In this document: positions 1 through 64,000 of the stretch, one piece after another
Layout: the number at the start of each line of letters is the position of its first letter
How positions within the stretch are numbered: position 1 is the first letter of the stretch
From: Parvularcula sp. IMCC14364
GTDB taxonomy: Bacteria > Pseudomonadota > Alphaproteobacteria > Caulobacterales > Parvularculaceae
Direction: 5' to 3'
Length of the DNA stretch: 64,000 bases
Assembly (NCBI RefSeq): GCF_030758415.1
Contig: NZ_CP132334.1
Span: 2,492,001 to 2,556,000 of the forward strand
Notes under the pieces: model-generated
Database searches by the model: none
What the model saw: only the letters and a program-made list of their open reading frames with translations
What the model was told of the DNA's origin: nothing
Position numbers and translations under genes: made by a program

Positions 1-1634
1 ACCCCGGGGGTGTGGGGTTGACTGTCCCTTTCATTGGCAGCGCTTTTTCATCTGTCCTCAAACTCTCTTTGAAGGCACCACGCCTTTCTATGATGGCAGC
101 GATGGTCTTCCCGATATTGGGATTCATCGGAGTAACGACCCTGCCATCCCAGTTCTTTCCGGAAGCAGACAGAAACCAGTTTCATGTTGAGCTGAAACTG
201 TCCCCTCAATCCAGCATTGAAGCCACGGTCGCCGCCACCAGAATAGCGGATGCCGTTCTGGAAGCGCATCCCGAGATTGTCTCCGCCGAATGGTTTGTCG
301 GCTCTTCAGCTCCCTCCTTTTACTATAATGTCATCATGAATACTGACGGTGCCAAGGATTACGCCGAGGCAATGGTGACGACCCGCTCTCTCAAAGGCCT
401 CAAGCAAATCCAGAGCGAGATGCAGGACGCCCTTGAGCGTGCTTTGCCGGATGTGCAGGTCCTTGTACGGACAATCGTTCAGGGGCCACCAACGGAGGCG
501 CCGGTGGAATTGCGCATCACGGGCCGCGACCTCGGCACACTGCAGGAACTGGGCGAACAGGCACGGGCCATTTTTGCGGAGATACCGGAAATCGTTGCTA
601 CAGAAGCCTCCATACCGGGCGGACAACCAAAATTATGGCTTGAAGCAGATGAAGACAGCGCCCGGCAGGCAGGCCTGACCCTTGGACAGGTTGCCGGTGC
701 CATGTCATCAAAACTGCAGGGAGCTCAGGGGGGCAGCATTATTGAAGGGGAAACAGAAATTCCCGTTATAGTGCGCCTGAGTGATCAGTACCGGCGCACA
801 TTTGATGAAGTCGGCTCCATCACCGTAACAAACCCTGCCGCCGCCGGGCAGGCGATTGCGGCAACGCCAGTCAGCAGTCTGGGTGAATTGAAACTGCGCC
901 CTGCCCCGGCCACGATTACACATTACCAGGCAGAGCGCGTAAACCGTATCTCCGGCTATGTTCGGCCTGATGCGCTGCCTTCGACGGCTGTGGAAGCGTT
1001 TCAGAAACTGGCCGCAGAGCGGGATTTCACTATGCCCCCCGGCTATTCATACGGGTTCGGCGGTGATGCCGAAGCGCGCTCTGATGCCGTGGGCAACCTG
1101 CTTGCCTCGGTCGGCCTGATTGTCATTGCAACCATTGCCACGATTGTACTCACCTTTAATTCCTTCCGCCTCATGATAATCGTATTTGCTGTTGCAGGAT
1201 TTGCGATGGGTCTAGGGATGCTGAGCCTGACTGTCTTTGGCTATCCTTTCGGCTTCCAGCCAATCATTGCATTGATGGGATTGATGGGAGTGGCAATCAA
1301 TGCTGCCATCATTATCCTCTCGGGGCTGAGGAATGATCCGGCAGCCGTTGCCGGTGATATTGACGCGATCCGTGACGGCGTCCTTGAAACGGCCCGTCAT
1401 ATCACCTCAACGACTCTCACGACCTTTGCCGGGTTCCTGCCTCTCATCCTTTCGGAAGGTGGCTTCTGGCCACCATTTGCGACCGCCATTGCCGGCGGCG
1501 TCCTGCTTTCAACGATCGTCTCATTCTTCTTTGTGCCCCAGGCCTTTCTGGTTGTGACACGTGGGCGTCCTGTGCGTGCCTTCATAGACGGGCGTCCGGC
1601 CAAAATCAGCCTTGAAGGAGCACTCCATGCTTGA
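1..1634 (+). CDS. RND-family efflux transporter, C-terminal half (5' end outside window)
   Basis: The frame is open to the left edge, so this is the distal part of a longer gene; an in-frame GTG at 12 is probably not the start. About 540 residues are visible, roughly half of a usual 1,000-1,050 residue RND pump. A membrane segment near residues 25-50 is followed by a large periplasmic porter region and then four to five helices near residues 355-520, as in the second half of AcrB/MexB-type proteins. RND pumps are inner-membrane proton/drug antiporters that work with a periplasmic adaptor and a TolC channel. The stop codon overlaps the start of the TolC-like gene that follows, so the two are surely co-transcribed. 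The substrate cannot be told. Confidence 0.9.
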   Translation, partial: PGGVGLTVPFIGSAFSSVLKLSLKAPRLSMMAAMVFPILGFIGVTTLPSQFFPEADRNQFHVELKLSPQSSIEATVAATRIADAVLEAHPEIVSAEWFVGSSAPSFYYNVIMNTDGAKDYAEAMVTTRSLKGLKQIQSEMQDALERALPDVQVLVRTIVQGPPTEAPVELRITGRDLGTLQELGEQARAIFAEIPEIVATEASIPGGQPKLWLEADEDSARQAGLTLGQVAGAMSSKLQGAQGGSIIEGETEIPVIVRLSDQYRRTFDEVGSITVTNPAAAGQAIAATPVSSLGELKLRPAPATITHYQAERVNRISGYVRPDALPSTAVEAFQKLAAERDFTMPPGYSYGFGGDAEARSDAVGNLLASVGLIVIATIATIVLTFNSFRLMIIVFAVAGFAMGLGMLSLTVFGYPFGFQPIIALMGLMGVAINAAIIILSGLRNDPAAVAGDIDAIRDGVLETARHITSTTLTTFAGFLPLILSEGGFWPPFATAIAGGVLLSTIVSFFFVPQAFLVVTRGRPVRAFIDGRPAKISLEGALHA

Positions 1635-2880
1635 ACTCGCTTATCTGTTAGTGCTGGGATCATCAGCGTCTGCTGAAACCATTGATCCTCTTGAGGCGCT
1701 CGCCACTTCCAATCCGGAAATTGCTGCCGCAGAAGCTGAACGCGATGCCGCACAAGCTGACCTGCGCGCAGCGCGCGGTGCCCTGCTGCCGCAAATACGC
1801 ATCGAAGGACAGAGTGGAACACTGGAAGAAACCCTGCGGATTGATGGCATCCCTGGAGAGTTCAGCGGGACGCGCAACCCGAACAGTGCGGCCGCTGTAC
1901 TGGAACAGGCCTTGTTTACCAGTGGGCGCGTTTCAGGCGCTATTGGCGGAGCTGCTGCCTTGCGCAATGCCGCTGAAGCCAATGCCGAAGCGACGCGGCA
2001 GGATATATTCCTCGCCGGTATCATTTCAACAGCCAATCTGGTCCGCGACAGGGAGATTTTGATTGTCCGGGAGCGGAACGAAACTCTGGCACAGGAGCGT
2101 CTTGCAGAATCCAGATCACGCCGCGAGCTGGGACTGGCAACCATCACGGACCTGAAACAGGCAGAAGCCCGAGCTGCGCTTGCAGAAGCTGAGCGTGTGG
2201 CAGCAGCGGGAGCCCTCGCACGTTCTGAAGCTGCCTATCAGCGCGTTTTCGGGCAACAGGCCAGCGCCGCGCTTGCCCTGCCAGTTGCGCCAGAAAATCA
2301 GCCAGCCTCACTTGAAGAAGCCATTGCGCTCGCCCTGCGCGACAACCCTGATCTGGCAACCGCAGAAGAAAGAGCGGACGCGGCCAGATACGCCATCCGG
2401 GAAGCGCGCGGCGCCCGCCTGCCACAAATCGGGCTTGAAGCCCGTGCCGCCTATGCCGATGGTGAGCGTTTTGGTGAAGCCCTTGGAGAAGCAGAGCAAT
2501 ATGGCGTCTTCCTGACCGGCCGTATGGCCCTGTGGAACGGCGGCAGCACTGACGCACAGACACGCGCCGCCAAAGCCAGATCATCCGCAGCTCGCAACCG
2601 TGTTCTGGCAACAGATCGTATCATTCGGGAACAGACCATTTCGGCTTTCAGCGACACACTCAGCAGCGCATCAGTTCTGTCAGCACGCATGGCACAGGTA
2701 ACAGCGGCGCGTGAGGCCCGCAAGGGAGTGACCGAAGAATTCAAGGTGGGTCAACGGACACGCCTTGATATTCTGGATGCAGACCTTGAATTGGCCAATG
2801 CAGAAGTTGCCCGCATCAGTGCCGAGCGAGATCTGATTGTCGCCAGGTATTCGCTGAGCAGGCGTATTGGTGCACTTTAA
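1627..2880 (+). CDS. TolC-family outer-membrane efflux protein
   Basis: This 417-residue protein is the expected outer-membrane exit duct for the RND pump encoded just upstream. The ATG at 1627 is chosen because AAGGAG lies at 1615-1620 at good spacing; a TTG at 1612 would swallow that ribosome site. The first 15 or so residues form a signal peptide ending in SASA. The mature part is Ala/Glu/Arg-rich and has two internally similar halves (each with an EALA..NPD/E-type start and a GALLPQI/GARLPQI-type segment), which is the TolC duplication that forms the alpha-helical barrel. The start overlaps the pump stop codon by 8 bp, which suggests translational coupling. Confidence 0.9.
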   Translation: MLELAYLLVLGSSASAETIDPLEALATSNPEIAAAEAERDAAQADLRAARGALLPQIRIEGQSGTLEETLRIDGIPGEFSGTRNPNSAAAVLEQALFTSGRVSGAIGGAAALRNAAEANAEATRQDIFLAGIISTANLVRDREILIVRERNETLAQERLAESRSRRELGLATITDLKQAEARAALAEAERVAAAGALARSEAAYQRVFGQQASAALALPVAPENQPASLEEAIALALRDNPDLATAEERADAARYAIREARGARLPQIGLEARAAYADGERFGEALGEAEQYGVFLTGRMALWNGGSTDAQTRAAKARSSAARNRVLATDRIIREQTISAFSDTLSSASVLSARMAQVTAAREARKGVTEEFKVGQRTRLDILDADLELANAEVARISAERDLIVARYSLSRRIGAL

Positions 2881-2911
2881 CCAGACTTGAGAAAATCCGC
2901 ATAAATACCCT

Positions 2912-2933
2912 TGATTGCGATTATGTGATTGCG
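2912..2933. promoter_or_regulatory. Direct repeat upstream of the Old Yellow Enzyme gene
   Basis: TGATTGCG occurs at 2912-2919 and again at 2926-2933, a spacing of 14 bp, about 30 bp before the gene start at 2963. It could be an operator for a regulator controlling the flavin oxidoreductase. No regulator gene lies beside it, so this is only a positional suggestion. Confidence 0.2.
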
Positions 2934-2962
2934 CACAAACACTGCAACAGAAAGTGCTGCCC

Positions 2963-4255
2963 ATGACCGCTATCAACGACCCGATCACGTTGCCTTGTGG
3001 GGCGACCCTGAAGAACCGCCTGTGCAAGGCGGCCATGACTGAAGGCCTCGGCGATGACCATAACCGGGCCACGGAACGTCATGTCACGCTCTACCAACGC
3101 TGGGCCCGCGGCGGTGCCGGTCTGCTGCTGACGGGCAATATCATGGTCGACCGGCGCTATCTCGAAAGGCCCGGTAATGTGGCGATTGACGGTCCGCAGA
3201 CTGCCGAACAGATGGCCGCCCTTGGACGTTATGCCTCGGCAGCAACCGAGCACGGCGCACATATCTGGGCGCAGATTTCCCATGCCGGGCGCCAGTCACC
3301 GAAGATCGTGGCCACTGAACCTGTTGGTCCCTCTGCCATCGAACTGGCCTTGCCTGGCGGACAGTTTGGCCGACCGCGCGCGTTGAGCGCGGAAGATATT
3401 GAAGACGTTATCAACCGTTTTGTGGAAGCAGCGCGTGTTGTGCAGGAGGCAGGGTTTACAGGCGTGCAAATCCATGCCGCGCACGGCTATCTGGTGTCTG
3501 AATTCCTGAACCCGCTGACGAACCTGCGCCGTGACGAATGGGGCGGCTCCCTTGAAAATCGCGCCAGACTGCTTCTGCGTATCGTCAGTAGCGTGCGCGA
3601 TAAAGTCGGTCCCGATTTTCCCATTTCTGTGAAACTCAATTCATCCGATTTTCAGAAAGGTGGCTTCTCCCTTGAGGATTGCCTGCAGGTCGTCCGTTGG
3701 CTGAACGATACCAGTATTGACCTGCTTGAGATTTCTGGCGGTAACTATGAGCAACCCAGAATGATGGGCATTGAAGGTATGGAGCCAGTCTTTGAAGAAG
3801 GCATCAGCGCCTCAACCAGAGCGCGCGAAGCCTATTTTATCGCCTATGCCGAGAGAATTGCCGAAATCGCCACCATGCCATTGTTGGTGACGGGCGGTTT
3901 CCGCTCCCGCGCCGGTATGGATGAGGCGCTAACCAGCGGGGCTGCTGACGTGATCGGTCTCGGGCGACCATTATGCGTAGATACGGCATTGCCGGAACAG
4001 TTACTGTCAGGGGACGTTGCAAGCGCCCACTCTTATGAAAAGGAGCTGGCCATTGGTCCTGGAATTTTGGGCCCGGGTTCAGGCATTCCGCTGATCAAGG
4101 CATTGAACGGCTTTGGCGCGATGGCTTTTTTCTACCAGAACATTTTCAGACTTGCAGATGGCCTTCCCGCTAAGCGCAAAATGGCCCTTCTCCCGGCTTT
4201 TATCAAACATCAAAGCCACGAAGCCAAAGCCGCAAAAGCCCTGAAAGGGCGGTAG
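2963..4255 (+). CDS. NADH:flavin oxidoreductase, Old Yellow Enzyme family
   Basis: This 430-residue protein is a TIM-barrel FMN oxidoreductase. The start at 2963 gives the usual family opening (ITLPCGATLKNRLCKAAMTE); a longer frame from 2915 adds an atypical leader. Family marks include the IHAAHGYLVSEFLNPLTNLR-type segment with the substrate-binding His pair and the following RRDEWGGSLENR stretch, and GLGRPLC near the FMN-binding C-terminal side. It lacks the extra 4Fe-4S/FAD domain of 2,4-dienoyl-CoA reductase, so it is a single-domain enzyme like xenobiotic and enone reductases. The C-terminus (residues ~370-430) is longer than in minimal family members. It is a single gene convergent with the kinase that follows. 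The physiological substrate is unknown. Confidence 0.88.
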   Translation: MTAINDPITLPCGATLKNRLCKAAMTEGLGDDHNRATERHVTLYQRWARGGAGLLLTGNIMVDRRYLERPGNVAIDGPQTAEQMAALGRYASAATEHGAHIWAQISHAGRQSPKIVATEPVGPSAIELALPGGQFGRPRALSAEDIEDVINRFVEAARVVQEAGFTGVQIHAAHGYLVSEFLNPLTNLRRDEWGGSLENRARLLLRIVSSVRDKVGPDFPISVKLNSSDFQKGGFSLEDCLQVVRWLNDTSIDLLEISGGNYEQPRMMGIEGMEPVFEEGISASTRAREAYFIAYAERIAEIATMPLLVTGGFRSRAGMDEALTSGAADVIGLGRPLCVDTALPEQLLSGDVASAHSYEKELAIGPGILGPGSGIPLIKALNGFGAMAFFYQNIFRLADGLPAKRKMALLPAFIKHQSHEAKAAKALKGR

Positions 4256-4257
4256 CT

Positions 4258-5457
4258 TCAGCCAGCCATTTTCTCTGTGGAGAGTTGAGTATCCAAGGCT
4301 GTAGCCAGCGCAGCAAAGGCATCGTCCTTTGTTGCAGCATCCGCATCAGGAGCATCGATACGTGGCAGGCAGACTGAAACGCGTGTGCCGGTGCCTTCTT
4401 CGCTGACCAGCCGCATCTCCCCATGATGCAACTCTGTGAGGGCGTGGCAGAGGGCAAGCCCGAGGCCAGTGCCTTTAGCGCCGCGCACGCCTTCCTTATG
4501 CGCCTGAGCAAAGCGTGCGCCGATGCGCTGCTGCGCTTCGCGGCTCATGCCGATGCCGGTATCACTGACAGACAACCAGAGATGGTCTTCATCATAACGC
4601 AAGCGCACAGTAATGCCGCCCTGACGGGTGAACTTGATCGCATTGGACAGAAGGTTGAGCAGGATCTGACGCACCGCGCGGGCATCAACAACAACCGCTG
4701 GCAGATCACGCGCTATATCGGCATTGAGATCCAGTCCTGCAGTTTCGGCGCCCAGCCTGCTGATTTCAACGCAATCGGTAATCAGGTTCTGCAGATCAAC
4801 GGGCTCTTTATCGAGGGTAAATTTGCCCGCTTCCAGTTTCGCCATGTCGAGCAGATCCGACACGAGCGAGAGAAGGTGTTCGCCGCTTTTGTGGATGAGG
4901 TCGGCATATTCGGCATATTTATCGTGGCCGACGGGGCCGAATGTCTCGTTGCGCATCATGTCGGCGAATCCGATCATGGCGCTGAGTGGTGTGCGAATTT
5001 CGTGACTAAGGTCGGCGAGATAACCGGCTCTGGAATCTGCTTCTGTCTCTGCCTTGTCGCGCGCGGCGTGGAGCGCGAGATCGCGCTGACGGCGATCGGT
5101 GATATCCCGGATGATACTGCGTATGCGCCCGGCACGGTCTGCCGAGACGGCAATTTCCGTCCAGCGCACGCGGCCATCCGCTGTCAGGAATCGGCATTCC
5201 GTCCGGCCCTTTGATCCCTTTTCCGCAACTTCTGCGAAAAGCGACATGACACGCGCGCGGTCTGCAGGCGCGAGCATGTTGGTCAGGGATTTTTGGTTCA
5301 GGTCTTCAGGGGTGTGGCCGAGGAGATGGCGCACGGATTCAGAGACCCGGGTCAATCTGCCATCCGGCCGGTGCAGCGCGATCACGTCATCGCTGTCACC
5401 TGACCAGAGCCGGTCAGGATATGCGAAAGGCAGTATACTTTTAACAGCCCTGATCAT
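4258..5457 (-). CDS. PAS-domain sensor histidine kinase, orphan
   Basis: This 399-residue soluble kinase has no membrane segment. A PAS domain spans about residues 20-125 (ending in the typical IIRDITDRR linker), a HisKA dimerisation domain about 145-210 with the phospho-accepting His152 in SHEIRTPLSAMIGF, and an HATPase_c domain to about 370. Its N box is QILLNLLSNAIKF, the G1 box is SDTGIGMS and the G2 box is GTGLGLALCH. No receiver domain is fused and no response regulator lies beside it, so the partner is elsewhere. This architecture resembles alphaproteobacterial PleC/DivJ-like kinases, but the signal and partner cannot be inferred. It is convergent with the flavin oxidoreductase (2 bp apart). 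Confidence 0.92.
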   Translation of the reverse strand: MIRAVKSILPFAYPDRLWSGDSDDVIALHRPDGRLTRVSESVRHLLGHTPEDLNQKSLTNMLAPADRARVMSLFAEVAEKGSKGRTECRFLTADGRVRWTEIAVSADRAGRIRSIIRDITDRRQRDLALHAARDKAETEADSRAGYLADLSHEIRTPLSAMIGFADMMRNETFGPVGHDKYAEYADLIHKSGEHLLSLVSDLLDMAKLEAGKFTLDKEPVDLQNLITDCVEISRLGAETAGLDLNADIARDLPAVVVDARAVRQILLNLLSNAIKFTRQGGITVRLRYDEDHLWLSVSDTGIGMSREAQQRIGARFAQAHKEGVRGAKGTGLGLALCHALTELHHGEMRLVSEEGTGTRVSVCLPRIDAPDADAATKDDAFAALATALDTQLSTEKMAG

Positions 5458-5484
5458 CTTGGATTAACCTTTGACCAACAAATG

Positions 5485-5499
5485 TTAATGCTTCCTAAA
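5485..5499. promoter_or_regulatory. CtrA-like half-site pair upstream of the kinase gene
   Basis: TTAA (5485-5488), seven bases, then TAAA (5496-5499): one base away from the CtrA consensus TTAA-N7-TTAA. It sits about 30 bp upstream of the minus-strand kinase start. Motifs this short are frequent by chance, so confidence is low. Confidence 0.2.
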
Positions 5500-5686
5500 G
5501 AGCCGCGGATTATTCTTTTGAGTGGGCGAAGTGCCTGTATTTATTGCGTTTTCAAGGACGGGCCCGCCGGTATCAGATAAATTTTTTGTTAAAGCCAAAT
5601 TCAGTGATTCACTTTCCCCGAAATGTGTTAATCATCGTACCCGTGTTTGGGGTCAGTTGAGTTTAGGCAAGCGTAAGGAGACATTC

Positions 5687-6691
5687 ATGTCAGGCAGGGC
5701 AGACAGGCAGCAGGATTTTTTTCAGCAGACCCGAAGAGTAACTCCCGCCAGAATGATAAAATCAGCAATAGCATCAATGACTTGCGCCGTCGCCGCTTTC
5801 GGCGCTGCGAGCGCGCAGACACTTGTGCAGCCTGAAATTACGCCCCTGGAGGCCCGCGCCGCCAAATATATCGAATTCCGGAATGACGCGCAGATTGTTG
5901 ATGCCACCCCGATCGACAACGCTAATGTCTCGCGTGATGCCCATAACCGGCTTGCTTCTCATACACCGGAAGACCTTTCCTCCGGCTGGATCGCCTATGC
6001 GGCTCTGGTTGCGGCGGATACGCCCGCCTTTGTTGAATCCATCCAGGCTCGCGTAGCGCAAGACCGGGAAGGCTTTCTTGCCGAGCTGCGCTCCAACCCT
6101 ACGTCCATCCGCAACCTGCCGGGCGCTGAAGCGGCTGTGGACGCGATCCGGATGATGTCTGCCAAGGATGCGACCTATATCGAAGGGATCGGGCAGCGTT
6201 ATATCAGCGAAGCTTATGCCATGCAGAACAAGGGCTGGGCCAAACGGGCACTCAGCAGTGATGGCCCGACACGGCTTTATGAAGCCGAAAACTACTCCTA
6301 TTCCCGGGCACGCATGGCAACGCCTGTACTGCCGGCCACTATGGCTGGCGGCGTGCGCACACCCGGCCTGCAACAGTTTGACCGGATGTGGGGCCCGGCC
6401 TGGTCATCCAGCGTGGCGACACCTATCCGCAATGCGCAGGCCCGGCCAATCATGACACGTGCGCTTGTTCTGGCTGCCAGATATTCCGTAGGCGACCTGA
6501 CGGACTCGATCGTCAATGGCTATGCCAAAAGTGAAAACACCCGTCGCTGCTACTATTCTGCGAAACTGAATCTGGACCAATGTATCTCTGCCACCCGCAC
6601 CTCCACAGAAGAAGTATTCTGTATTGGCAAGCACGGTCTTGGCGAAGTTTCTTCCTGCGTCGGCTGGGTCGCCAATGCAGGTGCCCGCTAG
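5687..6691 (+). CDS. Secreted protein of unknown function
   Basis: I do not recognise this 334-residue protein. The ATG at 5687 is preceded by TAAGGAG (5674-5680). A second candidate, ATG at 5752, would begin directly at a standard signal peptide (MIKSAIASMTCAVAAFGAASAQ); the 5687 start gives a 20-residue hydrophilic extension before it. The mature part is about 290 residues, soluble and mostly helical in composition. Five cysteines cluster in the last 50 residues (RRCYYSAKLNLDQC and beyond), which suggests disulfide bonds in the periplasm. A clear terminator follows. It is a monocistronic unit. Confidence 0.75.
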   Translation: MSGRADRQQDFFQQTRRVTPARMIKSAIASMTCAVAAFGAASAQTLVQPEITPLEARAAKYIEFRNDAQIVDATPIDNANVSRDAHNRLASHTPEDLSSGWIAYAALVAADTPAFVESIQARVAQDREGFLAELRSNPTSIRNLPGAEAAVDAIRMMSAKDATYIEGIGQRYISEAYAMQNKGWAKRALSSDGPTRLYEAENYSYSRARMATPVLPATMAGGVRTPGLQQFDRMWGPAWSSSVATPIRNAQARPIMTRALVLAARYSVGDLTDSIVNGYAKSENTRRCYYSAKLNLDQCISATRTSTEEVFCIGKHGLGEVSSCVGWVANAGAR

Positions 6692-6720
6692 CGCTGGAGC
6701 AAAAAAGCCCTATATCTGAC

Positions 6721-6751
6721 AAAGCCGTCCGCTATTCGGGCGGCTTTTTTT
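6721..6751 (+). terminator. Rho-independent terminator after the secreted-protein gene
   Basis: A stem of AAAGCCGTCCG / CGGGCGGCTTT around a short CTATT loop is followed by a run of eight T. It lies 30 bp after the stop codon at 6691 and ends only 17 bp before the start of the next gene. Confidence 0.85.
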
Positions 6752-6767
6752 GATGAGCCTGACAGAG

Positions 6768-7175
6768 ATGACCATACCTGACTTTCAAACGATCATAGAT
6801 GATTTCTCCTTTCTCGATGACTGGGAGGAGCGCTACAAATATATCATCGACCTTGGCGGGCAGCTTGCCCCGCTGTCGGATGAAGAACTGACCGATACGA
6901 ACAAGGTGCGTGGCTGTGCAAGCCAGGTCTGGCTGACATTTGATGACGTTGATGGCGGCATATTGAAATTCCGTGGCGAGAGTGATGCACATATCGTCAA
7001 GGGCCTGATCGCGCTCCTGATTGCGCTCTATGACGGGCAGACAAAAGCTGATGCTGCCCGCATTGACCCGAAAGCCGAGCTGGCCAAACTCGATCTTCAG
7101 GACCACATTACGCCGCAACGCTCTAACGGACTTGTCTCAATGATCGAGCGTATTCGTGCTCAGACCAGCGCCTGA
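6768..7175 (+). CDS. sufE: SufE-family sulfur acceptor protein
   Basis: This 135-residue protein belongs to the SufE family, which takes persulfide sulfur from the cysteine desulfurase SufS and passes it to the iron-sulfur scaffold. The expected active-site cysteine is Cys50 in KVRGCASQVW, at nearly the same position as Cys51 of the E. coli protein; the N-terminal DWEERYKYIIDLG stretch is also typical. An ATG at 6753 lies in the same frame, but it falls inside the T-tract of the preceding terminator, so the ATG at 6768 is preferred. No other suf gene is in the window. A terminator-like hairpin follows. Confidence 0.9.
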   Translation: MTIPDFQTIIDDFSFLDDWEERYKYIIDLGGQLAPLSDEELTDTNKVRGCASQVWLTFDDVDGGILKFRGESDAHIVKGLIALLIALYDGQTKADAARIDPKAELAKLDLQDHITPQRSNGLVSMIERIRAQTSA

Positions 7176-7192
7176 CGAAAGCTGCACATGCC

Positions 7193-7233
7193 AACCTCAT
7201 CTCCTTTAACAAGGCAGGGTGAGGTTTTTTTTT
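7193..7233 (+). terminator. Terminator-like hairpin after sufE
   Basis: AACCTCA (7193-7199) can pair with TGAGGTT (7220-7226) around a 20-base loop, followed by nine T (7225-7233). It lies about 20 bp downstream of the sufE stop and works in the plus direction only. Confidence 0.65.
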
Positions 7234-7242
7234 CGTTGCCCG

Positions 7243-9774
7243 TTATCTCAGCTCACCGGCTGTCAGAATACTGTGCGGTGACCGGCTGGTCGCAATCCAC
7301 GCCATGACCGTGCCGGCGATGGCGCCCAGCACGCCTGTGATACCAAGCACGGTTAAAAGTTCCGCCCACGCCACAACCCAGGTCGCTTCAAAAACCTGTA
7401 CAACAAGATACCAGGCGGCAAAGAGGCCAATCAGGCCACCGGCAATAACAGCCACCAGCGCCGTCAAGGCAATTTCGAGACTTGTTGCAGCGACAAGCTG
7501 ACCTTGATCTGCGCCGAGGGCACGCTGGATGGCACCTTCATAAATGCGGGCGCGCATCCCGGCGGTGAGTGCCGCAAAGCAGGCCGCTATGCCGGAAAAA
7601 AGGGCGACCAGCGCAATAACCCGAATGGCAACGGTCAACTGGCCAAAGATGCGCGCGGCTGCATCCAGCGCCTCCCGCACACGGAAGATTGTAATGCCGG
7701 GATCAATCCTTGCTACAGCCGCTGCCACAAGATCATCCTGAGCGGGAGACAGGCGCATGAGTACAATGCTGTTCGGATTTGCGGCTTCCAGCGTGCCGGG
7801 TGAAAACATCACGGCAAAATTGCCGCCAAAACCGCCCCAGTCCACACTGCGCAAATTGATCACCCGGGCATCAACCTGACGGCCCAGTATGTCAAAGGTG
7901 AGTATATCACCGACGCCGATGCCTGCTTCCTGAGCGACTTCGATTTCCAGCGACACCAGAAGCGCGCCGGTATAGTCAGCAGGCCACCACTCTCCCTCGA
8001 CAAGCCGCTCCGGCTCGCGCGGCGTTGCCGCATAGGTCACGTCAAGACCGTCCTCCAGAAACCAGCGATTGTCTTCCATGTCATCCGGGTTCAGGCGCGC
8101 GCCATTGCGCGAAATCAATCGAGCAGAAATCATCGGTGTGCGCCGGTAATCCTCCGCCGAAAGGCCGGGAGCAGATTCTGCAACCGCTCTATCCACCGCC
8201 TCTACCTTGTCGAGGGGCACCTGAAACAGCACCATGGAGGGCACATTCTGCGGCGCAATATCCCTGATCTGAGAGATCAGGTTCGACTGTATCTGCACCA
8301 ATGCAAAGAGCAGCGCTGCGCCAAGCCCCAGTGCCGGGGCAGAGCGCGGTGCGAGCGAGCCAAGACCGGCCAGCCCGGCCACGGCCTGCCCGGCAAAACC
8401 ACCCACACGTGGCCGAAGCGCGCGCGCCGCCATTTGCACAAGCTTGCCAAGGCCCCAGAAAATGAAAAAGCTGACCGCTGCCCCAAGCCCAAGCACAAAA
8501 GCCATTTGCGGCACATCACTGGCAAGCGCCCCGATAATCAGTAACAGCACAAACAGGGCAAGGGCGCCCCCCCGTTCGCGCGCAGGTGTTGCCCCTTGCC
8601 CGGCGCGAAACAGGGAAGATGGCGGTGTCACCCGGCCTGCCCCGAGGGGCATCGCGGCAAACGCAAAGGCGGCGACAAAGCCGGCAAGAGCTGCATATAT
8701 CAATGGCTCGGGGAAAATTGCCGCATTAGCTGGAAATGGAAGACGATCACCATAAAGTGCCAGAATGCCAAGAGGGGTCAGGGCACCGGCAACAAGGCCG
8801 ATAATAATTGCAATCACGGCCATCAGGCCGATTTGAACCGCCAGAACCGCCTGCACCTCGCCGCCTGTCGCCCCCAGACTTTTCAGTGTTGCGATGGATT
8901 TCTGACGGCTTTCCACGATACCGCGTGCTGCGGCAGAAACACCAAGCCCGCCCGCGATGAGGGCCGACAGACCGATGAAGCCCAGAAACAATTCCAGTTG
9001 ACCGATCACACCGGACAACCCGTTGACGCCCTGCTCTCTGGTCTGCACGTCTGTTGCATAATCCGGCCACGCTGCTTTGAAGTCCTCAACAAAGGCGTCC
9101 ATGGTCGCACCATCATTCAACAGCACCCGATATTCTGTCTGATAGCGGAAGCCCGCCCCCAGCACACCAAGCGCCGGCATGGCCTCCGCTGAGACAATCA
9201 GACGCGGGGCGAAGGCAAAGCCGCTGGTCAATGTGTCCGGCAGCTTGGTCGCCTGACCGGTTATCATGATGCCGGATTGCGGGAGGGTCAGGCTGTCACC
9301 TGCCTGTGTTGATAATTCATTGAAGACACGATCAAAGGCCAGCGCCCCCCACTGATTATTTTTTCTCTCAAGCGCTTTGCGCCAGTCTGTCGCGCCGTCT
9401 GGCAGATCAACGCTGATGTCCCCCAGCAGGGGATAGTTATCCTCAATGAAAACCAGTTCCACGAGGCGGCGGGCTGCATCACTTTCGCCCATCAGGCGCA
9501 CAACAGTCATTTGGGTCACTTGCCCGCGCGCCTGAAGCCAGGCCTCAGCTTCAGCTGGCAGGGTACGCTGGGCAAAGGAAAGACGAATATCACCGCCGTA
9601 TAAAAGGCGCGACTCACCGGCAAGGCCGGTCTGGAAGGCTTTCGCGGCAGAACCAGAGGCCGCAATCGCAAAGATGCCTAGCACGAGACAGGTGATGAAG
9701 GTCGTTAGCCCTTTGGCACCGCCGCGCAAATCCGACAGGGCCAGAGACAGGATCAGCGGCCAGCGGATATCCAT
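7243..9774 (-). CDS. ybbP: ABC transporter permease, FtsX-like (YbbP type)
   Basis: This 843-residue permease has an N-terminal helix, a large periplasmic region, three helices near residues 260-390, further helices about 410-490, a second periplasmic region and three final helices in the last 120 residues. This is the duplicated FtsX/MacB-permease layout with about ten helices seen in YbbP and related lipid-linked ABC systems. The start at 9774 overlaps the TGA of the ATPase gene (ATGA). It should form the membrane partner of that ATPase. In E. coli the ybbA-ybbP pair sits divergent from tesA, exactly as here. The cargo is not known; lipoprotein or lipid handling is the usual inference. Confidence 0.88.
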
Positions 9775-10490
9775 CAGGTCACCACCTTGCCATCTGCCAG
9801 CGCAATGATCCGGTCGCATTCTCCGGCCAGAGTCCGGTCATGGGTGACGAGCATCAACGCGGCATTCTGCGCGCGGGCTGTCTCAAACAACAACTCCTTG
9901 ACGCCGCCGCCTGTGCGCTGGTCGAGATTACCTGTTGGCTCATCAGCAAAGATAATGTCAGGCTTGATGGCCGCTGCGCGCGCCACTGCAACACGCTGCT
10001 GCTCCCCGCCGGAAAGCTGGCGCGGAAAATGGCCGAGGCGATCGCCCAGGCCCACCCGGTTCAACGCCTCTATCGCCTGATCCCGCGCCCGGCCAGGATT
10101 TTTCTCGCCAGCCAGTTCGATGGCAGCGGCAACATTTTCCCGGGCTGTCTGATTAGGCAGCAGGTGAAAGGACTGGAAGATGATCCCGATGCGGCCACGG
10201 CGCAACCGGGCCAGGTCATTTTCACTAAGCCCGCCAATGTTACGCCCTAAAAGCTCCACTGTGCCGCCGGTAGCAGGTTCCAGACCGGCGGCTACCGCCA
10301 GCAGGGATGACTTGCCAGACCCTGACGGGCCGGTCACGGCCACCACTTCACCCTGACGCATGTCGATGCTGATACCCCGCAGGATTTCCACAGACCCCGC
10401 TGCGCCTGACAATGTCAGTTGCAGGTCGGTGGTCCGGAGAACGGTTTCGCCAGCAGAGGCCGGGATGACACGAAGTTTACTGGCCGTCAT
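9774..10490 (-). CDS. ybbA: ABC transporter ATP-binding protein (YbbA/LolD type)
   Basis: This 238-residue ATPase has a Walker A motif [11 protein letters not shown], a Q-loop in [13 protein letters not shown], the signature [14 protein letters not shown], Walker [13 protein letters not shown] and an H-loop LVTHDR. The PTGNLD form is typical of the MacB/LolD/FtsE group. It overlaps the FtsX-type permease by 4 bp and is divergent from a TesA-like esterase, so this is the conserved ybbA/ybbP/tesA arrangement. It powers the neighbouring permease at the inner membrane. Confidence 0.93.
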
Positions 10491-10574
10491 GCTGCAGACC
10501 TCTTATGGTTCTTGCGTGGCTGGATATGCCACGAACGTGCAAAAAGTTTCGGCGCTCTACCCTCAGGCAATCTC

Positions 10575-11315
10575 ATGCGGCTTTCACTTTCAATTCTGTT
10601 TCTGCTTCTCACCGCTTGTGGCGAGGCGGCCCCTGATGTCACTGCGGGTGAGACGCGCCCTCCCGATACTTCAAAAGATATGGAAGTATTCGTACGGGTT
10701 ACCACTGACAAAGCGTCAACTGACACTGAAAAATCAGACACTTTCAGACTTGTGATGTTGGGCGACAGCATCACCGCCGGTTTTGGTCTCAGCAATCCGC
10801 GCCTGCTGACGCAGAGCCTCGATGCGAAGCTCGATACATTCCCTACACGCGCACGCGGGGACATTGATGTGATCAATGCCGGGGTTTCCGGCGACAGGAT
10901 GCAGGACGCTGCCGCACGATTCGACTGGTCCGTGGGGCCGGAGGTGGATGGGGTGCTGATAGCCCTTGGCGGCAATGATCTGTTGCGCGGCATCGACCCG
11001 GCTGTGACCAGAGCGGCCCTTGATGAGATGCTGGACAAGGCAACAAGCCGCGGGATCTGGGTTGGCATTGCGGGCCTGCGCGCACCTGGCAACGCCACGG
11101 CGACTTTTGCCGCAGAATACAATGCTGTTTTCGATGAGTTGAGCATGGCATATTGCGTGCCTCTGCTGGAAAATTTTCTGGCCGGTGTCATCGGTGACCC
11201 GGCACTGAACCAGCAGGATGGCATCCACCCGACCCCAGAAGGCGTAACGGTGATTGTCTCCACGCTCGGCCCCTGGTTGCATGAGGCGCTGCAAGGGGAA
11301 CATGATCCGTGTTGA
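10575..11315 (+). CDS. tesA: TesA-like SGNH esterase, lipoprotein
   Basis: This 246-residue protein starts with a lipoprotein signal (MRLSLSILFLLLTAC; lipobox LTAC, Cys15). A roughly 40-residue Thr/Ser/Asp-rich linker precedes the SGNH hydrolase domain. Block I is GDSITAG with catalytic Ser65, block III is GGNDLLRG and block V is DGIHPTPEG with the Asp and His. The family includes thioesterase I/arylesterase/lysophospholipase L1. E. coli TesA is a soluble periplasmic protein, so the lipid anchor and linker here are a difference. It is divergent from ybbA. Frames further upstream lack a signal and were not used. Confidence 0.88.
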   Translation: MRLSLSILFLLLTACGEAAPDVTAGETRPPDTSKDMEVFVRVTTDKASTDTEKSDTFRLVMLGDSITAGFGLSNPRLLTQSLDAKLDTFPTRARGDIDVINAGVSGDRMQDAAARFDWSVGPEVDGVLIALGGNDLLRGIDPAVTRAALDEMLDKATSRGIWVGIAGLRAPGNATATFAAEYNAVFDELSMAYCVPLLENFLAGVIGDPALNQQDGIHPTPEGVTVIVSTLGPWLHEALQGEHDPC

Positions 11316-11316
11316 G

Positions 11317-11826
11317 TCATTTCAGAAACACCACCTGAAGGCGTTTGCCGCTGGCGGTTTTGATCAGTGGCAGATCCTGCATGTCTTCGCCGCCAACGAT
11401 GCGTGCTTTCAGCACGTCGGCTGCCGGTCCTTCGATCGGCTCCTCCGCCACGGCCTGCAGTGACGGCACACCGATTTCTGCGACGCGCGCCTTGATATGA
11501 CGGGCCATGAGATCCAGCATGATGTCGGCATATTCATCATCGCGCAGGTCCTCAACCCTGGCACAGGCATGAGAAACCGCATTGCGGCTGCGCTCGAATG
11601 CCTGACCCGTCTGTTTCTGGGAGATGCGGCAGGTAGTATGCAACATATACATTGCCACCATGCGTGCCCGGGCGACATATTCCCGCCCGCGCGCCTTTGA
11701 GTGGATCATCTCCGGCGCGATGTCGAACGCATCGGCCACAATATCTCGGACCACGGCGGCACAGGCATCCCGCCACAATATCTGCATCTGGTCATATGTT
11801 TTCATCCAGTCGGGCTGGTTTTCCAT
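11317..11826 (-). CDS. Stand-alone DnaA domain IV-like DNA-binding protein
   Basis: This 169-residue protein has, at about residues 30-95, a segment like the C-terminal DNA-binding domain of DnaA: AARARMVAMYMLHTTC-like helix, then ISQKQTGQAFERSRNAVSHACARVE, matching the DnaA pattern of S..EIG..F..RDHTTV.HA..KIE. The ATPase domain of DnaA is absent. Small proteins of this sort are known in alphaproteobacteria, with unclear roles; some may affect replication initiation or act as transcription factors. The C-terminal 70 residues are not recognised. It is convergent with tesA (the genes abut) and about 150 bp downstream of the FNR-type regulator on the same strand. Confidence 0.75.
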   Translation of the reverse strand: MENQPDWMKTYDQMQILWRDACAAVVRDIVADAFDIAPEMIHSKARGREYVARARMVAMYMLHTTCRISQKQTGQAFERSRNAVSHACARVEDLRDDEYADIMLDLMARHIKARVAEIGVPSLQAVAEEPIEGPAADVLKARIVGGEDMQDLPLIKTASGKRLQVVFLK

Positions 11827-11978
11827 TGTGCAACGCTCCCGCCGCCAGTTGCGGCCTCATCCAATCGGGCGACCGACCATAAGGCCTGACAGAGGGGGGC
11901 ACATAAGTTTCTGGTCCACCATCCCAGCAATTAGAACATATCACGAACATTCGATGGTGGGAAGGGGCAATCCTGCAA

Positions 11979-12710
11979 TCAGATCAGGGGGGCGTTGCCG
12001 GTTTCAGCACGGAGCAGAAAATGCTTGTTGACCAGCAACAGGTGGCCCTGCTTGCGCAACTGCCCAAGCGTACGGCTGAGCGTTTCCAGCCGCAGGCCAA
12101 GATAATCTGCAATGTCCTGACGCGGCATTGGCAGCGGTACCAGCCGGCCGCGCGCCGGATCATCATGCCCGATGGCGCGATCCACTATCTCGATGAAATA
12201 CTGAACTCGTTCGATGGCAATTCGCTTGCCCAACAGGACAATATGTTCCTGCGCCCGGTGATATTCATGCTGGGCGCGGTGCAGAAGTCTGTCTGAAACA
12301 GCGGGCGCGCGCTCCGCCGCCTGATCGAGAAAGCCATGGGTGAAGCGGCATAGGTAACTGTCTTCCAGGGTTTCTGCCGTGTAGGCCGCCGTTTGCGTCT
12401 TGCGCATACCGAGCATATCGCCCGGAAACAGGAAACCGGTGACCTGGCGCCGACCATCCTCCAGTTGCTTGCTGAGGCGGATGCTGCCTTTCACCAACAC
12501 AAAGAGCGTCTCATTTGGCTCACCTTCTGTCATCAGTGCCGTACCGGCCTGGGCATGTCGGCGGGCCATGCGCTGTTCGACTTCTGGCAGGTCCTTCTGG
12601 TGCATCGCCGTACAGACGGACCGCTCGCGCACAGAACACAAGGCGCAGCCAAGCGAGCGACTGACGCGGGTACCCTCTTTCGCATCTCTCGGGCGAAGTG
12701 GCAGATTCAT
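11979..12710 (-). CDS. FNR-type oxygen-responsive transcriptional regulator (Crp/Fnr family)
   Basis: This 243-residue regulator has the four cysteines needed for an oxygen-sensitive 4Fe-4S cluster: Cys22, Cys25, Cys33 in an N-terminal CALCSVRERSVC motif and Cys121 in SYLCRF, at the same place as Cys122 of E. coli FNR. A cNMP-like beta-roll spans about residues 45-130, followed by a long dimer helix and an HTH (MPRQDIADYLGLRLETLSRTL). The recognition helix carries E-T-L-S-R, matching the E..SR of FNR that reads TTGAT half-sites. The ATG at 12710 has AGGA just upstream. It is divergent from ompW with an FNR-box-like palindrome between them. Confidence 0.92.
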   Translation of the reverse strand: MNLPLRPRDAKEGTRVSRSLGCALCSVRERSVCTAMHQKDLPEVEQRMARRHAQAGTALMTEGEPNETLFVLVKGSIRLSKQLEDGRRQVTGFLFPGDMLGMRKTQTAAYTAETLEDSYLCRFTHGFLDQAAERAPAVSDRLLHRAQHEYHRAQEHIVLLGKRIAIERVQYFIEIVDRAIGHDDPARGRLVPLPMPRQDIADYLGLRLETLSRTLGQLRKQGHLLLVNKHFLLRAETGNAPLI

Positions 12711-12763
12711 GATTCCTGTCCCTTTCAACGGGGACAATGTGGCCTGAGAAACTTCCGGATTCG

Positions 12764-12777
12764 ATGATCTAGATCAA
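12764..12777. promoter_or_regulatory. FNR-box-like palindrome between fnr-type gene and ompW
   Basis: The sequence ATGATCTAGATCAA matches the FNR/FixK consensus TTGAT-N4-ATCAA at nine of ten informative bases. It is 54 bp upstream of the regulator start and 65 bp upstream of the ompW start, so the local FNR-type protein could control both. Confidence 0.7.
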
Positions 12778-12841
12778 AAAAGGTCCGGCCCTTTTTCCTA
12801 TCTGAAATCTGACAGTTACAGCAAAGAAATGGGGACTGACC

Positions 12842-13495
12842 ATGATGATCCGAACTGCATTACTGACAACCGTTGCCCTTGGCAGCATGATTCAACCCGC
12901 TTTTGCCGGCGACGGCGACTGGCTGGTGCGGGCCCGCGCCATCAACGTGGCACCGCAGGAAAGCTCTGGCGATGTACTGCCGATGTTTGCGGGCGGTTCT
13001 GTTTCTATCGACGATGCGTGGGTGCCAGAACTCGATTTCACGTATTTTTTCAATGAAAACTGGAGTGCCGAATTGATCCTCGGTACCAGCCCGCATGATC
13101 TGCACGGGGAAGGCATTCTGGCACCACTTGGCAAGATTGCCGACGTGAAAACCCTGCCGCCAACCCTGACGCTGCAATATCGTTTTGCACCGGGTGAAAA
13201 ATTCCAGCCCTATGTCGGCGTGGGTCTGAACTACACCATTTTCTATGATGCAGACGCCACCGATAATCTGACCAACGCGGTCGGCCCTACGGATATTGAT
13301 CTTGACGACAGTTTCGGCATTGCCCTGGCGGCCGGGCTTGATATTCCGCTCAATGAGAAATGGTCTGCCAATATCGACGTGAAATACATCCAGATGGAAA
13401 CAACCGCGACCCTGAACAGTGGCGGTGCCATCAACAAGGTTGATGTCGATCTGAACCCGGTCGTCTTCGGTATTGGCCTTGGGTATCGGTTCTAA
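12842..13495 (+). CDS. ompW: OmpW-family outer-membrane protein
   Basis: This 217-residue protein has a signal peptide ending near AFAGDGDW, the D-W-x-V/x-R-x-R-x-x-x-V opening typical of OmpW (here DWLVRARAINVAP), and ends in an aromatic residue (GLGYRF), as outer-membrane barrels do. OmpW proteins form eight-stranded barrels with a hydrophobic channel. In enteric bacteria ompW is known to respond to FNR and oxygen, which fits the FNR-like box and the divergent FNR-type gene here. GGGGAC lies upstream of the ATG at 12842. It is probably monocistronic. Confidence 0.9.
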   Translation: MMIRTALLTTVALGSMIQPAFAGDGDWLVRARAINVAPQESSGDVLPMFAGGSVSIDDAWVPELDFTYFFNENWSAELILGTSPHDLHGEGILAPLGKIADVKTLPPTLTLQYRFAPGEKFQPYVGVGLNYTIFYDADATDNLTNAVGPTDIDLDDSFGIALAAGLDIPLNEKWSANIDVKYIQMETTATLNSGGAINKVDVDLNPVVFGIGLGYRF

Positions 13496-13519
13496 GTCCC
13501 TCCCCGAACCCATAGCTTA

Positions 13520-13584
13520 CGGGAGCCCCATGCACATCTCACCTCCCCCCTTTCGACAAGGTGTGCAGACGGGCTCCCGCTTTT
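13520..13584 (+). terminator. Possible terminator after ompW
   Basis: CGGGAGCCC (13520-13528) is complementary to GGGCTCCCG (13571-13579), and CACCT/AGGTG inside the loop can form an inner hairpin. Only four T follow, so termination strength is uncertain. It begins 25 bp after the ompW stop. Confidence 0.5.
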
Positions 13585-13599
13585 CCAATGTCAGAATAA

Positions 13600-15369
13600 T
13601 CAGCTCGTCAGGAAGGTGACGATCAGCATCACGGCCAGAACAATGGCCGTAAACAGAGCCATGAAGCCCACCGGCCATGACCGCGCCAAAGCCCCTTCGG
13701 GCCCGTGGGTCGCATACATGCCACGGATGATCGCCTGCGTGACACTGACTGTTGCCCCCCAGAATGTATGCCAGATCGAGGCAACAACACCTATACCCCA
13801 CATCAACAGCTTGCGGCCAGGCACACGCCAGAACCAGTCCACATCCAGATTCCAGGAACGGATTTCCGCCGGATACAGACGGTATTTCACAAGCAGTGCA
13901 AAAGCGAGAATGGCGAATAGCAGGAGCTGCATCTGCGTGACCACATGAGCCGCCGTGTAGGCAGTGTATTTTGCTTCAAACGGTAAAAGGGCGAACAGAT
14001 ATTGCGGCTGTATCCCGATAAACACGCACAAGAAGGCAGCGATCGCCATAGCGATCATCATCGGTGCGGGCGCATCTTTCGGGCGCGCCTTGCCGGTGAC
14101 AGATGGGGCAAACTGGTCATGGGCGAAGAAGGCAAAATACGGGATCTTGATGCCGGAATGTTCCAGCACACCAGCACTGGCGAAAAGCAGTATGAAATAA
14201 GCGACCAGCAGGTGCGCCTCGGACGCGGCCAGCGTGATCATCGACTTGGCAACGAAACCGGAAAACAGCGGGAAGGCCGAGATCGACATGGCCCCGATGA
14301 TGCAGAAAATGGTCGTCCAGGGCATCGACTTGTGCAGGCCACCAAGTTCTGTCGCCTTGGTTGTCCCGACACGGACGAGCACGGCCCCCATGCTCATGAA
14401 CAATAGCGCCTTATAGAGAATATGCACAAAGGCATGGGCGGCGGCGCCATTTAGCGCCAGCGGCGTGCCAATGCCAATGGCGCAAACCATGAAACCGACC
14501 TGGTTATTGAGCGAATAGGCCAGCACCTTGCGCAGGTCGTTTTCGATCAGTGCGAAAAATACGGGGAAAGCTGTCATGGTCGCGCCAATCCAGATCAGGA
14601 TATCTACCCCGGCAAAGCCACGGGCCAGCGTGTAAACCGCCAGCTTGGTGGTGAAGGCTGAGAGCATCACAGCGCCGACCGCGCTGGCCTTCGGGTAGCT
14701 GTCCTGCAGCCAGGTATGCATGATCGGGAAGGCAGCCTTGATACCGAAGCTGATAAGGATCAGGATGGCAACCGGGTTCAGCGCTCCATCCTCGAACCGC
14801 CATGTGAAGGCGTTGAACGCAAGGTCATTGCCCTGCCCCAGATGCACAGCAATGCCCGCCAGCAGAAACAGGCCCGACAATACCTGGATCACGAGATAGC
14901 GCATCCCGGCCTTGAACGCGGCATGGCCACCACCGGCCCAGACGATGAACACGGATGAAAGGGCCGCCAGTTCCCAGTAGACAAAAAGCGTAAGCAGGTC
15001 ACCGGCCAGCGCCCCGCCAATAGCAGCCCCAGCATAGATGAGCCCCATGGAGGCTTCGAGCCGGGTGGCGTGTTGCCAGCCATAGATGACATTAATGAAC
15101 GCGGCGATATGGAAGATCACCGCAAAGATAAAACTGAGCTTGTCGATTCGCACACCCACCATGTCCAGCGACATGAAACTGGATGTGGCGAAAAGCGCGC
15201 CTTCCCCGACGGCTGGCACCTGATAGCTGAGCAGATGCAACAGCCCGAGAATGACAGCCCAAAGGCCAATCACGTTCCGGAACAGTTGCGGCAGGAAGGC
15301 GATGGCAATACCGGCAATGATCGTAATCAGAGCCGGGCTGATGTCTGGTGACAGGAAGGAAGGGATCAT
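13600..15369 (-). CDS. Mrp-type antiporter subunit, NuoL/M/N family (third MrpD-like)
   Basis: This 589-residue polytopic protein is the last gene of the antiporter operon. It belongs to the proton-conducting transporter family of complex I and Mrp. Family marks include the key Glu in LFVYWELAALSS (TM5) and Lys in FGIKAAFPIMHTWLQDSYPKA (TM7), followed by a second conserved Lys region in SAFTTKLAVYTLARG. A C-terminal extension of about 90 residues beyond the core ends in a final helix. It starts 4 bp inside the small membrane-protein gene. It is the longest of three related subunits in this operon and probably forms a distinct ion channel module. Confidence 0.9.
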   Translation of the reverse strand: MIPSFLSPDISPALITIIAGIAIAFLPQLFRNVIGLWAVILGLLHLLSYQVPAVGEGALFATSSFMSLDMVGVRIDKLSFIFAVIFHIAAFINVIYGWQHATRLEASMGLIYAGAAIGGALAGDLLTLFVYWELAALSSVFIVWAGGGHAAFKAGMRYLVIQVLSGLFLLAGIAVHLGQGNDLAFNAFTWRFEDGALNPVAILILISFGIKAAFPIMHTWLQDSYPKASAVGAVMLSAFTTKLAVYTLARGFAGVDILIWIGATMTAFPVFFALIENDLRKVLAYSLNNQVGFMVCAIGIGTPLALNGAAAHAFVHILYKALLFMSMGAVLVRVGTTKATELGGLHKSMPWTTIFCIIGAMSISAFPLFSGFVAKSMITLAASEAHLLVAYFILLFASAGVLEHSGIKIPYFAFFAHDQFAPSVTGKARPKDAPAPMMIAMAIAAFLCVFIGIQPQYLFALLPFEAKYTAYTAAHVVTQMQLLLFAILAFALLVKYRLYPAEIRSWNLDVDWFWRVPGRKLLMWGIGVVASIWHTFWGATVSVTQAIIRGMYATHGPEGALARSWPVGFMALFTAIVLAVMLIVTFLTS

Positions 15370-15719
15370 GCTTCAATCTCCTTGTCGTCGCCTTCAGCCT
15401 CCGGCGAGTCATAATAATCTTCCGGGCGCATCAGAATTTTGCGCAAATGCTGACCAACCAAGACAATGAAGGAGAAACTGACAAAACCGACCAATGCGTA
15501 AAAGGCCGGGAAGTTGTCCGCCATATTGCCAAAAAAGGCGGCAATACCGGTCTTGTCCTCAAAATGCGGTTTGTAAACGAGTTGCCCCTGTGCAGCGAGC
15601 AGGAAGCCCGCACTGGCAAACAAGACACAGCCGATAATCAGTAAAAGCCAGATCACACGGATTGTGCCCGGCTTTTCCCAAACGGATTTTTCATCCTCAC
15701 GGATTTCAGGATGGTCCAT
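15366..15719 (-). CDS. Small two-helix membrane protein inside the antiporter operon
   Basis: I do not recognise this 117-residue protein. It has a charged N-terminus, a helix at about residues 21-43 (RVIWLLLIIGCVLFASAGFL), a roughly 25-residue loop (HFEDKTGIAAFFGNMADNFP), a second helix at about 71-91 and an acidic tail. By the positive-inside rule both ends probably lie in the cytoplasm. It overlaps the neighbouring antiporter genes at both ends (1 bp and 4 bp), so it is certainly translated with them. It matches none of the usual MrpA-G subunits. It is a candidate extra subunit or assembly factor linking two channel subunits. Confidence 0.7.
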   Translation of the reverse strand: MDHPEIREDEKSVWEKPGTIRVIWLLLIIGCVLFASAGFLLAAQGQLVYKPHFEDKTGIAAFFGNMADNFPAFYALVGFVSFSFIVLVGQHLRKILMRPEDYYDSPEAEGDDKEIEA

Positions 15720-17212
15720 TATTGCACCCCTCCGGCAATCAGCGGTTCAAGGTAATTTGTCAGTGGCCCCATTAGGAAGAACAGGATCACGGTGCCAATG
15801 CCAGTCAGGATCAGTGGCAGCAGGCAGAAAAACGGTGCTTCGGTAACTTCGCGCGGTTTTGCACCGCCACCAAGGGGCGGGTCCATGAAGGCCCGCACGG
15901 CCGGGGCCAGCAGGTAAACAATGTTCATAAGGCTCGACAGGATCAAGACACCGATCAGCAGCAGGTGTTGCGATTCCACGGAACTCAGCATCAGGAAGAA
16001 TTTTGGCCAGGCACCTGCCATAGGCGGCAGACCAATGATCGAGCAGGCCCCGACGATATAAACCGTCCAGGTAACCGGCATTTTCCACCCGGTGCCCCGC
16101 ATATCCGAGATCAGGGATTTATGCAGCGAGACATAGATCGCGCCGGCGCACATGAAGAGCGTCATTTTGCCAAGGGCATGGGCAGCAATCTGTGTGGCTC
16201 CCCCCATCACGCCCATGGACGTCGCGAGCATGGCGCCAAGCGTCACATAGGAAAGCTGGCTGACCGTGGAGAAGGCGAGGCGCGCCTTCAGGTTATCCTG
16301 CGTCATGGCAATGGCAGAGGCCGCAAGGATGGAAAAAGCAGCCAGCCACATGATAACATCGGAGGCTGTCCCGGCCGCCAGAAAATCTATCCCGAAGACA
16401 TATACAGCGACCTTCAGCACAGCGAACACACCGGCTTTCACAACGGCGACAGCATGAAGAAATGCTGATACAGGTGTTGGTGCGACCATGGCATTGGGCA
16501 GCCACGGATGGATCGGCATCAAAGCCGCCTTGCCGATACCGAAAGCATAAAGCAGCAGCAGGACCATCACCACCGGCGAGTTGGCGTCGAGGCGTTCGCT
16601 GAGTATTCCACCAAGGGAAAACTCTGTTGTGCCGGTCAGCACCCAGGTGAGGATGATGGCGGGTAACAGAAGACCAATCGACGTGCCGAGCAAAATACCC
16701 AGATAGACCGAGCCGCCCTTGCGGGCTGCTGCATTCTCCTTGTGCGTCACCAGCGGGAATGTGGAGAGAGTCAGAATTTCGTAAAACAGGAAGAAGGTCA
16801 GCAGGTTTGCCGCATAGGCGATGCCCAGCGCCGCCATGATTGCGATGGCGAAACACATATAGAACCGGGTCTGGCTCTTTTCGTTCGTGCCCCGCATATA
16901 GCCAATCGAATAAAGAGAATTGATGATCCACAATCCGGAGGCAATGAGGCCGAACATGGCCCCCAGTGGCTCGACCTGGAACGACAGCTTGAGGCCCGGC
17001 ATGATCTCAAGAAATTCAAAGCCGGGCTGTGCTCCCTCGCCTACAGCAGCAAAAATTGTCAGCGCCATGTAGAAAGTGATGACGCCGGTAATGAGGGTCA
17101 CACCCTCACGGATATTCGGGTGCCGGTCCGCCAGCATGATACCCAGCAAGCCGAAGACAGGCACAATCAATGCGAGATAGACAGCCATGTTATGGGAGAC
17201 GAGAGACAACAT
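15719..17212 (-). CDS. Mrp-type antiporter subunit, NuoL/MrpA-N-like (second MrpD-like)
   Basis: This 497-residue polytopic protein carries the conserved Glu in FLFYEILTLSTFPLVTH and the Lys/His region GIGKAALMPIHPWLPNAMVAPTPVSAFLHAVAVVKAGVF. The HAVAVVKAGVF stretch is closer to NuoL and the N-terminal part of MrpA than to MrpD, so it may fill the role of the missing MrpA N-terminal domain. Expect about 14 helices. It overlaps both neighbours by about 1 bp at the stop/start. It is the fourth gene from the operon's end, between the MrpD subunit and the small two-helix protein. Confidence 0.9.
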   Translation of the reverse strand: MLSLVSHNMAVYLALIVPVFGLLGIMLADRHPNIREGVTLITGVITFYMALTIFAAVGEGAQPGFEFLEIMPGLKLSFQVEPLGAMFGLIASGLWIINSLYSIGYMRGTNEKSQTRFYMCFAIAIMAALGIAYAANLLTFFLFYEILTLSTFPLVTHKENAAARKGGSVYLGILLGTSIGLLLPAIILTWVLTGTTEFSLGGILSERLDANSPVVMVLLLLYAFGIGKAALMPIHPWLPNAMVAPTPVSAFLHAVAVVKAGVFAVLKVAVYVFGIDFLAAGTASDVIMWLAAFSILAASAIAMTQDNLKARLAFSTVSQLSYVTLGAMLATSMGVMGGATQIAAHALGKMTLFMCAGAIYVSLHKSLISDMRGTGWKMPVTWTVYIVGACSIIGLPPMAGAWPKFFLMLSSVESQHLLLIGVLILSSLMNIVYLLAPAVRAFMDPPLGGGAKPREVTEAPFFCLLPLILTGIGTVILFFLMGPLTNYLEPLIAGGVQ

Positions 17213-18735
17213 CAGTATGCGCCCCCGCAGCCAGCCGTCATGCAGATCAGGGATTCTGCTGCCTGATGCGCCACATCAACCGTCAGATCGGTGTGGAAGA
17301 AGAAGTAGAAATTCGCGAGCACCATCAACCATAGCGCAACACGCATCGTGTACGGCGCTTCAGGTATGGCGGCTGCCCCTTCCGGCGGCTGTTCAAGAAC
17401 CATCGTATAGATGAGGCGACCGATATAGACCGCCGCCAGCAACGAGCTGGCACCGATCAACAGCACGACCAGCAACGGATCTATAAAAGTAGAGGTCTCG
17501 AAGGCCGCTTCCATCAACTGGAATTTAGAAATGAACCCGACCGTCGGCGGCACGCCAACCAGACTGAGACCTGAAAGGATCAACCCCCAGGCTGTCCAGG
17601 GCATCCGCTTGGCCAGTCCCCTGAAAGCATGGAAATGGCTGGAGCCAAGGCGCAGGACGACGCACCCAACCCCCATGAACAGAGCAGCTTTCATCAGCGC
17701 ATGATTGAAAATGTGGATCAGGGAGGCGGCAACGCCGTCCACGGTGCCAAAGGATATACCCAATAACATATAACCAATCTGGGCGATCGAGGAATAGGCC
17801 AGCATCTGTTTCACATTGTCGCGGAAGACAGCCACGATCGAGGCATAGAACATGCCGGTGATACCAAGAATGAGGAACGCATTCAGGGCCACTTCCAGAA
17901 ACGGGAATTCAAATCCGAAGACCGAAAACACATAGCGCAACATCAGATAGAGCTGCACCTTGGTCGCTGTCGCAGCCAGAAACGCCGAGATTGATGACGG
18001 GGCATAGCAATAGGCATTTGGCAGCCAGAGATGCAACGGCACCATGGCCAGCTTCAGACCAATCCCGGTAATGATGAAGGCAAAGCCTGCTTCAACCACC
18101 TTATTATCCTGATTGGCCAGCCGGTCATGAAGGTCAAGCAGGTTCAGCGTGCCTGTCGCCTGATATAAAAGCCCAAGACCAATGACATAAAAGGTCGCGC
18201 CAATGGTGCCCATGATCAGGTAGTTGAATGCAGCCGTCAGGGCACGGCGATCCTTGCGCGCGCCCATGGCGACAAGCGCGTAGGTGGAGAGCGACGAGAT
18301 TTCCAGAAAGACGAAGACATTGAATGCGTCACCCGTTCCGGCAACACCCAGCAGTCCGGTCATGCAGATCAGGAGCGCCGTGTAAAAAGCGGGTATCTGG
18401 CGGCGGTCAATTTCTGCTTCAACAGATGTGCGGGCATACGGAAAGACAACCGACGCCATGGCGGCAACCAGCATCATGATAAGCGCATTGGCCAGGTCGA
18501 TATAATAGGTAATCCCAAGCGGCGCGGCCCATCCCCCCATTTCATAGACAATAGGGCCGGAATGCCAGACCTGATCGAGCAGAAGAATGGTGCAGATCAG
18601 CGTGGCCCAGCTGACAAGCGAGGCCCAGAGCCAAGGCGTTGTGCCGGGGCGCATCAACAGCGCAATCGGCGCGGCAATCATCGGGATGACGACTGGCAAC
18701 GCTGGCAGATGTTCAAGACCGGGGGCTATACTCAT
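17212..18735 (-). CDS. mnhD: Mrp-type Na+/H+ antiporter subunit D
   Basis: This 507-residue NuoN/MrpD-type protein carries the family Glu in VFVFLEISSLSTYALVAMG and Lys in GIGLKLAMVPLHLWLPNAYCYAPSSISAFLAATATKVQLYLMLR; the last segment is typical of MrpD. About 14 transmembrane helices are expected. In Mrp complexes this subunit is one of the two main proton-translocating channels. Its ATG at 18735 overlaps the TGA of the MrpC gene. The C-terminal tail ends CGGAY after a short Cys-containing stretch, which is unusual but unremarkable. Confidence 0.93.
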   Translation of the reverse strand: MSIAPGLEHLPALPVVIPMIAAPIALLMRPGTTPWLWASLVSWATLICTILLLDQVWHSGPIVYEMGGWAAPLGITYYIDLANALIMMLVAAMASVVFPYARTSVEAEIDRRQIPAFYTALLICMTGLLGVAGTGDAFNVFVFLEISSLSTYALVAMGARKDRRALTAAFNYLIMGTIGATFYVIGLGLLYQATGTLNLLDLHDRLANQDNKVVEAGFAFIITGIGLKLAMVPLHLWLPNAYCYAPSSISAFLAATATKVQLYLMLRYVFSVFGFEFPFLEVALNAFLILGITGMFYASIVAVFRDNVKQMLAYSSIAQIGYMLLGISFGTVDGVAASLIHIFNHALMKAALFMGVGCVVLRLGSSHFHAFRGLAKRMPWTAWGLILSGLSLVGVPPTVGFISKFQLMEAAFETSTFIDPLLVVLLIGASSLLAAVYIGRLIYTMVLEQPPEGAAAIPEAPYTMRVALWLMVLANFYFFFHTDLTVDVAHQAAESLICMTAGCGGAY

Positions 18736-19598
18736 CAGGCCGCCTCCTCCGTGATGGGACGGCCAAACTCAGCCTTGTAATCTTCTGCTTCCAGCTCATC
18801 TTCTTCAATCGTGCCATAGGCTTCCTGAATGCGCACGGCCAGAGCAAGGCCCACGGCTGTTGTTGCAACACCAACAACAATCGCCGTCAGGATCAGGACA
18901 TGCGGCAGCGGGTTCGAGTACAGAATTTCACCAGCATAAGCTGCTGCCTCACCGGCATAATCTGCCCCATGGGGATCACCATCATGAGCGCCGCCGGTCT
19001 GGTGCAATGTATTGGCGTGATCACCCGCATGATCAGCAACATCCGTGGGCAAATCGTGCAGGGATGTGGATGCCTGGTTGAGTGTGTCGCCAGCCGCCAG
19101 CCCTGCTTCCCCCTGCAACTGATTGGTGGCATCTGCAAATTCTGCCGGCACACTGCGCAACGCGCTATCGGCTGCCTGCGCCTCATCTCCTGCGGAACGA
19201 ATAGCTGCCTCCAGGTCGTTGCCCGGATAAACGCTGCTCGCGGCTGAATGATCGCCCTGGCCCTGGCTGGCTGGGCCCTGGCTGGCTGCGCCCTGACCAA
19301 CTACGCCGTGGTTGGCTGTGTCATGCGCCTTGTCGTAATCAGCGCCATTGCCTTTACCATGATCATCTCCGTGGCCATCGCCATGCCCGCCGCCATAGCC
19401 GCCAAGCAGAATTGGCGCGGTACCGCCCGCAACCTTGCCAACGGTAATATAGAAAATGAAAACGGATGTCTGGAAGATATTGAGGCCGATGATCGTCTTC
19501 ACCAGGTTGCCCCGACTGAAAACAATATACAGACCTATCATCATCAGCGTAATGACGATCAGGTAGTTATAACGCTCCAGGATAAACTCGATCATCAC
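18735..19598 (-). CDS. mnhC: MrpC/MnhC subunit with a large His/Asp/Gly-rich loop insertion
   Basis: This 287-residue protein is an MrpC (NuoK-like) subunit, normally about 110-125 residues. Helix 1 (residues ~11-28), helix 2 (~36-54) and helix 3 (LPHVLILTAIVVGVATTAVGLALAVR, ~231-257) are conserved. Between helices 2 and 3 there are about 150 extra residues (~68-225): a GHGDGHGDDHGKG run, several QGxAS repeats, an acidic helical part and a second His-rich part. At least twelve His are present. In NuoK this loop faces the periplasm, so the insertion is probably periplasmic and may bind metal ions. The reading frame is intact and the 4-bp overlap with mnhD is kept, so this is not a sequencing artefact of a frameshift. 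Confidence 0.88.
   Translation of the reverse strand: MMIEFILERYNYLIVITLMMIGLYIVFSRGNLVKTIIGLNIFQTSVFIFYITVGKVAGGTAPILLGGYGGGHGDGHGDDHGKGNGADYDKAHDTANHGVVGQGAASQGPASQGQGDHSAASSVYPGNDLEAAIRSAGDEAQAADSALRSVPAEFADATNQLQGEAGLAAGDTLNQASTSLHDLPTDVADHAGDHANTLHQTGGAHDGDPHGADYAGEAAAYAGEILYSNPLPHVLILTAIVVGVATTAVGLALAVRIQEAYGTIEEDELEAEDYKAEFGRPITEEAA
19261..19290. repeat. 15-bp tandem repeat inside mnhC insertion
   Basis: CCCTGGCTGGCTGNG occurs twice in direct succession (19261-19275 and 19276-19290) with partial copies on both flanks. On the minus strand it encodes the five-residue unit QGxAS. It indicates that the loop insertion has grown, at least partly, by slippage. Confidence 0.75.
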
Positions 19599-19604
19599 CA
19601 GCCC

Positions 19605-20048
19605 CTACCAATCCTCATCCGCGATTTCCGGCTCGCGGCCCGCGAAATGATAAAAGACAGTCAGCATGGTCGAAGCCACGGCCAGGCCAACACCGAACTC
19701 GACCAGGATAATGCCGATATGCTGCCCGGCATGATGGTGTGACTCCGGCTGGATCAGGTCATAATCGAGAAAATTACCTCCGTAGAACACGCTCCAGACA
19801 CCTGTGAGGGCGTATAACAATACCCCTGACACCATGATTGATGGCAGCACTTTGGGGGGCAAAGCCTGTTTCGTCTTGTCGATCCCGAAACCAAGGGCGT
19901 GCATGATGAACGCCACAGCGAAGATAACACCAGCCTGAAAGCCCCCGCCCGGACCATAATCACCGTGAAACTGCACATACAGCGCAAACAGGATGATCGG
20001 GGCAAAGAGGATCTTGATCGTGATCCGCAGGACGACATGGCCCATCAT
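19605..20048 (-). CDS. mnhB: Mrp-type Na+/H+ antiporter subunit B
   Basis: This 147-residue protein with four helices is the MnhB/MrpB (MbhF) subunit. The family signature HGDYGPGGGFQAGVIFAVAFI lies at residues 28-48 and GVLLYALTG near 80. A HHHAGQH motif in the loop before the last helix (about residue 104) adds a second histidine cluster next to the His-rich MrpC. The start overlaps the preceding MbhDE-like gene by 4 bp. Confidence 0.93.
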   Translation of the reverse strand: MMGHVVLRITIKILFAPIILFALYVQFHGDYGPGGGFQAGVIFAVAFIMHALGFGIDKTKQALPPKVLPSIMVSGVLLYALTGVWSVFYGGNFLDYDLIQPESHHHAGQHIGIILVEFGVGLAVASTMLTVFYHFAGREPEIADEDW

Positions 20049-20695
20049 GACGGGCCTCCTTCCCGGGGTGGTTGCTTCACCTCGCCCGCCGCGAGTTCAG
20101 CCTGAGGCTGCGGCGGAATGTCTTCACTTTTGCGACCACCACGCATACTGCCGGAGCCAAGCAACAGCATCACACCCACACCGGCTGTAAAAATCACCAG
20201 CACTTCGCCCAGCGTATCAAAACCCCGATAGCTGGCGAGCACGGCTGTCACCAGATTTGGTACTTCAATATCTGATGGTGTGCGTTCAATATATTGTCTG
20301 CCCACATGGGCATTGGCCGGTGCTTCGGGATCGCCAAAGGCTGGCATATCAGTTGAAGCCCAGACCAGAACACCGCCCGTAATGACACAGACAAACAGGG
20401 CCAGTGGGCGATGACCGGGGACGACAGGCTTTTCCCGCCGCGCAGTCAGCAACATGCCCGACAACATCAGGACAGTTGAAATGCCGGCACCCACAGCAGC
20501 TTCCGTGAAGGCAACGTCAACCGCGTCCAGCGATACGAAAAACAGGGCAGACAAAAGACTGTAAATACCGGACAGCATGACCACGGCAAACAAACGGCGC
20601 ACACGCACCATGGTGACCGCGGTTACCAGCAGCAATGTCAGGATAGCGACGTTGAGAAAGACAATCTGCGTCGGCTCTGTATGATATTCCATCAC
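20045..20695 (-). CDS. MbhD/MbhE-like fused subunit (MrpA C-terminal domains, separate gene)
   Basis: This 216-residue protein carries the DUF4040/MbhD-like segment (residues ~25-85, with GIYSLLSALFFVSLDAVDVAFTEAAVG), followed by an MbhE-like part with helices near 95-110 and 170-185 (YRGFDTLGEVLVIFTAGVGV). In most bacterial Mrp systems these two domains are the C-terminal end of the large MrpA protein. In archaeal Mbh/Mrp clusters they are separate genes. Here they are fused to each other but not to a NuoL-like domain. A proline-rich hydrophilic tail of about 30 residues follows. It overlaps its neighbours by 4 bp on both sides. Confidence 0.88.
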   Translation of the reverse strand: MMEYHTEPTQIVFLNVAILTLLLVTAVTMVRVRRLFAVVMLSGIYSLLSALFFVSLDAVDVAFTEAAVGAGISTVLMLSGMLLTARREKPVVPGHRPLALFVCVITGGVLVWASTDMPAFGDPEAPANAHVGRQYIERTPSDIEVPNLVTAVLASYRGFDTLGEVLVIFTAGVGVMLLLGSGSMRGGRKSEDIPPQPQAELAAGEVKQPPREGGPS

Positions 20696-21033
20696 AGATC
20701 CCCCCTTTTGTCAGGGTAGCGCAGATTTTTGCCGATCAGCGGGTTGAGCTTGCCGACCCAGGCAGAGTGGGCAATCGCATGGGTTGCAACGGGGCTGGTC
20801 AGCAAGAGAAAAAGGGCAATAAAAAACAGCTTCATGATCGTGGTAAAATCATCTGACTGCAACGCCATGGCCAGCAGGATCAACTCCGAGCCGAATGTGT
20901 CTGTCACGCCGCCCGCGTGGATGCGTGTATAAAAGTCAGGAAACCGAACAAGGCCAAGCGCGCCGGCGAAGACAAACAGCCCGCCAATCAGGAACAGGGC
21001 CCAACTGAGAAAGTCGATCACCGCGGCCATCAT
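20692..21033 (-). CDS. mnhG: Mrp-type Na+/H+ antiporter subunit G
   Basis: This 113-residue protein with three helices is MnhG/MrpG (MbhC). Its signature is GALGLVRFPDFYTRIHAGGVTDTFGSELILL at about residues 24-54, and LTSPVATHAIAHSA in the third helix is also typical. It overlaps subunit F upstream and the MbhDE-like gene downstream by 4 bp each. Confidence 0.95.
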   Translation of the reverse strand: MMAAVIDFLSWALFLIGGLFVFAGALGLVRFPDFYTRIHAGGVTDTFGSELILLAMALQSDDFTTIMKLFFIALFLLLTSPVATHAIAHSAWVGKLNPLIGKNLRYPDKRGDL

Positions 21034-21329
21034 GCCCCCTCCTCATTGCGCTTGCGCACATCCTGCATTGTCGGAGAGAGGTCGCGATAGCGGAAGAATT
21101 TGAGAATGGCGATCGTGCCGGCAAAATTGATCAGCGCATAGAGCAGTGCAATATCCAGAAAGTCGGGGCGGCCCGTCATATATCCCATCAAGCCCAGCAG
21201 CAGCACGGTTTTGGTGCCGAAGCTGTTCCCGGCCAGAACCCGGTCATAAAGCGTCGGCCCCAGGATCGCACGCAATAAGGTGAGGACCATTGCGACAACA
21301 ATGGCAATAGCAGCAACGATGAACATCAT
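21030..21329 (-). CDS. mnhF: Mrp-type Na+/H+ antiporter subunit F
   Basis: This 99-residue protein with three helices is MnhF/MrpF (MbhB). It has the family stretch LLRAILGPTLYDRVLAGNSFGTK (residues ~18-40) and DIALLYALINFAGTIAILKFF. It overlaps subunit E by 4 bp. It is the second gene of the operon, as in archaeal Mbh order A-B-C-D-E-F-G-H, where it corresponds to MbhB. Confidence 0.95.
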   Translation of the reverse strand: MMFIVAAIAIVVAMVLTLLRAILGPTLYDRVLAGNSFGTKTVLLLGLMGYMTGRPDFLDIALLYALINFAGTIAILKFFRYRDLSPTMQDVRKRNEEGA

Positions 21330-21904
21330 GAGTTGTCCTGCCTTTGCGCCGCTGGCTGCATGGCTTCAAGCCGCTTCTGCCGTGCCCATTCACGCCCTTC
21401 CGGAACATCCAGTGCGCAGACACGCTCGCCCATTGAGGTGATCCCGTCTACGTCCGCCAACTCTTCCGTCAGTGCATGAACAAGAATACTGCCTTCATAC
21501 ACATCAACTGTGACGGTGCCCGGGGTGAGCGTGATGGAATTCGCAAAGATGGTCTTGCCCATATCACTAGCTTGATAGGCCGGCACCCGCAACATGCCCG
21601 GGCTGAGAGAGAGCTTCGGGCTGAGGGCATGGCGGACAACCGCAACATTCGCTTTGCCGATTTCCAGCGTCAGCCAGAACATATAACTGAGAATGCCCGG
21701 GAAGATCCGGGTCGGGACGCCTTCCCTGTCCAGCATCCCGGCGCGATCTGCGAGCCATACACATAACAGGACAGAGCCTGCGCCAAAGACTGCCAGCGTC
21801 GGATTGCCCCAGTGCTCTTCACCGGACAGCGCCAACCACAACAGGCCGAGCACGATAGCGAGCGCGATGTGTCTTCCAGCTATTCTGAGGATGTAGCGCA
21901 ACAT
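21326..21904 (-). CDS. mnhE: Mrp-type Na+/H+ antiporter subunit E
   Basis: This 192-residue protein is MnhE/MrpE (MbhA), the first gene of the ten-gene operon. Two to three helices lie in the first 90 residues, followed by a cytoplasmic domain with the family motif SITLTPGTVTVDV (residues ~121-133) and SILVHAL. Family members are about 160-170 residues; this one has a longer C-terminus. The promoter of the operon should lie in the non-coding stretch just upstream (21905-22217). Confidence 0.95.
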   Translation of the reverse strand: MLRYILRIAGRHIALAIVLGLLWLALSGEEHWGNPTLAVFGAGSVLLCVWLADRAGMLDREGVPTRIFPGILSYMFWLTLEIGKANVAVVRHALSPKLSLSPGMLRVPAYQASDMGKTIFANSITLTPGTVTVDVYEGSILVHALTEELADVDGITSMGERVCALDVPEGREWARQKRLEAMQPAAQRQDNS

Positions 21905-22217
21905 TATTGTCTGTTATGCCCCTGCGACTGCAACGTCTTTTCCTGTTCGGCATGTAGAGCGTCAGCCCACCTTGCGAACTGGTGGAAAATGACAAAATTC
22001 ACGACGAAATCAATCCCTTAAGCTGTACTTAGCGGGCTATTCAGGAATCTGGCAAGGGGGCAGCGCGCAAACAAGCGCAGGAGAAACAAAAAAGCCGGTC
22101 GCAGCCAAAATACGCAAGGCCACAACCAGCATCTATGCTTATGACATAGTGTGCTTAAGGGCCGGTTAGGACGGCAGGTAAAATTTGAGGTAATGGGTCG
22201 ACACAGCTGGTTTTATG
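21905..22217. other. Non-coding stretch between antiporter operon and DUF2336 gene
   Basis: No convincing gene is visible in these 313 bases. They hold the 5' region of the antiporter operon (read to the left) and the 3' region of the DUF2336 gene, both on the minus strand. I saw no clear terminator, riboswitch fold or strong promoter. Confidence 0.5.
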
Positions 22218-23423
22218 TCAGACCGCGCCGAAATACCCATTCCCACTGTCAGAGCCCTTCTGCTCCTGCGCGGTCTGGCTCAATTCTTCCATGATGTCCT
22301 GCGACCAGTCCCAGTACCGCAGGATGGTGCGGGAGTAATCGCGGGCGATACTGTCAAAGACGCCAAGCAGATCTTCGACCTTCTCTTCCGAGTAATTCAG
22401 TGTGGTCCCCTGTTGGAGCAGATCATTATCAAACAGGGTCAGGAAAGCCTTGCGTGAAAGGCCGATGCTCTTGCACAGAACCGCGAAAGGCTCGCCGCTG
22501 AAATCCCGCAAAACCCGTGCTGCTGTCTCCTGGCTGACACCGGCAAGCATACCCACTGCATGACATGTATCATCAGCGGGGTTTTGCCGGGCGAACTCAA
22601 GTGTCCGCTCAACCACTTCCATGGTCACCATTTCTCCGTTGCGCCCGCGTGGGCGGTGCCGCCGGTCAATCAATGTCAGGATGGATTTCACATGCAGGTC
22701 AGGGGTGTCGCTGGTGAAGGTTTCGACGAACAGGTCATGCATGGCGTCCTGTACGATGCTGCGGTCGGTGGCGAAGCGCGCCAGCACAGACTTGCGGTGC
22801 GGAGTTTTCAGCCACCAGAACATGGCAAGCCCGTGATCCAGTCGCAGCTCTGGCCGTCGCAGCAGGGCGCTGCGGATATCCGCGTCGACTTCCGAGCGGC
22901 GCACAAGCAAGTCCATGGCATTACGGGAGATCACCACTGTGTCCTGGCGAAGTATCTGTTTCAGCACGTCGGCCTCGCCGAAGGTGACCAGTTGATCAAT
23001 AATCGATTGCGTCAGGTCATCACGCCAGGCGATTTGCGCGCGATGCGCGGGGCCAACCTGACAGGCATCATACAGGAGCGATTCCTGTATCTGCGGCATG
23101 TTCTTCAATACCGGGACTGCAACCTGCGCCTCGGAGGTGAGCAGATATTTCTGCAACTGTACGGGGATTTCGGGAAAACTTGCGACTCGCTCTGCGATTT
23201 CCTGGCGTGTGGCTGTGTCAACCTGCTCAAGAGAGCGCGCAAGGATGTCTGCGATAAAATCGCGGTCGTTCTGGGTCAGTTTTTCCTGTGGCAACACCAC
23301 AAGATCAGCCAGTTTACGTACCAGCGTCTGCCGGATCCGCACTGGCTTGGCGCTGACAGGTACAGCAGTTGAAGCACCGGCGGCGGGCGTATCCTGCGCT
23401 GAAAACTTACTGGCATGTTGCAT
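22218..23423 (-). CDS. DUF2336 domain-containing protein
   Basis: This 401-residue soluble protein belongs to the DUF2336 family, found almost only in alphaproteobacteria. It is helical throughout, with HEAT-like repeated blocks (RKLADLVVLPQEKLTQNDRDFIADIL, then several R..LL.RRSEVDADIRSALLRR-type units). Function is unknown; it may act as a regulatory or scaffolding protein. A low-complexity Ala/Pro-rich leader of about 25 residues precedes the fold. It stands alone. Confidence 0.85.
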   Translation of the reverse strand: MQHASKFSAQDTPAAGASTAVPVSAKPVRIRQTLVRKLADLVVLPQEKLTQNDRDFIADILARSLEQVDTATRQEIAERVASFPEIPVQLQKYLLTSEAQVAVPVLKNMPQIQESLLYDACQVGPAHRAQIAWRDDLTQSIIDQLVTFGEADVLKQILRQDTVVISRNAMDLLVRRSEVDADIRSALLRRPELRLDHGLAMFWWLKTPHRKSVLARFATDRSIVQDAMHDLFVETFTSDTPDLHVKSILTLIDRRHRPRGRNGEMVTMEVVERTLEFARQNPADDTCHAVGMLAGVSQETAARVLRDFSGEPFAVLCKSIGLSRKAFLTLFDNDLLQQGTTLNYSEEKVEDLLGVFDSIARDYSRTILRYWDWSQDIMEELSQTAQEQKGSDSGNGYFGAV

Positions 23424-23551
23424 GACGGAACTCCTGTGCCGGTAATCTAGCGCCGGAGTGTTAATGCTTGCTTTCTGCGCGCAAAGCTAAGGCGGTGCTA
23501 GGCGTGGCCCGCTTTATGCCTTATGAGAAGTAAAGTTCAGGAGTATTTGTA

Positions 23552-23857
23552 ATGAAAAAGATTTTTGCCCTTTCCGTCATGACCAGCGCCTGCGCGGCGC
23601 TAACAGCGTGCGTCAGTGACCGGGCACCCGCCTTTGAGAAAAGCCCCCTTTTTCCGGCTGGATATTCGGATGGATGTCAGAGCGCGGTAGAATCCGAGAA
23701 GAATTTCTCCACAAAGCTGATTCGCGACGAAGCGCTTTTTGCAGATGATGCAGGTTATCGCTCCGGGTGGCGCCAGGGATACAGCGCCTGTCGCCAATCA
23801 GGCGATGAAGGTACGACAGATGGTATTTTTCGCGGACAAGCAGACCCGAGCTACTAG
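23552..23857 (+). CDS. Small lipoprotein of unknown function
   Basis: This 101-residue protein has a lipoprotein signal (MKKIFALSVMTSACAALTAC; lipobox LTAC, Cys20). The mature 81 residues contain GYSDGCQSA near residue 38 and YRSGWRQGYSACR near residue 70, two similar G-Y-x-x-G-x-x segments each with a Cys, perhaps a disulfide pair. AGGAG lies 11 bp upstream of the ATG. A bidirectional terminator follows. No function is suggested by the neighbours. Confidence 0.82.
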   Translation: MKKIFALSVMTSACAALTACVSDRAPAFEKSPLFPAGYSDGCQSAVESEKNFSTKLIRDEALFADDAGYRSGWRQGYSACRQSGDEGTTDGIFRGQADPSY

Positions 23858-23883
23858 ATCGCTGACATTGACGTGCAGGAATC

Positions 23884-23913
23884 AAAAAAGCTCCCATCAA
23901 GGAGAGCTTTTTT
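23884..23913 (+). terminator. Bidirectional terminator between lipoprotein and TPR genes
   Basis: AAAAAAGCTC and GAGCTTTTTT flank a short loop with an A bulge. The A-tract on the left and T-tract on the right mean it can end transcription of both convergent genes (lipoprotein gene and TonB operon). Confidence 0.85.
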
Positions 23914-23943
23914 GTTGTCCAGTACAGTCTCGCGGAGCCGCCT

Positions 23944-25527
23944 TTACTGACAGAATCCTGGAGCTGGCTCGCCGTCAACTGTTCCATCCGCATAGGTGAT
24001 GATTGACGTATCCTCGTCGATCACACTGCTGATCAAGGCACGGCACTGCTCAATACGTTCCTGAGAGAAACCGGTTGAGAAGTCAGTATCTGCGCGGTCA
24101 GCGATAGCGATGATGGATTCGCATGATGCGCGGTCTTTGCGATAGTTATCGAGCTTCACGGTACGCTCAACTGTATCCTGATTACATTCTGTACGCTCAA
24201 CCGCATTGACATAGTTGATCCAGCCAGCTGCAGCCTGACGGTCAGCGTTTGTCGCACCAGATGTGCTGCCAACGCGGCGCCACGCTTCACGTGCACGCGC
24301 GCGCTGTGTTGGACTGTTGGTATCGATATTGTATCGCGCATTGCCGATCAGCAGCCAGATATTGGCGCGCTGACGACCTGTGAGGCCACCACGGTTCAGA
24401 GCATTGTTGAGGTTTTCTTCGGCCTCACGCCATTGCTCGTCCGCAAAATAAACCTGCCCGAGACGGTAATAAAGTTCACCATCTGCAGACATAGCCGCTG
24501 CTTCCGTCAAAACCGCCGCAGCTTTCTTCTGCTCACGCGCAAGGTTCCACATCTGGGCCAGCAACTCGAGGTTTTTCTGTGTGCGTTGGACATTACCAGC
24601 CGCCATTTCCCGCTCAAGCAATACACCGCCCCGATAAGGGTTATTCAAAAGTGAGTAATACTGTACGAGCTGGATGATACGTGTCTCATCGGTAATAAAA
24701 CCATTCTTGTAAGCTAGCTCAACAACAGCAGCAGCATCTTCATCGCGTCCCGCCTGAGAATACGATCCAGCCAATTGTGTCCAGTATGACGTGTCTTCCG
24801 GAAAGAAGCTAATCATACGTACGAGCAGATCACCACGTTCAGAATTAGCCCCTACTTGAGAATAAATAGCATTCATCAAATCGTAGTAGCTCTTCTTCCG
24901 CGTGGTTGTTCCAGCGGCAACTTCCTGCTCGTGAGCGCGCAATGCATTCTCCATAGGGCTCCGTGCCCCACGATAATCTTCCAGTGCGGTATTGGCAGCG
25001 GCAAGCAAATACCAGGTATTGGAATTTATGCTAACGCCCGCATTTTGTTGAATGCGGATGAATTCCTGAAGAAATCGACGGGCTTCCGGATAACGTTCTT
25101 CCTGGAAATATAGCTGCGCTATATTATATCGTATCTGCGTGGCGCGAGCTTCCGGAAGAGCATTCTGAGCGAGTGCATTCTCAAATGCACGTAAGGCACC
25201 AGAATAATCAGGGGGTTGGATCTGAAACTTGTAGTTACCGAGTAACTCGTAGGATGTGGCCTTGTCATATGGTGTCATCCTGTCACCGCGATCTCGGAAT
25301 AGCTGCTCAATAATTGCGATTGCCTGCCGAAATTCGGGGTCGCCCGCATTATCACCTGCTGCCTGAATTAGTTCAAATGCTTTAGTAAGCTCCCGCGCGG
25401 TGCCCGTGCTAAGCGTATCACTTTGGGCGTGAGCCGACATGAGATCAGAGCTCGCAAAAAGAAAGAACATCCCTAATGACAGAGAGGCCAGTATTTCTTT
25501 TAGACTATTCATTTTCAGTTTGCTCAT
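23944..25527 (-). CDS. Tetratricopeptide-repeat protein of the TonB module
   Basis: This 527-residue exported protein is the last gene of the TonB energy cluster. A signal peptide ends near MSAHAQ (about residue 35), followed by repeated TPR units (for example YRLGQVYFADEQWREAEENLNNALNRGG and ATSYELLGNYKFQIQPPDYSGALRAFENAL). Vibrio TonB2-type clusters also end in a TPR gene, so a periplasmic role in the same system is likely. The ATG at 25527 is one of several possible starts; a GTG at 25545 and ATG at 25512 are alternatives, and none has a clear ribosome site. Six Cys lie in the last 100 residues. The coding DNA looks somewhat more A+T-rich than its neighbours. Confidence 0.85.
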   Translation of the reverse strand: MSKLKMNSLKEILASLSLGMFFLFASSDLMSAHAQSDTLSTGTARELTKAFELIQAAGDNAGDPEFRQAIAIIEQLFRDRGDRMTPYDKATSYELLGNYKFQIQPPDYSGALRAFENALAQNALPEARATQIRYNIAQLYFQEERYPEARRFLQEFIRIQQNAGVSINSNTWYLLAAANTALEDYRGARSPMENALRAHEQEVAAGTTTRKKSYYDLMNAIYSQVGANSERGDLLVRMISFFPEDTSYWTQLAGSYSQAGRDEDAAAVVELAYKNGFITDETRIIQLVQYYSLLNNPYRGGVLLEREMAAGNVQRTQKNLELLAQMWNLAREQKKAAAVLTEAAAMSADGELYYRLGQVYFADEQWREAEENLNNALNRGGLTGRQRANIWLLIGNARYNIDTNSPTQRARAREAWRRVGSTSGATNADRQAAAGWINYVNAVERTECNQDTVERTVKLDNYRKDRASCESIIAIADRADTDFSTGFSQERIEQCRALISSVIDEDTSIITYADGTVDGEPAPGFCQ

Positions 25528-25580
25528 CACGTTGCTCACACTCACATATATAGCATACAGATTAATTCTGGGCCTGAGAA

Positions 25581-26189
25581 TTATCCATCTTCAAGAATGA
25601 AGATGAAAGTCGTTCGAACACCAATGCGCGGCTCAGCATTACCATTCACAATCTTCGGCTGATATTTCCAGTTCAGAACTGCACGCTCAGCATACCTATT
25701 AAGACAAGAGTCATCTGTAGAAATCACTCTTGGATTAGTAGTCTGCCCATCCGGCGTCACATCGAACTCAACCGTTACGCGTTTTCTAACGCCGGGGTCT
25801 GTCCGCCCCTGACAGCGATCAGGATATTGCGGCGGGATGCGGACTAGTGGCTGTGCATCACGGTCCGGGTTAAAGCCTGTGCCTATGTCGAGGTTAGAAT
25901 CAAACTCAGGGGTTACGGCGCTCACACCCTGCACTTCTGGCTGAAAATCAGCTGTATTGATTGCAGGTGGTGGTGGTGGTGGCTGATCAAGATTAGGCCG
26001 ATCAAAGGCATTCTGGTTCGCAATTTCAGTATCCTGAATTTTGCGCCCCAGGTCGATTTTGACAGCATCACGCTCGTCATCAAGCTGAAGGTTATCATCA
26101 GTAATGAGGGCGTACATCACCAGAAAGAGGGCGGCGGTGAAGATAAGCGCCAGCGGTGTGCCAAGTATCAGTCTGACCAGGGATTGCAT
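25581..26189 (-). CDS. TonB-family energy transducer
   Basis: This 202-residue protein has one N-terminal helix (about residues 8-29), a short proline stretch (DQPPPPPPA) and a C-terminal TonB domain with IPPQYPDRCQGRTDPGVRKRVTVEFDVTPDGQTTNPRVISTD, then AERAVLNWKYQPKIVNG. Two Cys lie in the domain. TonB transmits proton-motive force to outer-membrane receptors. The proline stretch is much shorter than in E. coli TonB, as in Vibrio TonB2. Encoded 12 bp after the second exbD. Confidence 0.92.
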   Translation of the reverse strand: MQSLVRLILGTPLALIFTAALFLVMYALITDDNLQLDDERDAVKIDLGRKIQDTEIANQNAFDRPNLDQPPPPPPAINTADFQPEVQGVSAVTPEFDSNLDIGTGFNPDRDAQPLVRIPPQYPDRCQGRTDPGVRKRVTVEFDVTPDGQTTNPRVISTDDSCLNRYAERAVLNWKYQPKIVNGNAEPRIGVRTTFIFILEDG

Positions 26190-26201
26190 CCGACGCTCTC
26201 C

Positions 26202-26609
26202 TTATTCTTCCAGCGTAGCGATATTGATGACATCAACATCCGCATCTTTAATTTTCTGAATAACATCGATCATCAGCTCTGATCTTGCTTTCTGATCGAC
26301 CTGAACAACAGCAGACCCTTTTGGAGTTTCACGACGCAGCTCACGCACTTTGAACTCTACCTCGTCGAGAGATACCAGCTCCTTGTTGATCCAGATCTCG
26401 TCATTCTCATTCACCGCAACAAGCAGAGAGATCAGCTTGATCTTGTCAGCAGTCTGCGCATCTGGTCGCAGAACATCTGTACCCGTTTCCTTGATGAAGG
26501 TGGACGTGACGATAAAGAAGATCAACATGATAAACACGATGTCGAGCAAAGGCGTGACGTTTACGTCTTCATCATCTGCTGCAGCATTGCTGATTTGTCT
26601 TCTTGCCAT
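26202..26609 (-). CDS. exbD: ExbD/TolR-family protein (second copy)
   Basis: This 135-residue protein has a cytoplasmic start, one helix with the essential Asp in VTPLLDIVFIMLIFFIVTSTF (residues ~19-39), and a periplasmic domain. ExbD forms the proton path with ExbB and contacts TonB. It differs from the other ExbD copy in the periplasmic part (VAVNENDEIWINKELVSLDEVE). It is followed 12 bp later by tonB. Confidence 0.93.
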   Translation of the reverse strand: MARRQISNAAADDEDVNVTPLLDIVFIMLIFFIVTSTFIKETGTDVLRPDAQTADKIKLISLLVAVNENDEIWINKELVSLDEVEFKVRELRRETPKGSAVVQVDQKARSELMIDVIQKIKDADVDVINIATLEE

Positions 26610-26655
26610 TTTAGGCCCCTGTTACAGTCAACTACTTACAAAACCACCTGCGCCG

Positions 26656-27072
26656 TTACTCGGCAGCTTTGGCGATAACGATTGGCGCGGCACGATTTGC
26701 CTGCCTTGCCTGGTCCAGTACAGTTACGGCAACGCCGCTATCTGATTCCAGGGCAGCCGTAATCTGAACGACCCCCCTTGGCTTGGAGGCAAGGAATTCC
26801 TCGACCACCGGCTTCACCGAACGTGGATCAATCAGCCGCACGTCATCCACAAGCACAAACCCGTCTTCCTGCACGAACAGCAGCAAGGCTGGTGGCGGAT
26901 TCTGTGGTACTTCAGGTGTCGGCTCAGGTAAATTTGGCGAGAAGCCATCTTCATAAACGAATGTCGCTGTCACGATAAAGAAGATCAGCATGATGAAGAC
27001 AATGTCGAGCAACGGCGTGACGTTGACTTCAGACTCCTCGGCTGCAGGCCTGATACGCTTACGATTCATCAT
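26656..27072 (-). CDS. exbD: ExbD/TolR-family protein (first copy)
   Basis: This 138-residue ExbD has the essential Asp in VTPLLDIVFIMLIFFIVTATF at about residues 19-39 and a periplasmic domain with a Pro-rich linker (PEPTPEVPQNPPP) not found in the second copy. AAGGAG lies upstream of two adjacent start codons (27072 and 27069). Two different ExbD proteins in one operon suggest a mixed ExbD dimer. Confidence 0.93.
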   Translation of the reverse strand: MMNRKRIRPAAEESEVNVTPLLDIVFIMLIFFIVTATFVYEDGFSPNLPEPTPEVPQNPPPALLLFVQEDGFVLVDDVRLIDPRSVKPVVEEFLASKPRGVVQITAALESDSGVAVTVLDQARQANRAAPIVIAKAAE

Positions 27073-27084
27073 AAAACCTGCTCC

Positions 27085-27624
27085 TTACCCAACCGTCTTG
27101 TCCAGCTCTTCTGATGTATCCCGAACAGTAGCACGCGCACGCGCTTCCAGAATGTTCAGCATCAGAATACCGGACAGTGAAGCAACCAGACCCGCCATTG
27201 TCGGGATTGTTGCCTTGGAGATACCGCCTGCCATCAAGCGGGCATTGGAAGACCCTGTAACAGCCATGACGTTGAACACTTCAACCATGCCGGTCACGGT
27301 GCCCAGAAGGCCCAGCAAGGGAGCAATAGCAACCAGCCCCTTGATGACGGTAATGTTTTGCGTCGACGCCAGTTTGACCTCAGACAACAACTTGTCCCGC
27401 ACGGCCAGCGCATACCAAGATGCGTGATCCTTGCGATTAGACCAGGCCCGCACTGCCTGCTTACGCACACCTGCGCTGGCAGTTGTGAAGAAGATCACGC
27501 GCTCCAGGATGAGTGCCCACATGATAAAGGTGGCTATCATGATGGCGAAAAGAACATCGCCACCAGCCTGCAGGAACTCCCTGATCGAGTCGTAGGCGTT
27601 TACTGGATTCAAGACCTCGAGCAT
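27085..27624 (-). CDS. exbB: ExbB/TolQ-family proton channel protein
   Basis: This 179-residue protein has three helices: one near residues 20-42 and two further on (TVIKGLVAIAPLLGLLGTVTGMVEVF around 94-118 and KATIPTMAGLVASLSGILML around 134-156). It is the short ExbB of the TonB2 type. It lies between the long ExbB and the first ExbD and forms the inner-membrane stator. Confidence 0.94.
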   Translation of the reverse strand: MLEVLNPVNAYDSIREFLQAGGDVLFAIMIATFIMWALILERVIFFTTASAGVRKQAVRAWSNRKDHASWYALAVRDKLLSEVKLASTQNITVIKGLVAIAPLLGLLGTVTGMVEVFNVMAVTGSSNARLMAGGISKATIPTMAGLVASLSGILMLNILEARARATVRDTSEELDKTVG

Positions 27625-27649
27625 AGCCGAGCTCCTTTCTCAATTAGCC

Positions 27650-29002
27650 TTAAGACCGGGACTCGGCGTGCTCGGCGATCATGCCGGCAGCCTGCTCTTC
27701 CAGAACCTGCGTCACACTGCGCGCAGAACCAGCTGCAAACGCATGGATCAGCAGAAGCGGAATAGCTGCAACCAGACCAAGAACAGTGGTCACAAGCGCT
27801 TCAGAGATACCACCCGCCATGATTTGCGGATCACCTGTACCAAAGAGTGTAATCGCCTGGAATGTCCGGATCATACCGATAACCGTACCGAGCAGACCCA
27901 TGAGAGGTGCAACGGCAGCGGCCACCTTGATCAGGTTCAAGCCGCCTTCGAGTTTTGGCACTTCCTTAAGGACGGCATCATCAAGTTTGAGGGCCAGTGT
28001 CTCCACATCAGCTGATGTGTTGGACTGATAAGCCATCATGATGCGGCCAAGAGGATTACCTTTACCGGCAGCTTTTTTACGCATCTGGCCACGCACCGCA
28101 CCGGATGTGCCGAGGATGGAGAGAAGCTTGAAGATACCGAAGGCGCCGGCAATCGCTAGCACCAACAGGATTGTGTAGCCAACAGGCCCGCCCTGATCGA
28201 TTGTCTCACGCAGGGATGGACGCTGTACAGCAAGCTCAAGCAGTGTGCCCAGTGACGGGTCAATCACACCAGCAACATAGCCGTTGCCAGAATAATTTTC
28301 CACACGACGCGCTGCATCATTTGCACCGGCACCAGGCTGGCGTGCCAGGAACTGAAGTTTCTGGATGCCTTCCTTGTAGACTAGGAAGTCACCATTAGAG
28401 AATGCCGCGAAAGGCCCGATGCGCGTAACGCTTCGAGTACTGTCTTCGCCATTGTCTGTTTTCACGATGGCATCGAATGTTACCACCTCAGACTGACCTG
28501 TCATTTCCTGCAGCAACGTGATGGAGAGATTTTCGAGCTCTTCAATACGAGGAAGCGTCTCGCTCTGCGCTGTTTCAAATAAAGGATCAACACGGCCCGG
28601 ATATTGGGCACTGATGATAGAACCCTGAAGCTGTACAGCCAGTTCAGTCGCCGCAGAACGCGCAGCACCGAACAATTCGGCAAACTCGCCTTGCGCTTCA
28701 GTCAACTGCGTTTGCAGCTCAGCAATCTGAGCGCGGTTGGCATCAAATTCAGCCTGCAGACGGTCACTTTCAGCCGTAGCTGAATTAACCTGACCGCGGA
28801 TTTGAGAGAGCTTCTGCTGCTGCGTGTTGCGCTCAGAGAGAAACTCAGCTTCACGCTGGCGATTCTGCTCGGCAACGGCTGCCCGCTCCTGACGTGCATT
28901 GTTCAGAACATCCTGCAGGGAAGTCTGCGCGCTTGCGGCACCTGCTGTCAAAACTGTCGCACCAGCGATAAGTGAGATGCCCAGAGTACGAATAACTTTC
29001 AT
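27650..29002 (-). CDS. TtpC-like long ExbB-family protein with periplasmic coiled coil
   Basis: This 450-residue protein has a signal peptide (ends ASAQ), a heptad-rich coiled coil at about residues 30-110 (RQREAEFLSERNTQQQKLSQ and following), a periplasmic domain and a MotA/TolQ/ExbB proton-channel region at about 275-440. This layout is that of TtpC, which in Vibrio is required for TonB2 function in addition to ExbB2/ExbD2. The gene lies between DUF3450 and short exbB. TtpC is thought to bridge to a distant outer membrane receptor, so this may be the case here. Confidence 0.9.
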   Translation of the reverse strand: MKVIRTLGISLIAGATVLTAGAASAQTSLQDVLNNARQERAAVAEQNRQREAEFLSERNTQQQKLSQIRGQVNSATAESDRLQAEFDANRAQIAELQTQLTEAQGEFAELFGAARSAATELAVQLQGSIISAQYPGRVDPLFETAQSETLPRIEELENLSITLLQEMTGQSEVVTFDAIVKTDNGEDSTRSVTRIGPFAAFSNGDFLVYKEGIQKLQFLARQPGAGANDAARRVENYSGNGYVAGVIDPSLGTLLELAVQRPSLRETIDQGGPVGYTILLVLAIAGAFGIFKLLSILGTSGAVRGQMRKKAAGKGNPLGRIMMAYQSNTSADVETLALKLDDAVLKEVPKLEGGLNLIKVAAAVAPLMGLLGTVIGMIRTFQAITLFGTGDPQIMAGGISEALVTTVLGLVAAIPLLLIHAFAAGSARSVTQVLEEQAAGMIAEHAESRS

Positions 29003-29029
29003 GATACTATATCCTTTGTCTCGTCGCTG

Positions 29030-29797
29030 TTACTGAGCCTGAATCGGTGCCTTGACAGGCAACGTCAGAAGGTCAGGTGCGGTTTGTTCCTTGGCAACAC
29101 GAAGACCGAAGCGCACATCCTCGAGGAATGACTTGTCGAGGTCTACAAAATCACCGGTATCGCGATCGTAAATACGAAGAATGGAATCATCAGCATTCTT
29201 GTAGACCAAAGCGGTGCGGCCGATACGCAGGAACTCAACAGCGAGTGCTCCCTCGGGTGTGTCCACTTCACCTTCGTATGTGTCTACGGTGCGACCAAAT
29301 TCGTTTTCGATCTGGTAAGCCTCAACAATCAGGCGATAGCGCTGCGCTGCAGAAACCTCTGAGTCAGCCATCATTCTGCGCAGACGCGCGAGACGATCCT
29401 GACGTTCGGTTTCGTTGAACGGCATATCTGCATTGATAAAGGCTTCAAGATTATCAAGCATGTCTTCCATCAGTGGCACCATGGCCAGCTGCAAGGTGGA
29501 GACATTTTCCAGATCTTCCTGGATGCGTCCGATCTGCTGACCCTGGCTTTCAATTTCGGCCCGACGGGTCTCATTGAAGCGCGTAAGCAATTCGAACTGC
29601 TTCAGATTGGCGCGATACTCACCAAGAATGGCAGATGTTTCATCATCAAGCCGCTCGACACGCTGTTGTGAGGCCTTGGCCTCATCCTGAGTGCGTCTTG
29701 CTTCATTAAGCGCGGAATTGAACTGGGCGGCTGCCGGCGCGGCCATCGCAGTGGCCATAACCATGGCCGTTCCCAAAAAAGCAATCTTTTTTATCAT
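29030..29797 (-). CDS. DUF3450-domain periplasmic protein of the TonB module
   Basis: This 255-residue protein has a signal peptide (ends AAAQ, about residue 25) and a long coiled coil (residues ~28-105), then a globular C-terminal half. The DUF3450 family is often found as first gene of TtpC-type TonB clusters, as here, and is believed to work in the periplasm with TtpC. It is the first gene of the operon, so the promoter should lie in 29798-30000. Confidence 0.88.
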   Translation of the reverse strand: MIKKIAFLGTAMVMATAMAAPAAAQFNSALNEARRTQDEAKASQQRVERLDDETSAILGEYRANLKQFELLTRFNETRRAEIESQGQQIGRIQEDLENVSTLQLAMVPLMEDMLDNLEAFINADMPFNETERQDRLARLRRMMADSEVSAAQRYRLIVEAYQIENEFGRTVDTYEGEVDTPEGALAVEFLRIGRTALVYKNADDSILRIYDRDTGDFVDLDKSFLEDVRFGLRVAKEQTAPDLLTLPVKAPIQAQ

Positions 29798-30148
29798 CTG
29801 CTCACCTACTGCATTGCTTCGGTCACTATGAGACGATCACCACGATCGCCGCTTCAAACCTTATGAACGACGCCTTGCCAGCGCCGCACAAATCCAAAAT
29901 GACACCATTAGTGTCACGTAGCTAAAGGGGAAATCTTAATTATCCCTACATTGCCCCATTCAATGATTGTAAAAATTATCACCAAAAGGCAACGCTTTTA
30001 TTTCAATCCGGTTCAAAAAAGCCGGATTTCTTCCTTCCCACGCCACTTGACAGCTTATAGCACTGTTATGAAATCACACTTTAGCCGGTTGCGACGGGTT
30101 GTGCAACGGTTCAATAAAGTCCGCTAAAAGTGTGAGAGTGATTATAGA
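29798..30148. other. Non-coding region upstream of the TonB operon
   Basis: This stretch of 351 bases holds no convincing gene. It contains the presumed promoter region of the TonB operon, an inverted repeat at 29900-29916, a second inverted repeat AATCCGG (30005-30011)/CCGGATT (30022-30028) and, at the right end, the 3' flank of the tRNA gene. Confidence 0.6.
29900..29916. promoter_or_regulatory. Perfect inverted repeat upstream of the TonB operon
   Basis: TGACAC-CATTA-GTGTCA is a 6-bp perfect inverted repeat with a 5-bp spacer about 100 bp upstream of the DUF3450 start. It could be an operator. It does not match Fur, RirA or Irr consensus motifs, so the regulator is unknown. Confidence 0.4.
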
Positions 30149-30223
<75 letters not shown>

Positions 30224-30351
30224 ACTGAGGAAGCTGCACATAGCCGCATCATCTGATTTCTGCAATGCTGTTTTTTGCAAAAAATGCCCCGATAGACGCG
30301 GCGCTGACTGCCCTGTAAACGCCATATCCAACAGTAAGGACGGACTACACG

Positions 30352-30771
30352 ATGCAGAAACTCAACAACACATTCTACGCCGCCGGGCAAATACTGCCGG
30401 AGCAGGTCGGCAATATTGCCGCACAGGGATTCGATATCATCATCAATAACCGGCCCGATGGCGAAGAGCCAGGCCAGCCAAGCGCGCAGGATATCGCTGT
30501 TGCAGCTGGTGCTGCAGGTATTGATTATGTGCATATTCCAGTCGGCGCAGGCGGCCTGAGCCACGAAGATCTGGCGCTGTTCAACGCCCGCACAGCTGAT
30601 AAACAGAAAGCACTTGGCTTTTGCAAAAGCGGGTTCCGCTCTGTCATGGTCAGGGCCATGGCACTCGCACAGTCAGGTGAGGATGTGGCAACGCTGGTCG
30701 CAGAAGCCGGGTCCGCTGGATATGATATCAGTGCCCAGCAGCAAATGCTGCAATCACTTAAAAATGGATGA
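30352..30771 (+). CDS. DUF442/TIGR01244-type phosphatase-like protein
   Basis: This 139-residue protein matches the DUF442 family (TIGR01244, beta-lactamase-hydrolase-like phosphatase), with AAGQILPEQVGNIAAQGFDIIINNRPDGEE at residues 10-39 and a Cys-x5-Arg loop at CKSGFRS (Cys91) in place of the usual CRSGTRS. The fold is that of a tyrosine phosphatase; some relatives act in sulfide/persulfide metabolism. Its 3' end overlaps the convergent gene by 14 bp. Confidence 0.85.
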   Translation: MQKLNNTFYAAGQILPEQVGNIAAQGFDIIINNRPDGEEPGQPSAQDIAVAAGAAGIDYVHIPVGAGGLSHEDLALFNARTADKQKALGFCKSGFRSVMVRAMALAQSGEDVATLVAEAGSAGYDISAQQQMLQSLKNG

Positions 30772-31165
30772 TAACGCGCGCTGGCTTGCTGGCTGAGGGA
30801 ATGACCAGCGTCTCCGGCAGGGTGACGCCACATGTCATGGGGAAAACATCCCGCCCGTCTTCATCAGTCTGGGCAACAGCCATACCAGAACCACAATCCA
30901 GAAAGCTGCCCGGCGCGACACTGACAGTAAACTGCCAGTTTGGCGGGGCGGCGACATAAATGCGATCGAGTACGCCGCCGAGATTTTCGCCCAGCACCAC
31001 GCCGCCTATTTCTGCGTGCGGCCCCATCTCTGATGAACCCACGCGATGCGGTTCAGCTTCCTGTGCATTGGCACGGGACAGCAAAATATCTCCAAGGGTC
31101 ATCAGAACCAGAAAGGCCAGGCCCCACAGAAAAAAGTTAATGCGCTGTTTACCTTTGATACACAT
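30758..31165 (-). CDS. Exported small protein of unknown function
   Basis: I do not recognise this 135-residue protein. The ATG at 31165 starts a long signal-type segment (helix about residues 10-27, cleavage probably after SRANA). The mature part of ~100 residues has two Cys (FLDCGSG and PMTCGV) that could form a disulfide and looks beta-rich. Longer frames beginning at 31246 or 31231 are possible, but their leader is not signal-like. It overlaps the end of the convergent DUF442 gene by 14 bp. Confidence 0.65.
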   Translation of the reverse strand: MCIKGKQRINFFLWGLAFLVLMTLGDILLSRANAQEAEPHRVGSSEMGPHAEIGGVVLGENLGGVLDRIYVAAPPNWQFTVSVAPGSFLDCGSGMAVAQTDEDGRDVFPMTCGVTLPETLVIPSASKPARVIIHF

Positions 31166-31279
31166 ACGCGTGACACCCGCAAAAGTGGGGCCAGCCAGCC
31201 CAGATTTTACTTTAGAGCAGCGCGCCATCATGGCAGAATTGCCCATGATGACAGGTCAGTCTGTCGTGGTGATGCGGGT

Positions 31280-32263
31280 ATGCTGAGAGATTTTGCCTTT
31301 AAGGAATATGCGTTGACTGATTTTGCCTGGCGCAATGGTCGTATTGTGGTCAAGCAGACCGGCGCGCGCATTCCGGTGACCGGAGAGTTTCTGCGCGACT
31401 TTGCCAGGGGTGCCAGTTTCGCAGCCGAAGTGTCGGCCATCTCCGCCACCCGTCACGCCCGGCAGCGCTTGGGCCGGGAAAGATCACAGCGAATACGGAT
31501 CAGTTTTGCACCGGCGATGCCCTACCCCTGGTATGCCATCTGGGCGGTTAGCCATCTGGCAGACCTCGATATTGTCCGCAATCCGGCGGATGCTGACATC
31601 CTGTTCTATTTTGAGGACAGTGAGCATGTTGCCGCCCTGCCTTTTGACGCCGTAGACCTGCCTGTTCTGAACGGCGCCTGTCTTGATATCCGGAAGAGCA
31701 TGGTGGCAAAAACATTCGAGCGTGTTTTCGGCTATGCCCTGCATGTTGACCCCCGCACCCATCACGGTCTTGCCTTGCGCAAATCCGAGCGCAACGGCGT
31801 GCATGACGGGCAAATTTTACCCTGCCCCTATTTCCCCTCAACTGACGGGCAGGTGTATCAGCACCTGATCGACAACACGCAAGACGGGCGCATCTACACA
31901 GACATTCGTACACCGATTGTTGGGGGCAACCTGCCAACCGTTTACCTGAAACAGCGCAAGGCCAATGCGCGTTTCTCGAATGACAATTTCCGCGTTGTCG
32001 TGACATCAGCCAGTGAGCAGTTTTCTGCCGATGAGCAGCGTAAAATAACCATCTTCGCCCAGGCCATGAACCTCGACTTTGGCGGCATGGATGTTTTGCG
32101 AGACCGCAGGGACGGGCGCATATATATTGTCGATGTCAACAAGACTGACATGGGGCCGCCAACGGCCCTGCCACGCCATGACAAGCTGGTGGCCATGCGC
32201 GCCCTTGCTGACAGCTTTCGCGACTATGTTACAGCGCGACTCACGGCACACAATTCGGCATGA
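31280..32263 (+). CDS. ATP-grasp-like protein of unknown function
   Basis: This 327-residue cytosolic protein has a C-terminal ATP-grasp-like half, with LDFGGMDVLRDRRDGRIYIVDVNKTDMGPP at about residues 270-300, which carries the Asp/Asn pattern that binds magnesium-ATP in this fold. No substrate is evident. ATG at 31280 is chosen because upstream sequence in the same frame does not read like a folded protein. It overlaps the following hydrolase gene by 4 bp, so the two are co-translated and may act in one pathway. Confidence 0.7.
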   Translation: MLRDFAFKEYALTDFAWRNGRIVVKQTGARIPVTGEFLRDFARGASFAAEVSAISATRHARQRLGRERSQRIRISFAPAMPYPWYAIWAVSHLADLDIVRNPADADILFYFEDSEHVAALPFDAVDLPVLNGACLDIRKSMVAKTFERVFGYALHVDPRTHHGLALRKSERNGVHDGQILPCPYFPSTDGQVYQHLIDNTQDGRIYTDIRTPIVGGNLPTVYLKQRKANARFSNDNFRVVVTSASEQFSADEQRKITIFAQAMNLDFGGMDVLRDRRDGRIYIVDVNKTDMGPPTALPRHDKLVAMRALADSFRDYVTARLTAHNSA

Positions 32264-33156
32264 GTATTCCCTTCATCAAGGCCTTTGACTTTGCCTATGG
32301 GCAGGTTGACCAACTGTCACCGCTGGTGCGCCGGGTAATTTGCAATAATCCGGGGCCGTTTACATTCACCGGCACCGGTACTTATCTGATAGGCACCAGC
32401 GATATTGCCGTGATTGATCCGGGGCCGGTCAATGACGCGCATCTGGCGGCGTTGCTGGCAGCTGCGGGCGGCGGTCAGATCACGCATATTGTCGTGACCC
32501 ATACCCACAAGGATCATTGTGGCGGCGTTGCTGCCTTGAAACAGGCAACCGGCGCGCGTGTTTACGGTGCCACAGCCCACCCCGAAAGTGATGGCACTGG
32601 CGCGCCGGCCCTTGATGAAGGGGCAGACCTTGAGTACCGGCCTGACCATGTTTTGGCTCATGGCAGTGTTCTTGAGACAGACGAATGGCAACTGGAAACA
32701 CTGGCAACCCCCGGGCATATCTCCAACCATCTCTGCTTTGCTCTGCCTACGGAGCGAGCCCTGTTTACGGGCGATCACATCATGGGCTGGGCAACGACTG
32801 TTGTGGCTGCCCCTGATGGCAACATGACAGATTACTATCACAGCCTTGACCTGTTGGCCGCGCGTGACGACATGATTTATTATCCCACACATGGCGCGCC
32901 TGTTACAGACCCGCAGAATTTCGTCCACGCTGTGAAGCAACATCGGGAGATGCGTGATGAACAGGTACTGGCACAACTGGCATCAGGCAAAACGCGGATC
33001 ATGGATATGGTCGCTGACATGTATAAAGACGTAGACAAATCACTTCATATTGCCGCTGCGCTGAATGTGCAGGCACATCTTGAGCGCCATGTTGCAACGG
33101 GCCGTGTCGTGCAGAATGGCACACGCCTTCTGAACGCAGAATACCGTCTGGCGTGA
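32260..33156 (+). CDS. Metallo-beta-lactamase-fold hydrolase (LACTB2-like)
   Basis: This 298-residue protein has the MBL metal-binding motif HTHKDHCGG near residue 81 and further conserved His and Asp in LATPGHISNHL and FTGDHIMGW. The C-terminal winged-helix-like part is that of the LACTB2/RNase-like branch of the family. It is a zinc hydrolase; the substrate could be RNA, a thioester or a small molecule. Co-translated with the ATP-grasp-like gene. Confidence 0.87.
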   Translation: MSIPFIKAFDFAYGQVDQLSPLVRRVICNNPGPFTFTGTGTYLIGTSDIAVIDPGPVNDAHLAALLAAAGGGQITHIVVTHTHKDHCGGVAALKQATGARVYGATAHPESDGTGAPALDEGADLEYRPDHVLAHGSVLETDEWQLETLATPGHISNHLCFALPTERALFTGDHIMGWATTVVAAPDGNMTDYYHSLDLLAARDDMIYYPTHGAPVTDPQNFVHAVKQHREMRDEQVLAQLASGKTRIMDMVADMYKDVDKSLHIAAALNVQAHLERHVATGRVVQNGTRLLNAEYRLA

Positions 33157-33160
33157 AGGA

Positions 33161-33694
33161 TTACGCCTGATAGGCCCTGTCCAGCGACAGGGCGCGCCGC
33201 ACCTGCACAATGAGATCACGCTGGCGCTCGCTGGGCTTACCTTCAACTTCCGCAACTTCTTCCAGCATACGGATCATGTCTTTCATTTCCTGCAATGTCA
33301 GCGCATCCTTGACCGGGCGCATCAATTTGCCCAGGGAGTTGGCCGCATCATTTATCTGACCAATCGCCATCCGCCCGAACGAATATAGCCCTTCGGCTTC
33401 ATCCGGCGTTGCCCCGAAGCCTTCTGTCATCAATTCTATCATCTTCTGCTTCTGGCCGGTAGTGATCTCTCCTTCATAAGAAGCAATCTGTACCATGAGT
33501 ATGGCTGCCGAGTCGCGTGGATCATTCACATTTTCGATTACGCGCTGGTCGATTTGACGCGACCATTTTCCCCGGCGTACCGCTCCTTTTACGTCATCAA
33601 TCGCGTCCTGACCGTCGCGCGCAGCCCCGATAACGCGACTGGCAACAAATATGGCCGTGGCGAGCCCGCCAAGAATGAGCAGCAGAAGGCCCAT
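33161..33694 (-). CDS. TerB-like protein with N-terminal membrane helix
   Basis: This 177-residue protein has one N-terminal helix (MGLLLLILGGLATAIFVASRVIG) and a helical TerB-like domain (DSAAILMVQIASYEGEITTGQKQKMIELM and onward). Such proteins resemble the tellurite-resistance TerB fold, but membrane-anchored relatives have unknown roles. The ATG at 33694 has AAGGAG at good spacing. It ends 4 bp from the convergent hydrolase. Confidence 0.8.
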   Translation of the reverse strand: MGLLLLILGGLATAIFVASRVIGAARDGQDAIDDVKGAVRRGKWSRQIDQRVIENVNDPRDSAAILMVQIASYEGEITTGQKQKMIELMTEGFGATPDEAEGLYSFGRMAIGQINDAANSLGKLMRPVKDALTLQEMKDMIRMLEEVAEVEGKPSERQRDLIVQVRRALSLDRAYQA

Positions 33695-33793
33695 AATGTA
33701 TCTCCTTGTTATGGGCATGAGTATAGCAATCCCCAGCTGCGGACGCACCGGGGAAAGTGATGAATTTTCATCAGCAAGTTTCTATTGGAAGTT

Positions 33794-33812
33794 TATATTG
33801 ATAATCATTCTT
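33794..33812. promoter_or_regulatory. Fur-box-like operator
   Basis: The 19-mer TATATTGATAATCATTCTT matches the classical Fur box GATAATGATAATCATTATC at 15 of 19 positions, including the unbroken core TGATAATCATT. It is 46 bp upstream of the gene at 33859, in a place suited to blocking its promoter. Confidence 0.65.
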
Positions 33813-33858
33813 AATTGCAACACTATGGCCCTCATGGCAACGCACAGGAGAAACTTTC

Positions 33859-34320
33859 ATGCCAAACCTGACACTGATCAGAGCTATGCGCATCATCGCT
33901 TGCGGGGCAGACAGGGCACGCGGATTTGCCAGGCCGATGCCTGCAGGCTGCAGCCTGAGTAAACTTCAGAGCTTTCTGGAGGCGATCAATCAACATGCGC
34001 GGCGCCCTCTCCTGCTCTCACCCCCTTGCGCGACCCGGATTTCACCTGACGAAAAAGCCCTGATCGGCCTGATATGGGCCAGCCAGAACGAACGCCAGAG
34101 CGAGTTCCTGGCCCGGGCAAGCTGGCTCGTGCGCTGGCCAGGACAGACGGCGGTCCAGTCGCGGTGCGATGACCTTGCCGCTGCGCTCGAAGTGGAAGGG
34201 ATATTTCCTGATTGCCTGCCAGCTTCAGCGCCGCCCACACGCCAGCCTGCCCTGCCGGTATTGCATCCGGTTGATCAGGCCAGACCCGCTATTGCGCCAC
34301 AACCCGCTGCCATGATCTGA
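33859..34320 (+). CDS. Small protein of unknown function behind a Fur-box
   Basis: I cannot assign this 153-residue protein with confidence. An ATG with CAGGAG upstream supports the start. The segment RRPLLLSPPCATRISPDEKALIGLIWASQNERQ near residues 43-75 recalls the small DUF6628-type alphaproteobacterial proteins, but from memory only. No signal peptide is evident. The Pro/Ala-rich C-terminal 40 residues look unstructured. A Fur-box-like site upstream suggests expression under iron limitation. It overlaps the end of the channel gene by 32 bp on the opposite strand. Confidence 0.6.
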   Translation: MPNLTLIRAMRIIACGADRARGFARPMPAGCSLSKLQSFLEAINQHARRPLLLSPPCATRISPDEKALIGLIWASQNERQSEFLARASWLVRWPGQTAVQSRCDDLAAALEVEGIFPDCLPASAPPTRQPALPVLHPVDQARPAIAPQPAAMI

Positions 34321-35542
34321 AATCTCCGCCAGTCGGGTTCTGGAATATGCGCAGGTCAAATTCCGGTGCAGCTGCCAGAATATGGTCAAAAATATCTGCC
34401 TGGATTTTTTCATAATTGATCCAGTTCGTATCCAGACTGAAGACATAGATTTCTATGGGCAGACCGTTTTCTGTTGGCTGGAGCTGGCGCACCAGAAAGG
34501 TCAGGCTGTTCGAGATTTTCGGGTGGTTATCCAGATAAGCCTCCACATAGGCACGGAATGTGCCCACATTGGTCAGACGGCGACCATTGACCAGCGTTTC
34601 CGGGTCCGCCCCTTTTTGGCTATTATAGGCATCAAGTTCGGCCTGCTTGTCGGTGATGTACTCGGCGAGAAACTGAATTTTTGAAAAACGCCGCAGCATT
34701 TCTTCATCACAGAAACGAATTGTCGAAACATCAATATTCAGCGACCGTTTGATCCGCCGCCCGCCTGTTTCAGTCATGCCACGCCAGTTTTTGAAACTCT
34801 CGGAGATCAATGCCTGTGTCGGAACAGTGGTGATGGTCTTGTCAAAATTGCGGATTTTCACTGTTGTTAGCGCAATTTCCATCACGTCGCCATCGACATT
34901 GTAACTAGGCATCTCAATCCAGTCCCCTACTGCAACCATGCGATTGGCGGAGAGCTGAATGCCGGAGACAAAGCCAAGGATCGGGTCCTTGAACACAAAC
35001 ATCAGGACGGCCGTCAGCGCCCCGAACCCGGCCAGCAGCGACAGGGGAGACTGCCCCAGAACCAGTGAGAGAATGGCGACCAGCCCCAGAAAATACAGCG
35101 CGATCTTGGCAACCTGCACGAAACTCTTGATCGGAAACTGACGCGAGATGGAGTAGGTGCGATATATCTCCTGGCCAGAATTGATCAGTGCATCAAAGAA
35201 AAGGACACCATTGACCACCATGTAAACGAGGGCGGCCGTCTCCACAAACGCACCGACCGCAGGCCACTGCGCCAGAGCTTCCGGTGCCAGCATATAGATC
35301 ACAATGGCGGGGGCCTGATGGGACAGGCTCTCAAACACCTTATTGCGCAGAATGATGTTGTCGCGCTCGCTGTCAGATGCGGCCAGAAAACGATGGATGC
35401 CCGCAACGATAATCCGCCGCGCCACGATATCGGCAATCACGGCCAGCAGAATGATGCCAAAGAACGCCACCGTGACCGCCAGCCAGACACTCGCACCCTC
35501 GAGCGCCGGAAAGCCGGCAAAAAACTGCTCAAGATATTGCAT
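34289..35542 (-). CDS. ybdG: Mechanosensitive ion channel, MscS superfamily (YbdG type)
   Basis: This 417-residue protein has about five N-terminal helices, a pore helix region (FVFKDPILGFVSGIQLSANRMVAVGDWIEMP, residues ~183-213) and a cytoplasmic MscS beta domain. The insertion SFKNWRGMTETGGRRIKRSLNIDVSTIRFCDEEML after the beta domain is characteristic of E. coli YbdG. YbdG-type channels are low-conductance (MscM) channels that help survive mild osmotic downshock. It is monocistronic. Confidence 0.9.
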   Translation of the reverse strand: MQYLEQFFAGFPALEGASVWLAVTVAFFGIILLAVIADIVARRIIVAGIHRFLAASDSERDNIILRNKVFESLSHQAPAIVIYMLAPEALAQWPAVGAFVETAALVYMVVNGVLFFDALINSGQEIYRTYSISRQFPIKSFVQVAKIALYFLGLVAILSLVLGQSPLSLLAGFGALTAVLMFVFKDPILGFVSGIQLSANRMVAVGDWIEMPSYNVDGDVMEIALTTVKIRNFDKTITTVPTQALISESFKNWRGMTETGGRRIKRSLNIDVSTIRFCDEEMLRRFSKIQFLAEYITDKQAELDAYNSQKGADPETLVNGRRLTNVGTFRAYVEAYLDNHPKISNSLTFLVRQLQPTENGLPIEIYVFSLDTNWINYEKIQADIFDHILAAAPEFDLRIFQNPTGGDFRSWQRVVAQ

Positions 35543-35696
35543 CGGTTACCTCCCGGATTGTTGCTGCTTTATTTTGCTGTTCGCCCTGAATGAGAAGGGG
35601 CAGACCCGCATACTGATATGCAAGCAATGTATCCGTTGACCTGCTTTCCTAACGCCCACGGAGAAATCCGCGTCAGGAAGCTCTTAAATACACGAC

Positions 35697-35725
35697 AAAA
35701 AAAGGCGCCCGTTTCGAGCGCCTTC
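35697..35725 (-). terminator. Rho-independent terminator after the glycine-zipper gene
   Basis: On the minus strand AAGGCGC and GCGCCTT form a stem with a short loop, followed by seven T. It ends 25 bp past the stop of the lipoprotein gene at 35750. Confidence 0.85.
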
Positions 35726-35749
35726 CTCTGATTGTTTATCCGGCTGAGA

Positions 35750-36124
35750 CTAGCAGGTGCGGACTTCACCGTTTTCCCAATATGTGCGGCCGGAAGCTGT
35801 ATCAACATAGAAACGGCGGGAATACTGTGCGTCCCACTGCAATGGCTGACCAGCTCCAAACTGGCTATAAGGGCGGCGACGTTCTGTACGGCCACAGGTC
35901 ATCGCATCCTGGTTGGAACCACGAGATGCACCGGCAGCACCGCCGATAACCGCGCCGACGACAGCGCCTGTTTCCGCATCACCGTCACCAACATTGTTGC
36001 CGATGATGGCACCAATGACGGCACCGGCAGCCGCGCCACCAGCAGTGTTGCGCTCGATATTGCCTGTGGACGTGCAGGCTGTGGCCAGCAACATGGCTGA
36101 AGCAGCGAAAAGGAAGTGTTTCAT
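35750..36124 (-). CDS. Glycine-zipper lipoprotein
   Basis: This 124-residue lipoprotein begins MKHFLFAASAMLLATAC (lipobox LATAC, Cys17). A glycine-zipper segment (GGAAAGAVIGAIIG and GAVVGAVIGGAAG, residues ~29-66) follows, then a short domain (SRRFYVDTASGRTYWENGEVRTC) of the surface-antigen 17-kDa type. GGAGAT lies upstream of the ATG. These proteins sit in the outer membrane and affect envelope stability. A terminator follows. Confidence 0.88.
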   Translation of the reverse strand: MKHFLFAASAMLLATACTSTGNIERNTAGGAAAGAVIGAIIGNNVGDGDAETGAVVGAVIGGAAGASRGSNQDAMTCGRTERRRPYSQFGAGQPLQWDAQYSRRFYVDTASGRTYWENGEVRTC

Positions 36125-36394
36125 ATATAAATCTCCAGATAGGGTCGCATCATGCGGCCCGATAAACAAAAATTACGGCCCGCCGAGTCAGTGGTAAAGT
36201 AAATTTTCTGTTACGCATGTGCGCTGCATCACCCAGAGGGCAACTCAGCTCGAGGCGAATGTGCACCTATTGCGCCAGCATTCACTTTTGCTTCACCCTG
36301 TCTTAAGTGAGAGGAAAGAGTTGACCATTATAAGGCAACCGGAAAGTCATGGCCGCCCTCAATTATCGGGACGGCAGGTAAGCAGGTATCCACG

Positions 36395-37978
36395 ATGGAC
36401 CAGTTAAGCGCACAGGACGCCCAGTTCCTGTATATGGAAGATGCCGATGTGGTGGCCAGTATCACGGCGGTACAGATTTGTGACCAGTCTACGGCGCCCG
36501 GCGGCACGGTGCGGTTCAAGGATATCATCGCAAAACTCGAGAGCCGCCTCTCCCATTCGCCGATCTATAACCGCCACCTGATGCGTGTGCCGATGGAACT
36601 GGATTTTCCCTATTGGGTGGAAGATCCGCATTTTGATATTGAAAACCATGTCCGCCATGCGCGGCTGCCGGAACCGGCAGACTGGCGGCAGTTCTGTATC
36701 CATGTGGCGCGGTATCACTCGCGGCCGCTCGATATGGGACGCCCTTTGTGGGAGGCATATATTGTCGAAGGACTCGACAATCTGGAAGGTGTGCCCAAAG
36801 GCTCCTTCGCGCTGATCTTCAAACTGCATCACGCCGCTGTGGATGGTGCCTCAGCCGCACAGTTTCTCGGCACATTGTGGGACGTGACGCCAGATGGCAT
36901 TCCTGGCCTGCCGGTTGAACCTGTCATGGGCGGCCATGGCACACACGCGCCGACCCTGCCGGGCACGCTGATGCGGGCAGCTGTCAACAATGCCCGCTCG
37001 CCGGTGCGCATGACACAGGCCGTGATGCGGTCAAGCCCACAGATATCCCGTGCCCTGATCAATGCCGGGCGCGCGCGCATTCGCAAGACAGGCGGCGTGC
37101 CGAAGACAGTTTTTAACGGCAAGGTTGGCCAGCAGAAAGTTTTCGATGCGACCCGGTTCAAGCTGTCTGATGTGAAAATCATCCGTACAGCCTATCCTGA
37201 AGCCAAGGTCAATGATGTGGTACTCGCCGTTTGCAGTGGCGGCGTGCGGCGTTACCTGAAATCCAAAGATGCCCTGCCCTCTGAGTCACTCGTGACGACG
37301 GCACCGATCAACACACGCGGCAATGACGGAGCCGACGGTGTCGCTGGCGGCGGCAATAATATTTCTGCGATGACAGTGCCATTGCACACCAACATCGCTC
37401 ATCCGGTGGAACGGCTGAAAGCGATTGTGCTCTCAACCCGCAAAACCAAGGCAGCCAAGGAAGGGCTCGCGGCCCGCCTGATGACAGACCTGACCCAGCA
37501 TGTACCAGCTGCCACCATGGCGCTGGCCAGTCGACTGGTCATTCAGAATTCCAACGCCGCACAGAACATCAGTAATTTGACAATCTCCAACGTGCCGGGG
37601 CCGCAGTTGCCACTTTATTTCTGCGGAGCAAAACTTGTGACCGGCTATGGCCTTGCTCCGCTGGCCAACGGGATGGGGTTGTTCATCTCTACACCGAGCT
37701 ATAATGGCGAGATTACATTCGGCGTAACCTCATCGCGTGAGATCATGCCCGATGTCGCCTTTTTTATTGAATGCCTTGAGAAGTCTTTTCAGGAATTACT
37801 GGCGGCAGCCACCCGGCGCCTTGAGGTCAATACGGCAGCCGAGGACGAACAGGCATCTGCGCAAAAGCCAAAACGGCGCAGGACACGGATCACCCGCGTT
37901 TCCGAAGCTGGCAGCAAGGCCAAAGCCAGAGCCACCCGGCGCTCAAAAGCCAATGGCAGCACCCGCCCCTCAACCTGA
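36395..37978 (+). CDS. Wax ester synthase/diacylglycerol acyltransferase
   Basis: This 527-residue acyltransferase has the active-site HHAAVDG motif (His145, His146, Asp150), PLWEAYIVEGL upstream and the NISNVPGPQLPLYFCG-type stretch (here TISNVPGPQLPLYFCGAKL) in the C-terminal domain, both typical of WS/DGAT enzymes. It makes storage wax esters or triacylglycerols from acyl-CoA at the inner membrane. A basic tail (RRRTRITRVSEAGSKAKARATRR) of about 50 residues follows. Gene ends within 9 bp of the convergent sulfotransferase. Confidence 0.92.
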   Translation: MDQLSAQDAQFLYMEDADVVASITAVQICDQSTAPGGTVRFKDIIAKLESRLSHSPIYNRHLMRVPMELDFPYWVEDPHFDIENHVRHARLPEPADWRQFCIHVARYHSRPLDMGRPLWEAYIVEGLDNLEGVPKGSFALIFKLHHAAVDGASAAQFLGTLWDVTPDGIPGLPVEPVMGGHGTHAPTLPGTLMRAAVNNARSPVRMTQAVMRSSPQISRALINAGRARIRKTGGVPKTVFNGKVGQQKVFDATRFKLSDVKIIRTAYPEAKVNDVVLAVCSGGVRRYLKSKDALPSESLVTTAPINTRGNDGADGVAGGGNNISAMTVPLHTNIAHPVERLKAIVLSTRKTKAAKEGLAARLMTDLTQHVPAATMALASRLVIQNSNAAQNISNLTISNVPGPQLPLYFCGAKLVTGYGLAPLANGMGLFISTPSYNGEITFGVTSSREIMPDVAFFIECLEKSFQELLAAATRRLEVNTAAEDEQASAQKPKRRRTRITRVSEAGSKAKARATRRSKANGSTRPST

Positions 37979-38731
37979 TATTGCCTTGCCATAGTTGTAC
38001 AACTCGAAATCACTAGCATAGTTGTGCATGAATTTTTCTGTCAGTTCAGGTGTATAAAATTCCTTAAGCTGATCGTCTGCATTTGTCGCATGCCAGGGAA
38101 TATCGCGCATGTCTTCCAGCATAGTGGGGTTGATGCGCTCAGCCACGTTTCGCCAGTCTTCCTCAAAGTTTTCAAACCTGCCGAGATAATGAAAATCAAG
38201 ATAGCCATTAAGCAATAACTCGCTCTGGGGTCGCCAATGCTTGTCCTGGTCGCGCTGTTTGGTCAGGTTGATAGCATCAAGAAATTGCTCAAAGGTGATA
38301 TCAACGTCTGCTTCTGCATCATGGCCCAAAGCACGTCTGACCTGTTTGACAGGGTTCTTCTTGCGATCAATCTTGTCAAGGTAAGCAGACAGAACGCGCG
38401 TGTACGGATTTCTGACGAAAGAAAACCGGAAGAACTTATCGCTGAAAAATACTTCGTGAAGCAGTTCATCGCTCAGGTGATAAGGCTTGACAACGGGCGA
38501 TTCGAATAATGTGGGATGTGGTACCTTGGCATCGTAATTCAGGCCTTCCGTTTCCAGCTTCATCAGAGCAAGCTTGATGGTGCTGCAGGCCACCTTTGGC
38601 GTTTCTACATATAGGTAGCGATGCTTGAGGGAAATCATGCAGTTGAGATTAAACTCATGCCATTTGATCCGTTTGTTCACGGACCTATGAAAATCCCTGT
38701 AGGAAATGATCTGTGCCTGCTCAACCTGCAT
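37970..38731 (-). CDS. Sulfotransferase-family protein
   Basis: This 253-residue protein resembles the Sulfotransfer_2 family. The PAPS-binding loop is ETPKVACSTIK (5'-phosphosulfate loop, residues ~42-52) and the 3'-phosphate region is FSFVRNPYTRVLSAYLDK. It transfers sulfate from PAPS to a carbohydrate or other acceptor, as judged by relatives. It ends inside the last 9 bp of the convergent wax synthase gene. The base composition is more A+T-rich than its neighbours, which might mean recent transfer. Confidence 0.87.
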   Translation of the reverse strand: MQVEQAQIISYRDFHRSVNKRIKWHEFNLNCMISLKHRYLYVETPKVACSTIKLALMKLETEGLNYDAKVPHPTLFESPVVKPYHLSDELLHEVFFSDKFFRFSFVRNPYTRVLSAYLDKIDRKKNPVKQVRRALGHDAEADVDITFEQFLDAINLTKQRDQDKHWRPQSELLLNGYLDFHYLGRFENFEEDWRNVAERINPTMLEDMRDIPWHATNADDQLKEFYTPELTEKFMHNYASDFELYNYGKAISG

Positions 38732-38930
38732 ACTATTACAACCTGCTCTCGTTTATGCGCCAGAAAGATCAACGTCCTACTCAGGATTGACCGGGATAGC
38801 AACAAGCTGCGCCTGACTGAACCAGACCCTTTGAACCAGCTTGACCACTGGCATTGAGTATTGCTGCACTGCAAAAAATTGTTACAGTCGACTCCAATAA
38901 AATCCGCAATCAGGATCAGGGAGATCGCAT

Positions 38931-39809
38931 ATGGCAGATATTCGGAAAATTGGTGTTATTGGTGCTGGCCAGATGGGCAACGGCATTGCCCATGTTTTCT
39001 CGCTGGCGGGCTTTGACATCGTTCTGAACGATATTGATGCGGATCAGATCACCAAGGCTCTTGGCATTATCGAGAAAAATCTTGGCCGTCAGGTGGCCAA
39101 GGGAAAGCTGGAAGCCGCAGACGCCGATGCCACACTGGCGCGCATCCAGAAATCGACCAGCATGGCAGACCTCACCGATTGTGATCTGGTGATCGAAGCC
39201 GCCACCGAGAACCCTGATCTGAAAAAGAAAATCCTCGGCGGCCTGTCAAAAGACCTCAAGCCGGAAGCAATGATTGCCACCAATACCTCCTCCATCTCGA
39301 TCACCGCTCTCGCCGCTTCTACCGATCGGCCAGAGAAGTTCATCGGTCTGCACTTCATGAACCCAGTGCCGGTGATGCAGCTGGTGGAAGTTATTCGGGG
39401 CATTGCGACCAGTCAGGAAACATTTGAAGCTGGCAAGATGCTGGTGGAGCGCCTTGGCAAGACCATGGCGGTGTCAGAAGATTTCCCGGCTTTCATCGTA
39501 AACCGTATTCTGATGCCAATGATCAATGAAGCGATCTACACGCTTTATGAAGGTGTTGGCACTGTTACGGCGATAGATACTGGCATGAAGCTTGGCACCA
39601 ATCACCCAATGGGCCCGCTCGAACTGGCAGACTTCATTGGTCTGGATACCTGCCTGTCCATCATGCAGGTGCTATATGAGGGACTTTCAGACTCCAAATA
39701 CCGCCCTTGCCCACTTCTCATCAAATATGTGGAAGCTGGCTGGCTGGGGCGCAAAACCGGACGCGGATTTTATGATTATTCGGGTGATGTGCCGGTCGCC
39801 ACACGCTGA
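38931..39809 (+). CDS. hbd: 3-hydroxybutyryl-CoA dehydrogenase
   Basis: This 292-residue enzyme oxidises 3-hydroxybutyryl-CoA to acetoacetyl-CoA with NAD(P). The Rossmann motif [17 protein letters not shown] starts at residue 7, the signature [21 protein letters not shown] lies near 137 with the catalytic His, and [19 protein letters not shown] and ADFIGLDT are typical of the C-terminal domain. AGGGAG lies upstream of the ATG. In many alphaproteobacteria it is next to etfBA; here that pair is 7.5 kb away. Confidence 0.95.
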
Positions 39810-39867
39810 GACATGCACCGCCCCTGCCCCTGCCCATGGGTGGCATTCACCAGGAAAAATTTTCTGC

Positions 39868-40200
39868 CTAGATGAATTTCAGGCCCGCAGTGTGCCCACG
39901 TTGCCAGACCACAAGACATCTGGACTTGATCCCTGATGAGGGGGCTTTGAGAAGGATCATGTCAGGCAGTTTGCTGGCGTGCTCCAGAACAATCCGGGCG
40001 CCATTCGGGCTGACATCCTTGATTACAACCTGCACAGGCTCGAAATTGCCATATTTGATCTTGCCATAGCGGTAACAGGTTATGCGTTCATTATCGCGCG
40101 GCATACGCGTTGACCGGACCCGTGGTGCAGTGGACACTACAGGTTTAGTGCTCGCGATTGTCTGAAATCGCTCTGTCAGCCGGTTGTTCTTCTTGCGCAT
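39868..40200 (-). CDS. PilZ-domain protein
   Basis: This 110-residue protein is a small PilZ-domain protein. The DVSPNGARI stretch (D-x-S-x-x-G) and the upstream RDNER (R-x-x-x-R) near residues 35-40 are the c-di-GMP-binding motifs, although the Arg motif is displaced from the usual position. If it binds c-di-GMP it may regulate motility or envelope functions. A CtrA-like motif lies upstream. Confidence 0.83.
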   Translation of the reverse strand: MRKKNNRLTERFQTIASTKPVVSTAPRVRSTRMPRDNERITCYRYGKIKYGNFEPVQVVIKDVSPNGARIVLEHASKLPDMILLKAPSSGIKSRCLVVWQRGHTAGLKFI

Positions 40201-40236
40201 CTCAACATCTCAATATCCCATCATGACAAGTTTGAG

Positions 40237-40251
40237 TTAACACACGCTAAA
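40237..40251. promoter_or_regulatory. CtrA-like half-site pair upstream of the PilZ gene
   Basis: TTAA (40237-40240), seven bases, then TAAA (40248-40251), one base off the CtrA consensus TTAA-N7-TTAA. It is about 40 bp upstream of the minus-strand PilZ gene. Confidence 0.2.
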
Positions 40252-40392
40252 ACTATCAGCCCGATCACCTGAATATTGCCCGCGTGTGTTAACTAATCTT
40301 TTCGTAAGTTTGCGCAATTGGCCGGATATGCGATAGCACCATCAATATGCGTCGCAAGAGGCGAAATCAAAGGGGACAAAAAGGGAAAATCC

Positions 40393-42294
40393 ATGCGTAA
40401 AACACTCTCCATATTACTCGCCACCACCATGCTGACTGCCTGTGGCAACGCGGATACAGATGCCGTCATGCCAGCATCAGAAGCAGAAACATCAGCTGTC
40501 ACTGCTGAGCAGGTCACTGACGCTGCGGCAATGGACGCAGAATCTGCGCGACTGAATATTTGGTTTGAAGAGAAATTCGAGGAGCAGCTCGCTTTCAGCC
40601 CGATCCAGCAGACTTTCCTCGGGCGCAAGACTGATTACGACAAGATTGACCAGTTCTCCCGCGCCGCGCAGCTAGAACAGCTGGACTGGCAGCGCCAGAG
40701 TGTCGCCGACATGAAAGCAGCGTTCGATTACGACCAGCTGACGCCGGAAGCCCAGATCTCCTGGGACATATGGGAATATCAGCTGGAATTGGCCGAAGCC
40801 GCCGTGCCATTCCAGTATAATGCTTATATTTTCGAGCAGATGCAGTCGATTCACTCTTTCTTCCCGCAGCTGCTGATCACCTTCCACAATGTCGAGACCG
40901 AAAGCGACATGGAAGCCTATATTTCACGGATCAATGAATCAGCGCGCGCCTTGCGCCAGTTGATTGACCTGTCGAAAGAAAATGCAGAACGCGGTGTACG
41001 CCCCCCGCGCTTTTCATTCGAATTCGTGATTGATGAAGCGTCAAAAATCATTACCGGCGTTCCTTTTGACGACAGCGAAAAGGACAGCGACATCTGGACC
41101 GATGTTCAGTCCGAACTGGCATCGCTTGTCGAGCGTGAAATCATCAGTCAGGACAGGGCTGATGAGTTTGAAGCGCAAGCCCGCACCGCCCTGACTGGTG
41201 ACTGGCAGTCTGCCTATGAGGAACTGATTGCCTGGCAGGAAGAGGACATTGTCAACACCACCGAAGACGCACAGGGCGTCAGCGCGCTGCCGGATGGTAT
41301 CGCCTATTACAATGAGCGCCTGACCAACCAGACGACAACCAATCTGACAGCGGATGAAATTCACGAAATTGGTCTGTCAGAGGTGGCAAGACTGCGCACA
41401 GAAATGATCACCATCAAGGACGAGTTTGGTTTTGACGGCGATCTGCCCGCATTCTTCAAATTCCTGCGCGATAACAAAGACGATGATCGCCTCTACTTCC
41501 CGAACGAAGATGAAGGCCGTCAGGGCTATATTGATGAGGCTACGGCTGCCATCGACAAGATCAAGGCTGTGCTGCCAGAATATTTTGGCATTTTGCCCAA
41601 GGCAGACCTTGAAGTTCGCCGGGTCGAAGCCTTCCGAGAACAGGATGGTGCTGCCCAGCATTATTTCCCTGGCACGCCGGATGGCGCACGCCCCGGTATC
41701 TATTACGCGCACCTGTCTGACATGAGCGCGCTGCCAAAGCGTGAACTTGAGGTGATTGCCTATCATGAAGGCCTGCCCGGACATCATATGCAGATCTCCA
41801 TTGCACAGGAGTTGGAGAGTGTCCCGACCTTCCGGACACAGGCTGGCTTCACTGCCTATGTGGAAGGCTGGGCGCTTTATTCCGAATGGCTTGCCAAGGA
41901 AATGCCGGGGACATACGAAGATTCCCTGTCAGAGTTTGGCCGGCTTGGTTCTGAAATGTGGCGCGCCGTCCGGCTTGTCGTTGATACAGGCCTTCATGCC
42001 AAAGGCTGGAGCGAAGAACAGGCTGTTGAGTATTTCCTTGCCAACACGGCAGCACCCGAAGCTCAGGCCGGATCGGAAGTTCAGCGCTATATCGTCCTGC
42101 CTGGTCAGGCGACAAGCTACAAGATTGGTATGCTGAAAATTCAGGAACTACGCCGGAATGCAGAAGCAGAACTTGGCGATGATTTTGATATCCGGGGCTT
42201 CCACGACACTGTGCTTGGTGGCGGTGCCATGCCGCTGACCATTCTTGAGCGCCGTGTGGAGCAGTGGGTTGAAAGCGTGAAATCAGCCACCTGA
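40393..42294 (+). CDS. DUF885-family metallopeptidase-like lipoprotein
   Basis: This 633-residue protein begins with a lipoprotein signal (MRKTLSILLATTMLTAC; lipobox LTAC, Cys17), followed by an Asp/Ala/Glu linker and a DUF885 domain. The hallmark HEGLPGHHMQISIAQE (a variant of HExxH) lies around residue 457, with an AYVEGWALYSEW segment and Glu ligand further on. DUF885 proteins are thought to be zinc peptidases. AAGGG lies upstream of the ATG at 40393. Confidence 0.88.
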   Translation: MRKTLSILLATTMLTACGNADTDAVMPASEAETSAVTAEQVTDAAAMDAESARLNIWFEEKFEEQLAFSPIQQTFLGRKTDYDKIDQFSRAAQLEQLDWQRQSVADMKAAFDYDQLTPEAQISWDIWEYQLELAEAAVPFQYNAYIFEQMQSIHSFFPQLLITFHNVETESDMEAYISRINESARALRQLIDLSKENAERGVRPPRFSFEFVIDEASKIITGVPFDDSEKDSDIWTDVQSELASLVEREIISQDRADEFEAQARTALTGDWQSAYEELIAWQEEDIVNTTEDAQGVSALPDGIAYYNERLTNQTTTNLTADEIHEIGLSEVARLRTEMITIKDEFGFDGDLPAFFKFLRDNKDDDRLYFPNEDEGRQGYIDEATAAIDKIKAVLPEYFGILPKADLEVRRVEAFREQDGAAQHYFPGTPDGARPGIYYAHLSDMSALPKRELEVIAYHEGLPGHHMQISIAQELESVPTFRTQAGFTAYVEGWALYSEWLAKEMPGTYEDSLSEFGRLGSEMWRAVRLVVDTGLHAKGWSEEQAVEYFLANTAAPEAQAGSEVQRYIVLPGQATSYKIGMLKIQELRRNAEAELGDDFDIRGFHDTVLGGGAMPLTILERRVEQWVESVKSAT

Positions 42295-42305
42295 TCCGGG
42301 TACCC

Positions 42306-42701
42306 ATGTCTGACCCACTGGACGCATCGCAAACAGCGCCAAAATTTGCCGCCCCTGACCCGGGCGAGATGGCGGCGTGGTATGTGACGCATCTGGGGTT
42401 CCCCAACCATGCTGTTTTTGACAATGGCAATTATGCGATCGTGCGCCGCGGCGCCCTGACAGTGCATTTCTGGCAATGTGCAGAGCGGCATATTGCCGAG
42501 AATACGGCCTGCTATACAGAATTATCCAGTGTGCAGGCCCTGAATGATCTCCATGCAGACCTTCTTTCTCGTTCACGGGAAGACGGCTTTGCACCAGGAC
42601 GGATTGAAAATGCCCCGGTCGATCAACCGGGGCACGGGATGCGCGAATTCCATGTCTGGGACCCGGCTGGCAACCTGATCGGTTTCGGGGCCAGCCTTTA
42701 G
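42306..42701 (+). CDS. VOC-family (glyoxalase/bleomycin-resistance fold) protein
   Basis: This 131-residue protein has the vicinal-oxygen-chelate fold: MAAWYVTHLGF at residues 21-31 and a C-terminal FHVWDPAGNLIGFGAS ending. The closest in pattern are bleomycin-resistance proteins that bind rather than cut. It lies 11 bp downstream of the DUF885 gene, so probably co-transcribed. The substrate is unknown. Confidence 0.8.
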   Translation: MSDPLDASQTAPKFAAPDPGEMAAWYVTHLGFPNHAVFDNGNYAIVRRGALTVHFWQCAERHIAENTACYTELSSVQALNDLHADLLSRSREDGFAPGRIENAPVDQPGHGMREFHVWDPAGNLIGFGASL

Positions 42702-42797
42702 CCTCAAATTCTGACCCTAGATGACAATATCATCTGTCAGATCAGCAATGGTGATATTCTGAATAATCAGTGTATCCCCATTCAGGCTTGTCAGGGG

Positions 42798-43265
42798 TTA
42801 TGCTGGTACCCTGACAATCATGGTTGCACCGCGCACATCTGCTATTTCAACGGTCGTGCCTTCTGCAAGGTCAGTGTCACTTTCAGCAATCCACTGGGTG
42901 TCACCATAGTTCACCTTGCCCTTGCCACCAGAAAAAGCCACCGAGACGACAGCGCGCTGGCCGACCTTCTGGGCACCGCGCTTATTCAGGTTTTCGTGGT
43001 CGGTCTTGCCGGATTGAAGCCATCTTTTTGCAAAGGGTGTACCATAAATGGTGAGTACGAATGTTATCGCGGCAAAAAGAAACAACTGTATGTGCCACTG
43101 ACCATCCAGTAACCAGATATCCGCCACGCCGACAATCACGGCGGCTGTGGCCGGCCATAAAACATATGTGGTGCCGGTTGTGATTTCGGCAATCAGCAGA
43201 ATAATGGCCAGAACCCACCAGTACCAGAATGGCATCTCCGCCAAAAATGTGATGATATCGCCCAT
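42798..43265 (-). CDS. NfeD-family membrane protein
   Basis: This 155-residue protein has about four helices in the first 90 residues and a C-terminal OB-fold domain (GQRAVVSVAFSGGKGKVNYGDTQWIAESD) typical of NfeD. NfeD proteins partner with SPFH/stomatin proteins, encoded just upstream here, and affect membrane microdomains. It is 29 bp downstream of that gene. Confidence 0.92.
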   Translation of the reverse strand: MGDIITFLAEMPFWYWWVLAIILLIAEITTGTTYVLWPATAAVIVGVADIWLLDGQWHIQLFLFAAITFVLTIYGTPFAKRWLQSGKTDHENLNKRGAQKVGQRAVVSVAFSGGKGKVNYGDTQWIAESDTDLAEGTTVEIADVRGATMIVRVPA

Positions 43266-43294
43266 CAGATCAATCCCTCCTTATACGCCAGTAC

Positions 43295-44260
43295 TTAATA
43301 ATTGCTGCTGGTTGATGGCGGCACAGAGCCATTTGCCCGCGGCGGCTCTTTTTCCAGGATGGTCTTGGTCAGCTCACCGATACCGCCGATAGACCCGACC
43401 AGTCCGGTCATTTCCGCCGGGACGATGACCAGTTTCTGTTGCGGCGAGATCGCGAGTTTTTCAAAGGCTTCCACATATTTCTGGGCCACAAAATAATTCA
43501 CGGCCTGCACATCCCCCTCAGCGATAGCCGCAGAGACATCAGCAGTTGCCTGCGCTTCAGCCTGTGCCTCACGTTCACGCGCCTCGGCGTCGCGGAACGC
43601 GGCTTCCTTGCGCCCTTCCGCCTCAAGAATGGCAGACTGCTTTTCGCCTTCGGCCCGGAGGATTGCCGATTGCTTCTCGCCTTCGGCCGTCAGGATTTCC
43701 GCCCGCTTGAGGCGCTCGGCTTTCATCTGCCGGGCCATTGCCTCGGTAATATCCGCTGGCGGTGTAAGATCCTTGATCTCGACACGTGTGACCTTAACGC
43801 CCCACGGGTTTGTCGCCGCATCAATGACGGAGAGAAGCCGACCATTGATGTCATCGCGCTTGGACAGGACTTCATCGAGATCCAGCGAGCCGATCACGGT
43901 CCGCACGTTGGTCATGGACAGGTTCTCGATTGCCCGGGGCAGATTGGAGACCTCATAGGCTGCCTGCGCGGCATCCATAATCTGGATGAAGGCCACAGCA
44001 TCAGCCCGCACCATGGCATTGTCCTTGGTGATCACTTCCTGAGACGGAATATCAATCACCTGTTCCATCATGTTCATTTTCCGCCCCACAGCATCAATGA
44101 ATGGCACCAGCAGGTGCAGGCCCGGACTGAGGGTTTTCTGATATTTCCCGAACCGCTCAATCGTATATTCAAAGCCCTGCGGCACGATCTTGACCGTTGA
44201 AAACAGAATGAAAATTGACAGCACCACCAGGATGCCCACGAAAATGCCTACCGGATCCAT
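43295..44260 (-). CDS. qmcA: SPFH/Band 7 (stomatin-like, QmcA type) protein
   Basis: This 321-residue protein has an N-terminal helix (residues 4-23), the band-7 domain with [29 protein letters not shown] (25-53) and [21 protein letters not shown], and a coiled-coil tail with repeated [31 protein letters not shown] units. It forms membrane microdomain scaffolds with NfeD. It is the first gene of the qmcA-nfeD pair. Confidence 0.94.
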
Positions 44261-44509
44261 ATATTATCCCTCTCTTTGTTTACCTTGTGTTCTAGATGTA
44301 GGAATCGGAATCTGCTGTTTCCAGACTTGAAAAGTCAGCCATGTGTACCGTTCCCTCTTTGAAAGCAGTGTTTTGGGGTGATTTTTCCAGATGACACTGC
44401 CTGCGATGGCGCTTTCGGGTCACTATGGTCAGATTCTTGCCTGTTATGCACTTAACGACAGCCTTAGTTGAGGCTACAGTTATTTTTGTCGCTAATTGGG
44501 GAAGTGTCG

Positions 44510-46411
44510 GTGGTGTACAAGTCGGGTTTCCTGAAAATACCGGGAGTGATAACGCTCGCAGCGATTGCCCTTTTTGCCAGCAAGGCAGCGGCGCAATCTC
44601 CCCATATCTATGAATTTCCGCCCCTGATTATCGCGGCCGATGAGGAAGTGCCCGGCCAGCCGACCTATCTGAACCCGGCGGTGCCGGCTGACAGCTACAA
44701 TTATATCATAACCGAGGATGGCGTTTATTCCACCCGGGACCCGATGGAGCTGCGCGAGCTGATTCCACCGGCAAGAAACACCGGCAGCGCCTGGAAGATT
44801 TACAAGACAGAATGGGACGAAGCCGATGAACGCGGCTATGAGGCTTTCGTCACCAGCCTTGGCCGGACCAAATGCGCCTCAATAGATGAATGCCTGCGCG
44901 ACCCGGCCAATCCGTACCGTGATCTTGAAGATGATACGATCTATCTCGGGGATTGCGCCGACATGGCCTATTTCCTGCGCGGATATTATGCCTGGAAAAA
45001 CGGGCTGCCATGGTCCTATCAGGATGCCATGCGCACGGCCAACGGAGCCGGCGAAGACCCGCGCTATTCCTCTGCCGGGAACATTGTCGCCAGCCGACGC
45101 TCGGTTATTACCCGCAGCGGCAGCAAGCCGGTCAATGCACCGGGCCTGCTGCGCCGTATCAGGGGAGAAGTGTCAACAGCCATGTTCCGTACACACCCTG
45201 TAACCGGGGCGCCGGAAGGTTTTGATGATTTCTATCCCGTGGCAATCGACCGGGAGCATGTGGTGCCCGGCTCCATTGTTTATGATGTCTATGGGCATGT
45301 GGGCCTTGTCTATGAGGTTGAAGAAGACGGCCGGGTGATGATTTTCTCCTCCCACCCTGACTTTTCCATCTCCCGGACTACCTATGGCGCCAACTTCATG
45401 CGCACAGGGCCAGAATTTGGCGGCGGCCTGAAAGCATGGCGCCCGATCAGACTGGTCGGAGCCACCAAGACAAGCGATGGCTCATATGTGGGCGGGCGCA
45501 TTGTGGCCACTGCCAATGAGGACCTGCCCGGGTTCTCCATGGTGCAATATGTTGGCAATGGACCGGAGGACACACGTAACTGGTCTATGGCTGAGTTTCA
45601 GTATGAAAACCGTGTGCTGAATTATTACGAATTTGTACGGCGCAGTCTGGCTGACCCGGATTATGCTTTTGACCCGATCCGTGAACTGCGCAACGCCATG
45701 ACAGCCATCTGCGGTGACCTGAAAGCCCGCAAAGTGGCCGTTGATGCCGCTGTGCGCGAAGGTGTTCACCTGAAAGATGCGCCGGAACGCCTGCCGGAAA
45801 ATATCTATGGTACCTATGGCACCTGGGAGAGTTTCTCCACCCCCTCACGCGATGCACGCCTGAAGACTGCCTTTCGTGAGTTGCGTTGGCTAACGGAAGA
45901 CCTGATCACCAAGCATCGTTATGGCCAGCCGGGCGTTGACTATACTGGCAACAATCTCACGGGCGATCTGCTGAACGCATTTGATGACGAAAAGAAGCGC
46001 TGTCAGATCACCTACCAGCGGATGGACCGATCGACCGTTGTGCTCAACATGAACCACATCATGGACCGCCTTTTTGACCTGTCTTTTGACCCCTATCACT
46101 GTCCGGAACGCCGCTGGGGCGCCAAAGGCAAAGAACTGGCGACCTGTCAGGAAACACCGGAAAAGGCGGCCTGGTATGATGCCCAGAAATATCTGCGCAA
46201 CCAGGTTGAACGCACCTACAGTGTGCGGATGAACTTTCGGCAGGATGAGTTGAAGTCACCGCTTCTTGCTGATGTCACGGACGGTGGCCTTGGCGCGGTA
46301 GCACCACCGGATATTCACATCAAAAAATATCTGATGAGCCAGGTCGGCATCCATCGCTCTGAGGAAGGCGACCTCGGCAAGGGGATTGCCGGCACTGAAA
46401 GCGCGAACTGA
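44510..46411 (+). CDS. Large secreted protein with possible papain-like Cys/His pair
   Basis: I do not recognise this ~633-residue protein. GTG at 44510 is preferred because GGGGAAG lies just upstream and the product starts with a signal peptide (KSGFLKIPGVITLAAIALFASKAAA^Q); GTG at 44513 and TTG at 44468 are alternatives. A Cys segment (TIYLGDCADMAYFLRGYYAWKNGLPWSYQDA, ~residue 145) and a later His segment (GSIVYDVYGHVGLVYEVEEDGRVMIFSSHP, ~260) recall the Cys-then-His order of papain-like and NlpC/P60-type enzymes. Function is otherwise unknown. The second half is unmatched. Confidence 0.72.
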   Translation: MVYKSGFLKIPGVITLAAIALFASKAAAQSPHIYEFPPLIIAADEEVPGQPTYLNPAVPADSYNYIITEDGVYSTRDPMELRELIPPARNTGSAWKIYKTEWDEADERGYEAFVTSLGRTKCASIDECLRDPANPYRDLEDDTIYLGDCADMAYFLRGYYAWKNGLPWSYQDAMRTANGAGEDPRYSSAGNIVASRRSVITRSGSKPVNAPGLLRRIRGEVSTAMFRTHPVTGAPEGFDDFYPVAIDREHVVPGSIVYDVYGHVGLVYEVEEDGRVMIFSSHPDFSISRTTYGANFMRTGPEFGGGLKAWRPIRLVGATKTSDGSYVGGRIVATANEDLPGFSMVQYVGNGPEDTRNWSMAEFQYENRVLNYYEFVRRSLADPDYAFDPIRELRNAMTAICGDLKARKVAVDAAVREGVHLKDAPERLPENIYGTYGTWESFSTPSRDARLKTAFRELRWLTEDLITKHRYGQPGVDYTGNNLTGDLLNAFDDEKKRCQITYQRMDRSTVVLNMNHIMDRLFDLSFDPYHCPERRWGAKGKELATCQETPEKAAWYDAQKYLRNQVERTYSVRMNFRQDELKSPLLADVTDGGLGAVAPPDIHIKKYLMSQVGIHRSEEGDLGKGIAGTESAN

Positions 46412-46495
46412 CACGCCTGCTGCCGTAAGATACAATCTCATTCGACAAACGGGACGTGCGACACTATGTGTTGAGCCTGAAAAGGAACACAGATC

Positions 46496-46699
46496 ATGAC
46501 CGTATTGCTCTATTTCCTCATTCCCATTGCCATGCTGGCAACGCTGGTATTTCTGGGTATGGGTATCTACTCCCTCGCCAGAGGGGGGGATTTTGCCAAA
46601 GAGAATTCCAACAAGCTGATGCGCCTGCGGGTGACAGCACAAGCCATAGCCATCGCGCTGCTGATGCTGTTTGTCTGGCTGGCATCACAAGGCAGTTAG
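46496..46699 (+). CDS. Small two-helix membrane protein (twin-TM / HIG1-like)
   Basis: This 67-residue protein has two helices (residues ~3-26 and ~44-64) separated by a short charged loop: SLARGGDFAKENSNKLMRLRVTAQ. It matches the small alphaproteobacterial 'twin transmembrane' family that resembles HIG1 proteins of respiratory supercomplexes. Just before the adenosyltransferase gene. Confidence 0.8.
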   Translation: MTVLLYFLIPIAMLATLVFLGMGIYSLARGGDFAKENSNKLMRLRVTAQAIAIALLMLFVWLASQGS

Positions 46700-46715
46700 G
46701 CTGAACAGTTTCGCC

Positions 46716-47288
46716 ATGGTCAAACTCAACAAGATTTACACCAGAACCGGTGATGCCGGAGATACCGGCCTCGTTTCTGGTGCGCGTGTCGCCAAAACAT
46801 CGCCCCGCATCGAGGCGATTGGCAGCGTTGACGAGTTAAACGCAGCCATCGGCCTGGCGCTGGCCAGTCTTGATGACGATGCACTCAAGAAACTGCTCTC
46901 GCATATCCAGAATGACCTGTTCGACATGGGGGCAGACCTTGCGACGCCAGATGAGATGGAAGGCGCCTTGCGGCTTGATCCGGCTCAGGCAACCTGGCTG
47001 GAAGAGCAGATGGACGCCCTGAACGACGACCTGCCTCCCCTCACCTCTTTCATCCTGCCAGCTGGCGGACAGGCGCCGGCGGCACTCCATCTGGCCCGGG
47101 CCATCGCCCGCCGCGCCGAGCGGGATGTCTGGCGCCTTGGCGAGAACGCGCCGGAGGGGGATATGGCGCACAGGACTGTCACAACCTATTTGAACAGGTT
47201 GTCTGACTTCCTATTTATCGCCGCGCGCAAAACCAGCCTGTCCCTCGGGAGGGAAATCCTCTGGCAGCCTGGCAAAAACCGTTCGTGA
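46716..47288 (+). CDS. Cob(I)yrinic acid a,c-diamide adenosyltransferase (PduO type)
   Basis: This 190-residue enzyme transfers adenosyl from ATP to cob(I)alamin. The PduO-type signature KIYTRTGDAGDTGLVSG is at residues 5-21, and RAIARRAERDVWRLGE and NRLSDFLFIAARK near the C-terminus are typical (Arg and Asn in the active site). It starts 16 bp after the twin-TM gene. It implies a B12-dependent enzyme elsewhere (for example methylmalonyl-CoA mutase). Confidence 0.94.
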   Translation: MVKLNKIYTRTGDAGDTGLVSGARVAKTSPRIEAIGSVDELNAAIGLALASLDDDALKKLLSHIQNDLFDMGADLATPDEMEGALRLDPAQATWLEEQMDALNDDLPPLTSFILPAGGQAPAALHLARAIARRAERDVWRLGENAPEGDMAHRTVTTYLNRLSDFLFIAARKTSLSLGREILWQPGKNRS

Positions 47289-47394
47289 CAATGCTGCATC
47301 GCCACATTGAATTTCCCCCTGCACACGACTAGGGTGCGCCCCAATCATGCGCCTGCCTGGCGCTTCAACCGATCAGCTGGAGAAAGAAACACAG

Positions 47395-48144
47395 ATGAAA
47401 GTGCTTGTCCCTGTCAAACGCGTGATCGACTATAATGTGAAGGTCCGCGTCAAAGCCGACCAGAGCGATGTCGATCTCGCCAATGTCAAAATGGCGATGA
47501 ACCCGTTCGATGAAATTGCTGTCGAACAGGCCGTTCAAATGAAAGAAGCCGGTACTGTCGAGGAAATCGTCCTTGTCTCCATCGGCCCCGAAAAAGCGCA
47601 GGATCAGATCCGCCAGGGTCTCGCAATGGGCGGCGACCGGGGTATTCTGGTTCACACGGATGATGAAGTGGAGCCGCTGGCTGTCGCCAAGATTCTCCAG
47701 AAGATTGTCGCGGAAGAGAGCCCGGAAATCGTGCTGCTCGGCAAACAGGCCATTGATGATGACTGCAACCAGACCGGTCAGATGCTGGGCGCGCTGCTTG
47801 GTTGGCCGCAGGGCACTTTCGCCTCGGAGGTCAGCAAGGAAGGCGATAAACTGCACGTCACCCGCGAAGTAGATGGTGGCCTGCAGACTGTTGCCCTCAA
47901 CCTGCCTGCGATTGTGACAACGGACCTGCGGCTGAATGAGCCACGGTATGCCTCTTTGCCAAACATCATGAAGGCGAAGAAAAAGCCGATCGATAAAAAG
48001 ACGCCTGCTGATTATGGCGTCGATACAGCCCTTCGCCTGACCAAGGTCAAGGTGACAGAGCCACCAAAACGCGAAGCCGGTGTCAAGGTCGAGAGCGTTG
48101 CAGAACTGATCGACAAACTCAAAAACGAAGCAGGAGTTCTATAA
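47395..48144 (+). CDS. etfB: Electron transfer flavoprotein subunit beta
   Basis: This 249-residue subunit has the ETF-beta marks [16 protein letters not shown] (residues 4-19), [21 protein letters not shown] and [31 protein letters not shown] lies upstream of the ATG at 47395. With EtfA it shuttles electrons from acyl-CoA dehydrogenases to ETF-quinone oxidoreductase. Gap to etfA is 3 bp. Confidence 0.97.
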
Positions 48145-48147
48145 ATC

Positions 48148-49080
48148 ATGGCTATTCTTGTTATTGCAGAACACGATAATGACTCCCTGTCTGATGCCAC
48201 TGGCAAGGCCGTTACGGCGGCAGCAGCCATCGGCAGTGATATTGATGTGCTTGTTGCTGGCACTGGCAGCGATGGGGTGGCCGCAGAAGCCGCCCAGATC
48301 GCTGGTGTGCGTCAGGTCTTGCACGCCGATGATGCCGCTTATGAAAAACAGCTTGCGGAAAATTATGAAGCGCTGATCCTCACCCTTGCGGGAGACTATG
48401 ATGTATTGCTGACGCCCGCGGGGACATCCGGCAAAAACTTCATGCCACGCGTTGCCGCCAAACTGGACGTGATGCAGGTTTCTGATGTGACAGCCGTCAT
48501 AGACGCTGAAACTTTTGAACGCCCGATTTACGCGGGTAATGCCATCGCGACGGTAAAGTCCTCTGATGCAAAGAAAGTCATCACAGTACGCAGCACTTCT
48601 TTTGCCGCGCCTGAGATGAGCAACTCTGCCCGTATCGAGAAAATCGGTGATGGCGTGACCTTCCCGTCAATCTCGGCTTTCGTGAAAGAGGAGCTGACGG
48701 TATCTGACCGCCCTGAATTGCAAGGGGCCAAAATTGTCATTTCCGGTGGACGCGCCCTTGCCTCCAACGAGAATTTCGAGAAGCTGATCTATCCGGTTGC
48801 GGACAAACTTGGCGCCGCGATTGGTGCATCCCGCGCGGCTGTCGATGCCGGGTATATGCCGAATGACTACCAGGTCGGACAGACTGGCAAGGTTGTCGCC
48901 CCGGAGCTTTATATCGCTGTGGGGATTTCCGGCGCGATCCAGCACCTTGCCGGCATGAAAGACTCCAAAGTCATCGTTGCCATCAACAAGGATGAAGAAG
49001 CGCCAATCTTCCAGGTTGCAGACTACGGTCTGGTCGCAGACCTGTTTGATGTTCTACCGGAACTGGAAGCCGCGCTGTAA
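48148..49080 (+). CDS. etfA: Electron transfer flavoprotein subunit alpha
   Basis: This 310-residue subunit has the FAD-binding C-terminal domain: [75 protein letters not shown] at about residues 198-271. It pairs with EtfB just upstream. A terminator follows. Confidence 0.97.
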
Positions 49081-49110
49081 CCCACCCGGCGACTACACAG
49101 TCAGAAAACC

Positions 49111-49139
49111 AAAGGTGGGCCAACATGCCCGCCTTTTTT
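49111..49139 (+). terminator. Rho-independent terminator after etfBA
   Basis: AGGTGGGC/GCCCGCCT around a CAACAT loop (one G-T wobble), followed by six T. It ends 60 bp after the etfA stop. Confidence 0.85.
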
Positions 49140-49269
49140 ATGATAACCGGCTTTAAACTTCGTGTGCTAGTGGAAAACCACAAAACGAATCAATCGTCTA
49201 TTTTGCTAACATTGCGCCAGAGTTTACCTTAAGACCGTTACGAGTTTACGGAGTTAAATCTGTCAAATT

Positions 49270-50088
49270 ATGGATGAAATGCTGGACAAAAAGCAAGAGG
49301 CCAACAAGTCTGGTGCACCCATCAAGAAGTTACGGCTTGGCGTTGGGTGCTCTGTGCACCAACTGAGCAAGGCCCCTTACCACGCTGTAGAAAACTGGCG
49401 CACAACAATGCGTACTTCCGGTCAGTCGGCCAGACGAACTCTCGAAATTAAGGACGGCCAGACGGACTATGCTTATTCTTTGAGCGAATTTATCCTGGAG
49501 AAACACCACCTCACTTACGGGATGCCCTGGATTATGGGCAAAATCTATTTTGACATGCTGGTGGACCGCGAACTGAAACCTGAGGACAAAGTGCTGGATG
49601 TCGGGTGCGGGGCTGGCCGGGTTGGTATCCATCTGATTGAATACCTTGAAACTGGTCATTACTACGGCACCGACTCGCACCGCCCGTCGCTCGACGCCTT
49701 TGCTCAATACGAAGTGCCAATGAATGATCTGACAGGTAAAAAACCAAATCTGTATGAAGATTACCTCTTCAGCCTTGAAGAAATCGGCACGCAGTTTGAT
49801 GTGATCCTTGATTTCTCGACTACACTGCACCTGAATGATGATCTCCGCCAGGAAGCATATCTTAAGTTTGCAAAGGTGCTGGCAAAAGGGGGCAGGATTA
49901 TATCGGCCCCCGGATCAATATTATTGCAACAACCTCATCTAAAAGAACTTGGTTTCAAACACTACCACCGTCGACGACTGGAAGTGGAAGGACTCGATGA
50001 GTATTTCAGAGAATTCAGGCAGGGGCGGTCGAAGCACGTTTCCTGGAATGAAATACGCTTCCGAGAGAAAAAAAAGAACGATACTTGA
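49270..50088 (+). CDS. Class I SAM-dependent methyltransferase
   Basis: This 272-residue protein has a Rossmann methyltransferase domain: motif I LDVGCGAGRVGIHLIEYL at about residues 114-131, motif II GTDSHRP, and LDFSTTLH in motif III. The N-terminal 100 residues are a separate, partly basic segment with HHLTYGMPWIMGKIYFDMLV. Substrate unknown. The coding DNA is somewhat more A+T-rich than its neighbours. Confidence 0.85.
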   Translation: MDEMLDKKQEANKSGAPIKKLRLGVGCSVHQLSKAPYHAVENWRTTMRTSGQSARRTLEIKDGQTDYAYSLSEFILEKHHLTYGMPWIMGKIYFDMLVDRELKPEDKVLDVGCGAGRVGIHLIEYLETGHYYGTDSHRPSLDAFAQYEVPMNDLTGKKPNLYEDYLFSLEEIGTQFDVILDFSTTLHLNDDLRQEAYLKFAKVLAKGGRIISAPGSILLQQPHLKELGFKHYHRRRLEVEGLDEYFREFRQGRSKHVSWNEIRFREKKKNDT

Positions 50089-50166
50089 CCATCAAGAAGC
50101 ACAGCTTTGCATGAACTGCCACTTCCCCATTTGCCGGGTCCGGCAAAAAAAGCTAAGCCTTCCTTC

Positions 50167-51495
50167 ATGACCAAAACATTCGATCTGATTTTAAGAAATG
50201 GCACTGTCGTCAATCATGATGGCGAAGGCCTGCGTGATGTGGGTGTGCGTGACGGACGCATTGCGGAGATTGGCAGCCTGCAGCAGGCGGATGCCGGCGA
50301 GATTATGGATTGCACTGGCCTGCACATCCTGCCGGGCGTTATCGACACCCAGGTACATTTTCGTGAACCGGGTAATGAACACAAGGAGGATCTGGAAAGC
50401 GGGGCCCGTGCGGCCGTGCTTGGCGGCGTCTGCACTGTGTTTGAAATGCCGAATACGAGCCCGCTGACCGTGACGGAAGCGGCTATCAACGACAAACTGT
50501 CGCGCGCCCATCATCGCATGTGGTGCGACCACGCCTTTTATGTCGGGGCTACCCACGACAATGCCCGCGAACTGGCGGAACTGGAACTGCTGCCCGGTAT
50601 ATGCGGTGTCAAGATTTTCATGGGAGCCTCTACAGGCGACCTTCTGGTGCCTGATGATGACGGCGTGCGCGAAGTGCTGCGCCATGGCCGCCGACGCGTG
50701 GCGATCCACTCTGAAGATGAAGAATTATTGCGCGCCAATGCGGGTCTTGCACGCGAAGGTGACTGGACCTCGCACCCCGAAGTGCGGTCGGCTGAAGCCG
50801 CCTTAAAATGCACACAGCGCCTGCTGGCCATCGCCCGCGAGGTAAAGCGGCGCATCCACGTACTGCACATCTCGACGGCTGAGGAAGTACCGCTGCTGGC
50901 TGCCAACAACGATATCGCAACCTGCGAGGTCACACCTCAGCACCTGACTCTGGAGGGGCCGGAAGTCTATGAAAGGCTCAAAGGCTATGCCCAGATGAAC
51001 CCGCCAGTGCGCGACGCCCATCACCGTCAGGGCCTCTGGTATGGCGTGGCACAAGGCGTTTTTGACGTTATCGGCACAGACCACGCCCCCCACACTTCTG
51101 AGGAAAAATCAAAACCTTACCCGCAATCACCCTCCGGTATGCCCGGCGTACAGACGCTGCTGCCGGTCATGCTCAATCATGTCGCTGAAGGCCGTTTGAG
51201 CCTTTCCAGGCTTGTGGACCTGATCTGCCACGGCCCGAACCGCATTTTCGGCATTGCCGGCAAAGGCCGCCTCGCCATTGGTTATGATGCCGATTTTACC
51301 TTGGTAGATTTGCAGGAAAAGCGTACAATAGAAGATGATTGGGTTGCCTCGAAATGTGGCTGGACGCCATATGCCGGGATGACCTGCCAGGGTTGGCCGA
51401 TGGGGACCATTATTCGGGGTCGGCAAGTCATGGCGAACGGGGAACTTGTTGGCAGCGCGATTGGAGAGCCCGTCAGGTTCCAGGAGACACTGTAA
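50167..51495 (+). CDS. pyrC: Dihydroorotase
   Basis: This 442-residue amidohydrolase matches the multifunctional-complex type of dihydroorotase. It has VDTQVHFREPGNEHKEDLESG (zinc His pair, residues ~59-79), GVKIFMGASTGDLL with the carbamylated Lys, HVLHISTAEE, TCEVTPQHL and GTDHAPHTSEEK with the catalytic Asp. It closes carbamoyl aspartate to dihydroorotate in pyrimidine synthesis. Upstream frame adds 20 residues not seen in the family. Confidence 0.93.
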   Translation: MTKTFDLILRNGTVVNHDGEGLRDVGVRDGRIAEIGSLQQADAGEIMDCTGLHILPGVIDTQVHFREPGNEHKEDLESGARAAVLGGVCTVFEMPNTSPLTVTEAAINDKLSRAHHRMWCDHAFYVGATHDNARELAELELLPGICGVKIFMGASTGDLLVPDDDGVREVLRHGRRRVAIHSEDEELLRANAGLAREGDWTSHPEVRSAEAALKCTQRLLAIAREVKRRIHVLHISTAEEVPLLAANNDIATCEVTPQHLTLEGPEVYERLKGYAQMNPPVRDAHHRQGLWYGVAQGVFDVIGTDHAPHTSEEKSKPYPQSPSGMPGVQTLLPVMLNHVAEGRLSLSRLVDLICHGPNRIFGIAGKGRLAIGYDADFTLVDLQEKRTIEDDWVASKCGWTPYAGMTCQGWPMGTIIRGRQVMANGELVGSAIGEPVRFQETL

Positions 51496-51527
51496 CGGCG
51501 ACAGTATGTCGCCAAAGGGGGTCCGCC

Positions 51528-52001
51528 ATGTTGCGGCAAAATGTCTTACTCATTATGACCGCGCTGTGCAGCGCAATGGTCTGCCTGACTGGTGTGAGCC
51601 GTGCCGATGAGCTGGAAGAGACTGCCACATACAGCCTGTTCCAGTCACCACAAGCCGCTTTCTTCATTGAACAGACGGAAAATGTCCTGATCCTGGATGT
51701 GCGCCGCGATGATCAATACAACGCGGCCCATATCGAAGACGCAATCCATATTTACCTGCATGATGACGACTTCATCAGCGAAATCGGTCGCCTCGATTCA
51801 ACCCGCCCAATCCTGGTGTATGACAATATTTCACCGCCAACCGAGTGGACATTCCCTGTGCTGCGCAATGCAGGCTTTGAGCAGATCATCTATATCCGGG
51901 ACGGTTTCAGCGGCTGGCGCCGCAACGGCCTGCCCATCGAGACTGGTACAACTGTAGAAACATTTGATTTCAGTGCCCAAGGCATTAGTCGCGGCCGCTG
52001 A
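51528..52001 (+). CDS. Periplasmic rhodanese-like protein lacking the catalytic cysteine
   Basis: This 157-residue protein has a signal peptide (MLRQNVLLIMTALCSAMVCLTGVSRA) and a rhodanese fold (NVLILDVRRDDQYNAAHIEDAIHIYLHDDDFI and AGFEQIIYIRDGFSGWRRNGLPI). The active loop, normally YCRSGxRS, reads VYDNISPPTEW, so no Cys is available and the protein is probably not a sulfurtransferase. AAAGGGGG lies upstream of the ATG. Follows pyrC by 32 bp. Confidence 0.85.
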   Translation: MLRQNVLLIMTALCSAMVCLTGVSRADELEETATYSLFQSPQAAFFIEQTENVLILDVRRDDQYNAAHIEDAIHIYLHDDDFISEIGRLDSTRPILVYDNISPPTEWTFPVLRNAGFEQIIYIRDGFSGWRRNGLPIETGTTVETFDFSAQGISRGR

Positions 52002-52014
52002 TTTTACGATGCCG

Positions 52015-52446
52015 TCAATCGGCGCTTTTGTCTGTTAGTTCAGGACGGCGGAATGGCCCGGCCAGTTGCCGGGTCAGCTCTGTGCCATCTGCTCCGAGTT
52101 TGCGCATCTCGGTTTCTGCCTCTGGGCCGCAATAATCAAAGCGGGCCTTTGTGGACTGAAATCCGTCATTGAATGCCGCTACCATGTCATTCCTGGTTGT
52201 CAGGACTGGTTCTTCCAGCGTCACCAGCTCTTTCATCCTGTTCCTGTAGCGCTCGGGAAAGTAGTCATAAGGCTGACAGGTTTGATGCAGATGATGTATT
52301 TGCCCGAGGAGCTCAGCCATGTCGATCAGTTGCTGCTGACGCTCGGCAAAGGAATATATCTGCGTGTCCACTGATATATCGCCCTGTGCGATTGGGTCGA
52401 TGACCTGAGCGAGAGATAAAACAGCGATAACAGTGAGGGTTTTCAT
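52015..52446 (-). CDS. Exported protein of unknown function
   Basis: I do not recognise this 143-residue protein. It has a short signal peptide-like start (MKTLTVIAVLSLAQVIDPIAQ), then a helical part with two Cys (HHLHQTCQPYDYFPERYRNRM and RFDYCGPEAETEMRKLG). This layout suggests a small periplasmic protein with a disulfide. It starts 3 bp after the stop of the serine hydrolase gene, so they are co-translated. Confidence 0.65.
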   Translation of the reverse strand: MKTLTVIAVLSLAQVIDPIAQGDISVDTQIYSFAERQQQLIDMAELLGQIHHLHQTCQPYDYFPERYRNRMKELVTLEEPVLTTRNDMVAAFNDGFQSTKARFDYCGPEAETEMRKLGADGTELTRQLAGPFRRPELTDKSAD

Positions 52447-52449
52447 ATT

Positions 52450-53577
52450 TTACTCCTCCTCTGAATGCTGTTGCATATAAGTCATCATGTCCCTTGCGAG
52501 GTTGAAATAAGCCTGCTCTGCTTCGCGAAACTTTCCGTCATTGCTGGTGAACGCCATGACGGTTTCGGCCTCCGGGAAGACCAGCAGCAACGCATACCAC
52601 ATCGTGTTCGTGCCATTATGCCAGATCAGGGTGCCGCCAGCCCATTTGCGCTCCATAATACCGATGCCATGGGCATACTCATCCAGAACAGGTGTATGCA
52701 GAATATCCCACGTATCCTGCATCAGGAAATCACTGCGCCCCTGATATCCATCAAGATGCAGTTGGCCATAGATGGCTAAATCCTGAAGGGACATATGGGC
52801 TCGGCCCGCCGGACTCATCAGGGGTGTGTTGTCTGCCCCATCCGCCGGATTCATGGCCATCTTGATGAAAAACCGTGAGGCGTGACTCCACGGGTTATCT
52901 CCGTCGGGGGCCCCGAAACCGGCACTTTCAAGTCCCAGCGGTTGAAAGACCTTTTCCAACATTAGCGTCTCATAGGGTATATCTGTGACGCTCTCCGCAA
53001 TATGACCAGCCAGACTGATCCCGGCATTGGAATACTGGAACTTTTCACCAGGTGGTGTTGCCGGTGCCTTGGCCAGCATCGCAGCAAAAACCTTCCGACG
53101 CTCCAGACGCGCCTCTTCATGAGTTTCCGGCCATTTCAGCTTCGCTGACAATGGGAAGTTTCCAGGCATACCGGCTGTGTGCGTCATAAGGTGGTGCAGG
53201 GTAACTCTTTGCCACCCAGCGTCCATCTCATTGGCAAGGTCCGGCAGCAACTGAGGCAAAGTCTGTGAAAAACTGACCTTGCCCTCATCAACAAGCAATC
53301 CGATCAGGACACCCGTCATAGATTTAGTCACCGAGCCGAGATGCCACTTGTCATTCTGCTCAATTAGGTCTGGCTTGCCATTCCGGCGCACGCCATCAAC
53401 CGAGAGCGCAACAACAGTGCCATTACGAACAATGATGGCGCCCGCCCCGACAAGCCCTTCGGCGTCTCTGGCACCAGAGAGTCCAGCGTCTAGCTGGCGC
53501 TGAATATCATCATTCGCATGTGACGGGCTGATCGTGTACAACACCGACAAAATAATCAAATAACACCAACGGCCCAT
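52450..53577 (-). CDS. Serine hydrolase, beta-lactamase class C family
   Basis: This 375-residue exported protein has a signal peptide (residues 1-22) and the SxxK motif SVTK (in HLGSVTKSMTGVLIGL), the YxN motif YSN (in KFQYSNAGISLAGH) and WHNGTN in the third-motif place. These are the penicillin-binding-type catalytic groups. The family includes esterases, peptidases and beta-lactamases; no reason to prefer a beta-lactamase. Start at 53577 has GGGAG upstream. It precedes the small exported protein in one operon. Confidence 0.9.
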   Translation of the reverse strand: MGRWCYLIILSVLYTISPSHANDDIQRQLDAGLSGARDAEGLVGAGAIIVRNGTVVALSVDGVRRNGKPDLIEQNDKWHLGSVTKSMTGVLIGLLVDEGKVSFSQTLPQLLPDLANEMDAGWQRVTLHHLMTHTAGMPGNFPLSAKLKWPETHEEARLERRKVFAAMLAKAPATPPGEKFQYSNAGISLAGHIAESVTDIPYETLMLEKVFQPLGLESAGFGAPDGDNPWSHASRFFIKMAMNPADGADNTPLMSPAGRAHMSLQDLAIYGQLHLDGYQGRSDFLMQDTWDILHTPVLDEYAHGIGIMERKWAGGTLIWHNGTNTMWYALLLVFPEAETVMAFTSNDGKFREAEQAYFNLARDMMTYMQQHSEEE

Positions 53578-53675
53578 GACAGTCTCCCTGTTACGCATTA
53601 CCCTGGACAAGGTATCTGGCCACACCGTGGCAAGGTCAATATTTTTACCACAAACGACCCCGTGAGAGAAATCCA

Positions 53676-54116
53676 ATGGAATATCTGCATACGATGGTCC
53701 GGGTCTCGGACCTTGACGCCTCCCTCGACTTCTACTGCGACAAGCTGGGGCTAGAAGAAGTCAGTCGCTATGAAAATGACAAAGGGCGCTTCACGCTGGT
53801 TTTCCTCTGCGCCCCCGGGGACCGCGAACTGGCTGAGCAAAAAAAAGCCCCGATGGTGGAACTTACCTATAACTGGGATCCTGAACAGTATGACGGGGGG
53901 CGCAATTTCGGCCATCTGGCATATCGCGTCGATGATATTTATGCGCTTTGCCAAAAATTAAGGGATAAGGGCGTGACCATCAATCGCCCACCGCGCGATG
54001 GGCACATGGCGTTTGTGCGCTCGCCTGACGGTATTTCGATCGAATTGTTGCAGCGCGGCGAAAATCTGCCTCCTATGGAACCATGGGCCAGCATGGAGAA
54101 CACTGGCAGCTGGTAA
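53676..54116 (+). CDS. gloA: Lactoylglutathione lyase (glyoxalase I)
   Basis: This 146-residue VOC enzyme has the four metal ligands in order: His5 in LHTMVRV, Glu63 in VELTYNW, His80 in [12 protein letters not shown] and Glu126 in SIELLQR. It detoxifies methylglyoxal as the hemithioacetal with glutathione. Divergent from the serine hydrolase, with a 98-bp shared region. Confidence 0.93.
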
Positions 54117-54288
54117 TTATCATACGCTTGTTTTGCCTTGTTTATCCTGGTTCAGACCGCGATTATCTGGTTGCTTTGTCTCTGGATGCGCAATAACCTG
54201 ATATATTGTACCACCTGTACGGTATTGGTACTGAAATAACGGCGTGAAGGGGATAGCGCGCCGAGAAAAAGATTCGGGGGGACCCCAT

Positions 54289-56118
54289 ATGCAGGTCAGA
54301 TTCTGGGGAACGCGTGGCTCCATCGCCACATCCGGCAAAGACAAGCTGAAATACGGCGGTAATACATCCTGCGTGGAAGTGCGCTCACAATCAGGCACAC
54401 TGATCGTGATTGACTGCGGGACCGGCGTGCACCCTCTGGGCCAGCAACTGGTCAAGGAATTCAACGGCCAGGTAAGCGGCCATATGCTTATCAGTCATAC
54501 TCACTGGGATCATATTCAGGGTTTCCCGTTTTTCACGCCGTATTTTGTCCCCGGTAATGAATGGCACATCTATGGTCCCAGCGGCTTTGGCCCGACCATG
54601 AATCAGGCCCTGTCCGACCAGATGCAATACACCTACTTCCCGGTCTCCATGGAATACATGGCCGCGAAGCTTCATTTCCATGATCTCGTCGAAGGCTCAT
54701 TCCGGATTGGGGACATCACGGTGCGCGCCCGCTATCTCAACCACCCGCAGCTTACGCTGGGCTATCGTCTGGAGGCAGATGGCGCTTCTGTCGTTTATTC
54801 CTGTGACCATGAACCACATTCACACGCCTGTGCCATGGGCCACGGCAATATCACCGGCAATGACCATGAACATGCCGAATTCCTCGCGGAAGCTGATCTG
54901 GTGATTCATGATTCACAGTACACGGCTGATGAATATGAGACAAAAATGGGCTGGGGGCACAGCACGTATGAATATGCCTATCGCATGGCGCAATATGCCG
55001 ATGTAAAAAAACTCATGTTCACACACCACGACCCGTTGCGTACAGACAAGCAGATTGATGCAATTGTCAAATCCGTGCACAAACGTGTTGGCGGCAAGAA
55101 CAAGATCAAGGCCGAGGCTGCCACGCAAGGCACCATGATTGGCATCAAGGGGAACAGCCAGACCAACAAGATCCAGCCTGTCTCCGTAAAGCCTGTGCGC
55201 GACTCGGAAGTCGATGCTTTCTCCCGCCCGCTGACCGCCTTGATGACGCACGCTGTCCTGCTTAATTTCGGCACACCAGCTGAAGTTAAAACCGTGACCG
55301 ACATCCTGAAAACGGATTCGATCAAAATGATCATTGCCAAGACAGCTGATGAAATTAAAGAAGCCATCGCCGCACAACCCGTGTCCCTGTTCGTCGCTGA
55401 CATGGACCTCGAATTGTTTGACCTCGATGATGTTGTAGGCGCCATACGCAACCGCGTGGATACCGGCGGATCGGCTGTGCCTGTTATTGCGATTTCTTCA
55501 GAAGAAAACTGCACCGAAACGCAACCGGAAGAATTGCGGGACTGGATCATCAAGCCATTCTCAATCGAATATCTCCGCACCCGGATAAGAGCTGCGCTGT
55601 TGCAGCAGGCTGGCAAATGGGTGCGTGCGCCACTGATCAAGGGCGAAGAAGCGCGCCTTGCAGAAATCCAGCGCTTCGGCTTCATGTCAAAACGCAATGA
55701 AGAGCGTTACGACCGCATCACGCGCCTGGTTTCATCCTATTTTGATGCGCCGATCTGCCTGATCACGGCAGTTGATCTTGAGACGCAGGTTTTCATGTCA
55801 AAAACGGGCACGGCAGTCGAGCAAACCTCCCGGGACCAGTCATTCTGCGCTCACGCAATCCTGAAACGGGAAGTCATGATCGTGCCGGATACGTTGCAAG
55901 ATGAGCGCTTTGCCGAAAACCCGATGGTGCTCAGCGAGCCAAAAGTGCGCTTCTATGCTGGCGTGCCTGTGTGTATGCCAAGCGGCCACGCGATTGGAAC
56001 GCTCTGCATACTGGATACTCAACCGCGTGAACTTAGCGAGAAACAGATCAACGACTTGCGCGATTTTGCCGCGATGGTTGAACATGAACTGGCACGGGAA
56101 AAAGTCAGCCTGCTCTGA
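54289..56118 (+). CDS. Metallo-beta-lactamase / receiver-like / GAF three-domain protein
   Basis: This 609-residue protein joins three domains. Residues 1-285: MBL hydrolase with HTHWDH (70-75), YSCDHEPHSH and FTHHDP, of the cyclic-phosphodiesterase-like type (starts MQVRFWGTRGS). Residues ~320-440: a receiver-like domain with Asp371/Asp373 in FVADMDLE and Lys422 in IIKPFS, candidates for phosphorylation. Residues ~475-609: a GAF domain (ITRLVSSYFDAPICLITAVD and onward). The ATG at 54289 has GGGGGG upstream; an in-frame upstream start at 54244 lacks a domain. It may be a signal-regulated phosphodiesterase. A terminator follows. Confidence 0.87.
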   Translation: MQVRFWGTRGSIATSGKDKLKYGGNTSCVEVRSQSGTLIVIDCGTGVHPLGQQLVKEFNGQVSGHMLISHTHWDHIQGFPFFTPYFVPGNEWHIYGPSGFGPTMNQALSDQMQYTYFPVSMEYMAAKLHFHDLVEGSFRIGDITVRARYLNHPQLTLGYRLEADGASVVYSCDHEPHSHACAMGHGNITGNDHEHAEFLAEADLVIHDSQYTADEYETKMGWGHSTYEYAYRMAQYADVKKLMFTHHDPLRTDKQIDAIVKSVHKRVGGKNKIKAEAATQGTMIGIKGNSQTNKIQPVSVKPVRDSEVDAFSRPLTALMTHAVLLNFGTPAEVKTVTDILKTDSIKMIIAKTADEIKEAIAAQPVSLFVADMDLELFDLDDVVGAIRNRVDTGGSAVPVIAISSEENCTETQPEELRDWIIKPFSIEYLRTRIRAALLQQAGKWVRAPLIKGEEARLAEIQRFGFMSKRNEERYDRITRLVSSYFDAPICLITAVDLETQVFMSKTGTAVEQTSRDQSFCAHAILKREVMIVPDTLQDERFAENPMVLSEPKVRFYAGVPVCMPSGHAIGTLCILDTQPRELSEKQINDLRDFAAMVEHELAREKVSLL

Positions 56119-56137
56119 AGTCAGGCCTGACTTTTTT
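56118..56137 (+). terminator. Rho-independent terminator overlapping the stop codon
   Basis: The palindrome AAGTCAGG/CCTGACTT (56118-56133) begins at the last base of the stop codon and is followed by T. It also contains the stop codon of the convergent Nudix gene. Confidence 0.7.
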
Positions 56138-56570
56138 CTGCGTGCCTCTCTTCTGCACGGCGTAATGCAAGCCTTGCCTGCTGAAGAGCCGTGCGTGTCT
56201 GGTCCCAGGCAAGACGGCTCAAGGCTTCGGAAAACGGCAGGAACGCTGCTTCTTCAGCATCATCAGATGCAACAGGCTCCCCACTGATATGGCGCGCGAC
56301 ATAATCAATCATGATGTAATGTCCGCCCTCGTCCTTTTGTGGTAAAGCCTCAAACACGTCGATCAAACCAATCACCTCGATCTCGATACCGGCCTCCTCC
56401 ATGACTTCCCGGCGTACCGCATCTTCTGCAGCCTCACCGAACTCAATCTTGCCACCTGGAATCGACCAGTGACCTTGTAACGGTGGCCTGCCACGCTTGA
56501 CCAACAGGACTTCCTGACCACGAAAAACAACGGCCCCGACGGCCGGTTTAATGGATTTATTTTGCGTCAT
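56121..56570 (-). CDS. Nudix hydrolase
   Basis: This 149-residue enzyme has the Nudix box GGKIEFGEAAEDAVRREVMEEAGIEIEV (residues ~41-68), with the key Arg-Glu-x-x-Glu-Glu. The mention of VLLVKRGRPPLQGHWSIPGGK just before it is usual for ADP-ribose or NADH pyrophosphatase-like members. Convergent with the MBL/receiver/GAF gene (2 bp apart) and divergent from ygfZ. Confidence 0.92.
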   Translation of the reverse strand: MTQNKSIKPAVGAVVFRGQEVLLVKRGRPPLQGHWSIPGGKIEFGEAAEDAVRREVMEEAGIEIEVIGLIDVFEALPQKDEGGHYIMIDYVARHISGEPVASDDAEEAAFLPFSEALSRLAWDQTRTALQQARLALRRAEERHAEKSQA

Positions 56571-56653
56571 CGTGATTTACCTGTTCCCTTTCATTGAAAA
56601 TGGTCTGCTTTTTCTATAACAGTTAGTCTCCACTTAGCTCCTTCACCTTTCTT

Positions 56654-57520
56654 ATGCCCCTGGTAAAGACCCTTTTTGACAACAGAGCCATAATATCCGT
56701 CTGCGGCACCGATCAGGTCAGCTTTCTGCAAGGCATTGTGACCCAGGATGTTGCTAACCTGACAGACGGGACATCCTGTTATGGGGCCTTGCTGACACCG
56801 CAGGGCAAGCTGATCGCCGATTTTTTTGTAATCCGGCATCAGGGCAACCTTCTGCTGGACTGTGCTGCTGGCATCGCCGAAACGCTGCTCAAAAGGCTGA
56901 AACTCTATAAATTACGCGCGCGTGTTGACGTAACGGATGCCACATTTGCCTGGCGGGTCGGGGCGATCTGGTCGCAGGACGCGCAGCCGGTTAGCCTCAC
57001 CCCTGATGGGCTGGCGAGCCACGATGATCCACGCCTCACCAGCCTTGGGCAGCGCTTGCTTGTCGCTGCGGATCAGCTTGCAGCATATGAACACGTTGAT
57101 GCATCACCCGCTGACCAGAAGGCTCATGACGCGCATTGCCTGAACCTGGGGGTGCCGTTTTTTGGAACTGGTTTTGGTGCGGAGCAAGTTTTTCCCTTGG
57201 ATATAAATTTCGATGCCCTGAACGGTATTGATTACCGAAAAGGATGTTTTGTTGGTCAGGAAGTCGCAAGCCGCATGAAGCGCAAGGGTGAAATCCGTAA
57301 GCGCACCTGGATTGTCAACACAGACGGCGCTCCACTTGAAGTGGGCCAGGCCATCAAGGCTGGCGAAAGCACTATCGGCGAAATTACAGCAGCCAGCGGC
57401 GAAAAAGGCCTTGCAATGGTGCGCCTCGACCGGCGGGCAAAAGCCTCTGGCGATGCGACCACTGAAACAAATGTACCGATAACGCTGCTGCAACCTGCCT
57501 ATCTGGGAGATGTCACATGA
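56654..57520 (+). CDS. ygfZ: YgfZ/CAF17-like folate-binding protein
   Basis: This 288-residue protein is of the YgfZ/GcvT-like family. It has SFLQGIVTQDVANL near residue 24 and the signature KGCFVGQEVASRMKRKG near residue 196 with the conserved Cys. YgfZ binds tetrahydrofolate and aids maturation or repair of some iron-sulfur enzymes. The stop codon overlaps the tag start by 4 bp. Confidence 0.93.
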   Translation: MPLVKTLFDNRAIISVCGTDQVSFLQGIVTQDVANLTDGTSCYGALLTPQGKLIADFFVIRHQGNLLLDCAAGIAETLLKRLKLYKLRARVDVTDATFAWRVGAIWSQDAQPVSLTPDGLASHDDPRLTSLGQRLLVAADQLAAYEHVDASPADQKAHDAHCLNLGVPFFGTGFGAEQVFPLDINFDALNGIDYRKGCFVGQEVASRMKRKGEIRKRTWIVNTDGAPLEVGQAIKAGESTIGEITAASGEKGLAMVRLDRRAKASGDATTETNVPITLLQPAYLGDVT

Positions 57521-58095
57521 CAAAAATACGCTGCGGCTGGGTACCCCAGGGCGATGAAAAATATTGTGCGTATCATGATGAAGAATGGGGTGTGCCGGAA
57601 TATGACAGCAAGGCCCTGTTTGAAAAACTGATCCTCGATGGTTTCCAGGCTGGTCTTTCATGGCGCACCATCCTGTACAAGCGCGAAAATTTTCGAAAGG
57701 CGTTCAGAGATTTCGATCCGCTGAAGATCGCCCGCTTCAAGGAAAAGAATATTGAACGGCTGCTTCAAAATGAAGGTATCATCCGGCATCGGGGAAAAAT
57801 TGAAGGCACCATCACCAATGCCCAGCTTTATCTGCGTATGGAGAAAGCCGGTGAGGATTTTTCCGATTATCTATGGCAGTATATGGATGGCAAACCCCTC
57901 CAGAATGTCTGGAAAGAGCTTGACGATGTACCTGCCAAAACGCCGCTGAGTGAGCGCATTTCGAAAGATTTGAAAAAGCGCGGGTTCAAGTTCTGTGGAC
58001 CAACGATTGTTTATGCCTTCATGCAGGCCGTGGGCATGGTCAACGACCATACAGTTGATTGCCACCGCCATGTGCCCGTGCGCAGATTGGGATAA
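57517..58095 (+). CDS. tag: DNA-3-methyladenine glycosylase I
   Basis: This 192-residue base-excision enzyme has the zinc ligands of the Tag family: Cys6 in IRCGWV, His20 in AYHDEEWG, and the terminal DHTVDCHRH. FQAGLSWRTILYKRENFRKAF and PTIVYAFMQAVGMVNDHT complete the signature. It removes 3-methyladenine from alkylated DNA. Overlaps ygfZ by 4 bp (ATGA). Confidence 0.96.
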   Translation: MTKIRCGWVPQGDEKYCAYHDEEWGVPEYDSKALFEKLILDGFQAGLSWRTILYKRENFRKAFRDFDPLKIARFKEKNIERLLQNEGIIRHRGKIEGTITNAQLYLRMEKAGEDFSDYLWQYMDGKPLQNVWKELDDVPAKTPLSERISKDLKKRGFKFCGPTIVYAFMQAVGMVNDHTVDCHRHVPVRRLG

Positions 58096-58103
58096 CGCGC
58101 CTC

Positions 58104-58613
58104 GTGACCGGAGTTGACCTGCACCTGCGCCCTTGCGTCGACGACGACTGGCCACAGGTCTGGTCAATGATCCAGCCCGTATTTGCAGCAGGCGAAACCT
58201 ACCCTGTCGCGCCTGACATCAACGAAGCCGATGCCCGCCATTACTGGCTGACGTCACCGCGTGTCACATATAATGCCTTCCTGCCGGACGGTACGCTCGC
58301 AGGTGGCTATTACATCAGACCGAACCAGCCAACGCTCGGCGATCATGTGTGCAACTGCGGCTATATTGTTGCTGAAACTCAAAGGGGCCATGGCATCGCA
58401 TCGCGGCTTTGCCAGCACTCACAGCAGATAGCTGTGCAGCTGGGCTTTTCGGCCATGCAATATAATCTGGTTATCGCCAGTAATGAAGCGGCCCTCCATG
58501 TCTGGCAGAAAAACGGCATGGAAATTGTGGGCACTATTGCAAAGGCCTTCCACCATAAAAGGCTGGGCCTGACTGATGCGCATATCATGTATAAATGGCT
58601 GCTTGAGACCTGA
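58104..58613 (+). CDS. GNAT-family N-acetyltransferase
   Basis: This 169-residue protein has the GNAT acetyl-CoA loop GYIVAETQRGHGIASRLCQHS around residue 87, with a later NEAALHVWQKNGM segment. GTG at 58104 gives the usual start (GVDLHLRPCVDDDW); an ATG at 58059 overlaps tag and is less likely. It lies 8 bp after tag. Substrate unknown. Confidence 0.88.
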   Translation: MTGVDLHLRPCVDDDWPQVWSMIQPVFAAGETYPVAPDINEADARHYWLTSPRVTYNAFLPDGTLAGGYYIRPNQPTLGDHVCNCGYIVAETQRGHGIASRLCQHSQQIAVQLGFSAMQYNLVIASNEAALHVWQKNGMEIVGTIAKAFHHKRLGLTDAHIMYKWLLET

Positions 58614-58689
58614 GCGGCGCTTGCCCTTGCGGCTGGAAAGGCGCAATATAACATCACATAATGATGACACGCCAACAATCCGAGGACTC

Positions 58690-59808
58690 ATGCCTGAGCT
58701 TATCCCTGCCCGCATCGTCAGTACCGGGCTTTTCACGCCCGAAAATACCATTACGAATGAAGAACTTGTCGCGTCTTTCAATGCGTGGGTAGAAAAACAC
58801 AACGCCAACCACCCCGATGACCCGAAGGACCCGTCCTCCGCCGAGTTCATCGAAAAGGCCTCCGGCATCAAATCCCGCTATGTCCTCGACAAGGAAGGTA
58901 TCCTTGATATTGATCGTATGCGGCCAAAGCTGCCAAAGCGGCATAACACCGAGCTCTCCATCATGGCAGAAATCGGCGTTCTGGCGGCTCGCCAGGCCAT
59001 GAAAAACGCTGACCTGCAAAGCAGTGATATTGATGCGGTGATCTGCGCAGCCTCCAATATGCAACGCGCCTACCCGGCCATGGCTGTGGAAGTGCAGCAG
59101 GCACTCGAAATTGATGGCTATGGCTTCGACATGAACGTTGCCTGTGCCTCCGCTGCTTTTGGCATACAGAACGCCGTCGGCCTGTTACAGACAGGGGCCC
59201 GGCGTGTACTGATGGTCAATCCGGAAATATGCTCCTCTCACCTCAATTTCCGTGACCGGGATGCGCATTTCATTTTTGGTGATGTGGCAACCGCTGTCAT
59301 CGTTGAGCGCGCAGAAGGCGACCCCACGCCTGATAGTTGGGACATTATTGATACACGGCTGAAAACACTTTTCTCCAACAATATTCGCAATAATTTCGGC
59401 TTCCTGAACCATACCAGCGACGAGCTTGATATTTCCGATCCGGATACAGACAAACTGTTCAAGCAGGAAGGCCGCAAGGTTTTCAAAGATGTTGTGCCGA
59501 TGGTTGGTGCGCTTATTTCAGAACACCTGGCCGATAATGGTGTCAGCACAGACAATCTCAAGCGGATGTGGCTGCATCAGGCCAACCTGAGCATGAACCA
59601 GTTCATCGCCCGCAAGGTTCTGGGGCGTGATGCCACTGAACTGGAAGCACCGGTTGTCCTGGATGAATATGCAAACACATCCTCCGCCGGCTCTATCATT
59701 GCGTTCCACAAACACCGTGACGGTTTTGGCGTCGGCGAGGTTGGTGTCATCTCCGGCTTTGGCGCAGGATATTCTGCCGGTTCTGTCATTGTACGGAAAG
59801 CTGCCTGA
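58690..59808 (+). CDS. 3-oxoacyl-ACP synthase III-family protein (KAS III)
   Basis: This 372-residue thiolase-fold protein has the catalytic Cys152 in VACASAAFGIQNA, His in WLHQANLSMNQF and Asn in DEYANTSSAG. It is longer than E. coli FabH (317) and has an insertion near residues 30-60 (WVEKHNANHPDDPKDPSSAEF), as in the Pseudomonas aeruginosa PA3286-type enzymes that elongate medium-chain acyl-CoA. Start at 58690 has GAGGA upstream. It may feed acyl groups into fatty acid synthesis. Confidence 0.88.
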   Translation: MPELIPARIVSTGLFTPENTITNEELVASFNAWVEKHNANHPDDPKDPSSAEFIEKASGIKSRYVLDKEGILDIDRMRPKLPKRHNTELSIMAEIGVLAARQAMKNADLQSSDIDAVICAASNMQRAYPAMAVEVQQALEIDGYGFDMNVACASAAFGIQNAVGLLQTGARRVLMVNPEICSSHLNFRDRDAHFIFGDVATAVIVERAEGDPTPDSWDIIDTRLKTLFSNNIRNNFGFLNHTSDELDISDPDTDKLFKQEGRKVFKDVVPMVGALISEHLADNGVSTDNLKRMWLHQANLSMNQFIARKVLGRDATELEAPVVLDEYANTSSAGSIIAFHKHRDGFGVGEVGVISGFGAGYSAGSVIVRKAA

Positions 59809-59815
59809 CACGCAC

Positions 59816-60439
59816 ATGGCCAAACTTGACCAGAAAAAAGGCGAGGCGCCCCGCGCCTGGCAACGCATGTTATCAGGGCGCCGTCTCAACATCCTCGACC
59901 CGTCGCCGCTGGACATCGAAATCGAGGATATCGCCCATGGTCTTGCCCGCGTGGCGCGCTGGAATGGTCAGACTCTGGGTACACTGCCTTTCAATGTTGC
60001 CCATCATTCTGTGATCGTCGAAGACATTTGCACGCAGTTGAAACCGGGCTGGCCTGTCAAATGGCGGCTGGCTGCGCTGCTGCATGATGCACCGGAATAT
60101 GTCATCGGCGATGTCATTTCCCCCTTTAAGGCAGCCCTGGGGGCCAAATACAAACAGGTCGAAATAGGCCTGGAACGTGCTGTGCATGTGCGCTTTGGCT
60201 TGCCGGCAGACCTGCCCGAGGCGATTGAGAAAACCATTAAACGGGCTGACCGGGCCTGCGCCTTCTTTGAGGCCTGCCAGATTGCCGGGTTTGAGGATGC
60301 TGAAGCGCGCAAGATATTCTCCGCCCCACGCGGCATAGCGCCTGTTGAAATCAAGGCGCTTGATACGCAGGCATCGCAAGCGCTTTACCTGGAAAGATTC
60401 GAAAAGCTTTACCGGGAACATGCCAAGGCACTGTCCTGA
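59816..60439 (+). CDS. HD-domain protein (YfbR-like)
   Basis: This 207-residue protein has an HD domain with TLPFNVAHHSVIVEDI (residues ~55-70) and LLHDAPEYVIGDVISPFK (~91-108). This is the metal-dependent phosphohydrolase pattern of 5'-deoxynucleotidase YfbR-like proteins. The C-terminal part is helical. It starts 7 bp after the KAS III gene, so they are co-translated. Substrate is unknown. Confidence 0.87.
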   Translation: MAKLDQKKGEAPRAWQRMLSGRRLNILDPSPLDIEIEDIAHGLARVARWNGQTLGTLPFNVAHHSVIVEDICTQLKPGWPVKWRLAALLHDAPEYVIGDVISPFKAALGAKYKQVEIGLERAVHVRFGLPADLPEAIEKTIKRADRACAFFEACQIAGFEDAEARKIFSAPRGIAPVEIKALDTQASQALYLERFEKLYREHAKALS

Positions 60440-60492
60440 TTGTGATATGATGCGACTGGCAAGTCAGGCCCGCGCATCCCATTATCATAGCT

Positions 60493-61047
60493 ATGATTGT
60501 TGTCTGCCCATATGATGAGATTGATGCTGCGGTTGAAAAATACCAGCCAGCCAGCGCGATCTCGATTCTGGATCAGGGTGAAGAAGCCCCGACCATGCGC
60601 GGTGTGGAGGCCGGTCAGCATCTGCGCCTGAGCCTTTCCATGGCCGTGGCAGAAATGATGATGCCGCCCTGCCCTGAGCAGGAAACGGCCAGAATAAAAA
60701 CCCTGCTGGACTTTGCACAGACCATCGATTGGAGCCGCGCCGTTCTGGTTCACTGTCGCCTTGGGCTGAGCCGCTCCCCCGCCGCTGCCTTCATTTTGCA
60801 ATGCGCGCTCGCCCCTGAAAAAGACGAACAGATGATCGCAGAAGAGTTACGTGCCTCAAGCGAGAATGTGGAACCCAGCCTGATGATGGTCGCAAAAGCG
60901 GATGAGCTTCTGGGCCGTGACGGGCGCATGATCAACGCTATCGACCATATTGGCATGGGCAACGAGTGCCTTGCGGGCCACACCTTTTCCGTCCCGTTTC
61001 TGCCTGAAACTTTGGACATCGCAGGAGCAAATACAACGCAAGTATAA
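60493..61047 (+). CDS. Tyrosine-phosphatase-like protein
   Basis: This 184-residue protein has the Cys-x5-Arg signature HCRLGLSRSPAAAFI (Cys near residue 89) within a short phosphatase fold. The upstream half (VVCPYDEIDAAVEKYQPASAISILDQGEE) looks like the fold's N-terminal beta sheet. Substrate is unknown. It is the last gene of the compact run from ygfZ; it starts 53 bp after the HD gene. Confidence 0.87.
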   Translation: MIVVCPYDEIDAAVEKYQPASAISILDQGEEAPTMRGVEAGQHLRLSLSMAVAEMMMPPCPEQETARIKTLLDFAQTIDWSRAVLVHCRLGLSRSPAAAFILQCALAPEKDEQMIAEELRASSENVEPSLMMVAKADELLGRDGRMINAIDHIGMGNECLAGHTFSVPFLPETLDIAGANTTQV

Positions 61048-61225
61048 TTTTCCGAAATGATAACGAAAATAACCAAGTTGCCCGGCACAACCCGGAGGGG
61101 CGCCAATCTTTGACATTTCCCGCCCTGCTAGAATTTATCCGTTAACTGCTTTTCTCAAGATCATAGACGTAGCCGGTTGTTTATGATTAGTTAAAGCGTC
61201 TTGGGGACAATTTTTGGGGTATGTC

Positions 61226-64000
61226 ATGGAGTATGGGGTCTCCGCACTATTAGGTGCACTGTGTTTATCCGCACGCTTCACAGTAGCAAAGTGCAGCTCT
61301 GCTATCATCTTGATGCTTTGGCTTCTTGCCACATTCGCGTCGCAGGCCACCGCGCAGAGCATCACCAGCCCCTCAAACGGGTGTACGGAAGCTAATCTCG
61401 GCACTTTTGATTTTGACCCCTTATACACAGATAGCCCTAATGATCAGTTGCAGGAGCTTTCTTTTAGTGACGAGTTTGCGGCTGACGAAACGCTACAATT
61501 CGTCATTGATGCAACCGGGCCCAACCCTGACACCCGAGAAGACACCATCGATGCTAAAGTTTTAGACGATACCATCGGAGTAGAAGCCGTTACGTTTCCT
61601 CCTGAAGTTATTGATGCCGTGGAAACCCGCAACTATGCAATTCCAGGCGATAGCAACCGCTCTTTCACCTTATCACTTCTACAGAATAGTGATTTTTCTG
61701 AGGGTAAGATTCAAGTCTCCTGTGTTCCTGCTGCACAAGGGAGCATTACGATTGTCAAAAACACAAATGGAGCAGATGGAACTTTCAGTTTCAGCGGTTC
61801 CGAACAGTCGAATGCCGTAACGATTAACGATTTCGACATTACGACTTCCGGCAACACGGGGTCATCATTGATTACACCGGTGACTGGGGGAACATACACT
61901 TTCACTGAGGCTGAAAACCCGAATTACAGCCTGGATGAAATTAGATGCAACACAACCTTTACACCTGATCTGGCAAATCGCAGCGTCACTTTCTTTCTGG
62001 ACTCAGGTCAGGATGCAACGTGCACTTTCACAAATTCCGAGCTGACTGGCTCTATCACCATCACCAAGGCTTCCGACTTTGCCGGTGACTTTGACTTCAC
62101 CAGTGACATTCCAGGTCTTGATGCATTCACGCTATCCCCGGATGCTGGCTCTACCGCTTCCACAGCCCAGATAACCGACCTGGCGGCAGAAGCCTATACG
62201 GTAACAGAGCTTACCAACATGGATTTCAACATTACCGATATCAGCTGCACCAACGGGGACACCGGCGATACGTCAACTGGTTCTCTAGAGATCAACCTCG
62301 ATCCTGGAACGGACGTTGAATGTACCTTCATTAATGCGCAGAAAACCGGCTCGATTAGTATCATGAAAACATCTGATGCCGATGGGACATTCAACTTCGC
62401 CGGCGGTCTCGGAGTTTTTTCAGTTGATGTTACCGGTGGCACAGGCGAGAGAGAATTCTTGGACCTGGCAGCATCGTCCTATACAATCATTGAACTACCA
62501 GACAGTGATTTTACGCTGGAAGATATCACTTGCACAGGTGATATAGATAATGGTTCTGATGTTGACGTTCCCAATCGTACTATAACAATTGATCTCGATC
62601 CGGGTGAATCGATTGTCTGTACATTCGAAAACCTGCAAAGCCGCGGTTCAATTACGATTGTAAAAAATACAGATGTAGATGGAACGTTCAGCTTCACAGG
62701 CACCGACCCTATTGGCAGTTTTGACCTTACTACAAGCGGCGGCACTAACGCTCGAATAATCCCTGACCTTGCCGCAGGCACTTATACGATAACCGAACGT
62801 GGCAATCCCGAATTCGACCTGGCCAGCATTTCCTGCAATGACAGTACTACCGGTAATACGGATACGGGTGCAGTTACTGTCTCCTTGTCACCTGCACAGA
62901 ACCTGACTTGTACCTTCAACAACACACAGAAAACCGGTTCCATTACCATAACAAAAGCTTCGGACGTTGCCAGTGACTTCAGCTTTACCAGCGATATTCC
63001 AACCCTTGAGTCGTTCATATTATCCCCGGCAGCTGGTACGACCGACTCTACTTCACCTGTATCTGGTCTTGCCGCGGGGACATACACAGTAACAGAATTA
63101 CCGAATGTGGATTTCACCATTACAGATATCAGCTGTGACAACGGTGACACAGGCAGCCTCTCTACAGGCGTTCTTGAAATTAACCTCACTGCAGGTGCTG
63201 ATGTTGAATGTACCTTCAATAATGCGCAATTGCGCAGTTCACTCACTATTACGAAAGTTTCTGACGTGGAAGGAACCTTCGGCTTTACCGGTGACTTCGG
63301 CAGCTTCAACCTGATGCCAAGAGCATCACAACCAGCCTCAATATCTTTTACTGATCAGACCGCGGGGACGTTTACTGTTAGCGAAACACTGAATACTGAC
63401 TTCGACATTACAGATATCTCCTGTGACAATGGTGACAGCGGCGACACCACAACAGGGATCCTGTCAGTCACCTTAGCACCAGGTTCTAATGTCATCTGTA
63501 CCTTTACGAACCAGCAGCGACCAGGGTCGATCACAATCATAAAGCAGATCGATAATGATGAATCTGTTTTCAGTTTCTCATCGAACAATCTCGGCTTGTT
63601 CTCTATTCAGACCGTCAATCAAACCGGAAGCGAAGCTTTCTCTGACCTGGCGGCAGACACATACATTGTGACACAGGCGGTGAATGAGGATTATGGCCTG
63701 GTCAGAATAAATTGTGTGGGTGACGCAGATCAAGGAAGCAGCACAAGCCTCGATAATCGCCGGGCGACTATTGACCTTGATCCGAACGAGGAAATAATCT
63801 GTACCTTCATCAGTGAAGACCTGGTTGATGAAGATCGTGTGCGGCATATGAGTATGAAGGCCACAAAAGGGTTCGCTTATCGTCGCGCCCGTAACATGCT
63901 GAACGCAGAACCGGATAGGACAAACTTCTATCGCCGTAACCCTGAAGTTCTCTGGGAAAACAATGACAGCGTTTCTACAAAAAACAGCAAGCCTGTTCGT
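61226..64000 (+). CDS. Large secreted repeat protein (SpaA/prealbumin-like repeats), 3' end outside window
   Basis: The frame is open from ATG at 61226 to the right edge (925 codons, no stop). A long signal-peptide-like start (ends FASQATAQ near residue 47; an internal ATG at 61313 would give a shorter one) is followed by an unmatched domain to residue ~170. Then come seven tandem units of 96-103 residues, each with GSITI.K at the start, a DLAAGTYTVTE-type centre, DIxC and a final CTFxN. These resemble prealbumin-like/SpaA-type domains of surface proteins. Each unit has two Cys. After them a basic linker (residues ~870-925) leads toward a possible autotransporter barrel, which is not in view. 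It is probably an adhesin or surface protein. Confidence 0.85.
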   Translation, partial: MEYGVSALLGALCLSARFTVAKCSSAIILMLWLLATFASQATAQSITSPSNGCTEANLGTFDFDPLYTDSPNDQLQELSFSDEFAADETLQFVIDATGPNPDTREDTIDAKVLDDTIGVEAVTFPPEVIDAVETRNYAIPGDSNRSFTLSLLQNSDFSEGKIQVSCVPAAQGSITIVKNTNGADGTFSFSGSEQSNAVTINDFDITTSGNTGSSLITPVTGGTYTFTEAENPNYSLDEIRCNTTFTPDLANRSVTFFLDSGQDATCTFTNSELTGSITITKASDFAGDFDFTSDIPGLDAFTLSPDAGSTASTAQITDLAAEAYTVTELTNMDFNITDISCTNGDTGDTSTGSLEINLDPGTDVECTFINAQKTGSISIMKTSDADGTFNFAGGLGVFSVDVTGGTGEREFLDLAASSYTIIELPDSDFTLEDITCTGDIDNGSDVDVPNRTITIDLDPGESIVCTFENLQSRGSITIVKNTDVDGTFSFTGTDPIGSFDLTTSGGTNARIIPDLAAGTYTITERGNPEFDLASISCNDSTTGNTDTGAVTVSLSPAQNLTCTFNNTQKTGSITITKASDVASDFSFTSDIPTLESFILSPAAGTTDSTSPVSGLAAGTYTVTELPNVDFTITDISCDNGDTGSLSTGVLEINLTAGADVECTFNNAQLRSSLTITKVSDVEGTFGFTGDFGSFNLMPRASQPASISFTDQTAGTFTVSETLNTDFDITDISCDNGDSGDTTTGILSVTLAPGSNVICTFTNQQRPGSITIIKQIDNDESVFSFSSNNLGLFSIQTVNQTGSEAFSDLAADTYIVTQAVNEDYGLVRINCVGDADQGSSTSLDNRRATIDLDPNEEIICTFISEDLVDEDRVRHMSMKATKGFAYRRARNMLNAEPDRTNFYRRNPEVLWENNDSVSTKNSKPVR
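61739..63835 (+). repeat. Seven tandem ~290-300 bp protein-coding repeats
   Basis: Units start at about 61739, 62048, 62348, 62645, 62936, 63236 and 63524, giving 309, 300, 297, 291, 300 and 288 bp intervals. The protein units share GSITI, AG-TYT-TE and CTF motifs but the DNA has diverged, so the array is old rather than freshly amplified. Confidence 0.85.

Follow-up and report, generated by a model that had tools for sequence, protein, structure and literature searches.

A Parvularcula protein joining a metallo-β-lactamase hydrolase, a pseudo-receiver and a GAF domain: a candidate ligand-controlled cyclic-nucleotide phosphodiesterase

Within the window, the 64,000-nucleotide stretch of Parvularcula sp. 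IMCC14364 DNA that we analyzed, one gene encodes a protein in which a metallo-β-lactamase (MBL) hydrolase is followed by a receiver (REC) whose phosphorylation site is degenerate and by a GAF domain. Our preferred reading, to which we assign a probability of about 0.5, is a dimeric, GAF-ligand-controlled cyclic-mononucleotide phosphodiesterase with the pseudo-receiver as scaffold or coupler: a di-metal MBL-fold enzyme of the atypical class-II type would hydrolyze a 3',5'-cyclic mononucleotide (most likely cAMP or cGMP), a small ligand bound at the C-terminal GAF domain would set its activity, and the pseudo-receiver would act as a scaffold, hold the dimer together or couple the sensor to the enzyme. 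Catalysis, the substrate, ligand binding by GAF, the dimer and the direction of regulation are what we infer; if they hold, the family suggests an unrecognized, widespread group of regulated cyclic-nucleotide phosphodiesterases.

Domain layout of the protein

The gene and its domains are arranged as follows.

54289-56118, plus strand: MBL-pseudoREC-GAF protein, 609 residues plus stop (ORF, Pfam, full-length relatives)
54289-55152, plus strand: MBL hydrolase domain, residues 1-288 (PF12706, 4e-16; fold matches at Z 21-27)
55153-55239, plus strand: flexible linker, residues 289-317 (pLDDT <50 at 290-317)
55240-55623, plus strand: pseudo-receiver domain, residues 318-445 (fold confirmed, active site degenerate)
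55624-56115, plus strand: GAF domain, residues 446-609 (PF01590, 1.4e-16)

The ORF runs from an ATG at 54289 to a stop codon at 56116-56118; an alternative in-frame GTG at 54244 (54244-54288, 15 codons upstream) is possible, although relatives favor the ATG. Pfam places Lactamase_B_2 (PF12706) at residues 39-247 and GAF (PF01590) at residues 471-600, the latter with 61.7 bits against a curated cutoff of 22.4, while the Response_reg match (0.0044) falls below its cutoff. An AlphaFold model built on a 51-sequence alignment (mean pLDDT 83, pTM 0.75) bears out the original prediction of three domains in a single protein: residues 1-288 form an MBL fold, residues 290-317 are a disordered linker, and a receiver topology in which helix 4 is not clear precedes the GAF domain. 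Despite the subthreshold Pfam score, the receiver fold is present: modeled on its own, segment 316-446 takes a receiver fold (pLDDT 83) that aligns with solved receiver structures (Foldseek ∼1e-6, Z ∼16), with RitR, a known pseudo-receiver, among the tied best structural matches. The neighboring gene at 52450-53676 encodes a serine-type β-lactamase-like protein (PF00144, 1.2e-47) that is unrelated to the MBL fold.

Metal site and candidate substrates of the hydrolase

The metal site is intact. All nine metal or active-site residues (H70, H72, D74, H75, H152, D173, D208, H224 and H246) are invariant in 82 of 82 relatives, and most lie in recognizable motifs.

54493-54513, plus strand: metal motif SHTHWDH (H70, H72, D74, H75), invariant in 82/82 relatives
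54742-54744, plus strand: metal ligand H152, 82/82, with a 21-residue spacing to D173 in 82/82
54805-54816, plus strand: DHEP with bridging metal ligand D173, 82/82
54949-54966, plus strand: GWGHST with H224, an RNase Z-type HST motif; H224 in 82/82, aligned to the RNase Z HST
55021-55035, plus strand: THHDP with metal ligand H246, 82/82

Residues 1-289 of the model match the folds of RNase Z, YhfI, BA1088 and PhnP at Z 21-27; the earlier suggestion that the hydrolase resembles cyclic-phosphate phosphodiesterases is supported. Bacillus subtilis YhfI, which prefers cAMP and cGMP (PMC9117128), matches at Z 26.6 with an rmsd of 2.3 over 234 residues; RNase Z is equally close in fold, and a PhnP-family diphosphatase is also structurally near. 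By sequence profile, RNase Z (4.5e-17) matches far more strongly than PhnP (0.0013) or Apyc1 (0.018), and the protein shares the metal ligands and the HST motif of RNase Z/ElaC; unlike those enzymes, it has signaling domains and lacks the tRNA arm, which RNase Z carries as an insertion between its His and Asp ligands (here H152 and D173 are always 21 residues apart). It scores far below the RNase Z equivalog TIGR02651 (68.9 bits against a cutoff of 293), and with 45.7 bits against a cutoff of 400 it is likewise not assigned to the cyclic-nucleotide phosphodiesterase equivalog NF041851.

Atypical class-II cyclic-nucleotide phosphodiesterases (Rv1339, Corynebacterium CpdA and YhfI) have the same MBL fold and PF12706 assignment, a catalytic domain of similar size, and also no tRNA arm; SHTHWDH fits their [T/S]HXHXDH motif (described with Rv1339 in PMC9293780). 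These enzymes are single-domain proteins, whereas here the predicted hydrolase is followed by a pseudo-receiver and a GAF domain. Given the YhfI-like fold, the missing RNase Z insertion, the score below the RNase Z equivalog cutoff and the [T/S]HXHXDH motif, our best guess, which we put at even odds, is that the MBL domain is a cyclic-mononucleotide phosphodiesterase; our literature search found no biochemistry for the MBL-REC-GAF subfamily.

The enzyme might instead cut another phosphodiester (a sugar cyclic phosphate, a 2',3'-cyclic nucleotide, a linear dinucleotide or an RNA end) under the same regulation. That the closest profile is RNase Z and that RNase Z, PhnP and the PhnP-family diphosphatase are all structurally close makes this a possibility to be taken seriously, though we hold it to be the less probable one: the tRNA arm is missing, and class III cyclases occur in all sampled genomes with MBL-REC-GAF (32 of 32, versus 179 of 299 Pseudomonadota at E ≤ 1e-15), a comparison that ignores phylogeny and genome size and has a high background of 60%. 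Of the six genomes of the genus, the four with MBL-REC-GAF have strong matches to cyclases and to CRP-type proteins, and the two without it do not. We regard this co-occurrence as suggestive only.

The Parvularcula sp. IMCC14364 genome also encodes a CRP/FNR-like regulator with the cNMP-binding motif GEIALLDEGPRTA (L135:6262-6990, minus strand); cNMP_binding matches as strong as this one were seen only in congeners with MBL-REC-GAF.

Regulatory domains and the question of a kinase

Of the five catalytic residues of a receiver, D371, S403 and K422 are present, and the Mg2+-binding acidic pair is replaced by F327-G328.

55264-55272, plus strand: end of β1, N326-F327-G328 (V-D-D in canonical receivers; DD in 13/16 MBL-REC relatives)
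55399-55401, plus strand: D371, the phospho-acceptor Asp position (D in 18/55 and E in 28/55 MBL-REC-GAF proteins)
55495-55497, plus strand: S403, the conserved Thr/Ser position (S or T in only 20/55 MBL-REC-GAF proteins)
55552-55557, plus strand: K422-P423 (K in 13/55; P invariant in the MBL-REC-GAF alignment)

The original prediction of a retained Asp and late Lys in the receiver is thus correct as far as D371 and K422 go, but it overlooked the missing acidic pair. The alignment there is anchored by Pro330, common to canonical relatives, and by Pro423; congeners keep LNFG or LTFG at the end of β1, so F327-G328 is not a sequencing error. The acidic pair is complete in none of 55 MBL-REC-GAF proteins, and a single acidic residue is found in one; at the position of Asp371, most carry E, G or A. 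A fully canonical receiver site is found in 0 of 55 MBL-REC-GAF proteins, in 13 of 16 proteins ending after the receiver (MBL-REC), and in 0 of 11 proteins of a third architecture, MBL-REC-cNMP_binding-GGDEF. The 609-residue protein lacks the full set of five phosphorylation residues that marks a canonical response regulator; judged from its sequence, the middle domain is a pseudo-receiver by the published definition, in which at least one of the five is missing (PMC12632262).

Because the Mg2+-binding pair is missing, the receiver should not be an efficient phospho-acceptor. A kinase encoded elsewhere could still switch it through Asp371, given that D371, S403 and K422 are all in place and that some Asp-retaining pseudo-receivers may still function, inefficiently, in response regulation (PMC12632262). 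We consider this very improbable in view of the loss of both acidic ligands, the replacement of the Asp in most relatives and the gene neighborhoods. No kinase is linked to the gene at 54289-56118, and kinase-like genes lie in the examined flanks of 2 of 49 MBL-REC-GAF loci versus 6 of 15 MBL-REC loci (Fisher p = 0.0014, a value that ignores relatedness, three of the six kinase-flanked MBL-REC loci being close relatives). The earlier idea that the hydrolase is switched by a kinase is therefore not supported. Nor is its candidate partner, the PAS kinase gene at 4258-5457: a best match to this gene is present in all six genomes of the genus, including two without MBL-REC-GAF (G010 and G011), and in a congener (G012) its counterpart lies 1.2 Mb from the MBL-REC-GAF gene. 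Five of the 15 screened MBL-REC relatives adjoin hybrid kinase genes; canonical MBL-REC genes convergent with hybrid histidine kinase genes occur in Myxococcota and Pseudomonadota (L091, L092, L104, L101 and L107).

Like the bacterial pseudo-receivers RitR, FleQ and ShkA (PMC12632262), the domain described here has a receiver fold without the full phosphorylation site and is encoded by an orphan gene; unlike them, it is attached to an MBL hydrolase. The same review regards the switching of bacterial pseudo-receivers as an unanswered question; no lactamase, phosphodiesterase or GAF protein is mentioned in its main text.

The GAF domain is the more plausible input, as the original prediction allowed in proposing a ligand acting on the hydrolase. 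Many of its residues are invariant across phyla, including C520 in the alignment of the FCAH motif.

55843-55854, plus strand: GAF-domain motif FCAH, with C520 invariant and H522 almost invariant

Its closest solved relative is the GAF domain of PA2771 (4zmu; Z 27.7, rmsd 1.2 Å over 165 residues). PA2771 (Dcsbis) is a GAF-GGDEF diguanylate cyclase whose GAF domain is 34 to 36% identical to ours at 1.0 to 1.2 Å rmsd; PA2771 has GGDEF as its effector, in place of the MBL domain found here. The PA2771 GAF domain dimerizes and has a large hydrophobic pocket, and it binds neither cAMP nor cGMP (PMC4937426); because of the latter, a putative ligand other than cAMP or cGMP is more likely here too.

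Distribution and architectures of the family

The domain-architecture search recovered at least 55 MBL-REC-GAF proteins from GTDB genomes and congeners (a sample drawn from 80 loci among the matches listed, plus congeners), spread over about ten phyla: Pseudomonadota, Nitrospirota, Verrucomicrobiota, Cyanobacteriota, Actinomycetota, Myxococcota, Rokuibacteriota, Vulcanimicrobiota, Chlamydiota and Thermodesulfobacteriota. The domain order, originally called unusual, deserves that description only in part, because the fusion is widespread. In the open-access literature searched, we found no description of MBL-receiver fusions, which is not proof that none exists. With the fusion present in many phyla and key parts of the receiver chemistry lost, control of the protein probably comes from a bound ligand and not from a kinase.

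Orthologs with 81 to 93% identity keep the whole architecture (the closest named relative among the matches listed is an Aquisalinus metagenome-assembled genome [MAG], 91% identical), and distant MBL-REC-GAF proteins are ∼45% identical along their full length. Among 62 Parvularculaceae genomes, the full protein occurs only in the genus of Parvularcula sp. IMCC14364, whose complete 3.4-Mb genome has three members: the 609-residue protein, a 65% identical full-length paralog with the same architecture, and a 48% identical MBL-REC paralog. Clustering of neighboring genes revealed no conserved operon partner of MBL-REC-GAF (wrong-frame ORF clusters were disregarded). A small ORF, NTF2/SnoaL-like by eye, adjoins both paralogs (L133:10933-11298 and L134:7969-8400); as a functional hint, the paralogs' neighbors (the small NTF2-like ORFs and a lepA-like gene) were uninformative.

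The MBL domain is more widespread than the fusion and mostly stands alone (175 of 387 alphaproteobacterial genomes match at E ≤ 1e-60). The second architecture, MBL-REC, is represented by 16 proteins of ∼445 residues; the third, MBL-REC-cNMP_binding-GGDEF, comprises 11 proteins of ∼750 residues with degenerate receivers (L093, L094, L095, L096, L098, L099, L100, L102, L103, L106 and L109; Pfam was run on three). A tree of the MBL domain places the cNMP_binding-GGDEF proteins in a single clade (support 100/100); in it, the GAF proteins cluster with moderate support (90/77) apart from the canonical receivers, and canonical MBL-REC proteins appear at two places. The MBL-REC paralog of Parvularcula sp. 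IMCC14364 is nested within the GAF group and has therefore probably lost its GAF domain.

The MBL domain might also be a housekeeping metabolic enzyme, outside signaling, whose C-terminal domains only oligomerize it. Stand-alone relatives of ∼275 residues in many Alphaproteobacteria fit such a role, as does the receiver's being the least conserved domain (mean identity to distant relatives is 21%, versus 55% for MBL and 44% for GAF). We find it unlikely, since the GAF domain keeps its invariant residues across phyla and since both the sister clade with a cNMP sensor and GGDEF and the canonical clade with a complete receiver site point to signaling inputs. Synonymous sites are saturated, so the one statement that dN/dS per domain allows is that all three domains are under purifying selection.

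Returning to a ligand-controlled phosphodiesterase, we tentatively suggest, as one possible history, that a phosphorylation-controlled MBL-REC protein was rewired twice to ligand control, once by gain of GAF and once by gain of cNMP_binding-GGDEF, each time losing the receiver site and keeping its fold as a coupler. Because the tree is midpoint rooted, the order with the canonical receiver first is one that we infer. If this history is true, the second branch would unite cyclic-nucleotide hydrolysis, cNMP sensing and diguanylate cyclase activity in a single polypeptide that could link cAMP to c-di-GMP. The family amounts to a natural experiment, with the same hydrolase joined either to a canonical receiver beside a kinase or to a dead receiver and a ligand-binding domain; the canonical- and dead-receiver proteins are similar enough for part swaps, making them a test case for pseudo-receiver function.

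In five relatives (L081, L085, L090, L105 and L108) the frame stops early, by frameshift, assembly error or decay. MBL-REC-GAF genes were also found in MAGs labeled Klebsiella pneumoniae (L049, 6001-7809) and Halobacteria (L036, 71-1897); in the tree, these genes cluster with Verrucomicrobiota and Ectothiorhodospiraceae, and so both bins are probably mislabeled or mixed.
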